Of a DNA stretch of 45,691 nucleotides, positions 1 through 45,691 are shown piece after piece. The number at the start of each line of letters is the position of its first letter. Position 1 is the stretch's first letter. A program made the translations under genes and the position numbers. The stretch is from Sulfitobacter sp. (GTDB lineage Bacteria; Pseudomonadota; Alphaproteobacteria; Rhodobacterales; Rhodobacteraceae), in NCBI GenBank assembly GCA_013002405.1, contig JABDKA010000221.1, forward strand, positions 1 to 45,691, written 5' to 3'. The notes beneath the pieces are model-generated. The model did no database searches. It was not told the origin of the DNA and saw only the letters and a list, made by a program, of their open reading frames with translations.

Positions 1-584
1 AACTTGTCCCGCGCGCGCATCATCCCGACGCTGATGATGCCCCTCCCGGTTTGCGCGCGGTAGGTGGCTTCGGTCCGCCGCAGAAAGGGCTTGAGGTGGC
101 ACAGCTTCTGACCTGGGGGCGCGTAAGCGGCCAGTGCCTCCGCGTCCCGCTCCGTGAAGTAGAAGATCAGACTGGCCTGCTCTGCCGCCGCCTCGGCCTG
201 TCGCGCGAAAAGGTCCCACGGACCGCCGAGCCGCTTGCGCGCCCTTGTGGATTCAATCTGAACATAGGGAATGCCAAGCGCCTGTGTGACGGTTGGCCCC
301 AGCAAATCGGGGGCCTTGTAGTAATTGTGATAGCTGATCCAGGCCTGCCAGCCTGCGGCCTTCCCGGCTGCGATGAGGTGCTCAGCCTCCCCTTGCGCTG
401 CTTGCAGAATAGCGGTTTGCGCGGCTGCCTCCCCCTTCCCCTCGCGACAGTTGAACGTACTGGAGAGGGTTACCTCTGCGCCCGCAAAGTTTAGGGCGGC
501 CATCAGATTGCGCGCGATGGTACGATCGCCGGAAGGGATCGGATGATCGGGCGATTTCATCGGCGCGTAGAAGGCCAGTTTCAT
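1..584 (-). CDS. Glycosyltransferase, C-terminally truncated by window edge
   Basis: Open reading frame that starts at the ATG at 584-582 and runs off the left edge, so only about 194 N-terminal residues are visible. It begins MKLAFYAPMKSPDHP, a beta-strand-plus-loop start typical of the N-terminal Rossmann domain of GT-B glycosyltransferases (GT4 group). It has a further ISYHNYYKAPD segment and ends near IISVGMMRARDK, which resembles the start of the donor-binding domain (compare SVGRMVEKKG in the next gene). Its ATG overlaps the TGA of the preceding glycosyltransferase by 4 bp, so the two are almost certainly translated together. Inferred role: adds a sugar to the surface polysaccharide built by this cluster. 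Donor and acceptor cannot be read from the sequence, and catalytic residues of the C-terminal half lie outside the window. Confidence 0.75.
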   Translation of the reverse strand, partial: MKLAFYAPMKSPDHPIPSGDRTIARNLMAALNFAGAEVTLSSTFNCREGKGEAAAQTAILQAAQGEAEHLIAAGKAAGWQAWISYHNYYKAPDLLGPTVTQALGIPYVQIESTRARKRLGGPWDLFARQAEAAAEQASLIFYFTERDAEALAAYAPPGQKLCHLKPFLRRTEATYRAQTGRGIISVGMMRARDK

Positions 585-1825
585 GCCGCTTCCAGCGCCA
601 TCATCGAGGTCAGTCTTTCCTTGAGCCGCGCAATGCCGGGGTGCATGAGGAAGTCCGACTGCAGCCGGGCAAAGGCGGCCTCGGCCAGACGAGGTCCCAG
701 AGCGGGGTTTTCGGAAAAGTGCACAATCGCCTGTGACAGTGCAGCGGGCGCGTCACTCACCAGGATGCCGTGAATGCCGTCCTCAATGAATTCCGGAATG
801 GCAGAGACCGGGGTGCTCAGGATCGGAAGCTTCTGGCTGGCCGCCTCCATCAGCACATTGGGCAGGCCGTCCCGGTCGCCGTCCTCCGCGATGCGGGAGG
901 GCAGAACGAAGAGATCGGCTTTGCGCATCGCATCAATCACTTCGGGCTGGTCGCAGGCCCCGCGCCATGTGATCCGGCCACCCACCCCGCGCCGCGCCGC
1001 GCGTTCGCGCATCTCATCGGTCAGTGGACCGCCGCCGACGTGGGTCCAGTGCCAGTCCAGCGCGGCTGGCAGAATCGCAAGTGCATCGATCAGCCGGTCA
1101 AAGCCCTTCTTTTCCACCATGCGCCCGACCGACAGCATGTGCAGGCGCGATCCCGCCGAACGGGGCCTGCGCGCGGGCGGGGCAGGAAAGCGGGCAAGGT
1201 CAAGCCCGTGATAGACCAGATCAACGCGGGCCGGATCATCGGCCAGAGCGCGCAGATGTTCCGCCCCAAAGCGCGTGCAGGTCACGCCAAAGGCGGCACC
1301 CGCGTGGGCCGCACTCAGCTTTTCGCGCAGTTCCCATTCCGGAGAGGTCCAGATGTCCTTGGCGTGGGCGGAAAAGGACCAGGGCAGCCCCCGCATCATC
1401 GCGGCATAGCGGGCGACGGAAGAAGGGGTGTGCAGGAAATGGGCGTAGATGCCCGTGACGCCCGAAGGCATTTCGGTGGCCATGACGCAGGCCTGCCCGA
1501 AACGTCGGCGGCGATTGGGGGTGTCATCCCTTTCGACGTCTTTGGCATAGGCCGCCGCTGCGGCGTCGAAACCGGGCAGGTCAGCGGCGGCCCCCATGGC
1601 TCTGGCCACGCGGCGCGGCTCATCCCGCAGGTATTCGGGCAGGTAGCGGACCTTGGCCCGCACCCTGTCATGCAGCGGATGGGTCTTTCTGTCCGTCGGA
1701 TGACGCAGCGACCAGATTTCGAACGCGATACCGGCCTCCTCCAGCGCGACAAGCTCCTGCGCGATGAAGGTCTCTGACAGACGCGGCCAGCCCTTGACGA
1801 CAACCGCAAGGGGCGCTGTCGTCAT
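581..1825 (-). CDS. GT4-family glycosyltransferase
   Basis: 414-residue GT-B glycosyltransferase of the GT4 (glycos_transf_1) family, cytoplasmic or membrane-associated, transferring a sugar from a nucleotide donor. The C-terminal donor domain contains MLSVGRMVEKKGFDRLIDA and an E-x7-E type signature around EDGDRDGLPNVLMEA followed by PILSTPVSAIPEFIEDG, all typical of GT4. The N-terminal half has KGWPRLSETFIAQEL, as in colanic-acid/WcaL-like transferases. An upstream extension of the frame to 2035 is open, but the start at 1825 is preferred: its ATG overlaps the TGA of the upstream gene (ATGA) and the protein then begins with the expected beta-strand MTTAPLAVVVKGWP. The stop overlaps the next gene's start in the same way. 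Substrate unknown; a role in exopolysaccharide or capsule assembly is inferred from neighbours. Confidence 0.88.
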   Translation of the reverse strand: MTTAPLAVVVKGWPRLSETFIAQELVALEEAGIAFEIWSLRHPTDRKTHPLHDRVRAKVRYLPEYLRDEPRRVARAMGAAADLPGFDAAAAAYAKDVERDDTPNRRRRFGQACVMATEMPSGVTGIYAHFLHTPSSVARYAAMMRGLPWSFSAHAKDIWTSPEWELREKLSAAHAGAAFGVTCTRFGAEHLRALADDPARVDLVYHGLDLARFPAPPARRPRSAGSRLHMLSVGRMVEKKGFDRLIDALAILPAALDWHWTHVGGGPLTDEMRERAARRGVGGRITWRGACDQPEVIDAMRKADLFVLPSRIAEDGDRDGLPNVLMEAASQKLPILSTPVSAIPEFIEDGIHGILVSDAPAALSQAIVHFSENPALGPRLAEAAFARLQSDFLMHPGIARLKERLTSMMALEAA

Positions 1826-3042
1826 GCGGAGACGCCCCCGCGCATCAGCGCCCGTGCCCGGTCCACCACGACATCCAGACCATCCAGCAACCCGTTGGCC
1901 CCCGCTTCCGAGGGTTTGCCCTGTTGTGGAAGGTTGCGGATGGCCTTGATCATCGCTTCGGGCGTCATGCCATCGCGCTTTTCGTCGAGCATCCTGACCA
2001 GACCAAGCTGCTCCGCCCGGCTGGCGCGGATCCACTGTTCAAGACGCGGGATGGTGCGGGGCACGATGAGCGCGCGTTTGTCAAAGGACAGGACCTCGCA
2101 GAAGGTGTTGTAGCCGCCCATGCACAGGATACCCTCGGCCCCGGCAAACAGGCTTTCGATGCGGCTGTCAAAACCCTGCGCAGTGACCCGGCCATTCAAC
2201 TTTGCGACGCGGGCGTCAAAGTTCTCACGCACTTCACCAGACAGGAAGGGGCCGTAGACCAAAACTGCATCAGGCTTCAATGTCTCGTCCATTTCGTAGG
2301 CCGACAGCGCAAGCGACACCATCGCCGCCCCGTCGCCACCCCCGCCGGGGGTGATCAGGACATAGGGTTTGTCTGGTGTTTCCACGACCTCGGACACTTC
2401 GCGTCGCAGATAGCCCGTCCAGTGCATCCGCGCGCGGGTGCGCACTGACAGCGGCAACCCCCGCGTGGGATCATAGACGTCGCGGACGCCGTACACCCAG
2501 ATCTCGTCGTAGAAGTTTTCCGTGGCCTCCACGGCTCCCTTGCGCGCCCATTCCTCGGCCAGAACCTCAGGTTCGTCCAGAACGTCGCGCAGCCCCAGAA
2601 CGGTGCGCGTGTGGCCACGGTGGGCAAGCCACTCAAGCGTCGGCAGAAGCTCCCCCCGGAAACCGGTGGGCTCCTTGTCGACGATCAGCAGATCGGGTTC
2701 GTACTGCTCAACGGCAGTCTGGATCAGACCGGCGCGCAGAGCGGTGACCTTTTCGATGTCCATGCCAAGGGTCTGACTGTCGTAGCTGCCGTCGGGCAGC
2801 TTGGTCACGCCGGGCAGCCGAATATGGTCGACCCGTTCGGGAAAGGTGAAACGGCCCGCCACCGGTGAGCCGGTGAGGATGATGGCGGAGGCCTGTTCAT
2901 CCCCGCTCGTGATGGCCGTGGCCAGCGCACGGCAACGGCGCAGGTGGCCGAGACCGAAGGTGTCGTGGCTGTAAAACATGACCCTGCGGGTCGCGGTGGG
3001 GGCGCTCGTCGCCTCGATGCTGTCTTGTGCCAATATCTCCAT
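1822..3042 (-). CDS. MurG/GT28-like glycosyltransferase
   Basis: 406 residues. The N-terminal VMFYSHDTFGLGHLRRCRAL contains the GxGHxxR loop characteristic of MurG/GT1-GT28-like GT-B enzymes. The C-terminal half has ITPGGGGDG, then LFAGAEGILCMGGYNTFCE followed by LIVPRTIPRLEQ, the nucleotide-sugar-binding region of the same superfamily, where MGGYNT corresponds to the usual GGxxT loop. No signal peptide or membrane segment is visible, so it is probably cytoplasmic and acts on a membrane-bound acceptor. It lies 16 bp after the UDP-sugar dehydrogenase and overlaps the following GT4 gene by 4 bp, so it is an internal member of a four-gene operon. An AGGA at moderate spacing supports the start at 3042. 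The sugar transferred is unknown; a uronic acid made by the neighbouring dehydrogenase is a reasonable guess. Confidence 0.85.
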   Translation of the reverse strand: MEILAQDSIEATSAPTATRRVMFYSHDTFGLGHLRRCRALATAITSGDEQASAIILTGSPVAGRFTFPERVDHIRLPGVTKLPDGSYDSQTLGMDIEKVTALRAGLIQTAVEQYEPDLLIVDKEPTGFRGELLPTLEWLAHRGHTRTVLGLRDVLDEPEVLAEEWARKGAVEATENFYDEIWVYGVRDVYDPTRGLPLSVRTRARMHWTGYLRREVSEVVETPDKPYVLITPGGGGDGAAMVSLALSAYEMDETLKPDAVLVYGPFLSGEVRENFDARVAKLNGRVTAQGFDSRIESLFAGAEGILCMGGYNTFCEVLSFDKRALIVPRTIPRLEQWIRASRAEQLGLVRMLDEKRDGMTPEAMIKAIRNLPQQGKPSEAGANGLLDGLDVVVDRARALMRGGVSA

Positions 3043-3058
3043 CCGCCCGGTCCTGATC

Positions 3059-4339
3059 CTAAAGCCTCAGATCGCTGCCGGATTTGCCGAAAACGCCCTT
3101 GATGTCATAAAGCAGCGCACCTGGTTTGCCAAAGGCCCGCACGCGGTCGCTGCCCATCTCGACAAAACTGGTGTGACCGACGGCGATGATGATCGCGTCG
3201 TAAGTGCCTTCCTTGATCTCGTCGATGCCCCTTACCCGGTACTCCTCCTTTAGCCTTTCCGCCCCGACCCAGGGGTCATGAACGTCGCAGGAAACGGCGT
3301 AGGAGGAGAGCTCAGCCACGATATCGGCCACCCGCGTGTTGCGCGTATCGGCGCAGTTTTCCTTGAAGGTAAATCCAAGGACCAGCACCTTTGCTCCCCG
3401 CACACCGAAGTCACGCGCCAGCATCGCCTTGATCAGTGTCTGAGCCACGTGGGCCCCCATGGCATCATTGATGCGGCGGCCGGCCAGGATCACCTCCGGA
3501 TGATAACCAAGCTGTTCAGCCCGGTAGGTCAGATAGTAGGGATCGACCCCGATGCAGTGACCCCCCACAAGGCCCGGCCGGAAAGGCAGGAAGTTCCACT
3601 TTGTGCCTGCCGCCTCCAGCACCTCGAGCGTGTCGAGGCCAAGACGGGAGAAGATCAGCGCAAACTCATTCACCAGCGCGATGTTGAGATCGCGCTGGGT
3701 GTTCTCGATCACCTTCGCCGCCTCGGCGGTCATGATGGAGGAGGCCCGGTGCAGGCCCGCCTTGACGACGGGTGCATAGATCCCCTCCACCCGGTCGAGC
3801 GTTTCGGCATCCTGCGCGGCGATGATCTTGACCACGTTTTCCATCGAATGTTCCGCGTCACCGGGATTCACCCGCTCAGGGCTGTAGGCCAGCTTGATCT
3901 CGGTGCCGACGGTCAGACCACTGCCGGCAGCAAGGGCAGGGCCGCAGACCTCTTCGGTGACACCGGGATAGACCGTGCTTTCCAGGATGACCAATGCCCC
4001 AGGGGCAAGGTGGGGGGCGATGGTGGCGCAGGCACCCAGCACGGCGCCAAGGTCGGGGGCTTTTGCGTCGGTGATGGGGGTGGGCACGGCGATGATGAAG
4101 GTCGTGCAGGCAGCCAGATCATCGGGCCTGTCCGTGAAGGTGGCGGTGCTGTCTGCGAGGGAAGCATCGGCCACTTCGCCGTTGGGATCGCGTCCTTTAT
4201 TCAGGGCGGTGATCATGGGCCTGTGCACATCGAAACCGATCACACCGAACCCCGCACGGGCAAGGCCAAGGGCAAGGGGCAATCCAACATAGCCCAATCC
4301 CAGTACAGCGATGCGTTCCTTCTGCGCCGCGGGGGCCAT
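3059..4339 (-). CDS. UDP-sugar 6-dehydrogenase (TviB/WbpA-like)
   Basis: 426-residue nucleotide-sugar dehydrogenase of the UDP-glucose/GDP-mannose dehydrogenase family, closest in layout to TviB/WbpA/WbpO enzymes that oxidise UDP-N-acetylhexosamine to the uronic acid with two NAD+. Visible marks are the N-terminal NAD-binding VLGLGYVGLPLALGLARAGF, the VPTPI segment, VILESTVYPGVTEE, the substrate loop NTQRDLNIALVNEFA, the catalytic Cys in LVGGHCIGVDPYYL, and the third-domain sequence VLGFTFKENCADTRNTR. The frame is open upstream to 4426, but the ATG at 4339 is chosen because AAGGA sits 5 nt before it and the nucleotide-binding strand then starts near residue 12. It is first in the glycan operon. 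The exact sugar (GlcNAc, GalNAc or ManNAc type) cannot be told by eye. Confidence 0.92.
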   Translation of the reverse strand: MAPAAQKERIAVLGLGYVGLPLALGLARAGFGVIGFDVHRPMITALNKGRDPNGEVADASLADSTATFTDRPDDLAACTTFIIAVPTPITDAKAPDLGAVLGACATIAPHLAPGALVILESTVYPGVTEEVCGPALAAGSGLTVGTEIKLAYSPERVNPGDAEHSMENVVKIIAAQDAETLDRVEGIYAPVVKAGLHRASSIMTAEAAKVIENTQRDLNIALVNEFALIFSRLGLDTLEVLEAAGTKWNFLPFRPGLVGGHCIGVDPYYLTYRAEQLGYHPEVILAGRRINDAMGAHVAQTLIKAMLARDFGVRGAKVLVLGFTFKENCADTRNTRVADIVAELSSYAVSCDVHDPWVGAERLKEEYRVRGIDEIKEGTYDAIIIAVGHTSFVEMGSDRVRAFGKPGALLYDIKGVFGKSGSDLRL

Positions 4340-4526
4340 GGGCGTTCCTTGTCGTTCAGGGCCCTGTCGTCCCATATTCCGTTTCACAACATGCACGGAT
4401 TCCATGCGATTGTAAAACGCATGCACGGCCCTGCCTGATTGCGCAACCCGTTGCCCGCCCCCACGATTGCAATGCGTGATCCGCTCGCGTAGCCTGTTGA
4501 ATTATTGGGCGGAGTTGCGGGGGAAA

Positions 4527-6977
4527 ATGCGCCTATTATTATTCTTTTTCCTGCTTACCTGCGTGTTCCTGATCCCGGCGGCCGCACCGAACCTGGCACA
4601 GGCCCAGGGTCTTTCCTCTGTCCTCGCCCTTGATGAGACGACAGCCGACACGCCCCCCCCCAACCTTGAGACAGTCATCGACCGTGCTGCCAAGAATGGC
4701 GTGAGCGTCGTCGTAATCGACAGCGCTGGGAACCTGATGGCCGAAATCGGCGCGCCGGAGACAGCAGGTGAGGCGAGCGGACAGGAGGCCGAGGCACCCA
4801 CCGGGTCCGTCGTCATGCGCGTCCAGGACAGGACCCTGCAATTCCGCACGGCCCTGTTCGAGCGTCTGCTGGATCTGCCTGCGGCCTTCAATGAGGTTCT
4901 CTATATCCTGCGTGCGGCCAGTCCGGACGGCACGCTATGGGCCTTTGGCAAGGCATTGATCTACAGTCTCCTGCTTTTCGGAGTGGGGATGGTGGTTGAG
5001 GCGCAGATCTTTGGCAAAAGGATCATGAAGCGCTTTGTCGTGGCGCGGATCATGGTCCACCCCGAAGGCTATGCGGAAAAGATGCCCTTTCTTGTCTTCC
5101 GCTTCTTCGCGGGAGTTTTGGGCATCCTGGTGTCGATGGCGGTTGCCTACGTGCTGGGCTTCGCCATCTTCGGCACGCTGCAGGATACGGCCATCCAATA
5201 TACCGCGACGATCATCAACATCGGCTATTTCACCTGCCGCTTCGTGGCCATCCTTTGGCGGATGATCCTCTCCCCTTTCCTGACGCAATATCGCATTCCC
5301 GCCCTGACCGACCGTGAGGCAAGGCGCCTGCACCGCTGGCTCTGGATGGTCGCCGGGCTCGATATCTGTGTGACACTCTTCGGCAGCTGGATTGCGGAAC
5401 TGGGTCTGAACTACGATGTCTATGCTTTCCTGTCGGCGGGGCTGGCCTTCATCATCATGCTGCTCAACCTGCTGCTGGTGCTGGTCAACCGCCGGGCCAT
5501 ATCGGGCGCGCTGCGCCACGGGCGGTCCCCGCAGGAGTGCGGCATTTCGATCCGCTTCCTGAGCCAGATCTGGGCTCCGGTCGTGATCCTCTATCTGATC
5601 TTCGCCTGGTTCCAGCTGACCTACGATCTGATTGTGGGCATCACCGACACCTACCCGATGATCCTGGGAGCCTACGCCATCCTGATCTCCATCATCGTGG
5701 TCTATGGCGTGATCAATTTCCTGATTGAGCGCAGCTTTGCCCGGGCACGGGCGATGCGTCGGATGAACGAACTTGCCCTCGAAGAGGCCGCACAGGAGGC
5801 GGCCCTGGCCGATGCAAAGACCGAAGAGCAGGCAGAGGATATGGCGCATGAGCTGGAGGAGACCCGCGCCGCCGTCGCCGAAGAGGAGGCGCGCGCCGCT
5901 TCGGTCCCGCGGCGCCATGTCATCAACAGTTTCGAAGCCCTCGCCCGGCGGATCGCCGCGATCCTTGCATTCGTTGCAGGCACCTATGCCTTTTTTGCGA
6001 TCTGGGACAATGACAGCACCGAGATGGTGGAGAGCGCGGCGGACCAGCTGCTCGACATCATGGTGATCTGTTTCATCGGCTACATCGTCTATCACGCCTT
6101 CCGGATTTGGATCGACGACAAGATCGAGGAGGAAAGCGGTGATCAGGAAGAGGCCGAATTGGGGGACGAGGGGGGCGGCTCCTCCGCCTCGCGGCTGGCC
6201 ACGCTTCTTCCGCTTTTCCGGAACGCCGTGCTGATCGTCGTATTCGTCAGCGTCGTGCTGGTTGTCCTCATGGAAGTGGGTATCAATGTCGGCCCGCTTT
6301 TCGCCGGCGCCGGTATCGTCGGCGTGGCGATCGGCTTTGGCAGCCAGGCGCTGGTTCGGGACATCTTTGCCGGGGCATTCTTTCTGTTCGACGATGCCTT
6401 CCGCAAGGGGGAGTATCTGGACGTGGGTGGCGTGAAGGGAACGGTGGAGAAGATCTCTGTCCGCTCCTTCCAGCTGCGCCACCATCTGGGCGCGCTGCAC
6501 ACAATCCCATTCGGCGAGCTGCAGGTCATGACCAATTATTCGCGCGACTGGGTGATGATGAAACTGCCCCTGCGGGTCACCTATGACACGGACGTCGACA
6601 AGGTTCGCAAGCTGGTCAAGAAACTGGGGCAAGAGCTTTTGGAGGATCCGGTGATCGGGCAGGACTTCATCCAGCCGCTCAAGTCCCAAGGCGTGATCGA
6701 GATGCAGGACAGCGCCATGATCATCCGGGTCAAGTTCATGACCAAACCGGGCGATCAGTGGGTCATACGCAAAAGGGTATACGAGGAAATCCGCGCACTG
6801 TTCGAACGCGAGGGCATCAAGTTTGCGCACCGGGAGGTGACCGTTCGACTGGCCGATGGCAAAGTAGATGAACTGACCGAGGAAGAGAGAAAGGCCGTTA
6901 CCTCAGCGGCCCATGCGGCAATAGAGGAAGAACACCTGGAAGGTGGGGTGGACGACGGCAACGGCGACGACCGCTGA
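4527..6977 (+). CDS. Large MscS-family mechanosensitive channel
   Basis: 816 residues, far longer than E. coli MscS (about 286), and organised like the large MscK/MscM-type members. Chosen start MRLLLFFFLLTCVFLIP gives a clear signal peptide ending near AQAQG; an upstream in-frame start at 4467 would bury it, and a G-rich stretch precedes 4527. After a short periplasmic domain (about residues 28-140) come several membrane helices. A charged, Ala/Glu-rich coiled-coil-like stretch follows at about 400-465, then two more helices, an acidic linker (EESGDQEEAELGDEGGG) and the conserved pore-lining helix and beta domain at about 577-640 (GAGIVGVAIGFGSQALVRD). The C-terminus carries the alpha/beta cage domain and an acidic tail. 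Role: inner-membrane tension-gated channel releasing solutes on osmotic downshock. It is divergent from the glycan operon. Confidence 0.92.
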   Translation: MRLLLFFFLLTCVFLIPAAAPNLAQAQGLSSVLALDETTADTPPPNLETVIDRAAKNGVSVVVIDSAGNLMAEIGAPETAGEASGQEAEAPTGSVVMRVQDRTLQFRTALFERLLDLPAAFNEVLYILRAASPDGTLWAFGKALIYSLLLFGVGMVVEAQIFGKRIMKRFVVARIMVHPEGYAEKMPFLVFRFFAGVLGILVSMAVAYVLGFAIFGTLQDTAIQYTATIINIGYFTCRFVAILWRMILSPFLTQYRIPALTDREARRLHRWLWMVAGLDICVTLFGSWIAELGLNYDVYAFLSAGLAFIIMLLNLLLVLVNRRAISGALRHGRSPQECGISIRFLSQIWAPVVILYLIFAWFQLTYDLIVGITDTYPMILGAYAILISIIVVYGVINFLIERSFARARAMRRMNELALEEAAQEAALADAKTEEQAEDMAHELEETRAAVAEEEARAASVPRRHVINSFEALARRIAAILAFVAGTYAFFAIWDNDSTEMVESAADQLLDIMVICFIGYIVYHAFRIWIDDKIEEESGDQEEAELGDEGGGSSASRLATLLPLFRNAVLIVVFVSVVLVVLMEVGINVGPLFAGAGIVGVAIGFGSQALVRDIFAGAFFLFDDAFRKGEYLDVGGVKGTVEKISVRSFQLRHHLGALHTIPFGELQVMTNYSRDWVMMKLPLRVTYDTDVDKVRKLVKKLGQELLEDPVIGQDFIQPLKSQGVIEMQDSAMIIRVKFMTKPGDQWVIRKRVYEEIRALFEREGIKFAHREVTVRLADGKVDELTEEERKAVTSAAHAAIEEEHLEGGVDDGNGDDR

Positions 6978-7034
6978 GTTGACTTTGGGTCAATATCGGC
7001 TAGTTCCCCACTAACATCTAGATGGGAGCCCCCG

Positions 7035-7808
7035 ATGAAACAGACACGCCGCCATTTCCTGGCCACCGCCGCCGCCGCAGGCGGTGCCATCACCCTTCTG
7101 CCCTACGCCGCCCGTGCCGCGGCCCACGCCAGCGACGTTTTCGAAACCGCTGCGGGCAACATCACCGTGCACCCTGTCTCGCACGCTTCTTTCGTGATGG
7201 AGACGCCCAAGGGAACGATCTATGTCGATCCGGTCGGTGAGGCGGCCAACTACGCTGATTTTCCCGATCCCGACCTGATCCTGATCACCCACGAGCATGG
7301 CGATCATTACAACGAAGAAACGCTCCAGGCGATCGCCGTTGAAGGCACCCGGTTGATCACCAATCCGGCGGTCTTCGGGATGCTTTCCGATGGCCTGAAA
7401 GGGAGCGCACGCGATGTTCCTAATGGCGGTACAATTCAGTTCTCCGACATGGATATCGAGGCCATCCCGGCCCACAACCTGACCGAAGAGCGCATGAACT
7501 TTCACCCCAAAGGGCGTGACAACGGTTACGTGCTGAATTTCGAGGGCTTCCGGGTCTATATCTCTGGCGATACCGAAGACGTACCAGAAATGCGCGCACT
7601 CGAGAATATTGATCTTGCCTTCGTCTGTATGAACCTGCCCTTCACGATGGACGCCGCCGCCGCGGCCTCGGCCGTGTCTGAGTTCGCCCCGACTTACGTT
7701 TATCCCTATCACTATCGCGGTCGGGACAATGGCACCCAGGATCCGCAGGAATTTGCCGACTTGCTGGAAGGCGAAATCGCCGTGCGCATGGGCGGCTGGT
7801 ACGGCTAG
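7035..7808 (+). CDS. Tat-exported metallo-beta-lactamase-fold hydrolase (UlaG-like)
   Basis: 257 residues. The N-terminus MKQTRRHFLATAAAAGG is a twin-arginine signal (RRHFL followed by an Ala-rich core, cleavage near ARAAA), so the protein should be folded and loaded with metal in the cytoplasm, then exported to the periplasm. The mature part matches the UlaG/L-ascorbate-6-phosphate lactonase-like branch of the MBL superfamily: HASFVMETPKGTIYVDPV, the metal-binding THEHGDHY, then IPAHN, YISGDTED and a late histidine in YPYHYRGRDNGT. The length agrees with this branch. GGGAG lies just before the ATG. It follows the MscS gene by 57 bp, but no functional link is evident. Substrate unknown. Confidence 0.9.
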   Translation: MKQTRRHFLATAAAAGGAITLLPYAARAAAHASDVFETAAGNITVHPVSHASFVMETPKGTIYVDPVGEAANYADFPDPDLILITHEHGDHYNEETLQAIAVEGTRLITNPAVFGMLSDGLKGSARDVPNGGTIQFSDMDIEAIPAHNLTEERMNFHPKGRDNGYVLNFEGFRVYISGDTEDVPEMRALENIDLAFVCMNLPFTMDAAAAASAVSEFAPTYVYPYHYRGRDNGTQDPQEFADLLEGEIAVRMGGWYG

Positions 7809-7821
7809 GGCTTTTTTCGAC

Positions 7822-7841
7822 TGGCCCTTTTGGGGGCCAGC
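7822..7841. terminator. Stem-loop between convergent genes
   Basis: Perfect 7-bp inverted repeat CTGGCCC / GGGCCAG with a 6-nt loop, placed 14 bp after the MBL-fold gene and before the converging ABC operon. On the plus strand a T-run (7812-7817) comes before, not after, the stem. Read on the minus strand, the complementary A-run then follows the hairpin only a few bases later, giving no U-tract. It is therefore a plausible but not classical terminator. Confidence 0.45.
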
Positions 7842-7849
7842 CGACCCGC

Positions 7850-7877
7850 AGGGGCTCTGCCCCCGGACCCTCGGAGT
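7850..7877 (+). repeat. Rhodobacterales-type intergenic GC hairpin element, copy 1
   Basis: Contains GGGGCTCTGCCCC (hairpin 7852-7864) followed by CCGGACCCTCGGAG. From memory this is the core of a short element scattered between genes in many Rhodobacteraceae (GGGGCTCTGCCCCCGGACCCCCGGAG). A related element in the opposite orientation lies at 42801-42834 in this window. It is non-coding and sits between convergent genes, where it may help termination or protect 3' ends. Family membership is recalled, not searched. Confidence 0.5.
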
Positions 7878-7979
7878 TCAATCAGCGGGATGAAAGGGCG
7901 GGTGGGGCCTTTCCTCAACTGCAATGTCCGGTGCGAATCGAGGGCGTCTTTGCCGCTTCACATTTGCGACTGTCTTTGC

Positions 7980-9134
7980 TCAGCTCTTGTAAGGATCGAG
8001 CGAAGCGCGCAGTCCGTCACCGAGAAAGTTGAAGGCCAGAACAACCACGATGATGGGCAGCATCGGAATGGCGGTCCACCAGTAGATCTCGATACTCGCC
8101 AGGTTCTGGGCGTCGTTCAGCATGACGCCCCAGCTTACCGCCGGAGCCCGCAGGCCGAGGCCGAGGAAGCTGAGGGCGGTTTCCCCCAGGATCATCGCGG
8201 GGATCGACAGGGTCGCGCTTGCAATGAGGTGGGACATGAAGTTGGGCAGCAGGTGCCGCCGGATCACCCGGCCCGGTTTCGCACCCATCATCTCTGCCGC
8301 CTTGACGAATTCCTCTTCCCGCAGGGACAGGAATTTCGAGCGGACCGCACGGGCAAGGCCCGGCCAGTCAAGAATGCCGAGGATGATCGAAATGATGAAA
8401 AAGACCGCGACCGGCCCCCAGTTCGACGGCACCGCCGCCGAGAGGGCGAGCCAGAGGGGCAGCTCGGGCAGGGAGCGCAGGATCTCGATCACGCGGTTCA
8501 CAATCCAGTCCGTCTTGCCCCCAAAATAGCCTGCGAGTGCACCGAAGGTGATCCCCAGCAGGAAGGAGACGGTAATGCCGATCAGGCCCACGGTTAACGA
8601 CAGTTGCGCGCCGTAGAGGATGCGGCTGAAGACATCGCGGCCCAACCGATCCGAGCCCCAGAGGAAGACCGTGGCCCCTTCGGGTGCACAGAAGAGATGC
8701 GTGTCCGATGGAATAAGTCCGAACAACCGGTATTCTTCGCCTTTGCAGAAGTACTCAAGCAGAGCGGGGGTGCTTGTATCTGTCGTGTAGGTCCAGCGAA
8801 ACTGCTCCAGATCCGCCTTGGCCGTGATCGGGTAGACGTAGGGCCCGACAAAGGAGCCCTCGTGCCAGAGGTTGATCGACTGGGGGGGGGCATAGAGGTA
8901 GTCCGCGCTGCGTTCGTTCGGTGTGTAGGGCGCGATGAAGCCCGCGATGGGCAGGATCAGGTAGCAGGTCAGCAGGAAGATGCCCGAGATCAGCGCCAGC
9001 TTGTGCCGACTGAACTTGCGCCAGGTCAGCAGCCAGCCCGGCGCATCCATGTCAGAGCGTTCGGGTGCGCTGATGTCGGTCTCGTCCGACCAGGGTTCGG
9101 GATCCACGAAACGGTTGTCGGGCTGAATGCTCAT
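7980..9134 (-). CDS. Oligopeptide-type ABC transporter permease (DppC/YejE-like)
   Basis: 384-residue inner-membrane permease of the BPD_transp_1 (DppC/OppC) family, the second permease of this importer. After a hydrophilic N-terminus (about 40 residues) come a first helix (LALISGIFLLTCYLILPIAGF), a long periplasmic segment of roughly 90 residues, and the conserved GSDRLGRDVFSRILYGAQLSL that opens the transport core. The cytoplasmic EAA loop is EEEFVKAAEMMGAKPGRVIRRHLLPN, where the ATPase docks. The C-terminus ends GDGLRASLDPYKS, typical of the family. The gene overlaps the upstream permease by 4 bp and is last in the operon. The long first periplasmic loop agrees with YejE-type rather than short DppC-type permeases. 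Substrate (peptide-like) is inferred. Confidence 0.92.
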   Translation of the reverse strand: MSIQPDNRFVDPEPWSDETDISAPERSDMDAPGWLLTWRKFSRHKLALISGIFLLTCYLILPIAGFIAPYTPNERSADYLYAPPQSINLWHEGSFVGPYVYPITAKADLEQFRWTYTTDTSTPALLEYFCKGEEYRLFGLIPSDTHLFCAPEGATVFLWGSDRLGRDVFSRILYGAQLSLTVGLIGITVSFLLGITFGALAGYFGGKTDWIVNRVIEILRSLPELPLWLALSAAVPSNWGPVAVFFIISIILGILDWPGLARAVRSKFLSLREEEFVKAAEMMGAKPGRVIRRHLLPNFMSHLIASATLSIPAMILGETALSFLGLGLRAPAVSWGVMLNDAQNLASIEIYWWTAIPMLPIIVVVLAFNFLGDGLRASLDPYKS

Positions 9135-10159
9135 CCGTCACGGCTCCCGTAGCGGATGCGCGGGTCAAGCAGGACCAGCAGGAGATCCGAAACCATGGTG
9201 CCAATGAGGGTGAGCAGGGCCACGAACATCAGGATAAAGGCAGCGAGGAACTGGTCCTGGCTTTTGAGCGCGGTGAGCAGGGAGGGGCCAATCGTCTGCA
9301 GGCCGAGGACAACGGAGACAAGGACCGAGCCGGAGACCATGGCGGGCAGGAGGTTGCCGATATCCGCCACGAAAGGGTTGAAGGCGACGCGCAGCGGATA
9401 CTTTGCCAACATCCGGCTGGGGGCCATGCCCTTGGCCCGGGCGGTTTCCACGTAGGGCTTGCTAAGCTCATCCAGCATGTTGGCGCGCAGCCGCTGCATC
9501 ATCGCCGCCGCCCCTGAGGTGCCAATCACAAAGGTGGGCACGATAAGGTGCAAGAGGATCGATTTGACCTTTTCGAAGGACATCGGCTCCCCTTCCAGGC
9601 TCGGGTCCATCAGGCCGCCGATGGGCAGATCGAAGTACTTGTTGCCGTAGTAGAAAAGGATCAGCGCCAGCAGGAAGTTTGGGGTCGCAAGGCCGAGGTA
9701 GCCGACGAAACCGGCGGTGTAGTCGATCCAGGTCTCTGATTTTGCTGCGGCCAGCACGCCCAGGGGCAGGGCCACGACATAGACAAAGAGGACGGCCGCC
9801 AGGTTCACCAGAACGGTAAGCCAGAGCGCGTCGCCCACAATCTCGCCCACGGGTCGGTCGAATTCAAAAGACCAGCCGAAATCACCCTGCAGCAGTCCGG
9901 CGAAACCGTTGGGGCCGGGCACGAAGCCGACCCAGATCAGGTATTGTTCCCACAGCGGGCGGTCGAGCGCGTATTCCGTGCGCAGGAATTCGGCCTTTGC
10001 TACCCCGGCGGCCTGCCCGGTGGCCCGCAATTCGGCAATCTGGTTGGACAGAAAATCGCCAGGGGGCAGGTTGATGATGATGAAGACCAGGATCGACACC
10101 ACCCAGAGCGTCAGCAGCATCGTAAAGAAACGATAAACTGCATAGCGCAGAAACATCAT
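9131..10159 (-). CDS. Oligopeptide-type ABC transporter permease (DppB/YejB-like)
   Basis: 342-residue first permease of the importer, with the N-terminal helix FFTMLLTLWVVSILVFIIINLPPGDF typical of DppB/OppB. It has a periplasmic loop after it and about five further helices. The EAA loop appears as DELSKPYVETARAKGMAPSRMLAKYPLRVA. The C-terminal LLLVLLDPRIRYGSRDG matches the DPRIRYG ending common in YejB-like permeases. It overlaps the binding-protein gene upstream (ATGA at 10156-10159) and the next permease downstream (9131-9134), so all are translated as a unit. It should form a heterodimeric channel with the product of 7980-9134. Confidence 0.92.
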   Translation of the reverse strand: MMFLRYAVYRFFTMLLTLWVVSILVFIIINLPPGDFLSNQIAELRATGQAAGVAKAEFLRTEYALDRPLWEQYLIWVGFVPGPNGFAGLLQGDFGWSFEFDRPVGEIVGDALWLTVLVNLAAVLFVYVVALPLGVLAAAKSETWIDYTAGFVGYLGLATPNFLLALILFYYGNKYFDLPIGGLMDPSLEGEPMSFEKVKSILLHLIVPTFVIGTSGAAAMMQRLRANMLDELSKPYVETARAKGMAPSRMLAKYPLRVAFNPFVADIGNLLPAMVSGSVLVSVVLGLQTIGPSLLTALKSQDQFLAAFILMFVALLTLIGTMVSDLLLVLLDPRIRYGSRDG

Positions 10160-12066
10160 TGCGACACCTGTTCAAAGGGCGTCTCAAAGTAGAATTCGTC
10201 AACCCGATGGATCCCGAAATGGGCGCCGGGTTCCCAAGCCCAGATCGCCTTTTCTGGCACGTTGCGCAGGTTTTCGTTGATCACGACAGGCTGGGGCGCC
10301 TCAGAGAGGATGCCGATGCCGAACTGGTTGGTCGCGTGAATATCCAGCATCTCATTCCAGATCTTGCGCCGCCTCTCGGTATCGAAGGTGCGGGACCACT
10401 CTTCAGAAAGTTCCAGAAGACGCTTGGCAGGCTCGATATCGGGCGGCTCTCCCGCCTCACCGCCAGTGGCATAGAATTGCCCCCATTTCGGCCAGGCAAA
10501 GAACTCCTGGTTGGTGGGGGCCAGATAATGGGGTGATGTATCGGCGGAGGGCAGTCCATTGTCCCAGCCGTACCAGATCGCGGCCATGCTCAAGCCTGCG
10601 TAGACACGGTTGCGCAGGATCTCCCGGTCCAGAGGACGCATCACCAGCTTGATGCCGATGTCACGCCATGTGTCGGTCACGATGGCCAGGGCGTTCTCCA
10701 CCTCCTGCCTTTCACCGGCGGTTTCGACGACGAATTCCATGGGACGTCCGTCGGGCAGCTTGCGGATGCCCGCGGGGGTCCTTTCAGTCAGGCCCATTTC
10801 GTCCAGCAAGCGGTTGGCGCGGCGCAGGTTCATGTCGGACCAGACCAGCAGGTTTTCCGGATCGTAAAGTGAACTGCTGGAGAGCACGGCCATCCCTCCC
10901 TCGGCCGCCAGTCCGAAATAGAGCGCGCGGTTGATCATGCGCCGGTCGATCCCCATCGACAGGGCCCGGCGGAAGCGCACGTCCCGCATCACCTCGCGCC
11001 AGACAGGGTCCGCGAAGTTGAGGTTGGGATAGATGGCAATCTGGCTGGCCACACCGCTTCTCCAAAGAAGCGTCCGGTAATTGCCGCCGTCGGCCTCCCC
11101 CTTCTTGAGGATCGAGATGTCGGGAAAGTCGAGGCCCCGTGCCTGCAGGTCCACCTCACCCGCGTTGGTCTTGGCGGCGACCAGGCCACCGCCGACGATG
11201 CTCATCTCAACCACGTCGATGTAGGGCAGCTGGACGCCGCGGGCGTCAATGCGGTGGTAGTAGGGATTGCGCACGAAGATCTGCCGCGAAGTCCGGCCGG
11301 AGGCGTTGATCCATGGCTGCAGGGTGGGCAGCGCGGGATTGTCGAATTTGTACATGTTGTCGCGCCGGTTATGCAGCGCGGCCCAGCTTTTCACCCGTGC
11401 CTTGCGCGTTTCCTTTTTCAGCGCTTCGGGATCGGCGAAATCCTCGTGAAATTGCTTGAGGTAATGTGCCGGGCGATAGATGAAGGGTGGGCTGGCCTGG
11501 GCGAGCAGGGGCAGGAAGTTGGCGTTAGGCGCAGGCCATTCAAACACGACCGTGTGCAGATCGGGAAACGTCACCTTGGCCAGATTGCCGTCCACATACA
11601 TGAACTCGGGCGGGCCGCCTGGGGTGATCAGTTGATTATTGACGACGTTTTCCCACCAGTAGCGGAAATCCTCGGATGTGAAGGGCGCACCGTCAGACCA
11701 GCGGTGCCCGCGGCGCAGGTGCAGGGTATAGCGACGGTCGTCTTCCACCTCCACATCACGCAGAATGTCAGGATAAAGCGTGTAATCAGGCGCGTAACCG
11801 ACCAGGCGGGCGTAGCCGTAAACCACCATCTGGCGCACGTCCTTGGTGCGGGACACCATCGTTCGCAGGGTGCCGCCTTGCTTGCCGAATGTCCTGCCCT
11901 TTGCCTCCAGATTGACGACCAGCGGTTCTTCGGGGATCCGTTCGGCCACCGGGGGCAGGTTCCCATCCCGAACCTCGGCCGCCCAGAAGGAGGATTCCTT
12001 CAGGTCGACCTGCGCAAAGAGCGGCGTGGCGATCAGGATCAGCAGGGAGGTGAGGATCTTAAGCAT
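10156..12066 (-). CDS. Periplasmic peptide-type solute-binding protein (YejA-like)
   Basis: 636-residue extracellular solute-binding protein, family 5 (SBP_bac_5), at the large end of the family as YejA is. Start at 12066 gives [19 protein letters not shown], a clean Sec signal peptide with cleavage after LFA; the frame is open to 12177, but that would put 37 hydrophilic residues before the signal. Visible family marks are GGTLRTMV near the mature N-terminus, LHLRRGHRWSDGAPFTSEDF (the SBP_bac_5 signature area) and RFRRALSMGIDRRMINRALY. The gene lies between the ATPase and permease genes rather than first, and overlaps both. It probably delivers peptides or peptide-like compounds to the permease pair; the ligand is unknown. 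Confidence 0.92.
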   Translation of the reverse strand: MLKILTSLLILIATPLFAQVDLKESSFWAAEVRDGNLPPVAERIPEEPLVVNLEAKGRTFGKQGGTLRTMVSRTKDVRQMVVYGYARLVGYAPDYTLYPDILRDVEVEDDRRYTLHLRRGHRWSDGAPFTSEDFRYWWENVVNNQLITPGGPPEFMYVDGNLAKVTFPDLHTVVFEWPAPNANFLPLLAQASPPFIYRPAHYLKQFHEDFADPEALKKETRKARVKSWAALHNRRDNMYKFDNPALPTLQPWINASGRTSRQIFVRNPYYHRIDARGVQLPYIDVVEMSIVGGGLVAAKTNAGEVDLQARGLDFPDISILKKGEADGGNYRTLLWRSGVASQIAIYPNLNFADPVWREVMRDVRFRRALSMGIDRRMINRALYFGLAAEGGMAVLSSSSLYDPENLLVWSDMNLRRANRLLDEMGLTERTPAGIRKLPDGRPMEFVVETAGERQEVENALAIVTDTWRDIGIKLVMRPLDREILRNRVYAGLSMAAIWYGWDNGLPSADTSPHYLAPTNQEFFAWPKWGQFYATGGEAGEPPDIEPAKRLLELSEEWSRTFDTERRRKIWNEMLDIHATNQFGIGILSEAPQPVVINENLRNVPEKAIWAWEPGAHFGIHRVDEFYFETPFEQVSQ

Positions 12067-13828
12067 GACAACGCACCATATGCCCGGGTTCGAGTTCACG
12101 CAATGCAGGGGCCTCTCCACCGTTAAAGCGGAACATCTCGGGCCAGGTGGTCGGCGCACCGGCACCCTTCGAGACAAGCTCGAGGTCGATGGGCCGGGAG
12201 ATGTCAGGCTCCGGCTGGGCCGCGATGAGGGCCTTGGTGTAGGGATGCTGCGGATTGTAGAACAGCGTGTCCGGCGGTGCCTGTTCCACGATCACACCCG
12301 CGCGCATCACCGCCACTTCATCCGCGATCCGGGCCACCACGGCCAGGTCATGACTGATGAACAGATAGCTTAGTCCGGCCCGCTCGCGGATGTCTTCCAG
12401 GAGCGTCAGGATCTGGTCCTGCACAGAAACATCGAGCGCCGAGGTCGGCTCGTCACAGATCAGCAGCTTGGGATCCAGCGTCAGGGCCCGCGCGATCGAT
12501 AGCCGCTGACGCTGACCGCCGGAAAAGGCGTGCGGATATCGGCGCAGCATGTCGGGATCAAGGCCCACCCAGCGCAGCATTTCAGCCGCCTTGTCGCGCC
12601 GCTCTGCCTTGCTGCCGATCTGATGGATCTCCATTGGTTCGGTCATCGCGCTGATCACCCGCATCCGGGGGCTGAGCGACGAATAGGGATCCTGAAAGAC
12701 CATCTGCGCCTCGCGCTGGAATTTCCTGCGCTGGCCGGGTGTCATGTTGTGGACGCGGACCGGAGGCACGTCGGGTTCAGATCGGAAGAGAACTTCGCCC
12801 CCCGGATCGGGCTTTTCGGATCCCAATGCCACGCGGGCACAGGTCGTCTTGCCAGAGCCGCTTTCGCCCACAACGGCGAGCGTCTTGCCGCGCTGCAACT
12901 TGAGGTTGACGTCACGACAGGCAATCACCTCAACCGGTTTGCGCCAGCCGCCTGCACGCATGGTAAAGGTCTTGGTGACGTTGGTGAGGTCAAGTATCAG
13001 ATCGTCGTGTGGCAGGGCTCTGGCGGGTTTTGCCACCTCGGGGATCAGGGGGGCCGCGGCAAAAAGTTTGGCCGTATAGCCGTGGGCCGGCGCGCTCAGC
13101 ACGTCGGCGGCGCGCCCGGCCTCCATCACCCGTCCCTTGTTCATTACGACCACATGTTCGGCCATGTTGGCCACCACGCCAAGGTCGTGGGTTACCAGGA
13201 TCACCGCCATCCCGGTTTCCTTTTGCAGCCGGTTGATCAGCCCCAGCACCTGCGCCTGTGTGGTCACATCAAGTGCGGTGGTCGGTTCATCCGCGATCAG
13301 AAGTTCCGGCTTGGCCACCATTGCCATGGCGATCATCGCCCGCTGGCGCATCCCGCCCGACATCTCGAAAGGATAGCTGCGCCAGCTCCGTTCTGGATCA
13401 ACAAAACCAACCTTTTCAAATTGTTCCAGCACCAGGCGCTTGGCCTCCGACCTTCCCATGTTACGGTGCAGATGAAGCACCTCTGACACCTGATCGCCCA
13501 GCCGATGCAGGGGCGAGAGGGAGCGCATCGGTTCCTGGAAGATCATCGAGATCCGGTCGCCGCGAATGCCCCGCAGGCGCTTCTCGGAGGCCTCGATCAG
13601 GTTGATCGGGCCCTTCTCACCGAAGAAGGTCACCGATCCGTTGCGGACCTGGGCGGCCTCTGGAAGGATGCGAAGCACGCTGCGGCAGGTCAGTGTCTTG
13701 CCGGAACCGCTTTCTCCGACAAGGGCCATTGTCTGGCCCTGCTCGACGGAAAAACTTACGTCGTGCACAACGGGGTCCGCCTTGCCGAAGCCGATCGTCA
13801 GCGCTTCTACTTCCAGCAAAGTGGTCAT
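12059..13828 (-). CDS. Fused double-ATPase of peptide ABC transporter (YejF-like)
   Basis: 589 residues with two complete ABC nucleotide-binding domains in one chain. NBD1 has Walker A GESGSGKT at about 38-45, signature MSGGMRQR and Walker [17 protein letters not shown]2 has Walker [11 protein letters not shown] near 315-325, signature FSGGQRQR and Walker [14 protein letters not shown]. Each NBD is followed by an oligopeptide-transporter C-terminal segment (for example [17 protein letters not shown]) that marks the Dpp/Opp/Yej group. It is first in the minus-strand operon, with AGGA a few bases before its ATG, and its 3' end overlaps the binding-protein start by 8 bp. It energises the two permeases encoded downstream. 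The promoter should lie in 13829-13986. Confidence 0.94.
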
Positions 13829-13986
13829 TCACGTCCTGGCTTGGTTTCGGATCCCTGTGGATTCGCAGTGAAGCCGATTTGCCGGGCAGCGTCTAGGTCC
13901 GGCTATGGTGTGTGACCCGGCAATAGGGCAAGATATCCACTGCAATCGCCTCGCGCATCGGACGCGCAGCCCTCAAGGAGACTTTA
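13829..13986. promoter_or_regulatory. Divergent intergenic region with presumed promoters
   Basis: 158-bp gap between the minus-strand peptide ABC operon and the plus-strand methyltransferase, so it should carry promoters for both. A good ribosome-binding site, AAGGAG at 13975-13980, serves the methyltransferase. I could not identify convincing -35/-10 pairs or an operator palindrome by eye. Confidence 0.45.
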
Positions 13987-14469
13987 ATGAGCCGACTGGA
14001 CGCATTCATCAATCGCATGACATCGCAGCGCGCCTGCCTGAATCATGCCGCGGAAAAGACAGCCCACCTAGGTGGCCCTGCCCTGGAATTGGGTCTGGGG
14101 AACGGGCGCACCTACCATCATATGGTTGAGATCATGCCCGGCAGGGAGATCTACGTATTCGAGCGTGCCATCGCCTCCCATCCTGACAGCACCCCGCCGG
14201 ATGAAATGCTGATCATGGGCGACGTTTTTGAAACCCTTCCTCAGGCGCTTGAGCGCTTTGGCCCCACCGCGTCGCTGATCCACGCCGATCTGGGTGGTCA
14301 TAGCCCAAAAAAGAACGACGAGTTCGCGCGCGCCATTTCCCCGCTTGTCGAACCCTTGCTGGCCAAAGGCGGCCTGATGGTTGCGAGCGACAGAATGTAC
14401 TTCGACTCACTCCAAGAGCAGGAATTGCCCGAGGGTGCCGTGCCGAAGAGCTGTTTTATCTACGGCTGA
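13987..14469 (+). CDS. Small class I SAM-dependent methyltransferase
   Basis: 160-residue protein resembling the short Methyltransf_17-type SAM-dependent methyltransferases. Motif I is visible as ALELGLGNGRTYHHM (a GxGxGR version of the SAM-binding loop). It is followed by an acidic strand end IYVFERAI where the ribose-binding acidic residue is expected, and by SLIHADLGGH and a late strand LLAKGGLMVASDRMYF. AAGGAG sits 7 bp before the ATG. No membrane segment or signal is seen. It is monocistronic by spacing, with 339 bp before the next confirmed gene. Substrate unknown. Confidence 0.85.
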   Translation: MSRLDAFINRMTSQRACLNHAAEKTAHLGGPALELGLGNGRTYHHMVEIMPGREIYVFERAIASHPDSTPPDEMLIMGDVFETLPQALERFGPTASLIHADLGGHSPKKNDEFARAISPLVEPLLAKGGLMVASDRMYFDSLQEQELPEGAVPKSCFIYG

Positions 14470-14808
14470 GTTCCTTCTTTCTGAGCGTCTTGGCACTTGA
14501 TTCAGTCAGGCCCAGAAATCCACTTGCCTCTTGCGCGGGCTGTCCCTAGCGTGCCCTAAGATCGGTGAAACATTATTTCGCTGAGTAAAACAGATCGGGG
14601 TGGGCGATGAACTTGAAAGAACTCTTTTCATTGGCTGTGGCTGCGGCCCGCCATCGGCAGGAGATTTCAGCCTGACCGACGCACAGCCAAAATACGGTGT
14701 TCCGATCCCCCGCTTCGCAGCAATCTCGCTTCTGTTGGGGATTCTACCTGAGGCAGGCGGTATCAGGGCCGCGGCTGCATTCTTGTCCCTCAATCCGGTG
14801 GTGGCGCG
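14470..14808 (+). other. 339-bp intergenic stretch upstream of the IclR gene
   Basis: Longest stretch without a confirmed gene. It presumably contains the promoter of the IclR regulator and perhaps its autoregulatory site. I saw no strong hairpin, tRNA or repeat. A 70-codon frame (14600-14812, listed separately) occupies its right half. A 22-codon ATG frame beginning at 14607 in another phase encodes MNLKELFSLAVAAARHRQ and stops within the region, so overlapping small frames exist but none is convincing. Confidence 0.5.
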
Positions 14809-14812
14809 ATGA
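14600..14812 (+). CDS. Possible 70-aa leader ORF overlapping iclR start (doubtful)
   Basis: GTG-initiated frame encoding about 70 residues (MGDELERTLFIGCGCGPPSAG and onward) whose TGA overlaps the ATG of the IclR gene as ATGA. The IclR gene has no good Shine-Dalgarno of its own, so translational coupling to such a leader is conceivable. Against it: the codon use is less GC-biased at third positions than in neighbours, no recognisable domain is present, and the upstream RBS is weak. It may be a chance frame or the remnant of an older gene. Confidence 0.2.
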   Translation: MGDELERTLFIGCGCGPPSAGDFSLTDAQPKYGVPIPRFAAISLLLGILPEAGGIRAAAAFLSLNPVVAR

Positions 14813-15585
14813 CAGGCCAGACAACCGACCGCAAATTTGCGAACACGCTGGCACGCGGCCTCGGTGTTCTGCGTGCTTTTCGCGCCAGCGATAATGGCCT
14901 GACCCACGCCGAAATCGCGGAGCGGACGGGTTTGCCCAAACCCACAATCAGTCGCCTTACCTACACACTATGTGAGCTGGGCTATCTCAGCCACGCGGGG
15001 CGAAACGAACGCTTCCGCCTTGGTCCTGCCGCTGTGGCACTTGGATCGGTTGCTTCCCTCTCGATCAGTTTCGTGGACCTCGCGTCGGATACGATGCAAC
15101 GGTTGGCGGATGAGACGGGCACACTGGCCCTGATCGCCGTGCGAGACGGGGAGAGGATGCTTCTGGCAAAGACCTGGCGGCCCGAGGGGGTCGCCACGAT
15201 CTGGCTGGAGCCCGGGCAGCGCATTCCGATGCTCGGTTCTTCCTCAGGCATGGCGGTCCTGGCGACCATGGGGGACGAGAAGTTCCAGAGCCTTGAGAAT
15301 GCCGACCAGGTGGCGCTATTCCGGCAGGAAGGCTACGACCAGCTTATCGGGCAGGGCTTTGTCATTGCCCCGGAACCAACCCGCTATGCGCGGACTGTGA
15401 ATGCCGTCAGTGTTCCCTATTATGCCGATGAATTCAGCGAATCCGTGGCCTTTACCTGCGGGGCCCTGCCGCGCGACTTGACTGACGAACGCATGTTGAC
15501 CGAAGTGGGGCCTGCGCTCCGAGATGCGGTCCGCGCGCTGGAACGGCGGACGGGACATCCCGCCGCCATGACCCGGCGCGGCTGA
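14809..15585 (+). CDS. IclR-family transcriptional regulator
   Basis: 258-residue IclR-type regulator. The N-terminal winged helix-turn-helix is visible at about residues 10-75 (LARGLGVLRAFRASDNGLTH, then AEIAERTGLPKPTISRLTYT and LCELGYL). The C-terminal effector domain spans about 80-250, with VDLASDTMQRLADETGTLALIAVRDG and the PMLGSSSGMAVLA segment typical of the family. It lies 19 bp before the beta-oxidation operon on the same strand and most likely controls it, sensing an acid or acyl-CoA intermediate; IclR proteins commonly regulate aromatic-acid, dicarboxylate and acetate pathways. No operator palindrome was identified. Whether it represses or activates cannot be told. Confidence 0.93.
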   Translation: MTGQTTDRKFANTLARGLGVLRAFRASDNGLTHAEIAERTGLPKPTISRLTYTLCELGYLSHAGRNERFRLGPAAVALGSVASLSISFVDLASDTMQRLADETGTLALIAVRDGERMLLAKTWRPEGVATIWLEPGQRIPMLGSSSGMAVLATMGDEKFQSLENADQVALFRQEGYDQLIGQGFVIAPEPTRYARTVNAVSVPYYADEFSESVAFTCGALPRDLTDERMLTEVGPALRDAVRALERRTGHPAAMTRRG

Positions 15586-15604
15586 GAATGAAGGAGACCG
15601 AAGA

Positions 15605-17701
15605 ATGAGTGACAAGGTAGCATACGAACGCAAGGGTGATGTGGCCGTCGTGCGCATCCAGAACCCACCGGTGAACGCCCTGAGCCAGGCCGTACGCCAG
15701 GGCCTCTGGGATGCGATGGACCGGGCGGAGGCGGACGAAGGCGTGCGTGCGGTTGTCATTGTCGGGGAAGGCCGCGCCTTCATTGCGGGCGCTGACATCA
15801 CCGAATTCGGCAAACCCCCGATGGAGCCGCACCTGCCCGTCCTCTGCAACCGGATCGAGGCCTCCCCGCTCTTGGTGGTGGCCTCCATGCACGGCGTCTC
15901 TCTGGGCGGGGGGTTGGAGGTGGCGCTATCGGCCCACTACCGCATCGCCCAGCCATCCTCGCGCGTTGGTCTGCCTGAGGTGCACCTGGGTCTTATCCCC
16001 GGTGCGGGCGGCACCCAGCGGGTGCCACGCCTGACGGGGGCTGACAAGGCCATCGAAATGATTACCTCCGGTCGCCATCTGAAGGCACCTGAGGCGGCCG
16101 AGATGGGCCTCATCGACCGGGTGGAAGAAGGCGATCCGGAAGCGGTCGGCCTTGCCTATGCGCAGGAACTGCTGGAGAGCGGCGCGGAACGCCGTCCGGT
16201 ATCTGAATTGCCCCCCGCCGATCCCATCGACTGGGACGCCACCTATGAGGCGGTCCTGAAAAAGGGCCGCGGCCAGATCAGCCCCGCCATGGCCGTTCGC
16301 GCCGTTCAGGCAGCGACGGAGCTTCCCTTTGACAAGGGTCTTGAAAGAGAGCGTGACATCTTCCTCGACCTGATGAAGACGGACCAGCGTCAAGGCATGA
16401 TCCACGCCTTCTTCTCCGAACGTGCGGTCAGCAACCTGCCGGAACTGAAGGGCGTCGAGCCCCGCGCGCTGCAGTCCATCGGCGTGATCGGCGGCGGGAC
16501 CATGGGGGCGGGCATCGCCACCGCCTGCCTGTTGGCCGGGATGGAGGTTGTGCTGATTGAGATGAGCGATGGGGCTGCTGCTGCAGCGAAGGAGCGGATC
16601 GCCGGAAATCTGGCCGGTGCGCTGAAGCGCGGCAAGATCAGTCAGGAAAAGCACGACGCGCTCCTCAACGTCGCTCTCGAGGTCTCCCAGAACTACGACA
16701 GCCTCAAGGATGTCGATCTGGTCATCGAAGCCGTTTTCGAAGACATGGCCGTGAAAAAGGAGGTCTTCGGCAAGCTCGACGCCGTCTGCAAGGAGGGCTG
16801 CGTTCTGGCCTCCAATACCTCATACCTTGACGTTGATGAAATCGCGGCGAGCACGAAGCGGCCCGAGGACGTCATTGGGCTTCACTTCTTCTCTCCGGCC
16901 CACGTCATGAAGCTGCTGGAAGTGGTTGTGGCCGACAAGACCGCCATCGACGTGACCGCCACCGGCTTTGCCTTGGGCAAGGCGCTGGGCAAGATTTGCG
17001 TGCGCGCGGGCGTTTGCGACGGCTTCATTGGCAACCGCATCCTCGCCGTCTACCGAGACGCAGCAGGGCACATGGTGCTGGATGGGGCCTCGCCCTTCCA
17101 GATCGACAAGGCGCTGGTGAGTTTCGGCTTTGCCATGGGACCTTTCGCGGTTTCCGATCTGGCGGGCCTCGACATCGGCTGGGCCACGCGCAAGCGCAAG
17201 GCCCCGCACCGCCATCCTGATGAGCGCATACCGACCTACATCGACCGGCTCTGCGAGCAGGGGCACTTTGGCCAGAAGACTGGCGAAGGCTATTACATCT
17301 ACGAGAAGGGCAAGCGCGGTGGCACGCCCAACCCCAAGATCATGGAACTGGTGAAGGCAGAGCAGGAAGAGCTTGGAATTACGCCACGTGATTTCTCGGA
17401 CGAAGAGATTGTGCGCCGTTACATGTGTGCCATGGTGAACGAGGCGGCGAAGGTGCTGGGTGAGGGCATCGCCAAGCGCCCGCTCGACGTCGATATGGTG
17501 CTGCTTTTCGGCTATGGTTTCCCGCGCTACTGGGGCGGTCCGATGAAATGGGCCGATATTCAGGGTCTGGAAAAGGTGCTGGCTGACATCGAAAGTTACG
17601 CCACTGAGGATGCCTGGTTCTGGCAACCAGCACCGCTTTTGAAAGAACTCGTCGCTGAAGGACGCACCTTCGACGATCTGAACAAGGAGTACGCGAAATG
17701 A
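15605..17701 (+). CDS. Fused enoyl-CoA hydratase / 3-hydroxyacyl-CoA dehydrogenase (FadJ/PimF-like)
   Basis: 698-residue bifunctional beta-oxidation enzyme: trans-2-enoyl-CoA hydration, then NAD-dependent oxidation to 3-ketoacyl-CoA. The N-terminal crotonase domain (about 1-190) has [10 protein letters not shown] for the oxyanion hole and both catalytic glutamates, E105 (GGGLE) and E125 (GLPEVHLG), spaced 20 residues apart as in E. coli FadB (119 and 139). The dehydrogenase part starts at about 292 with [13 protein letters not shown], and the catalytic His is H427 in [17 protein letters not shown]. 3HCDH C-terminal domains follow to about 690. AAGGAG precedes the ATG. It is first of seven tightly spaced genes; its stop overlaps the thiolase start. 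The thiolase partner and layout match PimF of dicarboxylate degradation as well as FadJ-type enzymes. Confidence 0.93.
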
Positions 17702-18870
17702 AACAGGCTGTCATCGTTTCCACCGCCCGCACCGGGTTGGCGAAATCCTTTCGTGGATCCTTCAACATGACCCACGGTGCCGCCATGGGGGGGCACGCAG
17801 TCAAGCACGCCGTGGCGCGTGCCGGGATCGACCCGGCCGAGGTTGAGGACGTGATGATGGGCTGCGGCTTTCCTGAAGGGGCCACAGGCTCCAACATCGC
17901 GCGCCAGATCGCGCTCAGCGGGGGCCTGCCCATCAGCGCTTCTGGCGTGACGATCAACCGTTTCTGTTCCTCCGGATTGCAGTCCATCGCCATGGCCGCC
18001 AACGCCATCACGCAGGAAGGCGCAGGTCCCATGGTCGCGGGCGGTGTCGAGAGCATCTCCATGGTGCAGCCGCATGCGAAGACCGTTAAAGACCCCTGGA
18101 TCGAGGAGCACTATCCGGCGATCTACATGGCCATGATTGAGACCGCCGACATCGTGGCCGAACGCTACAACGTCAGCCGGGAGTATCAGGACGAATTCGG
18201 CCTGCGCAGCCAGCGGCTTATCCACGAGGCGCAGCAGGCGGGCAAGTTCGAGGATGAGATCGTGCCCATGACAACCACCATGGGGATGCAGAACAAGGAA
18301 ACCGGTGAGATCACCCATCATCAGGTCACCGTCGACCGCGACGAATGTAACCGGCCCGGCACCACGATGGAGGGGCTCGCTGGGCTCCAGCCCGTGCGGG
18401 AAGGCGGCTATGTCACGGCAGGCAATGCCAGCCAGCTGTCCGACGGTGCGGCGGCTGTCGTTGTAATGGACAGTGCGGAGGCCGAGAAGAAGGGCCTTGA
18501 GCCGCTGGGTGCTTTCAAAGGCTTTGCCGTGGCAGGCTGCGAGCCGGACGAGATGGGTATCGGCCCCGTCTTCGCCGTGCCGCGCCTTCTGGAACGTCAT
18601 GGCCTCAAGATCGACGATATTGACATCTGGGAACTGAACGAGGCTTTCGCCTCCCAGTGCCTCTACAGCCGTGACCGGCTGGGGATTGACCCGGAGAAAT
18701 ACAATGTCAACGGCGGTTCCATCGCCATCGGCCACCCTTTTGGCATGACCGGTGCGCGTCTGACGGGCCATCTGCTGCTTGAGGGAAAACGTCGCGGTGC
18801 CAAGCTGGGCGTCGTCACTATGTGTATTGGCGGCGGCATGGGTGCCGCTGGCCTGTTTGAGATTTACTGA
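17698..18870 (+). CDS. Acetyl-CoA C-acyltransferase (thiolase)
   Basis: 390-residue degradative thiolase that cleaves 3-ketoacyl-CoA with CoA to acetyl-CoA and a shortened acyl-CoA. All active-site residues are visible: the nucleophile Cys90 in [12 protein letters not shown], His346 in [13 protein letters not shown], and Cys376 in [14 protein letters not shown]. The NEAFA motif ([11 protein letters not shown]) is also present. Length is standard. The start overlaps the preceding hydratase/dehydrogenase stop by 4 bp, so they are probably made in fixed ratio as the two parts of a beta-oxidation complex. Confidence 0.95.
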
Positions 18871-18883
18871 GGGAGAGAGATCC

Positions 18884-20095
18884 ATGGATCTGAGCTATAC
18901 CGAAGAAGAAAAAGCCTTCCGCGCGGAGGTCCGCACCTTCTTGAAGGAAAAACTGCCCAAGGAGTTGAGCGACAAGGTTGCCGGGACCGATGGCGACGAT
19001 TTGACCAAGGAAGACATGGAGCAGTGGCACGCAATCCTGAATGAGCAGGGCTGGCTGGTGCCGAACTGGCCCAAGAAGTTCGGCGGGGCCGAATGGAATG
19101 CCGTTCAGCGTCACATCTTCGAGGAAGAGGCCGCCGCCGCCAACGCGCCCCGCATCGTGCCTTTCGGCTTTTCGATGCTTGCCCCCGTGCTGCAGAAATT
19201 CGGCTCTCAGGAGCAGTGCGATTATTGGCTGCCGCGCATGCTGAATGGGGATGATTGGTGGTGCCAGGGCTATTCCGAACCGGGTGCAGGCTCCGATCTC
19301 GCCTCGCTCAAGACCACGGCCATCAAGAACGACGCGGGCACGCATTATATCGTGAATGGCCAGAAGACCTGGACCACTCTGGGCCAGCACGCCAACATGA
19401 TTTTCTGCCTGGTGCGCACCGACAAGGAAGCCAAGCAGCAGGAAGGCATTTCCTTCCTTTTAATCGATATGGACACCCCCGGCATCGAAGTGCGCCCGAT
19501 CATCCTGCTGGATGGGACACACGAGGTGAACGAGGTCTGGTTCGACAATGTCGAAGTGCCGGTCGAGAACCTTGTCGGTGAAGAGAACAAGGGCTGGACC
19601 TACGCAAAGTATCTGCTGACGCATGAGCGCACAAACATCGCGGGCGTGGGCTTCTCCCAGGCGGGTCTGAACACTGTGAAGCGCTTGGCGAAATCCGAGA
19701 TGTCGAACGGCAAACCGCTGATGCAGAACCCGCATTTCGCCGCCCGCGTCGCACAGGTCGAGATTGATCTGAACGCCATGTCCACGACAAACCTGCGCAT
19801 CATCTCCAAAGCTGCGGCTGGCTCTGCGCCGGGCGTCGAGGCGTCGATGCTCAAGGTCAAAGGCACGGAAATCCGTCAGGAAATCAACGATCTGGCGCGC
19901 CGCGCCGTCGGGGCCTACGCGATGCCTTTCGCATCCGAAGCCATCGAGGGCTCCAACATGGGTCTGCCCGATCCGCTGGGCGCGGGCCCTGTGGCGTCGA
20001 AGTATTTCAACAACCGCAAACTGTCGATCTTCGGCGGATCCAACGAGATCCAGAAGGGCATCATTGCCAAGGTCACGATGAGCGGGGGAGCGTAA
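18884..20095 (+). CDS. Acyl-CoA dehydrogenase, larger subunit (PimC/FadE26-like)
   Basis: 403-residue FAD-dependent acyl-CoA dehydrogenase forming the trans-2,3 double bond. Start at 18884 (MDLSYTEEEKAFRAEV) follows GGGAGAGAG; the open frame upstream to 18779 only reads through the thiolase end. Visible are the FAD-contact segment WCQGYSEPGAGSDLASLKT, GQKTWTTLGQ, and a C-terminal FGGSNEIQKGI. The usual Glu of short/medium-chain enzymes in that last loop is Gly here. A Glu at position 248 (LLTHERTNIAG) lies where isovaleryl-CoA-dehydrogenase-type and FadE26-type enzymes carry their base. It lies 3 bp before a second dehydrogenase gene, suggesting an alpha2beta2 enzyme. Confidence 0.93.
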   Translation: MDLSYTEEEKAFRAEVRTFLKEKLPKELSDKVAGTDGDDLTKEDMEQWHAILNEQGWLVPNWPKKFGGAEWNAVQRHIFEEEAAAANAPRIVPFGFSMLAPVLQKFGSQEQCDYWLPRMLNGDDWWCQGYSEPGAGSDLASLKTTAIKNDAGTHYIVNGQKTWTTLGQHANMIFCLVRTDKEAKQQEGISFLLIDMDTPGIEVRPIILLDGTHEVNEVWFDNVEVPVENLVGEENKGWTYAKYLLTHERTNIAGVGFSQAGLNTVKRLAKSEMSNGKPLMQNPHFAARVAQVEIDLNAMSTTNLRIISKAAAGSAPGVEASMLKVKGTEIRQEINDLARRAVGAYAMPFASEAIEGSNMGLPDPLGAGPVASKYFNNRKLSIFGGSNEIQKGIIAKVTMSGGA

Positions 20096-20098
20096 AGT

Positions 20099-21232
20099 AT
20101 GAATTTCGATCTGACAGAAGAACGCCAGATGCTGCAGGACACGCTGCGGCGGTTCCTGCGCGAGAAATACGACACGGCGACCCGGAACAAAATCATCGAC
20201 AGCCCCTCGGGCATGTCCGAAGAGATCTGGAATGAGCTGGCCGAGCTTGGCGTGATCGGTGCGCTTTTCACCGAAGAGCAGGGCGGTTTCGGCGGCAAGG
20301 GGTTCGACATCGCCGTGGTCTTCGAGGAACTGGGCCGCGCGGGCGTTGTGGAGCCTTTCCTCGACACGGCCGTCCTGGCCGGTGGCCTTGTCGCTGACCT
20401 TGGAACCGACGCGCAGAAAGAGCTGGTCGAGGAGATCATTGGCGGTGCTTGTCACATGGCCTTTGCACACGGTGAACCGACCAGCCGCTATGATCTCAAC
20501 CGCGTGCAGACCACGGCCAAGGCCGACGGTGATGAGATCGTTGTTAACGGTCACAAGGCCGTTGTCGTGAATGCCGAAGCCGCAGATCACCTTGTCATCT
20601 CGGCCCGTGAAAGCGGTGCGCCAGGCGACAATGCGGGTATATCGCTCTTCCTCGTCCCTGCAGACACCAAGGGGATCACGATCCAGGGCTATGCGCTGCT
20701 GGCCGGCGGTCGTGCGGCAGAGGTGATGCTTGACGACGTGCGCGTCGCTTCCTCGGCGCGTCTGGGCAAGGCGGGCGAGGCTTTCGCGGCAATCGAGGCC
20801 CGTATCGCCGCCGCCAACGTCGCCCAGTGCGCGGAGACGCTGGGCGCGATGGAAACAGCCACACGTCTGACCAAGGACTATCTGATGACGCGCAAGCAAT
20901 TCGGGCGGCCCATCGGCACCTTCCAGGCGCTGGCCTTTCGCATGTCGGACCTGCTGATCGAGATGGAGCAGGCGCGTTCTGCCGTCATCAACGCCGCGGG
21001 CCACCTGGAATCGGATCGCAAGTCGCGTGAGAGACATGTGTCTTCGACCAAGAACCTGATTGGTCGCGCGGGCCGTCTGGTGGCGGAGGACAGCATCCAG
21101 CTGCACGGCGGCATCGCCATGACCAAGGAATACGAGCTGGCCCATATCGCCAAGCGCATCGTCATGGCGGATCACCGGTTCGGGGATACCGACCACCACC
21201 TCGAACGCTACATCGACCTCACCGCTGCGTGA
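20099..21232 (+). CDS. Acyl-CoA dehydrogenase, smaller subunit (PimD/FadE27-like)
   Basis: 377-residue acyl-CoA dehydrogenase-family protein starting MNFDLTEERQMLQDTLRRFL. N-terminal and middle domains are recognisable (AELGVIGALFTEEQGGFGGKG; AFAHGEPTSRYDLN). The C-terminal four-helix domain has TRKQFGRPIGTFQALAFRM and IQLHGGIAMTKEYELAHIAKR. The last loop reads FGDTDHHLERY, without a catalytic Glu, and no clear HER-type Glu is seen in the middle. Together with the 3-bp gap from the preceding dehydrogenase gene, this suggests a partner subunit rather than an independent enzyme, as in PimC/PimD or mycobacterial FadE26/FadE27. Confidence 0.92.
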   Translation: MNFDLTEERQMLQDTLRRFLREKYDTATRNKIIDSPSGMSEEIWNELAELGVIGALFTEEQGGFGGKGFDIAVVFEELGRAGVVEPFLDTAVLAGGLVADLGTDAQKELVEEIIGGACHMAFAHGEPTSRYDLNRVQTTAKADGDEIVVNGHKAVVVNAEAADHLVISARESGAPGDNAGISLFLVPADTKGITIQGYALLAGGRAAEVMLDDVRVASSARLGKAGEAFAAIEARIAAANVAQCAETLGAMETATRLTKDYLMTRKQFGRPIGTFQALAFRMSDLLIEMEQARSAVINAAGHLESDRKSRERHVSSTKNLIGRAGRLVAEDSIQLHGGIAMTKEYELAHIAKRIVMADHRFGDTDHHLERYIDLTAA

Positions 21233-21672
21233 GCGACAGCGGTCCCAAGATGATGCAGCCTGACGCAAGCCAGCTGATCCGGGATGAGACGGGAACGCAG
21301 ACCCTGATCGGATACGTCGTTGACGTGTCCGACGGGGTGCGCGGGCGCTGTTTTCTGGACGTGGGTCCGCAGCACACCAACCGGCACGGTGTCCTGCACG
21401 GCGGTATCGCAAGCTGTCTCCTGGACAATGCCAGCGGGACAACCGGCTCGCTGACTGTGGATGAGACCGGCAAGGCGCCTTTTCTGACCATCTCGATGAA
21501 CACCCACTACGTTGCCCCCGGGCGCGCCGGGCGGGTTACCGCTACGGGCCGGGTCGTGGGTGGCGGGCGCAGCCTGCTCTACATCGACGCAATTCTCGAA
21601 CAGGAAGACGGCACCCTGATTGCCACCTCATCCGGGGTTTTCAAGAGGGTACCACAGGAGCGACTGACATGA
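21229..21672 (+). CDS. PaaI-family hotdog thioesterase
   Basis: 147-residue hotdog-fold acyl-CoA thioesterase of the PaaI group. Conserved HGVLHGGIASCLLDNASG carries the catalytic loop (HGG followed by an acidic residue), and the second half has ISMNTHYVAPGRAGRVTATGRVV. It starts with GTG overlapping the TGA of the preceding dehydrogenase (GTGA), so it is coupled to it. Inferred role: releases CoA from stalled intermediates of the pathway. It could also act generally on aryl- or acyl-CoA. Confidence 0.88.
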   Translation: MSDSGPKMMQPDASQLIRDETGTQTLIGYVVDVSDGVRGRCFLDVGPQHTNRHGVLHGGIASCLLDNASGTTGSLTVDETGKAPFLTISMNTHYVAPGRAGRVTATGRVVGGGRSLLYIDAILEQEDGTLIATSSGVFKRVPQERLT

Positions 21673-22448
21673 GCGCAAGGATCGAGGACCGGGGTGACCG
21701 GCTAATCATTTGGAATGGCAACAGCGAAAAGCGCGGCGCCCTTTCGCCCGAGCTTTACAATTGCATCAACGAAGCTGTCCAGCAGGCGAATGAAAAGCGC
21801 ATCCGTGCGGTCATACTCACCTCCGAAGGCGATTTTTTCTGCGCAGGTGGTAACCTCAATATTCTGATCGAACGGCGAGGCATTTCCGAAGAGGCGCGGC
21901 GCGGCAAAGTGGATGAGTTGCACGATCTGGTGCGCGGCCTGCGCGCCTGTCCGGTCCCGGTCATTGCCGCCGTTGAGGGCGGGGCGGCAGGCGCTGGCCT
22001 GTCGCTGGCGCTGGCCTGCGATTTCATCGTCGCCTCGAAAGAGGCCAAGTTCACGGCCGCCTACGTTAAGGCCGGACTGGTGCCCGATGGCGGCCTCACA
22101 TCGGCTATGGCGCGGCTTTTGCCCCGTCCGCTTGCGATGGAGATGTGCCTGTTGGGCCGCCCCGTCATGGCGGGCCGTTTCGCCGATCTGGGCGCGGTCA
22201 ACCGCCTTTGCCCGCCGGGCAATGCGATGCTTGAGGCCATGGCCATTGCCGACACCCTGGTCGAAGGCCCGCGCCAGGCCCAGAGTGTGATACGGGGGCT
22301 TGTGGCCGATGCCTACGAGACGACGGAGGCGGCTCAACTTGATGCGGAGCGCGATGCGATGGCCGCGGCGGCTGGACGGGACGAGGCCGCAGAAGGCATC
22401 GCCGCCTTCGTGGAAAAGCGCAAGCCGAACTATCGATCCGGGAATTGA
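21669..22448 (+). CDS. Crotonase-family enoyl-CoA hydratase/isomerase (PaaG-like)
   Basis: 259-residue crotonase-fold protein. Oxyanion-hole segments are present (FFCAGGNLNIL and GGAAGAGLSLALACD), but both catalytic hydratase glutamates are replaced: the first falls in AAGAGLS and the second is Tyr in FTAAYVKAGL. An Asp in LVPDGGLTSA sits where PaaG/enoyl-CoA isomerases carry their catalytic Asp. Isomerase or ring-related activity is thus more likely than plain hydration. It overlaps the thioesterase gene by 4 bp. In annotation pipelines such proteins are often named oxepin-CoA hydrolase, alternative type; the true reaction here is unknown. It may handle unsaturated or branched intermediates that the bifunctional enzyme cannot. 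Confidence 0.85.
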   Translation: MSARIEDRGDRLIIWNGNSEKRGALSPELYNCINEAVQQANEKRIRAVILTSEGDFFCAGGNLNILIERRGISEEARRGKVDELHDLVRGLRACPVPVIAAVEGGAAGAGLSLALACDFIVASKEAKFTAAYVKAGLVPDGGLTSAMARLLPRPLAMEMCLLGRPVMAGRFADLGAVNRLCPPGNAMLEAMAIADTLVEGPRQAQSVIRGLVADAYETTEAAQLDAERDAMAAAAGRDEAAEGIAAFVEKRKPNYRSGN

Positions 22449-22473
22449 AGCAAGTGACAGAAAGACAGGTCCC

Positions 22474-23970
22474 ATGGCCCGAGTAGAGGAATTTCTGGCG
22501 CATCAGGTTGCAAAACGGCCCGACGCGCCCGCCTTGAGTGACAGCGCAGGGTTCGACTGGTCCTTTGCCGATCTGGACCGGGCCAGCAACGCGCTTGCAT
22601 CGGAATTGCGAGGGGTGGGTGTGCAGGCCAATGACCGCGTCCTCATGTTGTCGGAAAACTGCGCGGCTGCCGTTGCCACCCTATTTGCCTGCTGGAAGCT
22701 CGATGCCGTGGCCATCCCCGTCAACGCCCGCCAGACCCAAGCGGAAGTCAAGCGCATCGTCGACCACGCAAAGCCTGCGGCGGTGATCTTGACAACACAT
22801 GTGTCCAAGGATGCCATCGCCCATGCCGCACACATGGATGCGAGGGAAGTGATCGGTCCCTTCGGCACGCTCCATCTGGCCACGCCGATGTCCTCCAACC
22901 CCGACCCAGAGCTGATCGACGTGGCTGTCCTGCTCTATACCACGGGCACCACGGGTGACCCAAAGGGTGTGATGCTGACCCACGAAAACATGCGTTTCGG
23001 CGGCATCGCCTCCCGCAACTTGCGCAACATGAATGGGGACGACGTGATCTATGGCGTCCTGCCGTTGACCCACGTCTTCGGTTTGATCTCTGTTGTTACC
23101 GCGGCCTGCTGTACCGGGGCCAAGGTCCAGCAGGAGGCGCGCTTCTCCGCCGAGGCGCTTTACGATGCGGTGATGAACGGGGTCACCGTCCTGCCCGCCG
23201 TGCCGCAGATGCACGCGCTGGTGATGCAATATACCAAGGAGAAGGGCCTCAAGGAGCTCGGCTCGCCTACCCTGCGCTATGTCTCATCGGGCGGTGCCCC
23301 GCTTGATCCGGCCTGGAAACGCAAGGCGGAGGCCTTTTATGGCCTCCCGCTGCAAAACGGCTTTGGCATGACCGAAACCTCCTCGGGCGCTTCGGCCACC
23401 GACAATCCCCTCGGCTCCCCCGATATCTCTGTCGGGCCCAAGACGCCGGGAACAGAGATCATGATCGACGATCAGGCGCCGGGAGGGAACGGTGCGGGCC
23501 AAGGGGAGGTCCTGGTGCGCGGCCCTCATGTCATGAAGGGCTACTACCGCAATCCGGTGGAGACCGAAAAGGCACTGACGCCTGACGGATGGCTGCGCAC
23601 GGGTGATTTGGGGAAGATCGATGAGAAGGGTCATCTGCACATTCTCGGCCGCTCGAAAGAACTCATCATTCACGGGGGCTTCAACGTCTATCCGCCGGAA
23701 GTGGAAGCCGCGATCAACGACCATCCACAGGTGATTCAGTCCGCCGTTATCGGCCATCTGGTGGCGGGAGACGAAAAGGTCCTGGCCTTCGTTCAGGTCG
23801 CCTCGGAAGAGGACGTAAGCGAGGAGGAGTTGCGCGCCTTCGTGGGGGAGCAGCTTGCGGGTTACAAGCGGCCCAGCCGTTACATCATCGCCACCGATCT
23901 GCCCGCAGCACCGACCGGCAAGATCCTCAAGCACAGGCTCAAGGATGCCTTCGCGGACCGCCTCGGCTAA
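22474..23970 (+). CDS. Acyl-CoA synthetase (class I adenylate-forming)
   Basis: 498-residue ANL-superfamily ligase that activates a carboxylic acid to its CoA thioester via an acyl-AMP. The P-loop-like motif LYTTGTTGDPKGVMLTHEN lies at about 152-170, FGMTETSSG (A5) and GWLRTGDLGKID (A7) follow, then the hinge GRSKELIIHGGFNVYPPEVE, and the catalytic Lys in APTGKILKHRL near the end. Start at 22474 follows ACAGG. The in-frame open extension to 22300 overlaps the upstream gene and has no family similarity. It is last in the operon, supplying its entry substrate. Specificity (dicarboxylate, medium-chain or aromatic acid) cannot be read directly. Confidence 0.93.
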   Translation: MARVEEFLAHQVAKRPDAPALSDSAGFDWSFADLDRASNALASELRGVGVQANDRVLMLSENCAAAVATLFACWKLDAVAIPVNARQTQAEVKRIVDHAKPAAVILTTHVSKDAIAHAAHMDAREVIGPFGTLHLATPMSSNPDPELIDVAVLLYTTGTTGDPKGVMLTHENMRFGGIASRNLRNMNGDDVIYGVLPLTHVFGLISVVTAACCTGAKVQQEARFSAEALYDAVMNGVTVLPAVPQMHALVMQYTKEKGLKELGSPTLRYVSSGGAPLDPAWKRKAEAFYGLPLQNGFGMTETSSGASATDNPLGSPDISVGPKTPGTEIMIDDQAPGGNGAGQGEVLVRGPHVMKGYYRNPVETEKALTPDGWLRTGDLGKIDEKGHLHILGRSKELIIHGGFNVYPPEVEAAINDHPQVIQSAVIGHLVAGDEKVLAFVQVASEEDVSEEELRAFVGEQLAGYKRPSRYIIATDLPAAPTGKILKHRLKDAFADRLG

Positions 23971-24030
23971 AGCCGCCCATTCAACATTTGGCTGTCTTTG
24001 CGAACAGCGCTCAAAAGTCGGCGATAAGCT

Positions 24031-24720
24031 TCAGGCCCAAACGCCTTCCGCCGCCGCCCGGATGGCGCGAATGTTCTCGCCGTAGGGCTTTGGGTTCTCA
24101 ACCGAGCCCCCCTTGAAGACCGCTGAACCTGCCACCAGCACATCCGCCCCCGCCTTCGCTACCATGGGTGCGGTCACAGGATCCACGCCACCGTCGATTT
24201 CGATGTGCACCGGGCGGTCGCCGATCATCGTACGCAGCGCCGCGATCTTGACGCTCATGTCGATGAACTTCTGCCCGCCGAAGCCGGGGTTCACCGTCAT
24301 CACGCAGATGAGGTCTGTCAGATCAAGCAGATGCGCCACCGCTTCGGCCGGAGTGCCGGGGTTTAGCGCCACGCCCGCCTTGGCCCCGCTCGCGCGGATC
24401 GCCTGAAGGGTGCGGTGAATGTGCGGCCCCGCTTCCACGTGCGCGGTGATCACGTCGGCCCCGGCCTTGGCGAAATCCTCGATGTAGGGGTCCACCGGCG
24501 AAATCATCAGGTGCACGTCCATCACGCCTTTGATGTGCGGCCGGATGGCCGCGCAGGTCGCCGGGCCGAAAGTGATGTTGGGTACGAAGTGTCCGTCCAT
24601 CACATCCACGTGCACCCAGTCCGCTCCTTGTGCCTCCACCGCCGCGCACTCGGCGCCGAAATTGGCGAAATCGGAGGCGAGGATGGAGGGGGCGATCTTG
24701 ATCGAACGGTCGAAGGTCAT
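24031..24720 (-). CDS. rpe: Ribulose-phosphate 3-epimerase
   Basis: 229-residue TIM-barrel enzyme interconverting ribulose 5-phosphate and xylulose 5-phosphate in the pentose phosphate and Calvin cycles. Signature sequences are all present: IAPSILASDFANFG at the N-terminus, ADWVHVDVMDGHFVPNITFGP (metal His and catalytic Asp), MDVHLMI, VMTVNPGFGGQKF, and IEIDGGVDP (second catalytic Asp). Length is standard. It stands alone on the minus strand, convergent with the acyl-CoA synthetase and divergent from the DUF2945 gene. Confidence 0.97.
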   Translation of the reverse strand: MTFDRSIKIAPSILASDFANFGAECAAVEAQGADWVHVDVMDGHFVPNITFGPATCAAIRPHIKGVMDVHLMISPVDPYIEDFAKAGADVITAHVEAGPHIHRTLQAIRASGAKAGVALNPGTPAEAVAHLLDLTDLICVMTVNPGFGGQKFIDMSVKIAALRTMIGDRPVHIEIDGGVDPVTAPMVAKAGADVLVAGSAVFKGGSVENPKPYGENIRAIRAAAEGVWA

Positions 24721-24863
24721 GGGTCAGGGCTCCGGCTGGCATGGGTCGCCTGCTCTTTAGCCTTTCCAGCGCGGTTGGAACAGGGGCAGCTGATAAAGCG
24801 CGGAACCAAGCGCCCCCGGTGCGGGTTCGTGAGGAGATAGCACAACTTTTAGGAGACGGACCG

Positions 24864-25079
24864 ATGGCCGACATCAGCGAAGGCGATAAGGTAGAATGGG
24901 ATTGGGGTGATGGAACCGCCACCGGCACGGTCCAGAGCACCTTTGAGCAAAAGACCACCCGGACCATCAAGGGCAACGAGGTCACCCGGGACGGGTCCAA
25001 GGATGATCCCGCTCTCTATATCGAACAGTCGGACGGCGACAACGTGCTCAAGCTCACCTCCGAAGTGCGCAAGGCCTGA
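24864..25079 (+). CDS. DUF2945 / HVA1-type Tudor-like small protein
   Basis: 71-residue protein starting MADISEGDKVEWDWGDGTATG, matching the hypervirulence-associated (HVA1, DUF2945) Tudor-like fold: GDKVxW, then an exposed G-T/V strand, and a conserved DDPALYIEQSDGDNVLKL end. AGGAG lies 8 bp upstream of the ATG, which decides the start. No signal or membrane part. It lies 6 bp before the topoisomerase IB gene, so they are probably co-transcribed. The role of the family is unclear; nucleic-acid or protein binding is possible from the Tudor-like fold. Confidence 0.85.
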   Translation: MADISEGDKVEWDWGDGTATGTVQSTFEQKTTRTIKGNEVTRDGSKDDPALYIEQSDGDNVLKLTSEVRKA

Positions 25080-25085
25080 GCCGCG

Positions 25086-26051
25086 ATGGTGCCCGCCGAT
25101 CTGATCTATGTCAGCGATGCTGAACCCGGGATCACCCGGCGCAAACGCGGGCGCGGCTGGAGCTATATCGCGCCGGACGGCACTACAATAAATCGTGGGC
25201 CGGAGAGAAAACGGCTGGATGCGCTTGCCGTTCCCCCCGCCTACAAGGACGTCTGGATGTGTCCCCTGCCCAACGGCCACCTGCAGGCCACGGGCCGGGA
25301 CGACCGACAGCGCAAGCAGTATCGTTATCACCCTGAATGGGCGGCCCACCGGGCGGAAACGAAGTTCGACCGTCTCATTGACTTTGGCCATGTCCTGCCC
25401 CGCATCCGACGGCGGGTCCGGCAGGATTTGAAGGAAGATGTGGGCGATCAAGCTTTCGCTCTGGCTTCTGCAGTTGTGCTGATAGACCGGGCCTCTGTGC
25501 GGGTGGGGAACCCCGATTATACGAAAGAAAATGGCAGCTTCGGCGCCATTACCCTCAGGCGCAAGCATCTCAGCCTTGATGGCAACCGCGTGGGCCTCAG
25601 CTACACCGCAAAAGGCGGCAAGAAGGTCAGAAAGAAGTTGACGGACAAAAAGCTGGCCCAGGTCTTGGAACGGATCAGCGACCTGCCCGGAGCGGAACTG
25701 CTGACCTGGGTCGACGACGAAGGCGCTCCGCAAACGCTCAACTCCTCCAACCTGAATGGCTACATCGCCGAGGCAGCCGGTGACGATGGCTTCACCGCAA
25801 AGACCTTCCGCACCTGGACCGGCACGCTGGCGGCTTTCGAGGTGGCAGAAGCGGGGGAGGCCACCATCAAATCCATGGCCGAAGCTGCGGCCGCCCGTCT
25901 CAACAACACCGCGACCATCGCGCGCAATAGCTATATTCACCCCCGGGTCATTGCCCGGGCAGGCAAGGTGGCGCTGGATGTGACGGGGTATGACAAAGCC
26001 GACCTCTACCAAGCCGAAGGGCGGCTGCTGCGCTACCTCGAAGAGGGCTGA
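25086..26051 (+). CDS. DNA topoisomerase IB (poxvirus type)
   Basis: 321-residue bacterial topoisomerase IB, which relaxes supercoils by a 3'-phosphotyrosine intermediate without ATP. The N-terminal domain has RGWSYIAPDG and AVPPAYKDVWMCP with NGHLQATGRDDRQRKQYRYHPEW. The catalytic domain has RVGNPDYTKENGSFGAITLRRKH, the KTFRTWTGTLAAFE arginine motif, and the nucleophile Tyr283 in IARNSYIHPRV preceded by LNNT. Length matches the compact bacterial enzymes. It is preceded by the small DUF2945 gene, 6 bp away. These enzymes are accessory in bacteria that already have topoisomerase I and gyrase. Confidence 0.95.
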   Translation: MVPADLIYVSDAEPGITRRKRGRGWSYIAPDGTTINRGPERKRLDALAVPPAYKDVWMCPLPNGHLQATGRDDRQRKQYRYHPEWAAHRAETKFDRLIDFGHVLPRIRRRVRQDLKEDVGDQAFALASAVVLIDRASVRVGNPDYTKENGSFGAITLRRKHLSLDGNRVGLSYTAKGGKKVRKKLTDKKLAQVLERISDLPGAELLTWVDDEGAPQTLNSSNLNGYIAEAAGDDGFTAKTFRTWTGTLAAFEVAEAGEATIKSMAEAAAARLNNTATIARNSYIHPRVIARAGKVALDVTGYDKADLYQAEGRLLRYLEEG

Positions 26052-26110
26052 GGCCGGTCTGGCGGCAGGGCAAAAACCTGCTATCAACGGGGCCTAGCGC
26101 AGAGGGCCCT

Positions 26111-27034
26111 ATGCACGACACCCAGACCACCCACGATGCGGACGAAGACCTCCGCAACCGCGACATCAAGATCTACGTCAACGGTGACATTGTCCACCGG
26201 GCTGAAGCCAAGGTATCTGTTTATGATGCGGGCTTCATGTTGGGGGACGGGATCTGGGAAGGAATGCGGCTTTATGATGGGGTCTGGGCCTTTTTCGACG
26301 AACACATGGACCGCTTTTTCACTTCTTGCAAAACCATCTCTCTTGACGTGGGCATGGATAAAGCGGGGGTCATGGAGGCCATTCGCGCCACCCAGGCGGC
26401 CAACGGGATGGAGACGGATGTTCATTGCCGGTTGATGCTCACGCGGGGGATCAAGGACAAACCGTTCCAGCATCCCGCCCTCAGCACCGGGGGCCCGACG
26501 CTTGTCATCATCATGGAACATTCCAGACCCGTGGACCGGTTGCAGTCAGCGGGTATCCGCCTTGCTTGCGTTCCTCAGGTGCGCGGCCTGCCGCACAGCC
26601 AGGACCCCAAGCTCAATTCTCATTCCAAACTCAACTGCATCATCGCCTGCCTCCAGGCCGAGGCGGCGGGGGCGGATGAGGCGCTGATGCTGGACCCCCA
26701 TGGTTTCGTGAACACCACCAACGCCTGCAATTTCTTCATCGTGCGGCGGGGTGAGGTTTGGACCTCAACCGGGGACTACTGCATGAACGGGGTGACCCGT
26801 CAGAAGGTGATCGACCTCTGCCGCCTCAACGGCATCCCGGTTTTCGAAAAGAACTTCTCGCTTTACGAGGCCTACGGCGCGGATGAGGCATTTCTGACCG
26901 GGACCTTCGGCGCGCAGACCCCTGTGGCCTCAATCGACGGAAAGCCCATCGGCACCGGAGAAAGGCCACTGACCCGGCGGATCCAGGCGCTCTACAAGGA
27001 ACTTATCATCGCCCATTTGGCGCAACACAAATGA
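26111..27034 (+). CDS. Fold-type IV aminotransferase with altered PLP-ring contact
   Basis: 307-residue class IV (branched-chain/D-amino-acid) PLP aminotransferase. An N-terminal VNGDIVHRAEAKVSVYDAGFMLGDGIWEG, the Schiff-base Lys173 in NSHSKLNCIIA, and the C-terminal FLTGTFGAQTPVASIDG with GTGERPLTRRIQ match E. coli IlvE closely in order. The loop that normally holds the Glu contacting the PLP pyridine nitrogen (SEGAGEN in IlvE) reads NTTNACN here, so Glu is replaced by Thr202. This changes the cofactor's electronic setting and may mean a different reaction or reduced transamination. AGAGG precedes the start. It stands alone downstream of topoisomerase IB. Substrate unknown. Confidence 0.88.
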   Translation: MHDTQTTHDADEDLRNRDIKIYVNGDIVHRAEAKVSVYDAGFMLGDGIWEGMRLYDGVWAFFDEHMDRFFTSCKTISLDVGMDKAGVMEAIRATQAANGMETDVHCRLMLTRGIKDKPFQHPALSTGGPTLVIIMEHSRPVDRLQSAGIRLACVPQVRGLPHSQDPKLNSHSKLNCIIACLQAEAAGADEALMLDPHGFVNTTNACNFFIVRRGEVWTSTGDYCMNGVTRQKVIDLCRLNGIPVFEKNFSLYEAYGADEAFLTGTFGAQTPVASIDGKPIGTGERPLTRRIQALYKELIIAHLAQHK

Positions 27035-27081
27035 CCCTGTCCCACCATTAGTCCCTGACCTCATCCGGGGCCTCTCTCCCA

Positions 27082-28347
27082 TCACCCAGGAATCGACCCG
27101 ATCAGGATCGCGCGAAAATCGTTCACGTTCGTCCCCGTAGGTCCGGTTACGAACAGATCGCCGATGCTTGCGAAGGCCGAATAGGCGTCATTGTCCTGCA
27201 GCGCGCGCTGCGGATCGATGCCCGCCGCCCGCATCCGGCCCGCAGTGCCGCTATCCACGAAGGCACCTGCGTTGTCCTCTGACCCGTCGATCCCGTCCGT
27301 ATCGGCGGCCAGGGTCACCATCCCCACCACCCTCTCAAGCGCCAGAGCCAGGGACAACTGAAACTCAGCGTTGCGCCCGCCGCGCCCCTTGCCGCGCAGG
27401 GTGACCGTTGTCTCTCCTCCCGAAAGAAGCACCACAGGCGCGGCGTAGGGAAAGCCGCTTTCGGCCACCTGCCGACCCAGGGCAGCGTGGACCAGGGCCA
27501 CATCCCGGGCCTCCCCTTCAATCCGGTCCGACAGCACCCAGGCATTTACCCCTCGCGCCCGCGCCATGTCTGCCGCAGCGGCAAGAGATATAGCGGCGGA
27601 GGCAATCACCCGGATGTCACTTTCCGGGTGGCCCACGCCGGGCTGCTGATGCACAAGCCCTTCCAGGTAGACCGCGCAGGCCGGGGGCAGGGCGATGCCC
27701 CGCGCCGCAATCATGTCACGGACCATCGCGGGATCGGGGCGTTCCAGAATGGTGGGGCCCGAAGCCACCTCGCCCGGCGCATCCCCCGGTACGTCTGAGA
27801 CCATGAGGCTCACCACCCGCGCAGGTGCGGCCAGCTCCGCCAGCCTGCCGCCGTTGATGCCGCTGAAACACTTGCGGATATCATTCATTATCGAAATCGG
27901 CGCGCCCGAGGCGAGCAGGGCTTCATTGAGCCCTTGAAGATCGGCAAGCGTCAGCCCTTCGGGCGGATCGACCAGAAGGGATGACCCGCCCCCGCAGATA
28001 AGCGCGATCACCAGATCGTCCTGTCCCAAACCCAGCACGGCCTTTTTCAGTGCTGCACTGGCCGCAACGCCCGCCGCATCCGGCACGGGATGCGCCGCCT
28101 CCAGCACCCTCATCTTTTTACAGGGCGCGGCATAGCCGTAGCGGGTGACCACGACGCCCTCAAAGTCGGCCGGCCAAAGCGTCTCAAAGGCCTGGGCCAG
28201 CTGCGCCGCGCCCTTGCCCGCGCCCACCACAACGGTGCGGCCCTTCGGGGGATCCGGCAGTTGCCCTTCCAGTGCCTTCATCGGGTCCGCGGCATCGACC
28301 GCCGCCTGAAAGAGATCGGCCAGAAACTGACGTTCGGGGCTGCTCAT
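27082..28347 (-). CDS. Glycerate 2-kinase (GckA/TtuD, MOFRL family)
   Basis: 421-residue enzyme of the GckA/TtuD family phosphorylating D-glycerate to 2-phosphoglycerate; older annotations say hydroxypyruvate reductase. N-terminal half: VVVGAGKGAAQLAQAFE, ALICGGGSSLLVDPPEGL and NDIRKCFSGINGGRLAELA, in which the Lys in IRKCFS is the conserved catalytic one. C-terminal MOFRL half: VLLSGGETTVTLRGKGRGGRNAEF, ADTDGIDGSEDNAGA and VTGPTGTNVNDFRAILIG. It is divergent from the sulfatase operon, sharing a 99-bp intergenic region. A link to the beta-hydroxyacid dehydrogenase of that operon is possible, since glycerate is the classical product of tartronate-semialdehyde reductases of that fold, but this is inference. 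Confidence 0.93.
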   Translation of the reverse strand: MSSPERQFLADLFQAAVDAADPMKALEGQLPDPPKGRTVVVGAGKGAAQLAQAFETLWPADFEGVVVTRYGYAAPCKKMRVLEAAHPVPDAAGVAASAALKKAVLGLGQDDLVIALICGGGSSLLVDPPEGLTLADLQGLNEALLASGAPISIMNDIRKCFSGINGGRLAELAAPARVVSLMVSDVPGDAPGEVASGPTILERPDPAMVRDMIAARGIALPPACAVYLEGLVHQQPGVGHPESDIRVIASAAISLAAAADMARARGVNAWVLSDRIEGEARDVALVHAALGRQVAESGFPYAAPVVLLSGGETTVTLRGKGRGGRNAEFQLSLALALERVVGMVTLAADTDGIDGSEDNAGAFVDSGTAGRMRAAGIDPQRALQDNDAYSAFASIGDLFVTGPTGTNVNDFRAILIGSIPG

Positions 28348-28446
28348 GGGGCCTTGTCCTTGTCTCGGGCAGGCCCACCTCGGACCGCCGCTCTTTTTGT
28401 TGCGCGCGGGGCGGGCCGACGCAATAGTGCAGGACGGGGAGGCACC
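28348..28446. promoter_or_regulatory. Divergent intergenic region, glycerate kinase / sulfatase operon
   Basis: 99 bp between divergent start codons; it must hold the promoters of both units unless one starts inside a gene. The sulfatase ATG at 28447 is preceded by GGGGAGGCACC, a good ribosome-binding site. I saw no clear operator repeat. No regulator gene is adjacent, so the control of the sulfatase operon is unknown. Confidence 0.4.
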
Positions 28447-30099
28447 ATGAACATTCTATTCATCATGTACGACCAGCTGCGCTTTGATTATCTCAGCTGC
28501 GCGGGGCATCCTCATCTCTCTACACCCAACTTTGACCGGGTCGGATCGCGCGGCGTGCGCTTTACCAATGCTTTCGTCCAGTCGCCCATCTGCGGGGCCA
28601 GCCGGATGTGTTTTTACACCGGGCGATACGCCTCCAGCCACGGGGCCCAGTGGAACGGCTTTCCCCTCCGGGTGGGGGAGCAGACGATGGGCGACCATCT
28701 GCGCAAGCTTGGGATGGGCTGCTGGCTGATCGGCAAGACCCACATGAAGGCCGATGCAGAAGGCATGGCGCGGCTGGGGCTGTCACCCGACAGTGAGATC
28801 GGCGCGCGTCAGGCGGAATGCGGGTTCGACGTCTGGATCAGGGATGACGGCCTCTGGGCGCAGGGGCCGGATGGCTTCTATGACGAACGCCGCTCGCCCT
28901 ACAACGAATACCTCAAGACCAAGGGGTACGACGGGGAAAATCCCTGGGCCGACTATGCCAATGCTGGTATAGAGGAGGACCAGATCGCTTCGGGCTGGAT
29001 GTTTCGGAACGCAGACAAGCCCGCCAATATTCGGGAGGAGGACAGCGAGACCCCCTGGCTCACGTCCCGTACCATCGACTTTATCGAACAAGCCGAAGGA
29101 CCCTGGTGTGCTCACGTCAGCTATATCAAGCCGCACTGGCCTTACATCGTTCCAGCACCTTATAACGCCATGTACGGGGCCAATCACGTGCCGCAGGCGG
29201 TCCGCTCCGAGGTGGAGCGCGAGGATCCCCACCCGGTCTTCGGTGCCTACATGCAAAACAAGATTGCCCAGGCTTTCCAGCGGGACGAGGTGCGCGAAAA
29301 AGTGATCCCGGCCTATATGGGCCTGATCAAGCAGTGCGACGACCAGCTTGGCCGCCTGCTCGACCACCTCGAAGAAACGGGCCGGATGGAGGACACGATG
29401 ATCGTGCTCACCTCCGACCACGGCGATTATCTGGGCGATCACTGGCTGGGAGAGAAGGACCTTTTCCATGAGCCTTCGGTGAAGATCCCCCTGATCATCT
29501 ATGATCCACGGGCCGAGGCCGATGCGACCCGCGGCACGACCTGTGACGCCCTGGTGGAAAGCATCGACCTGGCCGCCACTTTCGTGGAGGCGGCAGGCGG
29601 CGAGGTGCCGGATCATATCATCGAAGGGCGGTCGTTGCTGCCCTGGCTGCGCGGGGAAAAACCGCCCTGGCGTGACTTCGCAATCAGCGAATATGACTAC
29701 TCCGCCACACCGCAGGCGGTGAAACTGGGACTACAGCCACGCGATGCGCGGCTCTTCATGGTTTTCGACGGGCGCTACAAGCTGATGCACGCCGAAGGGG
29801 GCTTCCGGCCCATGCTCTTTGATCTGCAGGAAGACCCGGAGGAGTTTCACGATCTGGCCAAGGGCTCGGACCACTCCGAGGAGATCGAAAGGCTCTACGG
29901 TCTGCTGGCCCAATGGGGGCGGCGCATGTCCCAGCGGGTAACCAAGTCAGAGGCCGATATCGAGGCGATGCGGGGCCGGTCCCTGCGCCGGGGCGTGCTG
30001 CCCTTCCTCTACGACGGATCCGAGGTGGCGGAGGAGCTTTCGTCCAAGTACCGCGGCCCGGTGCGCCAGCGCCACGGGGAGAGCGATGGCACATCCTGA
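28447..30099 (+). CDS. Sulfatase / phosphonate-monoester-hydrolase-like enzyme
   Basis: 550-residue member of the alkaline-phosphatase/sulfatase superfamily, hydrolysing sulfate, phosphate-diester or phosphonate monoesters. N-terminal metal residues are in MNILFIMYDQLRFDYL (D9). The formylglycine segment is PICGASRMCFYTGRY with C49-G-A-S-R53, so the usual CxPxR Pro is Ala. The late metal motif is LTSDHGDYLGDH followed by GEKDLFHEP. Segments such as PHWPYIVPAPYNAMYG and LFDLQEDPEEFHDLA resemble Rhizobium phosphonate monoester hydrolase. No signal peptide is present, so it should be cytoplasmic. Start at 28447 follows GGGGAGG; the frame is open further upstream without similarity. It overlaps the next gene by 14 bp. 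Whether the true substrate is a sulfate ester is inferred from the neighbour. Confidence 0.9.
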   Translation: MNILFIMYDQLRFDYLSCAGHPHLSTPNFDRVGSRGVRFTNAFVQSPICGASRMCFYTGRYASSHGAQWNGFPLRVGEQTMGDHLRKLGMGCWLIGKTHMKADAEGMARLGLSPDSEIGARQAECGFDVWIRDDGLWAQGPDGFYDERRSPYNEYLKTKGYDGENPWADYANAGIEEDQIASGWMFRNADKPANIREEDSETPWLTSRTIDFIEQAEGPWCAHVSYIKPHWPYIVPAPYNAMYGANHVPQAVRSEVEREDPHPVFGAYMQNKIAQAFQRDEVREKVIPAYMGLIKQCDDQLGRLLDHLEETGRMEDTMIVLTSDHGDYLGDHWLGEKDLFHEPSVKIPLIIYDPRAEADATRGTTCDALVESIDLAATFVEAAGGEVPDHIIEGRSLLPWLRGEKPPWRDFAISEYDYSATPQAVKLGLQPRDARLFMVFDGRYKLMHAEGGFRPMLFDLQEDPEEFHDLAKGSDHSEEIERLYGLLAQWGRRMSQRVTKSEADIEAMRGRSLRRGVLPFLYDGSEVAEELSSKYRGPVRQRHGESDGTS

Positions 30100-31336
30100 C
30101 CTGATTGCCCACCGTGCCCAGACCCGGCGCGACATCATCGCGCTGGCCCCCGGAATCTGGACGGCTGTCGGTTATGCCGCCTCCAACGTGCACATGATCG
30201 AAGGGGCCGGGACGGTCACAATCATCGACACCAGCGAATCCACCAGCGCGGCGGAGAACATCCTGGCCGGGTTCCGCATAAGATCGCCCAAGCCCGTGGG
30301 CCGGATCATCTATACCCACGCGCACCGGGACCATATCTCGGGCGCCAGCGTCTTTTCCGATGGCAGCCAGCCGATCTTGGCCAGCCATCTGCACCGGTCC
30401 GACCTTGTGGCGGTCGATGATCAGCCGCCTTTCCCGCACCGGGCGCTTGGCCGCCGCACCCAGGCGCAGTTCGGGTTCGGCCTGACAGCGGAGGAACGGA
30501 TTTCGCTTGGGTGCGGACCGGGCGACAGGCCGGTCGAGGGGTTGGGCGCGGGTTATCTGCATCCCACGCAGTTGGTCGAGGCGGACCGTGACATCGACCT
30601 TGACGGTGTCGCGGCGCGACTCATCCACGCGCCCGGAGAAACGGAAGATCATCTTTGTGTTTGGCTGCCAGACCAAGGTATCCTTTTCAGCGGGGATAAC
30701 TGGTACCATGCCTTCCCGAACCTCTATGCAATCCGGGGCACCGCTTACCGTGATTTCGGGGTCTGGGCAGAGAGCCTTGCCCTGCTGGAGGCTTTGGGGG
30801 CAGAGGTGCTGGCCCCCGGTCACACGCGCCCCGTGACAGGCAAGGCGCAGGTGCGGGAGGTGCTAAGAACCACACGCGCCGCGATCCTGCACGTGATGGA
30901 ACAGACAGCCCTTGGCATGGACAGAGGCCTGCCGATGGATGACATCGTTGCAGGGCTGACCCTGCCCGAGGAATTGGCGGCAAAGCCATGGCTCAAGGAG
31001 TTCTACGGCAAGATCGGCTGGGCCGCCCGCGCCTTCGCGGCCGGAACACTTGGCTGGTACGAGGGTAATCCGACCCAGCTCGGCACCTTGTCTAAGGCAG
31101 AGCGGGCCGCGCACGTGGCGGCGCTGGCTGGCGGGACTGATGCGTTGATGCGTGCGGCGGAACAGACCCAGGATGTGCAATGGCGGCTGGAGCTGTGCGA
31201 TCACCTCATCGCGCTTCAGGCCCCCGCCAAGGGACTGAAGGCGCAGGCCATGCGGGCGCTTGCGGAAGTTGAGATCAACGCCACCGCGCGCAACACTTAC
31301 CTGTGGGAGGCCAAACGTCTGGAGCAAGAGGCGTGA
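30086..31336 (+). CDS. Alkyl-sulfatase-like MBL hydrolase, short form
   Basis: 416 residues matching the first two domains of type III alkyl sulfatases (SdsA1/BDS1). The metallo-beta-lactamase domain (about 1-255) has THAHRDHISG with H78, H80, D82 and H83, then APGETEDHL and SGDNWYHAFPNLYAIRGT, which parallels the AEN...NIYTLRG region of SdsA1, and EVLAPGHTRPV. The alkyl-sulfatase dimerisation domain (about 270-416) shows LPEELAAKPWLKEFYGKIGW, GWYEGNPTQL and LAGGTDALMRAAE. The SCP2-like C-terminal domain of full-length enzymes (about 650 residues) is absent, and there is no signal peptide. It overlaps the sulfatase by 14 bp and the TRAP permease by 4 bp. Likely a cytoplasmic Zn hydrolase of a small sulfate ester; substrate unproven. 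Confidence 0.88.
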   Translation: MAHPDLIAHRAQTRRDIIALAPGIWTAVGYAASNVHMIEGAGTVTIIDTSESTSAAENILAGFRIRSPKPVGRIIYTHAHRDHISGASVFSDGSQPILASHLHRSDLVAVDDQPPFPHRALGRRTQAQFGFGLTAEERISLGCGPGDRPVEGLGAGYLHPTQLVEADRDIDLDGVAARLIHAPGETEDHLCVWLPDQGILFSGDNWYHAFPNLYAIRGTAYRDFGVWAESLALLEALGAEVLAPGHTRPVTGKAQVREVLRTTRAAILHVMEQTALGMDRGLPMDDIVAGLTLPEELAAKPWLKEFYGKIGWAARAFAAGTLGWYEGNPTQLGTLSKAERAAHVAALAGGTDALMRAAEQTQDVQWRLELCDHLIALQAPAKGLKAQAMRALAEVEINATARNTYLWEAKRLEQEA

Positions 31337-33426
31337 GCGAGGGGCCGAATGTCGAAAAGCGGCTCGCCGATGTGGTGAGCGTCATCTTTGTGCTGGTCAT
31401 CACCCTCTACGCGGCCTCCGGTCCGCTCTCTGACTTGGTGCGCTGGATCATCGAGACGACGACACCTGACTGGGAAGAGCTGTCGCGCCGGGACCGGCGG
31501 GGCATTCTGCGGGGGCACTGGCTGGGGTCGGCGCACAGATCATTCGAGCGTGGGTTCATCCTGCCCACCGGGCTGATCCTGGGCCTTCCGATTGTTCTTT
31601 CCTTCGTCATCTGTCTGCTCAATCTCAAGGGGTCGCGGGCCATCCATCTTGGCCTTACCGCGCTTTCGTCGCTGGTCTTTGCCTTCTGGATCGTGAACCT
31701 CTTCGCGCTTGACGCGGGCGTGCTGCCCTCTGCCCGGCCTGTTGATTACGTGATGTTCCCGATTGCAACGGCCATCACCCTCTACCTCACCTGGCGTTAT
31801 TTCGGCGGCTTCATCGTCGCCTTCTGCCTCTTCTGGCTGGTCTATTTCTTCGTTCGGGGTTGGCTACCTGAGTGGAGCGGCATCCTTGCAGGATCGGACT
31901 CCACCCTTGCGCAGTCCATGCGGTCGATGGTGTTGAACTTCTGGGCCCAGACGGGGGGCATGTTCGGCCAGCCGCTACAGGTGGTTTCGGGCAACGTGCT
32001 TATATTCATCGTCTTTGGTGCTGTGCTCATGGCCTCGGGTGCCGGGACATTGCTGTTGAAGATCGCGAACCGCCTGACCGGGGGTTTGACCGGCGGGGCG
32101 GCCCACGCGGCGGTGGCAAGCTCCGCGCTTTTCGGGACCCTATCGGGGGCGGCCATATCCAATGTGGTTTCCACCGGCGTGATGACCATACCCGTGATCA
32201 AGAAGAGCGGCTTCAAACCGACCTTCGCCGGCGCGGTGGAGGCCGCGGCTTCTACCGGTGGGCAGATCATGCCGCCGGTCATGGGCGTGGTGGCCTTCTT
32301 CGTGGCGGGGCAGATCGGACTGGAGTATCGCTATATCGTCGTGGCCGCCATCGTACCTGCGGCGATGTTTTATTTCGGCACCTTCCTGACGGTCTACTTT
32401 GAGGCGCGCAGACAGGGCGTCGGTGCCCTGCCCCCCGAAGAGCGCCCGGGGCTTAATGCGCGCGAGAGGCTGCAGTGTCTGGTCTTTATCCTGCCGCTCG
32501 GCACGCTCAGCTTCATGCTCTTCGTCCAGCCGTCGGTGGCCAAGGCGGGTTTTTACGGCTTCCTTGTTGCTCTGGTCAGCAGCCTTGTCCTGTTCCCGGC
32601 ATTCCGATCCTGGCGCAGGCTTTACCGCGCCTTTGCCGAAGCCGGGCGGATGTCGGCAACCATCGTTGTGATCGTGGCGGCCATCGGTCTGATTGTCGGG
32701 CTGATCCAGGTGTCGGGCTTTTCGGGGCGCCTGTCGCTTCTGCTGACGCAACTTGCCGACGGACCGCTTTTCCTGACGCTGGTGATCCTGGCGCTGGGCT
32801 CCATCGTGCTGGGCATGGGCCTGCCGCCGGGGGCCACCTATTTCATCATCGTGATCGCCCTTTCATCGGGCATTGAGGCTGTCGGCATCGCCCCGCTGAC
32901 CCTGCACCTTTTCGTGGTCTTCTTCGCCGTCATTTCAACCGTGACGCCGCCCGTGGCCCTGGCCGCCTTTGCTGCTGCGCCCATCGCAGGTGCGGACCCG
33001 ATGCGGACGGGGATCGAGGCCGCGCGTCTCGCCATCGCGGGCTTCCTCATTCCCTTCGTCTTCGTTTACCACCCGGCGGTGATCTACAAATTGCAGACGC
33101 TCTTCGCCTGGTTCGGAGGGGAGGTGCCCACCTCCCGCGCGATGATTGATGTCACGACGGTCAGCTGGTTTGACCTTGGATGGGCCGTGCTTGCCTTCAG
33201 CATTGCGATCTGGCTGATCGCCTCGGCGCTAGCGGGGTTTGAGCGGAACCGCCTGCACCCGTTGGAGCGGCTCTTCCGTCCTATCGTCGGCTTGGCGCTG
33301 ATCTTTCCGCAGATGGCAATCGCGCTGCCTGCCCTGGTAGCTTCTGTCCTGCTTATCGTTCTGCACCGCTTTTTGGGCGGCGCCCCATCGGCGGTGGAGA
33401 GAAACACCGATATAGAGAACGCATAA
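31333..33426 (+). CDS. Fused TRAP transporter permease (DctQM, TAXI type)
   Basis: 697-residue inner-membrane protein combining the small (DctQ-like) and large (DctM-like) TRAP subunits, with about 15 or more hydrophobic segments. The large domain carries the conserved SSALFGTLSGAAISNVVSTG and AASTGGQIMPPVMGVVAF motifs and a second copy-like region VLGMGLPPGATYFI and STVTPPVALAAFAAAP, typical of TAXI-TRAP permeases driven by Na+ or H+. GTG at 31333 is chosen because it overlaps the TGA of the MBL gene (GTGA) and has GGAG upstream; another GTG lies 30 bp earlier. It lies 19 bp before its binding-protein gene. It should import the same compound that the two hydrolases act on. Confidence 0.93.
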   Translation: MSEGPNVEKRLADVVSVIFVLVITLYAASGPLSDLVRWIIETTTPDWEELSRRDRRGILRGHWLGSAHRSFERGFILPTGLILGLPIVLSFVICLLNLKGSRAIHLGLTALSSLVFAFWIVNLFALDAGVLPSARPVDYVMFPIATAITLYLTWRYFGGFIVAFCLFWLVYFFVRGWLPEWSGILAGSDSTLAQSMRSMVLNFWAQTGGMFGQPLQVVSGNVLIFIVFGAVLMASGAGTLLLKIANRLTGGLTGGAAHAAVASSALFGTLSGAAISNVVSTGVMTIPVIKKSGFKPTFAGAVEAAASTGGQIMPPVMGVVAFFVAGQIGLEYRYIVVAAIVPAAMFYFGTFLTVYFEARRQGVGALPPEERPGLNARERLQCLVFILPLGTLSFMLFVQPSVAKAGFYGFLVALVSSLVLFPAFRSWRRLYRAFAEAGRMSATIVVIVAAIGLIVGLIQVSGFSGRLSLLLTQLADGPLFLTLVILALGSIVLGMGLPPGATYFIIVIALSSGIEAVGIAPLTLHLFVVFFAVISTVTPPVALAAFAAAPIAGADPMRTGIEAARLAIAGFLIPFVFVYHPAVIYKLQTLFAWFGGEVPTSRAMIDVTTVSWFDLGWAVLAFSIAIWLIASALAGFERNRLHPLERLFRPIVGLALIFPQMAIALPALVASVLLIVLHRFLGGAPSAVERNTDIENA

Positions 33427-33445
33427 GAAAAGGGAGAGAGAGAAC

Positions 33446-34420
33446 ATGCGACACTTCACACTTGCGGCCATCGCGGCCCTCGGCCTTGCGGGCGGGACCG
33501 CCGCGCAGGAGACGACCTACAAGATGGCCACCATTGCGCCCAGCCTGGGGCAGGCCATCACCATGGCGACCTTCGCTAACATCGTCTCCGACGGTCTGGA
33601 GGATGTGGAGATCGAGGTCAGCGGCGGCGGTGCCGCGACCGTGCACCAGCTTGAGGTAGGCCGCGGCAACCTCGACTTTGCCATGACCTCACCGCTGATC
33701 TACAATTTCATGGCCGATGGCCGGATCATGTACAAGAATGAGGCCGACGCGCCCGAGGCCGCAAAGAATGTGCGGCTGCTGATGTGGTTTCCCTACGGCC
33801 AGTATCACTATGCCGTTCGCGCCGACAGCGATATCGAAACGCTGGACGATATCGAAGGCACGACCGTCTTTCTGGGTCCGCAGGGCGGCGGGGCGTTCAA
33901 CGGTGCCAAGGGCTGGATCGAGGCGACAACGGGCCTTGTCGTGAATGAGGATTACCAGGCGATCAAGTCGAACTGGCAGACCGGTTTTCAGGCCTTCCTC
34001 GATGGCAAGATCGACATGTACGTGAACGGCTGCCTTGATCCCTGCCAGCAGTTCATCCAGTTCACCGAGACGGAAGATCTGCGTTTTGTTGGGCCAGAGA
34101 GCCACGAGGGCGAACGCGTGACAAAGTGGCTGGGCAAGTTCCGCTTCCTCGAAGAGATCCCGGCCGGGCAATACGCGGGGCAGAAAAACGAGGGCCCGGT
34201 AATGTCGACCAACACCGCCGTCGGCATTGCCGTGCGCGCGGATATGGATGAGGATACGGTCTACCGGATCACCAAGCATTTCTGGGACAATCTGGAGAGT
34301 GTCACCTCGGACGCGCCCTGGGCCAAGGCGCTGGATGTGAACTTTGCCGCATCCAAACGCGGTCAAATTGAGCTGCATCCCGGTGCTGCGCGCTACTACA
34401 GGGAAGTGGGCGGAATGTGA
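33446..34420 (+). CDS. TAXI-family TRAP solute-binding protein
   Basis: 324-residue periplasmic receptor. The signal peptide MRHFTLAAIAALGLAGGTAAQ is cleaved near AAQ. The mature protein shows the TAXI pattern: ATIAPSLGQAITMATFANIV, EVSGGGAATVHQLEVGRGNLDFAM, then LDDIEGTTVFLGPQGGGAFNGAKGWIEA. Single sites NGCLDPCQQF and late MSTNTAVGIAVRADM are also seen. AGGGAGAGAGAG upstream is a strong ribosome-binding site, suggesting high expression. It partners the fused permease 19 bp upstream. Known TAXI ligands include glutamate and alpha-ketoglutarate; no sulfated ligand can be deduced from the sequence. Confidence 0.93.
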   Translation: MRHFTLAAIAALGLAGGTAAQETTYKMATIAPSLGQAITMATFANIVSDGLEDVEIEVSGGGAATVHQLEVGRGNLDFAMTSPLIYNFMADGRIMYKNEADAPEAAKNVRLLMWFPYGQYHYAVRADSDIETLDDIEGTTVFLGPQGGGAFNGAKGWIEATTGLVVNEDYQAIKSNWQTGFQAFLDGKIDMYVNGCLDPCQQFIQFTETEDLRFVGPESHEGERVTKWLGKFRFLEEIPAGQYAGQKNEGPVMSTNTAVGIAVRADMDEDTVYRITKHFWDNLESVTSDAPWAKALDVNFAASKRGQIELHPGAARYYREVGGM

Positions 34421-34475
34421 TCGGCACGCCAGCGGCGCCAAGGGTCCGGTCGGGTTGAAAGGGTAGGTCGAAAGC

Positions 34476-35354
34476 ATGGAAACAGGGATCATCGGTGTGG
34501 GTCTGATGGGCCAGGGCATCGCTCGGAACGTGCTGAAAGGCGGGCACGGACTGCGCTTTCTGGAACATCCCGGCAATCAGCCGGTGGACGAGATCATGGG
34601 CCTTGGTGCGGTCCCCTGCGCAACTCCTGCGGCAGTGGTTGAGGGGGCAGAGGTGATCATCCTTTGCGTCACCGGCTCGGCCCAGGTGGAGGCTGTGCTG
34701 ACGGGGCCGGAGGGTGTGCTCTCGGCGCTCGCGCTGGACGCGGTGATCGTCGATTGCTCGACCTCCCTGCCCGACAGCACCCTTGCAATGGCCAAGGCGA
34801 CGGTCGCTGCGGGCGGTCATTTCCTCGACGCCCCGATGACCCGCACCGCGGCCCACGCCCAGGCGGGAACGCTGAATCTGCTGGTTGGGGGAGAGGCTGA
34901 GGTGCTCGCCCGGGTCGCTCCGGTGTTGGACAGTTTCACCGAGGCGATCGAACATGTGGGGCCGGTCTGCACCGGTCACCGCATGAAGCTTTTGCACAAC
35001 TACGTCTCCATCGGCTTCATGACCCTGCTGGCTGAGGCGGCGGCGCAATCGGCGGACGCGGGCGTCGATCCAGAGGTGCTGGTCAAGGTCCTCGGGCAAG
35101 GGGGCGGTGCCTCGGTTGCGCTGGACCGTCTGGCCCCCTTCATCACCGAAGGCGACCGCAGCGGTCTGCCCTTCTTCGTCTCCAACGCGCTCAAGGACAT
35201 CGACTACTACCAGCAGATGAGCAGGGCGGCGGGCGCACAGACAAGGATCGCTGACGGGGTGATGTCGGCCCTGCAGGAGGCCGTGGAAGCAGGCCACGGT
35301 GAGGCCTGGCTGCCGCAACTGATCCGGGAGTTCCGGCGCAAGACCGAAGGATAG
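34476..35354 (+). CDS. Beta-hydroxyacid dehydrogenase with YihU-like Arg123
   Basis: 292-residue NAD(P)-dependent dehydrogenase of the 3-hydroxyisobutyrate/tartronate-semialdehyde reductase family. Rossmann loop GVGLMGQG lies at the N-terminus, and the catalytic Lys171 is in GHRMKLLHNY with Asn175. The substrate loop, normally DAPVSGG, reads DAPMTRTAAHAQAGTL, with T122-R123-T124. By my recollection of E. coli YihU (sulfolactaldehyde reductase), that enzyme has G122-R123-T124-S125 at the same positions, with Arg123 holding the sulfonate. YihU's Asn174 is His here, so the substrate may differ. The gene follows the TAXI receptor by 55 bp in the same operon. It could reduce or oxidise a C3/C4 hydroxy compound with a second anionic group; sulfonate, carboxylate and sulfate are all possible. 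Confidence 0.9.
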   Translation: METGIIGVGLMGQGIARNVLKGGHGLRFLEHPGNQPVDEIMGLGAVPCATPAAVVEGAEVIILCVTGSAQVEAVLTGPEGVLSALALDAVIVDCSTSLPDSTLAMAKATVAAGGHFLDAPMTRTAAHAQAGTLNLLVGGEAEVLARVAPVLDSFTEAIEHVGPVCTGHRMKLLHNYVSIGFMTLLAEAAAQSADAGVDPEVLVKVLGQGGGASVALDRLAPFITEGDRSGLPFFVSNALKDIDYYQQMSRAAGAQTRIADGVMSALQEAVEAGHGEAWLPQLIREFRRKTEG

Positions 35355-35448
35355 GCAGGCACCTGAGGCGGCCCCGGGCGCAGCGCCGCTTGACTGAACA
35401 GAGGCTTTCTCCGCAAGGTCGTTCAGCACCGGCGGAGGAACGCGCGAC

Positions 35449-36600
35449 ATGGGCGAAAGGGGTTTTGCCACTTCGGAGTTTGAAGCACGGCTGGCGCGGG
35501 CGCAGGCCATGATGGCGGCGCATGATCTTGACGCGCTTTTTCTGACGACCGAACCCGAGGTGCGTTATTTCACCGGATATCTGACCCGCTTCTGGGCAAG
35601 CCCGACGCGGCCCTGGTTCCTGATTGTGCCCGCGCGTGGCAAGCCGATTGCGGTGATACCGGGCATCGGGGCCGCACTGATGGCGCAAACCTGGGTCGAA
35701 GACATCCGCACCTGGAGCGCCCCCGATTTGCAGGACGACGGTGTGAGCCTTCTGGCCGAAACCCTGCGCGAGGTGGTGCCAAGGGCAGGACGGATCGGCC
35801 TGCCGGACGGGCATGAGACGCATCTGCGCATGCCTCTGGCGGATCTTGAGCGGGTACGATCAGCGCTGGAAGGTCGTCGGATCGTCGGAGACGCGGGCAT
35901 CATCCGTGCCCTGCGCATGGTCAAGTCCCCCGCAGAGATCATGAAGATCGAGACCGCCTGTGCCATCGCCGCGCGCGCCTTCGCACGGGTGGCCGAGTTC
36001 GCGCGCGAGGGCGCCGCCCTCGACCGGGTGTTTCGGCAGTTCCAGATGACCTGCCTCGGTGAAGGGGCGGATTGGGTGCCTTACCTCGCGGGCGGGGCAG
36101 AGCAGGGGGGGTATACGGATGTCATCTCTCCCGCGCGGGAGATACCCTTGGTGTCCGGCGATGTCCTGATGCTTGACACTGGCCTGGTCTGGGACGGCTA
36201 CTTTTGCGACTATGACCGGAACTGGTCCGTCGGGGTGCCAGCACCCGTCGTTGCCACCGGTTTCGCCCAACTGGTAGAGGCCAGCGATGCGGCTTTCGGC
36301 ATTGCCCGCCCGGGGGCCACTGCGGCGGACCTGTTCCATGCCATGCAAGAAGTTCTGGCGCGGAACGGGGAGACGACGGATGCGGGAAGGCTCGGTCACG
36401 GGCTGGGCATGTCATTGACTGAATGGCCCTCTCTCATCCCGTCAGATCACACGGTGCTGGAGGTCGGCATGGTGCTGACGCTTGAGCCGGGGATCGCGCT
36501 CGGCGACAGGATATTGGTGCACGAAGAAGATATCGTGATCACCGAAAGCGGCGCGCGTTACCTCTCGCCGCACCTGGGACCGGAATTGGCGGTGATATGA
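35449..36600 (+). CDS. M24-family metallo-hydrolase (EutD/DoeA/creatinase-like)
   Basis: 383 residues with an N-terminal creatinase-type domain (LDALFLTTEPEVRYFTGYL) and a C-terminal pita-bread M24 domain. All five metal ligands are visible: D243 (LMLDTG), D254 (YFCDYD), H317 (LGHGLGM), E346 (TLEPGI) and E360 (HEEDIV), so it should bind two metal ions. The family includes Xaa-Pro peptidases, creatinase, ectoine hydrolase (DoeA/EutD) and DMSP lyase DddP; the length is near DoeA. GGAGGAA precedes the ATG by 8 nt. It overlaps an Asp/Glu-racemase-family gene resembling EutA, a pairing seen in ectoine-utilisation clusters. Amide or amidine hydrolysis of an imported amine-type compound is my inference. 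Confidence 0.85.
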   Translation: MGERGFATSEFEARLARAQAMMAAHDLDALFLTTEPEVRYFTGYLTRFWASPTRPWFLIVPARGKPIAVIPGIGAALMAQTWVEDIRTWSAPDLQDDGVSLLAETLREVVPRAGRIGLPDGHETHLRMPLADLERVRSALEGRRIVGDAGIIRALRMVKSPAEIMKIETACAIAARAFARVAEFAREGAALDRVFRQFQMTCLGEGADWVPYLAGGAEQGGYTDVISPAREIPLVSGDVLMLDTGLVWDGYFCDYDRNWSVGVPAPVVATGFAQLVEASDAAFGIARPGATAADLFHAMQEVLARNGETTDAGRLGHGLGMSLTEWPSLIPSDHTVLEVGMVLTLEPGIALGDRILVHEEDIVITESGARYLSPHLGPELAVI

Positions 36601-37307
36601 GCATCTTTCACTACACCCTTGATCAGGATGATCCCACGGTACCGCCGATGGGGCTGATCGTGCTTGCAGCGGATGAAACGCTGGAGGCGGATATGCGCGT
36701 GGCGATGGCCGATGTCGCCGCACCTCTCTATGTCACGCGCATTCCAAGCGCGCTTGAGGTGACGCCGGAAACCTTGAGCGCCATGGCGGGCCAGCTTTCC
36801 GCCGCGGCGGACCTGCTTCCCAAGGCCCGGCGCTTTGGCGTAGTGGGTTACGGCTGCACCTCTGCCAGTGCGATCATCGGGTCGAAAGCGGTTGCCGATC
36901 TGGTGCGCCAGACCTGTGATGTGGTGGAGGTAACCAATCCGCTGCGCGCCGCCATTGCGCATGCCAAACACCTGGGTCTGAGCAAGCTCGCGCTGTTGTC
37001 GCCCTACATTGAGCCGGTCAATGTGCCCCTGCGCCGGGGCTTTGCCGAGGCGGGTATATCCACGGATGAATTTGGCACCTTCGGCGAGGCGGAAGAAGCC
37101 AAGGTCGTCCGCATTGCCAGTAATTCCATTGTGGAGGCCGCCTGCACCCTTGGTGCGTCATCCGAGGTCGAAGGGGTTTTCCTCAGCTGCACCAATCTGC
37201 GGACCTTTGCGGCGATTCCCGAAATTGAACGCAGGATCGGCAAGCCGGTCCTCTCCAGCAACCAAGCCCTGGCCTGGCACATGAAGGTGCTGAATGATCG
37301 GGCTTAG
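36597..37307 (+). CDS. Asp/Glu racemase-superfamily protein (EutA/maleate-isomerase-like)
   Basis: 236-residue member of the Asp/Glu/hydantoin racemase superfamily, on the maleate isomerase/arylmalonate decarboxylase/EutA side. Two cysteines are in the positions of the catalytic pair: C87 in VGYGCTSASAIIG and C198 in VFLSCTNLRTF, followed by GKPVLSSNQALAWH. Between them is LALLSPYIEPVN. The start overlaps the M24 gene stop (ATGA), so the two are coupled. In ectoine-degradation loci EutA accompanies the M24 hydrolase; its own reaction there is not firmly known to me. It is followed by a 137-bp gap before the ABC transporter. Confidence 0.85.
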   Translation: MSIFHYTLDQDDPTVPPMGLIVLAADETLEADMRVAMADVAAPLYVTRIPSALEVTPETLSAMAGQLSAAADLLPKARRFGVVGYGCTSASAIIGSKAVADLVRQTCDVVEVTNPLRAAIAHAKHLGLSKLALLSPYIEPVNVPLRRGFAEAGISTDEFGTFGEAEEAKVVRIASNSIVEAACTLGASSEVEGVFLSCTNLRTFAAIPEIERRIGKPVLSSNQALAWHMKVLNDRA

Positions 37308-37310
37308 AGC

Positions 37311-37444
37311 CTTGTAAATAAAACAAAACGCTCTGGGACCAAGTTTCCGGTTGCTTATGCTTGTCATGTTGTTTTCAATGCCCGTGTTCGAATGAAGACA
37401 GCCGGATCAACCTGCTGCACCAAAGAACAAAAAGGGGAGACGGC
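37311..37444 (+). promoter_or_regulatory. AT-rich gap, possible promoter of the ABC operon
   Basis: 137-bp gap that opens with a markedly AT-rich run (TTGTAAATAAAACAAAA at 37312-37328) in otherwise GC-rich DNA. It continues with TTGCTTATGCTTGTCATG, in which TATGCT could serve as a -10 box. A strong ribosome-binding site AGGGGAGA (near 37433) precedes the GTG start of the ATPase. A 5-bp inverted repeat AGAGC/GCTCT flanks the AT-rich run (37306-37334). This is a plausible internal promoter, not demonstrated. Confidence 0.35.
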
Positions 37445-38545
37445 GTGACGACATCGTCCAATGGCACGGCATTCGTGGAATTCGACCGTGTGCAAAAATC
37501 TTACGATGGCGAAACTCTTGTGGTGAAGGATCTCAATCTTTCGCTGCCACAAGGTGAGTTTCTGACCATGCTCGGGCCATCCGGGTCGGGCAAGACAACC
37601 TGCCTGATGATGCTTGCAGGGTTTGAGACAGCCACCCACGGCGATATCCGTCTGGACGGCAAGTCGATCAATAACATCCCGCCGCACAAGCGGGGGATCG
37701 GGATGGTTTTCCAGAATTACGCGCTTTTCCCGCACATGACAGTGGCCGAGAACCTCTCCTTCCCGCTGGAAGTGCGCGGCATGTCCAAGTCCGACCGGGA
37801 GGCCAAGGTCAAGCGCGCCCTGGACATGGTGCAGATGGGCGATTTCGGCGGCAGGCGTCCGGCACAGCTTTCGGGTGGTCAGCAGCAGCGTATCGCCCTG
37901 TCCCGTGCGCTGGTGTTCGAACCTGAACTTGTTCTGATGGACGAACCGCTTGGCGCGTTGGACAAGCAGCTGCGTGAAACCCTACAGTTCGAAATCACGA
38001 ACCTCGCGCACGAGCTGGGGATCACCACAGTCTACGTGACGCACGACCAGACCGAGGCCCTGACCATGTCGGACCGGGTTGCCGTGTTCGACGATGGTCG
38101 CATTCAGCAGCTCGCCCCGCCGGACAAGCTCTATGAAGAGCCCGAGAACAGCTTCGTTGCCCAGTTCATTGGTGAAAACAATACGTTGCTGGGCACCGTG
38201 AAAGAGATCAAAGACGGTATTGCGCTGGTCGAACTGGACGGCGGCGAGGTTATCGACGCCAAGCCGATCAACGTCTCACAGCCCGGAGAGCGCACCCGCG
38301 TCTCCATCCGTCCCGAACGCGTTGAATACAACAAGGATCGTCTCAGCCCGGATGCTCACACGCTCAAGGCTGAGGTGCTCGAGTTTATCTACATGGGCGA
38401 TATCTTCCGCACACGGCTTCGGGTCGCGGGCAAGGATGATTTCGTCGTCAAGACACGCAACGCCCCCGATCAACGCCGCCTGAAACCCGGCGAAACGATC
38501 GAAATCGGGTGGCTGGCACAGGATTGCCGCGCACTGGACGCCTGA
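37445..38545 (+). CDS. PotA-type ABC transporter ATPase
   Basis: 366-residue ATPase of the spermidine/putrescine-type (PotA/FbpC) importers. Walker A is [10 protein letters not shown], the Q-loop region is GMVFQNYALFPHMTV, the signature is LSGGQQQRIALS, Walker B is LVLMDEPLGALD and the H-loop is VYVTHDQTEALTMSD. A C-terminal TOBE domain follows (VRVSIRPERVE region, about 280-360). The GTG at 37445 is preferred because of the well-placed AGGGGAGA and because the protein then starts a few residues before the first beta-strand; an upstream frame to 37361 lacks similarity. It energises the two permeases encoded at 39846-42734. Confidence 0.93.
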   Translation: MTTSSNGTAFVEFDRVQKSYDGETLVVKDLNLSLPQGEFLTMLGPSGSGKTTCLMMLAGFETATHGDIRLDGKSINNIPPHKRGIGMVFQNYALFPHMTVAENLSFPLEVRGMSKSDREAKVKRALDMVQMGDFGGRRPAQLSGGQQQRIALSRALVFEPELVLMDEPLGALDKQLRETLQFEITNLAHELGITTVYVTHDQTEALTMSDRVAVFDDGRIQQLAPPDKLYEEPENSFVAQFIGENNTLLGTVKEIKDGIALVELDGGEVIDAKPINVSQPGERTRVSIRPERVEYNKDRLSPDAHTLKAEVLEFIYMGDIFRTRLRVAGKDDFVVKTRNAPDQRRLKPGETIEIGWLAQDCRALDA

Positions 38546-38571
38546 CGTCCCTTGCGCGCGGCTTTTGGGAT

Positions 38572-38597
38572 GCAGTGGCTAAGCCCGTTGCCACTGC
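38572..38597 (+). promoter_or_regulatory. Intercistronic hairpin before the binding-protein gene
   Basis: Perfect 8-bp inverted repeat GCAGTGGC / GCCACTGC with a 10-nt loop, in the 90-bp gap between the ATPase and binding-protein genes. No T-run follows, so it is unlikely to be a strong terminator. A role in shielding the binding-protein mRNA 5' end or in setting the ratio of the two proteins is inferred. Confidence 0.5.
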
Positions 38598-38635
38598 CCC
38601 AGATGGTTTAACGGGCCATAAATGGGAGAACCTAA

Positions 38636-39742
38636 ATGAAACTGACCAAGACGCTTTTGGCCACCACCGCACTGACAGTCGCGGCAGGTATGGCCAGTGC
38701 TGATGGCCACATGGCGAGCGAGATGACAATCGTAAGCTGGGGTGGCGCATACTCCAACTCGCAGCAGCAAGCCTATCACAATCCTTACATGGAGAAGACA
38801 GGCGTCACGATCATCAACGACGAAAGCTCGGCCGAGGCCGTGGCAAAGCTGCGCGCGATGAACGAAGCGGGTAATGTGACCTGGGACGTGGTTGACGTTG
38901 TGGCCGCCGACGCGATCCGCCTTTGCGACGAAGGCCTCGCGATGGAAATCGATGCGGACGAGCAGCTTGCTCCCGCGCCCGACGGCACCTCCGCTTCCGA
39001 CGACTTCGGCGATCTTCTGGTTTCCGACTGCTTCATTCCGCAGATCGTTTACTCCACGACATTCGGCTACCGCACCGACATGGTGGGTGACAATCCGCCG
39101 ACCTCGGTCTGCGCGGTCTTCGACACCGAAACCTACCCGGGCAAACGTGCCCTGGAAAAGCGCCCCATCAACAACATGGAGTGGGCGCTTCTGTGTGACG
39201 GAGTCCCCAAGGACGAAGTCTATGACGTGCTGGAAACCGAAGAAGGTCAGCAGCAGGCGCTGGACAAGCTGGGCACGATCAAGGACGACGTGATCTGGTG
39301 GTCCGCTGGTGCCGACACGCCCCAGCTTCTCGCTGACGGTGAGATCGTGATGGGCTCCACCTACAATGGCCGTCTCTTTTCGGTCATCGAGGAACAGAAC
39401 CAGCCCGTTGCCATGCTCTGGGACGCGCAGGTTTTCGACCTTGACGGCTGGATCATTCCCGCCGGTCTGAGCGATGAGCGCAAGGCGCGCGCGCTGGACT
39501 ACATCATGTTCGCGACAGACACGCAGCGTCTGGCGGACCAGGCCAAGTACATCAGCTATGGTCCGGCACGCATGTCTTCGGCACCGCTGGTGGGTCAGCA
39601 CGCCGAACTGGGCATCGACATGGCACCCCACATGCCGACCGATCCGGAGAACGCCAAGAACACGTTCCTCTACAACTACGAGTTCTGGGCTGACTACCGC
39701 GACGACATCGACGCCAAGTTCCAGGCGTGGCTCGCGCAGTAA
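38636..39742 (+). CDS. PotD-type periplasmic solute-binding protein
   Basis: 368-residue binding protein of the spermidine/putrescine/polyamine group (SBP_bac_6/8). The signal peptide MKLTKTLLATTALTVAAGMASA is cleaved near ASADG. The mature N-terminus MTIVSWGGAYSNSQQQAY and later TWDVVDVVAADAIRLCDEGL are typical, as are WWSAGADTPQLLADGEIVMG and DGWIIPAGL. GGGAGAA upstream is a good ribosome-binding site. Hairpins flank the gene on both sides (38572-38597 and 39764-39790), a common arrangement around highly expressed binding-protein genes. The ligand is probably a cation or zwitterion such as a polyamine or betaine; this is inferred from the family. Confidence 0.93.
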   Translation: MKLTKTLLATTALTVAAGMASADGHMASEMTIVSWGGAYSNSQQQAYHNPYMEKTGVTIINDESSAEAVAKLRAMNEAGNVTWDVVDVVAADAIRLCDEGLAMEIDADEQLAPAPDGTSASDDFGDLLVSDCFIPQIVYSTTFGYRTDMVGDNPPTSVCAVFDTETYPGKRALEKRPINNMEWALLCDGVPKDEVYDVLETEEGQQQALDKLGTIKDDVIWWSAGADTPQLLADGEIVMGSTYNGRLFSVIEEQNQPVAMLWDAQVFDLDGWIIPAGLSDERKARALDYIMFATDTQRLADQAKYISYGPARMSSAPLVGQHAELGIDMAPHMPTDPENAKNTFLYNYEFWADYRDDIDAKFQAWLAQ

Positions 39743-39763
39743 GCCGCTGAGCTGAATGATCTT

Positions 39764-39790
39764 TCCGGGGGCCGCGTCCTGGCCCCCGGA
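39764..39790 (+). terminator. Strong intercistronic hairpin after the binding-protein gene
   Basis: Perfect 10-bp inverted repeat TCCGGGGGCC / GGCCCCCGGA with a 7-nt loop, 22 bp after the binding-protein stop. No T-run follows, and the permease genes continue in the same direction. It therefore probably causes partial termination or 3'-end protection that lets the binding protein outnumber the permeases, rather than full termination. Confidence 0.6.
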
Positions 39791-39845
39791 TCCAACAGGG
39801 AAAGCCCGCCAAGTGGCCCCCCACAAAGAACACCGAAGGTGACGC

Positions 39846-41552
39846 ATGAGCAATGGATCAGCCACGACCGGCCCCGACCAGATCACCGGAGCCACCCCGG
39901 ACAACGCGATGCGCAACGCGGACAGGGCCGATAGCGGCCCCATGCTGGCCGCCGACGGCACAACGCTGAAATCGAGCCTGAACCGCGCCCTGCGCCGCCA
40001 GAAGCTGCGCGCGCTGATGCTGATCGCGCCGCTCCTGATCTTTGTCCTGCTCACCTTCATCGCGCCCATCGCGGACATGCTGTTCCGCTCGGTCGAGAAC
40101 CAGATCGTCTCCGACACTCTGCCGCGCACTGTCGCGGCCCTGAAGGACTGGGACGCAGATGGCGAAACACTGCCCGAGCCCGCCACTTTCAAGGCGCTTT
40201 ACACAGACATCTTCATCGCTCAGGAACGCAAGCTGCACACGCGCCTCGGCTCTCGGCTGAATTACGAACTTACGGGCGTGTCGAGCCTTTTTCGCAAGTC
40301 GGGCCGCAAGGTCGAAGACATGGGAGAGGTCTATCAGGACCAGTTCGAGGATCTGAACGGCTACTGGAAAAAGGGCGAAAACTGGAACGCCCTGTTGGGC
40401 ACGCCCGCCTGGCTTGAGGCCCAGAACGCCTGGGAGGAGGACAGCGGTGCCGCACAGCCCGCTTTCGAGCCCAGACCCGAGATCGCGGCGGTTCTGCCCC
40501 AGACAACCGCCACCTTCGAGATCTTCGCCGACTTCGTTCAGAATGAGGATAAGGACAATCTGGCCAAGAAAGACCCTTGGGCGCTGGTCTATTCGGCCCT
40601 CTACGATGATCTGACGGCCGGTGCCGATGTGGCTGCCTACGCCGGCCCCGGCGCGACCGAACTGCAGGAAGCCGCCGCCGCCGTGAGCGGATTTGAAACG
40701 GTCGATTTCCCCACAGCCTTCGAGGACATCGACGAAGACTGGCAAAGTCTCGATGTCTGGCAGACCCTCAAGGTTTACAGTCCGAATTTCACCTCCGGGT
40801 ACTTTCTCAACTCCATCGACATGCAAAAGACTGTGGATGGACCAGCCCTACGCCCCGAAAATCAGCGGTTTTACGTCATGCTTTTCATGCGTACGCTGTT
40901 CATGTCTCTGGTCATTACGGGAAGCTGTATCCTGCTTGGGTATCCGGTGGGCTACATCCTGGCGAACCTTCCCGCCAAGACGGCCAATCTACTGATGATC
41001 CTGGTGCTTTTGCCCTTCTGGACTTCGCTTTTGGTGCGCACCTCAGCCTGGAAGGTGATGCTGCAGCAGCAGGGGGTGATCAACGACACGCTTGTCTGGC
41101 TTGGGATCGTTGCCGATGACAGCCGTTTGGCGCTGATCAACAACCAGACCGGCACGATCATCGCCATGACACATATTCTGCTGCCCTTCATGATCTTGCC
41201 GCTCTATTCGGTGATGAAAACCATTCCGCCTTCTTACGTGCGCGCGGCCAAATCACTGGGTGCCACCAATTGGACGGCCTTTTGGCGGGTCTATTTCCCG
41301 CAGTCGGTGCCGGGCATCGGGGCGGGTTCAATCCTCGTCTTCATCCTGTCCATCGGTTACTATATCACGCCGGAAATCGTTGGCGGGCGTACGGGTGTCT
41401 TCATCTCGAACCAGATTGCCTATCACATCTCAAGTTCGCTCAACTGGGGGCTTGCGGCCGCCTTGGGGGCGATCCTGCTGGCGGTGGTGCTGGGGCTCTA
41501 CTGGACCTACGACAAGATCGTCGGCATCGACAACGTGAAGTTGGGAGGCTGA
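39846..41552 (+). CDS. PotB-type permease with a large extracytoplasmic insertion
   Basis: 568-residue permease, about twice the usual 280-300 of PotB. After a soluble N-terminus (about 1-55) comes TM1 (LMLIAPLLIFVLLTFIAPI). Then about 260 polar residues (roughly 80-340), rich in acidic and aromatic residues, should lie in the periplasm. The normal permease core follows from MRTLFMSLVITGSCILLGYP onward, with the EAA loop PSYVRAAKSLGATNWTAFWRVYFPQS and a Gly-rich VGGRTGVFIS segment. The gene starts 103 bp after the binding protein and ends 3 bp before the second permease. The insertion might help dock the binding protein or present substrate; no domain in it is recognised by eye. Confidence 0.9.
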   Translation: MSNGSATTGPDQITGATPDNAMRNADRADSGPMLAADGTTLKSSLNRALRRQKLRALMLIAPLLIFVLLTFIAPIADMLFRSVENQIVSDTLPRTVAALKDWDADGETLPEPATFKALYTDIFIAQERKLHTRLGSRLNYELTGVSSLFRKSGRKVEDMGEVYQDQFEDLNGYWKKGENWNALLGTPAWLEAQNAWEEDSGAAQPAFEPRPEIAAVLPQTTATFEIFADFVQNEDKDNLAKKDPWALVYSALYDDLTAGADVAAYAGPGATELQEAAAAVSGFETVDFPTAFEDIDEDWQSLDVWQTLKVYSPNFTSGYFLNSIDMQKTVDGPALRPENQRFYVMLFMRTLFMSLVITGSCILLGYPVGYILANLPAKTANLLMILVLLPFWTSLLVRTSAWKVMLQQQGVINDTLVWLGIVADDSRLALINNQTGTIIAMTHILLPFMILPLYSVMKTIPPSYVRAAKSLGATNWTAFWRVYFPQSVPGIGAGSILVFILSIGYYITPEIVGGRTGVFISNQIAYHISSSLNWGLAAALGAILLAVVLGLYWTYDKIVGIDNVKLGG

Positions 41553-41555
41553 ACC

Positions 41556-42734
41556 ATGACCGCTCTGACACCGATTTCGCGCACACCCGTTTCCTTCTAC
41601 GTGCCTGTCGTGGCCGCCGCGGGGGCCCTTGCGGGTCTCTTTGTCGGCACCGCGCAGGGTAGCACGATCCTGGGCGTGCTGCTTGGGGCGATCCTCATGG
41701 GCGCGATCGCCTTCGTCATCACCCAGATCATCAAGACGGAAAAGGCCAGCCGTTGGGGCGTTGTGGTCCTGCTGGCCATCGTGGGGTTCCTGCTTGGCGG
41801 TCTGCCGGCTGCCATTATCGGCGGGCTCTTCGGCTGGTTCTTCGGCTGGTTCAGTTTCTGGCTTTACGAAGGGCGCTATCGGGCGCGTGTGGCCCCCTAT
41901 CTCACGCCGGGCCAGGTGCTCTGGCACTTCACCTTCCGAGTGATCTGCGGGGCCATCCTGGTTTTTCTCATCACGCCGATCCTGGTGGTCATGCCGCTCA
42001 GCTTCAACGCCGAGGACTTCTTTACCTTTACGCCGGAAATGCTGCGCTTTGATCCCGAAGGTTACTCGCTGAAGCACTATGAGGACTTCTTTACCAACGC
42101 CGACTGGCAGCAGGCGTTGGCCAACTCAGTCAAGATCGCGCCTGTGGCGACGCTCCTCTCGGTGGGCTTTGGCACGCTTGCGGCCATCGGCCTCAGCCAA
42201 CCGCACGTGCCCTTTCGACGGGCCATCATGGCGATCCTCATCTCCCCCATGATCGTGCCCCTCATCATCTCGGCTGCGGGCATGTACTTCTTCTATAGCC
42301 GCATCGGCCTGCAGGGCACCTATATGGGCGTTGTCCTGGCCCACGCCGCCCTGGGCATCCCCTTCGTCATCATTACCGTGACGGCAACGCTGGTGGGGTT
42401 CGACAATTCGCTCACCCGGGCCGCGGCCAACATGGGCGCAGGCCCTGTCACGACCTTCTTCCGGGTGCAGATGCCGCTCATCCTGCCGGGTGTGATTTCG
42501 GGGGGACTTTTCGCCTTCATCACATCCTTCGATGAGGTGGTCGTGGTCCTTTTCGTGGGCTCGGCCGGACAAAAAACGCTGCCCTGGCAGATGTTCACCG
42601 GCTTGCGGGAACAGATCAGCCCCACGATCCTGGCGGTGGCCACGATCCTGGTGGCCATCTCGGTTGCCCTGCTGACCGTGGTAGAGCTGCTAAGGCGGCG
42701 CTCGGAGCGGCTTAGAGGCATGTCACCGGGCTAG
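41556..42734 (+). CDS. PotC-type permease with an extra N-terminal membrane module
   Basis: 392-residue permease, roughly 110 residues longer than PotC. The N-terminal extension carries two to four extra hydrophobic Gly-rich stretches (VPVVAAAGALAGLFVGTAQG; VLLGAILMGAIAFVITQII; VGFLLGGLPAAIIGGLFGWFFGW). The standard core follows, starting with VICGAILVFLITPILVVMPLSF and ending after the EAA-type loop LTRAAANMGAGPVTTFFRVQMPLI. Its start is 3 bp after the other permease. The extension resembles small Gly-zipper membrane proteins; its function is unknown. It is the last gene of the transporter unit. Confidence 0.9.
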   Translation: MTALTPISRTPVSFYVPVVAAAGALAGLFVGTAQGSTILGVLLGAILMGAIAFVITQIIKTEKASRWGVVVLLAIVGFLLGGLPAAIIGGLFGWFFGWFSFWLYEGRYRARVAPYLTPGQVLWHFTFRVICGAILVFLITPILVVMPLSFNAEDFFTFTPEMLRFDPEGYSLKHYEDFFTNADWQQALANSVKIAPVATLLSVGFGTLAAIGLSQPHVPFRRAIMAILISPMIVPLIISAAGMYFFYSRIGLQGTYMGVVLAHAALGIPFVIITVTATLVGFDNSLTRAAANMGAGPVTTFFRVQMPLILPGVISGGLFAFITSFDEVVVVLFVGSAGQKTLPWQMFTGLREQISPTILAVATILVAISVALLTVVELLRRRSERLRGMSPG

Positions 42735-42800
42735 GCCAGGGCTGCGGTCTTGCCGCCCCGGCCTCGGCAGGGGTGCTACCACCCGCTTCCAAATGGATTT

Positions 42801-42834
42801 ATATCCCGGGGGGTCCGGGGGGCTGGCCCCCCGG
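42801..42834 (-). repeat. Rhodobacterales-type intergenic GC hairpin element, copy 2
   Basis: Read on the minus strand it gives CCGGGGGGCCAGCCCCCCGG followed by ACCCCCCGGGATAT. It has an 8-bp stem and 4-nt loop (42815-42834), plus the GGACCC..CGG tail shared with the copy at 7850-7877. It lies in the 161-bp gap between the permease and Rieske genes. In the plus-strand direction it may act as a terminator-like hairpin for the transporter unit, though transcription could continue. Confidence 0.5.
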
Positions 42835-42895
42835 TCCTGCCGCTTGCCGCCAATTCCAACATCGGCTTAGATCGGCAGGACGGAGGAGGCCCCAG

Positions 42896-44218
42896 ATGAT
42901 CAGCCAGGAATTGAACGAACAGATCACCCGCACAGGTCCCGGCACAGACGCAGGCGCGGTCATGCGCCGCTATTGGCAGCCGGCCGCCCTGACCGAAGAG
43001 TTGAACGGCAACCGCCCCGTCGTCCCGGTGACGCTCTTGGGCGAAAAGCTGGTGCTGTTCCGCGACAATGACGGCGCACTGGGCCTGATCGACAGGCACT
43101 GCCCGCACCGGGGCGCGGACCTCTGCTACGGGCGGCTTGAGGACAATGGCCTGCGCTGTCCCTTTCACGGCTGGCATTTTGACCGCACGGGTCAGTGTGT
43201 CGAGCAGCCCGGAGAGCCCGAGGGCAGCCGCATGCACGAGCAAATCCGCAGCACCTCTTATCCGGTGATGGAGAAGAACGGTATTGTCTTCGCCTACATG
43301 GGCCCCGATGATCCGCCACCCTTCCCCAACTTCGATTGCTTTCGCGCGCCCGAGAGCCATGTCTTCGCCTTCAAGGGTCTGTGGGAATGCAACTGGCTGC
43401 AGGCCATGGAGGTGGGGATCGATCCCGCGCACGCCTCCTTCCTGCACCGCTTTCTCGAAGACGAGGACCCGGCCGACAGCTACGGCAAGCAGTTCCGCGA
43501 CAAGGCCGCCGACACCGACATGCCCATGACCCAACTGCTGCGCGACTATCCCCGCCCCGAGATCAGCGTGGAGGAAACCGACTACGGCCTGCGCCTCATC
43601 GCGCTGAGGCATCTGAGGGGCGGGCAGTCCCACATCCGCATCACCAACCAGATCTTCCCCGAGGCCATTTCCATCCCGATGAGCCGGGAGATGATCATCA
43701 CCCAGTGGCATGTGCCGATTGATGACGAGAACTGCTACTGGTACTCCATGTTCACCTCCTTCACGGGCCCCGTGGACAAGGGGAAAATGCGCGAACAGCG
43801 CCTCAAGGAACATCGCCTGCCGGACTACGCCCCCCTGAAGAACAAGCGTAACGATTACGGCTTCGACCCCGAAGAACAGCGGAGCGAGACCTATACGGGC
43901 ATGGGGCTCGATATCAACGTGCACGACCAGTGGGCGGTAGAGAGCCCCGGCGCAATCTTCGACCGCACGAAAGAGCATCTGGGCAAGACCGACGTCGCCA
44001 TCATCCGCTACCGCCGGATGCTGCGCGCGGCCATTGAGGCCCTGAAGGAAGGGCGGGAGGAAGAACTGCCGATGCGCAACGGCATCGACCCGACAGAGGT
44101 ACACGGCCCCATATCCAACGACACCATCGGCGATGGGGAAAACTGGCGGGAGGTGTCAGAGGCGAGCGACGCCGAACGCCGCTCCGCTTGTGCCGACTGG
44201 GACGCGACGGTGCCATGA
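42896..44218 (+). CDS. Rieske non-heme iron oxygenase, phthalate type
   Basis: 440-residue oxygenase component. The Rieske [2Fe-2S] ligands are C69 and H71 (CPHRGADL) and C88 and H91 (CPFHGWHF). The mononuclear iron facial triad begins with GIDPAHASFLH, giving D176, H179 and H184 in the expected DxxHxxxxH pattern. The length and N-terminal start (MISQELNEQITRTGPGTDAGAVMRRYWQPA) match phthalate-dioxygenase/vanillate-demethylase-like single-component oxygenases, which need a separate ferredoxin reductase; none is in this window. GGAGGAGG before the ATG is a very strong ribosome-binding site and decides the start over the upstream open frame. It is followed 19 bp later by a GS-like ligase, suggesting oxidation of a gamma-glutamylated amine. 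Confidence 0.92.
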   Translation: MISQELNEQITRTGPGTDAGAVMRRYWQPAALTEELNGNRPVVPVTLLGEKLVLFRDNDGALGLIDRHCPHRGADLCYGRLEDNGLRCPFHGWHFDRTGQCVEQPGEPEGSRMHEQIRSTSYPVMEKNGIVFAYMGPDDPPPFPNFDCFRAPESHVFAFKGLWECNWLQAMEVGIDPAHASFLHRFLEDEDPADSYGKQFRDKAADTDMPMTQLLRDYPRPEISVEETDYGLRLIALRHLRGGQSHIRITNQIFPEAISIPMSREMIITQWHVPIDDENCYWYSMFTSFTGPVDKGKMREQRLKEHRLPDYAPLKNKRNDYGFDPEEQRSETYTGMGLDINVHDQWAVESPGAIFDRTKEHLGKTDVAIIRYRRMLRAAIEALKEGREEELPMRNGIDPTEVHGPISNDTIGDGENWREVSEASDAERRSACADWDATVP

Positions 44219-44237
44219 TAGGACCGAGGACCGCCCC

Positions 44238-45691
44238 GTGAGCGACGCGCGCGAACGCATCGCGGGCGGCAGGCTGACACGGCTTGGATTGCTCGACGAT
44301 GCCGCCCTTGAAGAGGTGCTGCACCTGCTGGAAGAGGTGGAGAGCCAGGGTGTTGAGACCCTGCGCGTTCTCTTTACGGATCAGCATGGCGTGTTGCGCG
44401 GCAAGACGCTGGTTGCCTCGGCCATTCCAGCGCTTTTCGAGGAAGGCCTCGCCGCCCCCTCCACGCTACTTTTGAAAGATACCTCCCACCGGACCGTCTT
44501 TCCTGTCTGGTCCGCCACAGGTGCCGTTGCCGGTGACATGCGCGGGGCAGGCGATATCCTCATGGTCCCCGATCCCGCCACCTTCCGCATCCTGCCCTGG
44601 TCCCCAGGCTCGGCCTGGATCCTCTGCGATCTGGCCTTTGCCTCGGGTCAAGAGATGCCCTTTTGCACCCGTTCGGTTCTGCGCCGTTCCATCGCAAGGC
44701 TCGCCGATCGGGGAATGAAGATGGTCGCGGGGCTTGAAGTGGAATTCCATGTCTACCGCGTCACCGACCCGCGCCTTGATCACGCGGGGGCGACCATGCC
44801 CGGTCAGCCGCCCCAGACGGAGAACATCGTCCAAGGCTACCAGTTCCTGACGGAACTACGTTACGACGCCATGGAGGACGTCATGGACAGCCTGCGCCGC
44901 ACCTGTGAGGGGCTGGGCCTGCCGCTGCGGTCGATGGAAGTGGAAATGGGGCCAAGCCAGTTCGAATTCACCTTCGATGCGGGCGATCCCATGGCGCAGG
45001 CCGATGCCATGGTCATGCTGCGCACCGCCTTCAAGGAGGTCTGCCAGCGCAAGGGTCTCCACGCGACCTTCATGTGCCGCCCGAACCTTGAGAATGCCGC
45101 GGCAAGCGGCTGGCACCTGCATCAGTCGCTTGTCTTGACCGAGAGTGGCAAGAACCTCTTTGTACCGGGCAAGAAAGACACCCTCAGCGAAACTGGCAGC
45201 GCCTGGGTCGCGGGGCTGCTGGCACACGCGGCCGAAAGCTGTCTACTGACCACACCTACGGTGAACGGCTATAAACGCTACCGCCCGCATCAGCTTGCCC
45301 CGGACCGCATTTTCTGGGGGAGGGATAATCGCGGGGCGATGATCCGGGCGCTTTGCGCGCCGGGGAAGGGGGCGAGCCGGATCGAAAACCGGGTGCCGGA
45401 ACCTGCGGCCAATCCTTATCTGGTCTTCGCGTCCCAGATCATCGGGGGTCTGGATGGCATCGCCCAGGGCCTGCAGGCACCGCCGCCCTGCGAGGATCCC
45501 TACGACGCCAGCGCTCTGCCGCTCCCCGACAGCCTGCTGGCCGCGATAGCGGCCTTCGAGAAATCCGCTCTCTATCGAGAGACCCTGGGGGATACGTTCG
45601 TCGACTATCTTTGTACCATCCGCCAGGCGGAGTGGGACCGTTATCACCAGACCGTTTCCGCCTGGGAGCAGCAGGAATACTTCGGCCTCTT
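44238..45691 (+). CDS. Glutamine-synthetase-like gamma-glutamyl ligase, 3' end at window edge
   Basis: GTG-initiated frame of at least 484 codons with no stop before the window end. The last residues WEQQEYFGL resemble a natural GS C-terminus, so only the final residues or stop are likely missing. Catalytic segments are intact: GLEVEFHVY (metal Glu, about residue 166), EVEMGPSQFEFTF, SGWHLHQSL (His near 290), NGYKRYRPHQLAPDRIFWGRD, and RIENRVPEPAANPY (Arg/Glu near 380). ATP-dependent gamma-glutamylation of an amine, as in PuuA, GlnA3/4, IpuC or AtdA1, is more likely than nitrogen assimilation. The reasons are its divergent sequence and its position after a Rieske oxygenase and an amine-type ABC importer. 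GAGGA precedes the start. Confidence 0.9.
   Translation, partial: MSDARERIAGGRLTRLGLLDDAALEEVLHLLEEVESQGVETLRVLFTDQHGVLRGKTLVASAIPALFEEGLAAPSTLLLKDTSHRTVFPVWSATGAVAGDMRGAGDILMVPDPATFRILPWSPGSAWILCDLAFASGQEMPFCTRSVLRRSIARLADRGMKMVAGLEVEFHVYRVTDPRLDHAGATMPGQPPQTENIVQGYQFLTELRYDAMEDVMDSLRRTCEGLGLPLRSMEVEMGPSQFEFTFDAGDPMAQADAMVMLRTAFKEVCQRKGLHATFMCRPNLENAAASGWHLHQSLVLTESGKNLFVPGKKDTLSETGSAWVAGLLAHAAESCLLTTPTVNGYKRYRPHQLAPDRIFWGRDNRGAMIRALCAPGKGASRIENRVPEPAANPYLVFASQIIGGLDGIAQGLQAPPPCEDPYDASALPLPDSLLAAIAAFEKSALYRETLGDTFVDYLCTIRQAEWDRYHQTVSAWEQQEYFGL

Follow-up and report, generated by a model that had tools for sequence, protein, structure and literature searches.

A conserved sulfatase, metallo-hydrolase and TAXI-TRAP gene set in Sulfitobacter and its proposed role in the uptake and desulfation of small aromatic sulfates

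A 45,691-nucleotide stretch of a Sulfitobacter contig (JABDKA010000221.1; hereafter the window) carries, in series, genes for a type I sulfatase (SULF), a short alkylsulfatase-like metallo-beta-lactamase (MBL), a fused TRAP permease (TRAP) and a TAXI receptor (TAXI), and the conserved unit is these four genes, SULF-MBL-TRAP-TAXI, not five. We propose that this tetrad forms a cassette for taking up and desulfating small aromatic sulfate esters, most likely sulfated phenols with a (sulfated) benzylic or allylic alcohol, a reading that we hold to be likely, though by no means assured. Its substrates probably resemble compounds that seaweeds make.

Layout and conservation of the unit

Five plus-strand genes are nearly contiguous in the window: SULF (28447..30099; 550 aa, SpAS2-like, predicted cytoplasmic), MBL (30086..31336; 416 aa), TRAP (31333..33426; TAXI-type, 697 aa from the GTG at 31333), TAXI (33446..34420; periplasmic solute receptor, 324 aa) and a gene of the beta-hydroxyacid dehydrogenase superfamily (HAD; 34476..35354). 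SULF and MBL overlap by 14 nt and MBL and TRAP by 4 nt, with gaps of 19 nt between TRAP and TAXI and 55 nt between TAXI and HAD. Closely 3' of HAD lie an M24 peptidase gene (35449-36600) and then an AMDase/EutA-like gene (36597-37307), both co-directional with the tetrad, and a MOFRL-type glycerate 2-kinase gene (GLK; 27082..28347, minus strand) is divergent to SULF. The near-contiguity of the five genes, given in a preliminary description of this DNA, agrees with the ORF coordinates and with a codon-usage gene finder, trained on the window genes with these five included, which recovered the same ORFs. The families named there were also matched (PF00884 for SULF, PF00753 and PF14863 for MBL, TIGR02123 for TRAP, TIGR02122 for TAXI, NAD_binding_2/11 for HAD), except that the label 'YihU-like' for HAD holds only at superfamily level, as the sulfolactaldehyde reductase (YihU) model NF012005 gave 137 bits where its cut-off is 348. 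On visual inspection TAXI alone among the five proteins appears to have a signal peptide, which supports the earlier suggestion that desulfation would follow import and take place in the cytoplasm. A promoter and terminator scan gave no signal exceeding that of shuffled sequence.

From 290 relatives of MBL, 80 loci were kept; 44 of these form group A (MBL at least 57% identical), and 37 group-A loci have both flanks. The tetrad is complete in 18 of the 37, SULF-MBL occurs without TRAP downstream in five (one of which, L156, has TRAP-TAXI upstream), MBL-TRAP without SULF in five, and neither SULF nor TRAP adjoins MBL in the remaining nine. Order and strand are identical in all 18 tetrad loci, with short gaps of 5-62, 5-83 and 20-104 nt, so the arrangement is more than chance. 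Carriers of the tetrad fall in several related groups and include records of Shimia abyssi and Roseibium album. Neighbours in the 80 loci were counted by tblastn (at least 30-44% identity, half coverage); the 18 loci partly share contigs with stretches fetched earlier, so the sets are not additive, and an earlier clustering of MBL-locus ORFs dropped frames under 100 aa and by a crude gene score, which makes its cluster counts lower bounds. HAD, M24, AMDase-like and glycerate kinase relatives were found near MBL in none of the 80 loci (tblastn, at least 40% identity, half coverage). The preliminary description saw an importer encoded with a pair of putative, mutually unrelated sulfate-ester hydrolases; this pairing recurs in other genomes, and the expectation that the genes travel together is borne out for the first four. 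It does not extend to HAD, which, like GLK, stands outside the conserved unit.

The tetrads of Rhizobiaceae and Geminicoccaceae come from metagenome bins, and the SULF of L162 is nearly identical to that of a Roseovarius bin (L150), so binning error is possible there. A listing of SULF relatives gave 87 places in 63 genomes; among the stretches fetched around 40 of them, only one (L033) holds an MBL. The corresponding MBL listing has 25 places, 21 of which are covered by 20 stretches, with the window and L033 counted separately and G354 and G190 left out. A SULF tree, built to ask if a resident SULF acquired MBL-TRAP-TAXI as neighbours or if other lineages lost this block, placed the window SULF in an unresolved fork; a topology test rejected neither its placement with the tetrad clade (p-AU 0.415) nor that with G049 (p-AU 0.226). 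Matches shorter than about 470 residues or below 66% identity (four outgroups kept), stop-containing sequences and identical sequences were excluded from this tree.

HAD relatives are present in 16 of 98 related genomes, and eight loci were fetched from the 15 genomes other than that of the window. In seven, which lack SULF, HAD adjoins an aldehyde dehydrogenase and a DctP-type TRAP (identified by eye); the eighth (G049, L251) has GLK, SULF and HAD together, with SULF-HAD placed as in the window and MBL-TRAP-TAXI absent. SULF-HAD is therefore a local neighbourhood of two genomes of the window's genus; GLK lies near SULF in the same-genus loci L035, L038, L039 and L251. For HAD, M24 and AMDase, roles in hydroxy-acid, sulfolactate-type or ectoine-type pathways were considered and rejected, since none of these genes was found in the 80 MBL loci and all score under the equivalog cut-offs.

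The two hydrolases and the importer

SULF has a Sulfatase domain (PF00884, 136.8 bits) and, judged by sequence similarity, is a relative of the arylsulfatase SpAS2 of Ruegeria (Silicibacter) pomeroyi. Its nearest solved proteins are the dimeric arylsulfatases SpAS2 (4UPL) and SpAS1 (4UPI); phmmer against 4UPL covered residues 1-537 (E 2.3e-233) and scored 779 bits, whereas the PMH structures 4upk, 2vqr and 2w8s gave about 200. Formylglycine motifs follow the rule C-x-[P/A]-x-R, and SULF carries C49-G-A-S-R53; it retains the Cys nucleophile, together with the DH metal motif, of the SpAS enzymes but reads CGASR where they read CGSSR. The window genome has a candidate maturase, a PF03781 FGE-sulfatase-domain gene over cut-off (G000:C198), a domain also found in other enzymes. 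NCBIfam equivalog cut-offs were not reached for PehA (285.2/900), choline sulfatase (197.4/433.45) or PRK13759 arylsulfatase (230.4/481). SpAS2-type arylsulfatases serve as models of promiscuity. PMC12421950 lists SpAS2 values of 2.1e5 for p-nitrophenyl sulfate, 4.0e2 for phosphonate and 5.6 for phosphate, the sulfate value being repeated in PMC12917725, and PMC5870055 reports no detectable choline from choline-O-sulfate with SpAS2. No natural substrate was found stated in the available sections of the literature on SpAS1 and SpAS2; unlike theirs, the SULF gene is tied to an importer and a second hydrolase and, in relatives, also to aromatic catabolism.

MBL combines PF00753 with PF14863 Alkyl_sulf_dimr (106.4 bits, cut-off 26), and SdsAP, SdsA1 and Pisa1 rank first in a fold search. 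It shares the MBL fold, the HxHxDH motif and the dimerisation domain with the type III enzymes SdsA1, Pisa1, SdsAP and YjcS, but is only about 25-28% identical to them and has 416 aa against their 630-668. Type III alkylsulfatases carry a C-terminal SCP2-like domain, whereas no further Pfam domain was found C-terminal of the dimerisation domain (residues 284-414), where MBL ends. In an alignment of the window MBL with those of 25 of the 80 loci (A2), H78, H80, D82, H83, H189, D204 and H246 are invariant (26/26). H189 occupies the position of an acidic residue, Glu in SdsAP and Asp in Pisa1, and P211, present in all 26, aligns to chain residue 317 of 4AV7 (Pisa1), which we take to be the protonating His; the two positions are presumably those of a metal residue and the general acid. 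N212 (25/26) and R217 (26/26), common to SdsAP and Pisa1, are retained. A sulfate-protonating His in Pisa1 is stated in PMC3920027. The acesulfame sulfatase of Bosea/Chelatococcus, according to PMC10413263, is itself an MBL (ligands H61, H63, D65, H66, H172 and H251), so a His-rich site is no bar to sulfatase action. Its gene likewise adjoins importer genes, but these encode an ABC importer, the enzyme is Mn-dependent with 283 aa and its partner is an amidase; the cluster was rejected as a match for the tetrad because importer and enzyme differ.

TRAP and TAXI pass TIGR02123 (433.5 bits, cut-off 320.65) and TIGR02122 (127.6 bits, cut-off 84.35). The closest folds to the TAXI structure model (pLDDT 91) are the TAXI receptors 1us4, 8u79, 9ibo and 8s4j, whose titles describe them as glutamate-bound or glutamate-specific. 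Key glutamate-site residues named in PMC11574862 are Y45 and Q93 of VcGluP and Gln78 of TtGluBP; in a low-identity alignment with TtGluBP, Gln78 stands opposite M80 and, as we read it, the Tyr opposite A37, which speaks, though weakly, against glutamate as the TAXI ligand. The opa TAXI-TRAP of Pseudomonas PTH10 (PMC6362003) also pairs a TAXI receptor with a fused permease, for which aromatic-acid import is proposed, but belongs to a phthalate pathway whose transport is called uncharacterised there.

Aromatic-catabolic neighbours and reductive dehalogenases

The genes around MBL and SULF in other genomes indicate aromatic catabolism rather than hydroxy-acid metabolism. An SDR resembling coniferyl-alcohol dehydrogenase occurs in 31 of the 80 MBL loci (25/44 in group A), and 33 of the 34 members of its cluster match the coniferyl-alcohol dehydrogenase model NF009092 with E no higher than 1e-60. 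Protocatechuate 4,5-cleavage genes are found in fewer loci. Locus L154 reads LigA-LigB-LigC-SULF-MBL-SDR-RdhA-GalB-LigK-GalD-LigI, all co-directional; cluster members for LigA, LigB, LigK and RdhA score above the curated cut-offs, and the remaining Lig and Gal names were given by eye ('LigI' scores best as 4-sulfomuconolactone hydrolase and 'GalB' as BshB1, both under cut-off). PobA is found in 3/80 loci (the L164 copy over cut-off), and homoprotocatechuate genes, with HpaE and HpaD members over cut-off, adjoin SULF without MBL in 5 of the 40 fetched SULF loci, all in same-genus genomes. Scores fell under NCBIfam cut-offs for the ALDH cluster, HpaG, HpaF, an HpaH copy (348.2 vs 351.5) and an intradiol dioxygenase neighbour (145 vs 359 bits), and one neighbour was rejected as a maleylacetate reductase, as only alcohol-dehydrogenase models match it, under cut-off. 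In L065, L066 and L068 a SulP-type permease (identified by eye) accompanies TRAP-TAXI-SULF, and contig C187 of the window genome carries TRAP, TAXI, ALDH, SDR (over cut-off), a P450-reductase fusion and a second SULF. The counted aromatic markers, one of which (ALDH) is generic, are absent from 31 of the 80 loci, and no SDR, ALDH or RdhA lies beside the window tetrad.

A reductive dehalogenase (RdhA) match is present in all 23 MBL genomes and in 108 of the 198 further genomes that are DddP-positive (Fisher p 2.5e-6; one genome per genus, kinship beyond genus ignored), a comparison conditioned on DddP because all 23 are DddP-positive; the unconditioned figures over all genomes are 23/23 against 153/371 (p 3.8e-9). 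Matches were counted at E 1e-20, and short QueG-like frames (~390-480 aa, several genomes) were left in the comparison group, which makes the test conservative. Every one of the 23 matches lies in an open frame of at least 911 codons, and 21 exceed the family cut-off. RdhA falls within the fetched flanks (up to 10 kb) in only 5/80 loci, two of which (L139, L154) have near-identical SULF genes, and within 10 kb in 2/23 MBL genomes; in the window genome the fused dehalogenase is on a contig other than the tetrad's and C187. JtRdhA and Ros_A3X954 of marine Rhodobacteraceae are brominated-phenol dehalogenases (PMC10463259, PMC13101508), and fused homologues adjoin the tetrad in some loci or co-occur with it; the word 'sulfatase' has no occurrence in the main text of PMC13101508.

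Proposed pathway and alternatives

The TAXI receptor would bind its sulfated ligand on the periplasmic side, and the fused permease would pass it to the cytoplasm, where SULF, with formylglycine from C49, would remove the aryl sulfate by S-O cleavage, as its homology to SpAS2 suggests, and MBL, a putative two-metal hydrolase of alkylsulfatase ancestry, may, less surely, remove the alkyl or benzyl sulfate. The freed aromatic alcohol could then be oxidised to a hydroxybenzoate by the SDR and an aldehyde dehydrogenase and dehalogenated where needed by the fused reductive dehalogenase, with protocatechuate-type ring fission to follow. These downstream genes adjoin the tetrad in some other genomes, and in the window genome an SDR and an ALDH lie beside the second SULF, with its TAXI and TRAP, on another contig. 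Lanosol-4,7-disulfate bears just one sulfate of each kind, aryl and benzyl, and this would account for the pairing of an arylsulfatase with an alkylsulfatase-like MBL. We tentatively suggest, as a possibility rather than an expectation, that a marine route mineralising seaweed bromophenol sulfates such as this one begins with the tetrad. After TAXI-TRAP import SULF would take the 4-sulfate and MBL the 7-sulfate, SDR and ALDH would oxidise C7, the fused dehalogenase would remove bromine, and LigAB, or PobA and then LigAB, would open the ring.

The part of this scheme most open to another reading is MBL, which, with chemistry like that of glyoxalase II, might instead hydrolyse a thioester, ester or lactone formed later in the pathway, with SULF alone desulfating the imported aromatic sulfate. 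His at the acidic position and Pro at the general-acid position in all 26 sequences speak for this, as do the GSTs and double-OsmC protein in group-B MBL clusters; yet GSTs are absent from all 44 group-A loci, the fold search returns alkylsulfatases, N212 and R217 are kept, and the acesulfame enzyme is a His-rich MBL sulfatase, so we judge it unlikely, if still worth serious attention.

Assignment of SULF to phosphonate monoesters or phosphodiesters, with a phosphorus compound as substrate, appears very improbable: the superfamily is promiscuous and SULF matches the PehA model and the PMH structures, but its score is far higher against SpAS2, which itself favours sulfate over phosphonate, PehA stays well below cut-off, and a SulP-type permease adjoins TRAP-TAXI-SULF in three loci. 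We give equally little credence to the pathway of the preliminary description, in which an imported aliphatic organosulfate would lose its sulfate and yield a hydroxy acid as substrate for the dehydrogenase and glycerate kinase. In the window HAD and GLK do adjoin the tetrad, and GLK-SULF-HAD recurs in G049, but neither gene was found in the 80 MBL loci, seven other fetched HAD loci pair it with ALDH and DctP-TRAP and have no SULF, its sulfolactaldehyde reductase score is low, and the informative neighbours in other genomes are aromatic-catabolic, a wider context of aromatic alcohols.

If uptake and desulfation of aromatic sulfates is indeed the role of the tetrad, it would constitute a route by which marine bacteria could import sulfated phenolics and use them as carbon, joining sulfate-ester hydrolysis and reductive debromination in one pathway. 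It would also point to what the arylsulfatases of the SpAS2 group may do in nature and to the class of ligand that a TAXI-TRAP transporter may carry, and it would provide marker genes for tracing what becomes of algal bromophenol sulfates.

Gene order and conservation

The preliminary description had placed five nearly contiguous genes on the plus strand, and an ORF check and a gene finder returned all five with exactly the four spacings claimed. Profile searches assigned the proteins to the Sulfatase family (SULF, 28447-30099), a metallo-beta-lactamase with an alkylsulfatase dimerisation domain (MBL, 30086-31336), a fused TRAP permease (TRAP, 31333-33426), a TAXI receptor (33446-34420) and the 3-hydroxyisobutyrate-dehydrogenase superfamily (HAD, 34476-35354). 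Close behind HAD, on the same strand, lie M24 peptidase (35449-36600) and AMDase/EutA-like (36597-37307) genes, and beyond these a polyamine-type ABC transporter, a plus-strand gene (42896-44215) for an aromatic O-demethylase-like Rieske oxygenase whose C-terminal domain is of LigXa type, and a glutamine-synthetase-like gene (44238-45689) truncated by the window end. The equivalent place in a genome of the same genus (G049; locus L251, G049:C299:24000-43353) reads glycerate kinase (minus strand, 27082-28347 in the window), SULF, HAD and ABC, without MBL-TRAP-TAXI and without M24-AMDase, therefore the two genomes differ by two blocks at one place. For the window copy in the SULF tree, neither a grouping with the four-gene clade nor one with G049 was rejected, and the two blocks may have been gained or lost.

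SULF relatives (E 1e-60) occupied 87 places in 63 of 145 related genomes; stretches were fetched around 40 of these, and MBL was present in only one (L033), in the order SULF-MBL-TRAP-TAXI. MBL is rarer than SULF, occurring in 23 of 394 family genomes, a sample with roughly one genome for each genus. When named genomes were scanned with an MBL alignment, 80 loci out of 290 relatives were kept and divided at 57% identity into group A (n = 44) and group B (n = 36). Flanking sequence was sufficient on either side of MBL in 37 group-A loci; of these, 18 carried all four genes in the same order and strand, with intergenic gaps of 5-62, 5-83 and 20-104 nt; five had SULF-MBL without a downstream TRAP, five MBL-TRAP without SULF, and nine neither SULF nor TRAP at MBL. 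The order was rearranged to TRAP-TAXI-SULF-MBL in L167, L174 and L156, the last being among the five without a downstream TRAP. By record title, the four-gene loci belong to Rhodobacterales, Stappiaceae (Roseibium/Labrenzia), one Rhizobiaceae bin and one Geminicoccaceae bin, and as the latter two are metagenome bins, binning error is possible. Shimia abyssi and Roseibium album are among the carriers of all four genes. The proposal that the five genes co-occur across genomes held for the first four (the 18/37 loci) and failed for HAD, as neither HAD nor M24, AMDase-like or glycerate kinase genes were found near MBL in any of the 80 loci.

Group B contained SULF in 19/36 loci and TAXI in 17/36, and GntR, DctPQM, GST, ALDH and double-OsmC genes were common. 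A second type of MBL cluster was seen in L107, L109, L110, L112, L113, L115 and the group-B loci of the scan, its members variously having two GSTs, double-OsmC, a DctPQM TRAP, a GntR regulator and a second type I sulfatase.

The two hydrolases and the receptor

Residues 1-537 of the 550 in SULF align with 4UPL (SpAS2, Ruegeria pomeroyi), the nucleophile motif is C49-G-A-S-R53, and D324-H325 stand, by motif, at the position of the choline sulfatase metal-binding Asp-His. Values reported for SpAS2 are 2.1e5 for p-nitrophenyl sulfate versus 4.0e2 for phosphonate (PMC12421950), and with choline-O-sulfate this enzyme gave no choline that could be detected (PMC5870055). A PF03781 FGE-sulfatase-domain protein encoded in the window genome fits as a candidate maturase.

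The AlphaFold model of MBL (pLDDT 86.7) has SdsAP, SdsA1 and Pisa1 as its nearest folds, and H78, H80, D82, H83, H189, D204 and H246 are invariant across 26 aligned sequences. H189 lies opposite an acidic residue in both SdsAP (Glu) and Pisa1 (Asp), and Pro211 (26/26 sequences) occupies the position of Pisa1 chain residue 317, its general-acid His. MBL is thus of alkylsulfatase ancestry but lacks two of the defining features. Sulfates at benzylic or allylic positions are activated esters, for which background hydrolysis is mentioned (PMC3920027), so a weaker acid may be enough for them.

The TAXI model is good (pLDDT 91), and its nearest folds are TAXI receptors, mostly titled glutamate-binding, at about 20% identity. 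VcGluP residues named as important for glutamate (PMC11574862) seem not to be retained, A37 and M80 standing at these positions in a weak alignment to TtGluBP. Import of an aromatic acid by a TAXI-TRAP system was proposed earlier for opaL/opaN (PMC6362003).

Aromatic-catabolic and dehalogenase genes

A coniferyl-alcohol-dehydrogenase-like gene (SDR) was found near MBL in 31/80 loci (25/44 in group A), straight after TAXI (e.g., L119), straight after MBL (L139) or straight before MBL with SULF absent (L128). The coniferyl-alcohol-dehydrogenase model was matched by 33 of 34 SDR cluster members at E 1e-60 or better; it has 55 matches in the window genome, only one above cut-off. Locus L154 runs in one direction through LigA, LigB, LigC-like, SULF, MBL, SDR, a reductive-dehalogenase fusion (RdhA), GalB-like, LigK, GalD-like and LigI-like genes, where LigA, LigB, LigK and RdhA cluster members exceed curated cut-offs and GalB, GalD, LigC and LigI were named by eye. 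PobA is present in L133, L164 and L183, the L164 copy above cut-off. None of nine counted aromatic markers, including the generic ALDH, was found in 31/80 MBL loci, some of which are short contigs.

SULF also has aromatic neighbours without MBL. Homoprotocatechuate genes adjoin it in five same-genus loci (L032, L034, L040, L042 and L044), with HpaE and HpaD members above and HpaH slightly below cut-off. A pyridoxal-dependent decarboxylase, of aromatic-amino-acid type by eye with NCBIfam matches below cut-off, adjoins SULF or sits in the neighbouring homoprotocatechuate cluster in L037, L040, L042, L043 and L044, a hint that the substrates may be sulfated compounds of tyramine or DOPA type. L065, L066 and L068 carry TRAP-TAXI-SULF and, next in order, a permease assigned by eye to the SulP type; export of the freed sulfate would be consistent with this. 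The window genome itself holds a second SULF (59% identical) on contig C187 (L233, G000:C187:4500-23987), clustered with TAXI, TRAP, ALDH, an SDR above cut-off and a P450-reductase fusion; a 353-aa gene there has no NCBIfam match and is arylsulfotransferase-like by eye. In L255-L258, HAD homologues have a DctP-type TRAP as a neighbour, together with genes that by eye are ring-hydroxylating-dioxygenase-like and CoA-ligase-like, possibly another aromatic pathway.

The fused reductive dehalogenase lay inside the fetched MBL flanks in 5/80 loci (L139, L154, L164, L169 and L186). All 23 MBL genomes had a TIGR02486 match, each in an open frame of at least 911 codons and 21 above the family cut-off; 153/371 other genomes had a match. 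Every MBL genome is also DddP-positive, so DddP-positive genomes are the fairer comparison group, and within it the match occurred in 23/23 genomes with MBL versus 108/198 without (Fisher p 2.5e-6), relatedness being only partly removed. The dehalogenase was within 10 kb of MBL in only two of the 23 genomes (G293 and G496). Among characterised enzymes, fused JtRdhA is reported to prefer 3,5-dibromo-4-hydroxybenzoate and 3-bromo-4-hydroxyphenylacetate (PMC10463259), and oxygen-sensitive Ros_A3X954 debrominated 2,6-dibromophenol (PMC13101508).

Candidate substrate and proposed pathway

The sequence-level evidence is gene order, families, conservation and neighbours. For the pairing of two hydrolases, lanosol-4,7-disulfate, an algal bromophenol sulfate with one aryl and one benzyl sulfate, fits better than the other compounds considered; most of the evidence also agrees with unhalogenated sulfated phenolics, such as zosteric acid or the sulfates of hydroxybenzyl or coniferyl alcohols. 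Among the matches listed from a mainly open-access literature, no title or abstract opening described the cassette or tied bromophenol sulfates to bacterial sulfatases. Every component belongs to a known type, and the combination and its pathway are new as far as those matches show.

Under the proposed pathway, TAXI-TRAP would import the sulfated substrate, SULF would remove the aryl sulfate and MBL the alkyl or benzyl sulfate, SDR and ALDH would oxidise the freed alcohol, and debromination would precede ring cleavage. On chemical reasoning, lanosol-4,7-disulfate debrominated and oxidised in this way would yield protocatechuate, the entry to the Lig genes.
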